The notes under the pieces: model-generated
What the model saw: only the letters and a program-made list of their open reading frames with translations
The model's database searches: none
Told to the model about the DNA's origin: nothing
Shown: positions 1 to 5,287 of the stretch, in pieces
Position numbering within the stretch: position 1 is the stretch's first letter
Layout: each line of letters opens with the position of its first letter
Position numbers and translations under genes: made by a program
Source: a bacterium
GTDB lineage: Bacteria; UBP7; UBA6624
Length of the DNA: 5,287 nt
Assembly (NCBI GenBank): GCA_014384545.1
Contig: JACNFQ010000098.1
Location: 1-5,287, forward strand
Direction: 5' to 3'

Positions 1-159
1 GGCGGCGGCGGCGCAGACCACCACCGTAAATCCAAACTCTATCGCCAGAATGGCGGCCAGAACGGCGCTGATGACCGAGGCGCAGCCGTTGATTCCCCAC
101 GCCCAGGGTACCAGTTCCGGAGTCTGCGACGATATCTGACGTAGCCCCAGAGGGAACGG
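1..159 (-). CDS. C-terminal fragment of a spermidine-synthase-like multi-pass membrane protein (truncated)
   Basis: Read on the minus strand, this stretch encodes FPLGLRQISSQTPELVPWA followed by WGINGCASVISAVLAAILA and a hydrophobic tail that runs off the left edge. The FPLGLR...PWAWGINGxxSV pattern followed by a membrane helix is, from memory, typical of the C-terminal part of large integral-membrane proteins annotated as spermidine synthase or SAM-dependent methyltransferase. No catalytic part is present, so activity cannot be judged. The frame is closed by an in-frame TGA at 169-171. Between that stop and the conserved block there is no ATG, GTG or TTG, and neither other minus frame upstream continues the family. 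The piece is therefore cut off on its N-terminal side. Its GC content (about 65%) is higher than that of the rest of the window. The family call is fairly good; whether this is a real pseudogene or an assembly artefact is open. Confidence 0.6.
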
Positions 160-545
160 GGTGGAGGTTCAAGGGTGGTGGTTGGACAGGTTGGATTGGA
201 GCATTTGTGATTCGGTTGGGGAGCCGAAGCGAAGTCGTATGGGGAGGCGAAGCTCAGTATCTATTGCCATGGCCCCCTCCAAGCCCCGTGGGGACGACTC
301 CCCCTACACAACGGGGCATAAAGAGAGATGTCACACGACGCGTTCAAGGCGAAGAAGGTGTGATTGCTTTGCTGAGTTCGGCATCTACTTTCGTCCATCC
401 ACTCTTGGTTTCGGCAACCCTTGTGGATCGGTTCGTTGATGGAGATACGGATGCCCTCACTTGGCGCCTGGTCATTCGTGGAGATGAGAGTCTAGAAGAG
501 GGAGAGATTCGGACGGTTGTTGAAGCTTTTGAAGCTTCACTGTAA
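159..545 (+). CDS. pheT: Phenylalanyl-tRNA synthetase beta subunit, C-terminal part only (FDX-ACB anticodon-binding domain)
   Basis: PheT is the beta chain of the heterotetrameric cytoplasmic enzyme that charges tRNA-Phe; its last ~90 residues form the FDX-ACB domain that contacts the anticodon. Visible here is a GWTGWIGAF segment, resembling the 'G-x-IGxxHP' region before the domain, then a PxP-rich stretch and IKRDVTRRV (the RDxxxxV signature). These are followed by ...SATLVDRF..., LTWRLVIRGDE and SLEEGEIRTVVEAFEASL, which match the usual DVY / KSLAxRLxFR / TLTDEEV order. The stop is TAA at 543-545. The frame is open upstream to base 93, but that DNA encodes the unrelated minus-strand fragment, so the true PheT body (about 700 residues) is missing. 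A GTG at 207 gives a 112-residue ORF, but it lies inside the conserved region and is unlikely to be a natural start. ribD begins 12 bases downstream, which suggests co-transcription in the native genome. Divergence from common PheT makes this a moderate call. Confidence 0.55.
   Translation, partial: GWRFKGGGWTGWIGAFVIRLGSRSEVVWGGEAQYLLPWPPPSPVGTTPPTQRGIKRDVTRRVQGEEGVIALLSSASTFVHPLLVSATLVDRFVDGDTDALTWRLVIRGDESLEEGEIRTVVEAFEASL
522..538 (+). promoter_or_regulatory. Short perfect hairpin at the end of pheT, just before ribD
   Basis: GAAGCTT at 522-528 and AAGCTTC at 532-538 are exact reverse complements with a 3-base loop (TTG), inside the last codons of pheT and 19 bases before the ribD GTG. 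No T-run follows, so it is not a standard intrinsic terminator. It could affect ribD initiation or be chance; no function is demonstrated. Confidence 0.25.
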
Positions 546-557
546 CGTGTTTCTGCA

Positions 558-1583
558 GTGAATCGTGATGAGTATTGGATGGCGCGGGCGATTGAGGTCG
601 CATGGAAGGGGGAGGGGTGTACAGGAACGAATCCCCTAGTGGGGGCCGTCTTGGTCAAGGATGATGTGGAACTCTCTTCGGGTGCCTATTCGCGTTTTGG
701 TGGAGAGCATGCCGAGGTCAAAGCCTTGCGCGGGAAGGATGCAGAGAGTGGTACTCTTTATACAACGCTAGAGCCCTGTGTTTACCACGGGAAAACCCCC
801 CCTTGCACGGACATAATCTTGGAAAGCGGGTTAAAGCGTGTGGTCGTAGGTATGGAGGATCCCAATCCGCGAATCAAAGGGCGGGGCAACGCCCTATTGA
901 CCAAGAGAGGTCTTGAAGTCGTTGTGGGTGTCTGCGAGGATGAAGTAGCTCTGCTCAACCCCGCCTATCTACTCGGCATCAAAAAGGGGCGTACAGCTGT
1001 AACACTAAAAGTAGCGGTGTCCCTAGATGGCCGCATCGCTGCCGCAGATGGTTCATCTCAGTGGATTACTTCTGGTGAGGCTCGCCTGGACGGAAAAGCA
1101 CTCAGGAATCGTCATCACGCTCTCTTGGTGGGAGCAGGAACTGTGGTCGCCGACAATCCTCTCCTTGAACGCTCGGCACACCCCGACTTACCTTGGTATA
1201 GGGTGGTGATTGACCGCCAAGGACGAATTCCTTCCACGTCCCATATCTTCGGTGCTCGTGATTTGCTTTGGTGGGGCGATAAGAGTCAAGATGTGCCTCC
1301 TTCTGCTGAGAGAATAGAGCCGGAGGACTTGAGCGACCTCCTCGTCTTGCTTAGAGAGCGGGGCATTCAATCCCTCTTAGTTGAGGGCGGAAAACTGGGG
1401 GCTGCTCTTCTTGAACGGGGGCTTGTGGACCGATTGGTGGCGTATGTCGCACCGGTCCTTTTAGGTTCAAGAGGATTGGGATTCTCACCCAGCACATGGG
1501 CAACTTTAGAGGATGGAGCTCGCCTAAGAGATCTCTCTATAAAGAAGGTGGGTGTGGATGTACGTATTGAGGGCGTTCTTTGA
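558..1583 (+). CDS. ribD: Bifunctional riboflavin biosynthesis protein RibD (pyrimidine deaminase / reductase)
   Basis: RibD deaminates 2,5-diamino-6-ribosylamino-4(3H)-pyrimidinone 5'-phosphate and then reduces the ribosyl side chain with NADPH, steps two and three of the GTP branch of riboflavin synthesis, in the cytosol. The N-terminal deaminase domain (about 1-145) has TNPLVGAVLV (24-33), the zinc/proton-shuttle motif HAE (51-53) and EPCVYHGKTPPC (72-83), which supplies both zinc cysteines. The reductase domain (about 146-341) shows LKVAVSLDGRIA (150-161), QWITSGEAR, LLVGAGTVVADNPLL and LLVEGGKLGAALL (273-285). Its 341 residues are slightly fewer than the common ~360. The GTG start at 558 retains the usual 'DEYWMARAIE' beginning but has no clear Shine-Dalgarno; ATG 579 (Met8) is the alternative. 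First gene of the rib cluster, 12 bases after pheT. No FMN riboswitch fits in that gap. The active-site PPC motif is encoded across a C7 tract at 796-802. Confidence 0.95.
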   Translation: MNRDEYWMARAIEVAWKGEGCTGTNPLVGAVLVKDDVELSSGAYSRFGGEHAEVKALRGKDAESGTLYTTLEPCVYHGKTPPCTDIILESGLKRVVVGMEDPNPRIKGRGNALLTKRGLEVVVGVCEDEVALLNPAYLLGIKKGRTAVTLKVAVSLDGRIAAADGSSQWITSGEARLDGKALRNRHHALLVGAGTVVADNPLLERSAHPDLPWYRVVIDRQGRIPSTSHIFGARDLLWWGDKSQDVPPSAERIEPEDLSDLLVLLRERGIQSLLVEGGKLGAALLERGLVDRLVAYVAPVLLGSRGLGFSPSTWATLEDGARLRDLSIKKVGVDVRIEGVL

Positions 1584-2167
1584 TGTTTACGGGAATCGTG
1601 GCAGGAGTAGGAGTCGTTGAAGAGGTGACTTCTGTTGAATTAGGGAAGAGGATAGGAGTCGACTTTAGGGGCTTTCCATCTCCCCGGATTGGTGGTTCAG
1701 TCGCTTTGGATGGCTGTTGCCTAACGCTAGAGAAAGCCGAAGGAGATACAGCCTTCTTCTTCCTGTCAAGTACGACTCTCAAAAAAACGACTTGGGGGAA
1801 TAAGGACTTGGTGGGAAGAAGGGTAAATCTCGAGGCTCCCTTGGAGATGGGACAGCCTCTTGGGGGGCATTGGGTATTGGGGCATGTGGATGGTGTCGCT
1901 GATGTGCTCTCATTAGTTGCGACTGAAGGAGGAGGAGCCCTCCTGACCCTAGCTCTTCCTCCCACTCTGATACCCTTCGCTCCTCCAAGAGGGTCTATCG
2001 CGGTCAATGGCATCAGTTTGACGGTAGCTTCAGCCCAAGATGGAGTGATCGATGTCGCTTTGATTCCTGAGACCTTAGAACGGACCGCCATACAATCCTC
2101 AGTGATGGGTTCGAAAGTAAATCTAGAAGTCGATGTCTTGGCTCGGTATGGAAGAGGCGAATGGTGA
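1583..2167 (+). CDS. ribE: Riboflavin synthase (alpha-type, two lumazine-binding barrels)
   Basis: Catalyses the last step: dismutation of two 6,7-dimethyl-8-ribityllumazine molecules to riboflavin and the diaminouracil, normally as a homotrimer. Barrel 1 has the canonical MFTGIV N-terminus (the Phe2 tail is required in the family), GCCLT (44-48), VNLEAPL (81-87) and GGHWVLGHVDG (94-104). Barrel 2 has IAVNGISLTV (139-148), IPETLERT (161-168) and VNLEVDVLARY (179-189). Length is 194 residues, at the short end of the family's usual ~195-215 with almost no C-terminal tail. I chose ATG 1583 rather than the in-frame TTG at 1580 because it gives the invariant MFTGIV. This start shares one base with the ribD stop (TGATG), and GAGGG at 1569-1573 is a plausible ribosome-binding site. 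An A7 tract lies at 1781-1787. The gene is called ribC in enterobacterial nomenclature. Confidence 0.95.
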   Translation: MFTGIVAGVGVVEEVTSVELGKRIGVDFRGFPSPRIGGSVALDGCCLTLEKAEGDTAFFFLSSTTLKKTTWGNKDLVGRRVNLEAPLEMGQPLGGHWVLGHVDGVADVLSLVATEGGGALLTLALPPTLIPFAPPRGSIAVNGISLTVASAQDGVIDVALIPETLERTAIQSSVMGSKVNLEVDVLARYGRGEW

Positions 2168-3213
2168 GCCACGAGAGGAGTGTGAAGAACGCTGTTCGAG
2201 CGATTCAAGATGGCCGCATCGTCGTTGTGGTGGATGATGAGAATCGTGAAAACGAAGGGGACCTTGTCTGTGCGGCTGTCCATGCCACACCCGAAAATGT
2301 CAATTTCATGATCAAAGAAGCCCGTGGGCTTCTCTGTGTCCCGATGCTTGCTGAACGGCTAGATGCTCTGGGAATACCCCAGATGGGTCGTCGGAATATG
2401 GACCCTCTTGGGACTGCCTTTACTGTTTCAGTGGACGGTGTTGAGGGAATTACTACGGGAATCAGTGCTAGAGAGAGGTCTAGGACGATACTAAAGTTGG
2501 TTGATCCATCTGCCCAAGTAAGGGATTTGCGGCAGCCAGGGCATGTCTTTCCTCTCCGAGCTGACAAGGGAGGTGTCTTAGCTCGAGCAGGGCATACAGA
2601 GGCCTCGATTGATCTTTGCGATCTGGCAGGGCTTCCTCAAGCTGCAGTCATTTGCGAGGTCCTAAGAGATGATGGCGAGATGATGCGGATGAAAGGCTTG
2701 AAAGAGTTTGCCAAAACCCACCAACTTCCTCTCCTTACCATTGCCGACCTCATTGAACATCTCTTGGTCAACCGACCAACCATTCACCTCCACCACGAAG
2801 CCAAAATGGAAGGGGCAATGATGCGTGTTTTGCTCTTTTCCGACTACACGGGAGCGACACATACTGCATTTGTAGCGGGCAATCCCCAACCAAACTCCCC
2901 CTGTCTCGTTCGGGTTCATTCAGAGAGGAGTAGCCAGGACGATTCTGATAGAGACAGCCGCCTTCAACAAGGGATTGACAGGATTGCTGCGGAAGGGGAG
3001 GGAGTCGTTGTGCTCTTGGGGATGAACCATCCATTGGCACAAAATGGAGGGGAGAATAAGATGGACTTTAGGGCTTATGGACTGGGAGCACAGATTTTGC
3101 GAGGGTGTGGTGTAGGGAAGATGCGCGTCCTGACGAATAACGCTAGAAACATTGTGGCTTTAGAGGGTTTTGGGTTAGAGATTGTAGAGACCCTACCTAT
3201 GGACCACCTATGA
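2161..3213 (+). CDS. ribBA: RibBA-type fusion: intact DHBP synthase with a degenerate, probably inactive GTP cyclohydrolase II domain (RibBX-like)
   Basis: The N-terminal RibB domain (about 1-203) converts ribulose 5-phosphate to 3,4-dihydroxy-2-butanone 4-phosphate plus formate. It retains DDENRENEGD (25-34, acidic metal/substrate loop), TTGISA (98-103), RQPGHVFPLRA, RAGHTEA (142-148) and ICEVLRDDGEM (164-174). The C-terminal part (about 208-350) is recognisably GTP cyclohydrolase II by its RVHSE start, the GAQIL segment, VLTNNARN and LEGFGLEIVETLP. However, HSEC reads HSER, the CDC zinc cysteines are absent, and the EGRGIGL catalytic stretch is replaced by LAQNGGEN. The segment between the latter and GAQIL is also largely deleted, leaving ~140 residues instead of ~190. 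GTP hydrolysis is therefore not expected. ATG 2161 overlaps ribE by 7 bases; GTG 2164 (overlap GTGA, 6 bases after GAAGAGG at 2151-2157) is an equally good start. ATG is kept here for a two-state call. The frame is intact, so this is divergence, not a frameshift. Confidence 0.9.
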   Translation: MVSHERSVKNAVRAIQDGRIVVVVDDENRENEGDLVCAAVHATPENVNFMIKEARGLLCVPMLAERLDALGIPQMGRRNMDPLGTAFTVSVDGVEGITTGISARERSRTILKLVDPSAQVRDLRQPGHVFPLRADKGGVLARAGHTEASIDLCDLAGLPQAAVICEVLRDDGEMMRMKGLKEFAKTHQLPLLTIADLIEHLLVNRPTIHLHHEAKMEGAMMRVLLFSDYTGATHTAFVAGNPQPNSPCLVRVHSERSSQDDSDRDSRLQQGIDRIAAEGEGVVVLLGMNHPLAQNGGENKMDFRAYGLGAQILRGCGVGKMRVLTNNARNIVALEGFGLEIVETLPMDHL

Positions 3214-3617
3214 AAGTCCTCATCATTCAGGCACGCTTCAACCATACGATTACGAACCGTCTTCTGATGGGTGCAGAGGGAGTTCTCACCGCAAATGGGG
3301 CAGAATGGTCTGTGCGAGAAGTCCCAGGCGTGTGGGAGATTCCTGCTGCAGTGGCCTCTGCGTTGAATGAGGATGTGCCACCTGAGGGTATCGTGGTGTT
3401 AGGTGCGGTGATTCAAGGAGAGACAGACCACCATATCCATCTGGCTTCTTCGGTATTTGGGGCATTGGCTCAAGTTCAGGTCGCAGAGAATGTGCCCGTG
3501 GGATTGGGTATCTTGACAGTAGAAAACCAAGAGCAGGCAAAGGAACGGGTGGGGGGGAAGAAGGGCAATAAGGGAGCAGAGGCTGCCCTAGCGGTGGTGG
3601 AGATGGTGGGTGGGTAG
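3210..3617 (+). CDS. ribH: 6,7-dimethyl-8-ribityllumazine synthase
   Basis: Condenses 5-amino-6-ribitylaminouracil with DHBP to the lumazine substrate of RibE; family members form pentamers or 60-mer capsids. Visible motifs are ARFNHTIT (8-15), VPGVWEIP (38-45), VVLGAVIQGETDHH (62-75), ILTVENQEQAKERVG (101-115) and GNKGAEAA (119-126). His74 falls at the family's catalytic histidine, and Arg113 at the phosphate-binding arginine. Oddities: the common IRGxTxHF/Y block reads IQGETDHH, so the Arg is Gln and the aromatic residue after His is His. The protein is also only 135 residues, about 15-20 short at the N-terminus, where the strand that links subunits usually lies. The ATG shares ATGA with the ribBA stop, with no obvious Shine-Dalgarno, implying translational coupling. 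A G7 tract lies at 3551-3557 in the QAKERVGGKK region. Confidence 0.93.
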   Translation: MKVLIIQARFNHTITNRLLMGAEGVLTANGAEWSVREVPGVWEIPAAVASALNEDVPPEGIVVLGAVIQGETDHHIHLASSVFGALAQVQVAENVPVGLGILTVENQEQAKERVGGKKGNKGAEAALAVVEMVGG

Positions 3618-4624
3618 TGTCACACACTCTACTTGACCAGCGAAAAGAGAGGGAAGTAGGCGCTCCGGAACAGATAGTCCTCCACTCATTACAAGAGAAT
3701 GTGGGGAAGTTTGTTAGTGGGACCTCTTTAGCAAGAAAAGTCTCTGCATCACGAACGGGGGTCTGGAACATTGTCCAGTACTTGATTGATTTGGGCTATG
3801 GGATTGAAGCAAGAACGAAACGAGGGTATAGACTGGTTTCGGCTAGGAATCGGTTGACCCCCCCCGAACTGTGGGGTTATCTCCCCCTCTTTTTTTCGCG
3901 TTCAGTCCATTGTTTCAACACCTTGACTTCTACCCATGAATTGGCGCGCCGTTTGGCTCTAGAGGGTGCACCGGAGGGCACCCTTGTCATCGCCGAATAC
4001 CAATCTCAAGGTAAGGGTAGGTCCGGACGAGTATGGCACGCACCTTTGGGGCACTCCTTACTTCTCTCCGTACTCGTTGATTTCCCTGAGGGGTTTCCTC
4101 TCCATCAACTCCCCATCACGCTTGCCCTAGCCTCTCAACGGGCTACAGGATTATCTCTAGCTTGGCCCAATGATTTGGTTGTTGGGAAGAAGAAAGCGGG
4201 GGGAGTTCTCCTCACATTACTTTCGGGCGAGAGATCCTCCAAAGTCATATTCAGTTTGGGATTGAATGTCTGGGGCGACCCTAATGATTATCCGATGGGG
4301 CTTACTGGAAAGGTCGAAACGATGGAGCATGCCGGACTGGTGGACGGTGATTCACGCGTGCGCCCTCACCTTCTAGGGAAGTGGTGTAATGCTCTTTTGG
4401 AGACCCTATCCGAACTAGAGGACAACCCCAAAGCCCAGCTAAAAGCATGGCAGGACGCTTTGGTGGGGCGTGGTGAAAAGGTGCGCTGGATAGAGCAAGA
4501 CGGAGAGCGGAGAGAAGGGCTGTTTTTGGGAGGAGATGAAGGGGGAAAGGGGAAGGTGGATGTAGATGGAGAAATCGTATCCTTATCGGCAGTTGAGACA
4601 CCTCTATTCGTCAGAGTCGGCTAG
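3617..4624 (+). CDS. birA: Bifunctional biotin-[acetyl-CoA-carboxylase] ligase / biotin operon repressor BirA
   Basis: Activates biotin with ATP and attaches it to the lysine of biotin carrier proteins. The full-length form also represses biotin genes. Residues ~18-75 form the winged HTH: ILHSLQEN-type helix, SGTSLARKVSASRTGVWNIV (34-53) and the wing YGIEARTKRGYRL. The catalytic core (~95-265) has LTSTHELA (103-110) in place of the usual DSTN, and the biotinyl-AMP loop QGKGRSGRVW (131-140, commonly GRGRRGRxW). It also has AWPNDLV (182-188), the catalytic-lysine segment GKKKAGGVLL (190-199) and SLGLNV (213-218). The C-terminal SH3-like BPL_C domain spans ~283-335 (GEKVRW, GLFLGGDEGG, VDGEIVSL). 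Length of 335 is normal for Group II BirA. GTG 3617 shares one base with the ribH stop (TAGTG); G-rich sequence upstream may serve as ribosome-binding site. Last gene of the rib unit; no terminator is visible after it. A C8 tract (3858-3865) and a T7 tract (3890-3896) lie in the linker. Confidence 0.93.
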   Translation: MSHTLLDQRKEREVGAPEQIVLHSLQENVGKFVSGTSLARKVSASRTGVWNIVQYLIDLGYGIEARTKRGYRLVSARNRLTPPELWGYLPLFFSRSVHCFNTLTSTHELARRLALEGAPEGTLVIAEYQSQGKGRSGRVWHAPLGHSLLLSVLVDFPEGFPLHQLPITLALASQRATGLSLAWPNDLVVGKKKAGGVLLTLLSGERSSKVIFSLGLNVWGDPNDYPMGLTGKVETMEHAGLVDGDSRVRPHLLGKWCNALLETLSELEDNPKAQLKAWQDALVGRGEKVRWIEQDGERREGLFLGGDEGGKGKVDVDGEIVSLSAVETPLFVRVG

Positions 4625-4632
4625 ACAAAGTT

Positions 4633-4638
4633 TAGAAT
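4633..4638 (+). promoter_or_regulatory. Possible -10 element for tRNA-Ile
   Basis: TAGAAT, one mismatch from TATAAT, sits eight bases before the mature 5' end of tRNA-Ile in the 22-base gap after birA. No convincing -35 hexamer is found at 16-18 bp upstream (that position reads GTCAGA). If not a promoter, the tRNA would be read through from the rib-birA operon. Confidence 0.25.
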
Positions 4639-4646
4639 AAGGTTTT

Positions 4647-4720
4647 GGGCCATTAGCTCAGTTGGCTAGAGCGCGCCCCTGATAAGGGCGAGGTCCGTGG
4701 TTCGAATCCACGATGGCCCA
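4647..4720 (+). tRNA. tRNA-Ile, anticodon GAT
   Basis: A 74-base cloverleaf reads directly. The acceptor GGGCCAT (4647-4653) pairs perfectly with ATGGCCC (4713-4719), with discriminator A at 4720. The D stem is GCTC/GAGC. The anticodon stem CGCCC/GGGCG encloses the loop CTGATAA, with GAT at 4681-4683. The T arm contains GGTTCGAATCC. The 3' CCA is not encoded (TAT follows), so it must be added by nucleotidyltransferase. The gene lies 22 bases after birA in the same orientation. It is not next to an rRNA gene here, although Ile(GAT) genes often sit in rRNA spacers. Confidence 0.97.
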
Positions 4721-4755
4721 TATCCCAAGAACACGTTAGGTCGGGGGTTGTGGCT

Positions 4756-5040
4756 CTCCGACGCATGGGGCAAGGCGTGGAAGCCTTGCAAGTGGTGGTC
4801 GCCCTAAAGACCTCCGTCCCTTATGTCCACACCCCCAACATGTGGCGACCCGTGGAAGCCTTGCCCTAAAGTAATGGTCGCCCTAAAGACCTTCGTCCCT
4901 TATGTCCACACCCCAACATGTGGCGACCCGTGGAAGCCTTGCCCTAAAGTAATGGTCGCCCTAAAGACCTTCGTCCCTTATGTCCACGCCCCGACATGTG
5001 GCGACCCGTGGAAGCCTTGCAAGTGGTGGTCGCCCTAAAG
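4756..5040. repeat. Tandem intergenic repeat array: three ~78-bp units, dyad-containing, between two convergent tRNA genes
   Basis: Units starting with GGTCGCCCTAAAG lie at 4797-4875 (79 bp), 4876-4953 (78 bp) and 4954-5027 (74 bp). A partial 13-base copy ends the array at 5028-5040. Units 1 and 2 differ by one substitution and one extra C; unit 3 has two A-to-G changes and a shorter end. The array can also be read as four 'R' segments (4776-4809, 4851-4888, 4929-4966, 5007-5040; 34, 38, 38, 34 bp) separated by three 'S' segments of 41, 40 and 40 bp. In each unit GGTCGCC pairs with GGCGACC about 40 bases later, and CCACA with TGTGG across an 8-9-base loop. The stretch 4756-4775 resembles a decayed end of S (CCGAC...ATG...GGC). 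Lengths are not a common multiple of three, and no coding is supported. Apart from this array and the hairpin at 4771-4788, I see nothing in the 4721-5054 gap. Confidence 0.93.
4771..4788 (+). other. Perfect hairpin at the left border of the repeat array
   Basis: CAAGGC (4771-4776) and GCCTTG (4783-4788) are exact complements around the loop GTGGAA. It is the first stable stem after tRNA-Ile, 51 bases past its 3' end. The following bases are CAAGTGG rather than a T-run, so it is at best a weak terminator. In the internal repeat copies the left arm reads GACC instead, so only this border copy can form the stem. Confidence 0.4.
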
Positions 5041-5054
5041 GGTTGGGTTTCGCC

Positions 5055-5128
5055 TCGGGGAGGCGGGGTTCGAACCCGCGACCTCCTGCTCCCAAAGCAG
5101 GCGCGCTACCAGGCTGCGCTACTCCCCG
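5055..5128 (-). tRNA. tRNA-Pro, anticodon TGG
   Basis: On the minus strand a 74-base cloverleaf starts with CGGGGAG (genomic 5128-5122), which pairs perfectly with CTCCCCG, followed by discriminator A at 5055. The C1-G72 pair is typical of bacterial tRNA-Pro. D stem GCGC/GCGC, anticodon stem CCTGC/GCAGG with loop TTTGGGA (anticodon TGG), and T stem GCGGG/CCCGC around TTCGAAC are all intact. No CCA is encoded (GGC follows). The gene begins nine bases after the stop codon of the DAHP synthase gene on the same strand, so it may be processed from a shared transcript. Its 3' trailer (GAGGCG, genomic 5051-5056 overlap) can pair with CGCCTC of the tRNA's own 3' half. Confidence 0.97.
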
Positions 5129-5137
5129 TATCGGTCT

Positions 5138-5287
5138 CTACTTAGAAGCGTGCTCGCGGAGGCAAGAGGCGTCGCTTGCTCGTTGCCCCAGTGATTCCAT
5201 CAACTTCCCAAATGCATCTGGTGTCACACTTTGACCACCATCCGAGAGTGCTGCAGAAGGGTCTGGATGTACCTCTACCATCAATCC
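5138..5287 (-). CDS. aroF: 3-deoxy-7-phosphoheptulonate (DAHP) synthase, C-terminal end (5' part beyond the window)
   Basis: DAHP synthase joins phosphoenolpyruvate and erythrose 4-phosphate in the first step of the shikimate pathway. The last 49 codons are in the window: [20 protein letters not shown] (residues 1-20 of the fragment), then [13 protein letters not shown] and a polar tail ending at TAG (genomic 5138-5140). The run (D)[26 protein letters not shown] is the very conserved C-terminal block of type I-beta enzymes (AroF/AroG of the Bacillus-Thermotoga kind); its EVH and SDG residues belong to the active-site and metal region. Whether an N-terminal regulatory domain (ferredoxin-like or chorismate mutase) is present cannot be seen. 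The roughly 16 residues after KLMESL are a longer tail than I would expect. tRNA-Pro follows after nine bases. The subfamily-level symbol is less sure than the function. Confidence 0.85.

Follow-up and report, generated by a model that had tools for sequence, protein, structure and literature searches.

The riboflavin operon and its ribBX-like gene

The window, by which we mean the whole 5,287-nt stretch of DNA analysed, carries a riboflavin operon with all of its genes on the + strand, and the ribBX-like gene lies inside this operon. The genes, and the parts of the ribBX-like gene, are:

558–1583, + strand: ribD, bifunctional deaminase/reductase (TIGR00326, 273 bits, cut-off 156)
1583–2167, + strand: riboflavin synthase, ribE/ribC (PRK09289, 170.6 bits, cut-off 155)
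2161–3213, + strand: ribBX-like gene, 350 residues, an open reading frame with matches to PF00926 and PF00925 (structural model at pLDDT 85, top structural match 6MNZ)
2161–2775, + strand: 3,4-dihydroxy-2-butanone 4-phosphate (DHBP) synthase (RibB) half, residues 1–205 (NCBI ribB equivalog domain, 236.6 bits, cut-off 177.45; invariant residues)
2815–3198, + strand: degenerate GTP cyclohydrolase II (RibA-like) half (PF00925, 83.6 bits in the whole-genome search; 2BZ0 fold, Z 16.3)
2911–2928, + strand: RVHSE (residues 251–255) kept, followed by Arg256 where E. coli RibA has C54, the first zinc cysteine, from the alignment
3019–3057, + strand: short linker GMNHPLAQNGGEN at the place of the EGRGIGL-to-LGF catalytic segment, from the alignment (pLDDT <50 at residues 295–300)
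3064–3072, + strand: Asp302 and Arg304, kept, aligning with Asp126 and Arg128 of E. coli RibA
3133–3150, + strand: TNN kept (Thr149), with Asn330 replacing Lys154, from the alignment
3210–3617, + strand: ribH, lumazine synthase (TIGR00114, 111 bits, cut-off 84.6)
3617–4624, + strand: birA-like biotin ligase with an HTH domain (PF03099 and PF08279), the same neighbour as at the related locus L041

Only three genomes are available for the phylum: that of the window (G000; 79% complete, in 107 contigs), G001 (86% complete) and G002 (62% complete). The order ribD-ribE-ribBX-ribH-birA was established from Pfam matches in G000 and G001 and from the translated sequences in G002. In G001 and G002 the operon is preceded by pheT, whose place at L041 is occupied in the window by a fragment (207–545, + strand) with weak likeness to the FDX-ACB end of PheT. 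No FMN riboswitch was found in the window or in the three genomes. Downstream of birA are genes for tRNA-Ile (GAT; 4646–4721, + strand) and, in the opposite orientation, tRNA-Pro (TGG; 5055–5128, – strand). Between them, at 4754–5040, lie tandem 78-nt direct repeats, of which two copies (4833–4910 and 4911–4988) are 99% identical, with a diverged copy before them and a partial copy after.

The N-terminal half of the ribBX-like protein matches DHBP_synthase (PF00926) over residues 10–200 with 275 bits, passes the NCBI ribB model and has whole RibB catalytic motifs, DDENRENEGDL (residues 25–35) and AGHTEASIDL (residues 143–152). These features suggest that it is a working DHBP synthase.

Losses and retentions in the RibA-like half

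A preliminary description of this DNA had placed a degenerate GTP cyclohydrolase II half at 2782–3213. The degenerate half is real, but base 2782 falls in the interdomain linker, and residue 219 (base 2815) is where the Pfam match starts. GTP_cyclohydro2 (PF00925) matches residues 219–346 with 90 bits only, and the score on the NCBI ribA equivalog model, 46.5 bits, is far under the cut-off of 205.85. We aligned this half with an E. coli RibA sequence, which agrees with the stretches of 2BZ0 available for comparison, and with intact RibBA proteins. The alignment bears out the proposed reduction of HSEC...CDC to HSER with no downstream cysteines: C54, C65 and C67 are replaced by Arg256, Ser and Arg, leaving none of the three zinc cysteines, and the RibA zinc site CX2GX7CXC is absent. 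The C...CDC motif is present in all 39 intact RibBA proteins compared. The EGRGIGL segment was likewise described correctly as gone, along with tens of residues before GAQIL; the missing stretch, QEGR(G/N)IGL...LGF, amounts to about 28–35 residues and includes E92-G93-R94 and the ring-opening Tyr105. The C-terminal tail is also gone, Q70 is altered and K154 is Asn.

Other parts of the domain are preserved. The motifs RVHSE (251–255), DFR (302–304), GAQIL (309–313), TNN (325–327) and LEGFGLEI (334–341) are kept, in agreement with the earlier remark that flanking fold motifs survive in an open reading frame. We checked 18 positions, which we take to be the zinc, GTP-contact and catalytic residues of E. 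coli RibA. Eight of them are kept (R49-V-H-S-E53, D126, R128 and T149 in E. coli numbering), slightly more than the 2–7 kept by the other degenerate proteins checked. According to a review (PMC10366380), losing any one zinc cysteine ends GTP cyclohydrolase II activity; ring opening requires zinc, pyrophosphate release does not, and for the latter Arg128 touches the alpha phosphate. Read against these roles, the loss of the zinc and ring-opening residues and the retention of Arg128 suggest that the ring-opening side of the site has gone while the phosphate side is partly kept. From the alignment, GTP cyclohydrolase II catalysis has probably been lost in this half, and because RVHSE, Asp126, Arg128 and Thr149 are kept, it may retain some GTP binding or pyrophosphate release.

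The full-length model is closest to Acinetobacter baumannii RibBX (6MNZ; Z 33.5, 317 residues aligned, rmsd 3.0), as expected of the RibBX-like protein that had been proposed, and is about equally close to Mycobacterium tuberculosis RibA2 (4I14; Z 33.1). Residues 206–350 match E. coli GTP cyclohydrolase II (2BZ0) with the Z score listed above, and 2BZ0 is also the first match when the C-terminal half is predicted alone. The replacement for the catalytic segment is modelled at low confidence. In the predicted structure, the RibA-like half keeps the fold of GTP cyclohydrolase II; a shared fold does not show function.

The same degenerate domain, with the same losses and open frames, is found at L041 and L042 in G001 and G002, which belong to another genus of the same family. 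Comparison of G001 with G002 gives dN 0.009 and dS 0.444 for the RibA-like half (dN/dS about 0.02), as low as for the RibB half (dN 0.014, dS 0.581). The RibA-like half is under strong purifying selection, as the preliminary description had supposed. Identity between the window and G001 is 66.5% in the RibB half and 45.4% in the RibA-like half. Because the losses are shared by relatives with open frames and the dN/dS ratio is so low, neither a sequencing or assembly error, which had been named as grounds for doubting the deletion, nor pseudogene decay accounts for the domain, and both were ruled out.

Selection of this strength also bears on whether the RibA-like domain could still act as a GTP cyclohydrolase by an altered mechanism. 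It is the sole RibA homologue found, and RVHSE, Asp126, Arg128 and Thr149 are kept under purifying selection. The domain, however, has none of the zinc ligands and lacks the EGR/Tyr105 segment, and there is no obvious replacement metal site because C316 is the only cysteine of this half conserved across the lineage. We consider an active domain improbable.

Relation to known bipartite proteins

RibBX proteins are already known, and the protein of the window is a variant of the RibBX type. Like the proteins of Shewanella, Aeromonas and Acinetobacter (6MNZ), it combines a whole RibB half with a RibA-like half that lacks the zinc ligands and ring-opening residues, its gene lies in a rib operon, and 6MNZ is its best structural match. 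It differs from them in keeping RVHSE and the Asp126/Arg128 pair, in having no companion ribA found in the three genomes (62–86% complete), and in forming a separate branch in the tree of RibB halves. Its catalytic segment is deleted, whereas in several other RibBX-type proteins an unrelated sequence takes its place. The X domain of the Shewanella protein is reported to regulate the RibB domain (PMC10012899).

Other bipartite proteins resemble it in part. The short RibBA of Campylobacter (L039; compare PRK09314) is of similar length and also has the catalytic segment deleted, but it keeps two of the 18 checked residues against eight in the window, and in the RibB-half tree it sits outside the window clade, joined to other sequences at support 86. 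Bifunctional RibBA from M. tuberculosis (Rv1415, 4I14) shares the two-domain order and overall fold, with the difference that the window protein is without the zinc site and active-site segment. In Arabidopsis, DHBP synthase is the activity left to RIBA2, which has lost GTP cyclohydrolase II; in RIBA3 it is DHBP synthase that is lost and GTP cyclohydrolase II that remains (PMC3509567). The preliminary description, which named RIBA3 as a comparable loss, had the two reversed. RIBA2 is, by its description, like the window protein in being bipartite with GTP cyclohydrolase II lost and DHBP synthase kept, but it is a plant protein from a genome that also has the bifunctional RIBA1.

In the RibB-half tree, the window clade falls in a group (support 100) with Campylobacter, Clostridium, Companilactobacillus and others. 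No degenerate protein adjoins the window clade, and degenerate copies are scattered over several places in the tree, in which some branches are moderately supported. This scatter favours repeated, independent loss, and the loss of GTP cyclohydrolase II features in the window protein looks, and probably is, independent of the other degenerate forms sampled.

Source of the first pathway intermediate

If the RibA-like half is inactive, the first step of the pathway would be carried out elsewhere. The preliminary description placed the first enzyme at another locus, a reasonable expectation, yet a search of G000, G001 and G002 turned up no second ribA: in these genomes (62–86% complete) PF00925 matched only the degenerate domain. 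Neither GTP cyclohydrolase III (PF05165) nor a creatininase-type formamidase (PF02633) was found in the three genomes, and FolE (PF01227) gave nothing over the cut-off in the lineage genomes searched, with one weak match in G001. FolE2 (PF02649) is present in one copy each in G000 and G001, and we set it aside as the missing first enzyme because its usual role is in folate and queuosine synthesis. The rest of the riboflavin pathway is kept in all three genomes despite there being no recognised first enzyme.

In Aeromonas, a separate ribA supplies the first step, and its deletion causes auxotrophy even though ribBX is present (PMC10012899). Degenerate and intact copies also coexist in two other genomes (G010 and G043). 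An ordinary separate ribA could likewise exist in the lineage of the window and be missing from the incomplete assemblies. Consistent with such gaps, the ribF matches of G000 are two part-length pieces on two contigs, and the completeness of the three genomes leaves room for a missed gene. The chance that all three genomes miss an ordinary ribA is about 1% if losses are independent, and losses in binned genomes need not be. That PF00925 finds only the degenerate domain in each of them also argues against a missed gene, as does the occurrence elsewhere of more complete genomes with only a RibBX-type match. We regard a missed ribA as somewhat unlikely.

These other genomes come from a survey of 290 genomes, selected for at least 90% completeness, in which seven with a weak best PF00925 match were inspected. 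In at least four (G129, G133, G258 and G270), the sole PF00925 match, among the matches listed, is without the zinc site. Genomes with only a RibBX-type match reach 93–99% completeness, with G129 at 99%, and G258 has a whole ribD-ribE-ribBX-ribH operon. Creatininase-family genes are present in G133 and G258 and none were found in G129 or G270. The several such genes in G133 and G258 (L065–L071) may include BrbF-type formamidases. The complete 2.7-Mb genome G252 was dropped as a RibBX case: its only PF00925 match, L061, is weak but keeps the cysteines and resembles the UTP-cyclohydrolase type. In G090, the RibBA-like L063 keeps the C...CDC motif and has lost the EGR segment, and a separate RibA-like L059 is encoded in the same genome.

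BrbF formamidase has been shown in Sinorhizobium and Brucella, and for BrbF-containing bacteria, Sinorhizobium among them, a GTP cyclohydrolase still to be discovered has been proposed to feed it (PMC9478397). In the lineage of the window, too, the first step could be supplied by a GTP cyclohydrolase that is unrecognised and non-homologous. This possibility fits a pathway whose remainder is whole and conserved in genomes where GTP cyclohydrolase II and III and the creatininase-type formamidase were not found, and there is the precedent of the postulated enzyme. No candidate gene has emerged, however, and the genomes are incomplete, so that we advance it only tentatively.

Both a missed ribA and a non-homologous enzyme are compatible with what we consider the likely explanation, that this is a RibBX-type protein with a working RibB half and a RibA remnant kept as a structural or regulatory domain, the first step coming from another protein. 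The N-terminal half would make dihydroxybutanone phosphate, the protein's only product. The C-terminal half would be a former GTP cyclohydrolase II in which the fold and some of the phosphate-binding side survive; being predicted unable to bind zinc or open the purine ring, it would be retained as a structural or regulatory domain that probably tunes RibB or holds it in a complex. The first step would most likely be done by another protein, either an unrecognised enzyme or the product of a ribA missing from the incomplete assemblies. Counting against this explanation, the failure to find a second GTP cyclohydrolase II takes away what usually makes a loss of activity in this domain affordable. 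The small genomes and absent first enzyme might instead reflect a lineage that no longer makes riboflavin from GTP and takes up riboflavin or an intermediate, the operon being a remnant or working on imported precursors. The other pathway genes are whole, however, their order is conserved over two genera and the dN/dS of the fused gene is very low, making uptake an unlikely account.

What would be new is a deep lineage with a conserved riboflavin operon in which no RibA homologue was found apart from a RibBX-type protein. It is conceivable that this lineage and several other RibBX-only lineages use a non-homologous GTP cyclohydrolase and that the dead RibA half of RibBX has been kept as a partner or regulator, although we think this less likely than not. 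The source of the first intermediate in this lineage is a more interesting question than the protein itself, and the RibBX-type genomes without a recognisable RibA, including the near-complete G129, form a defined set for a co-occurrence hunt for the first enzyme.
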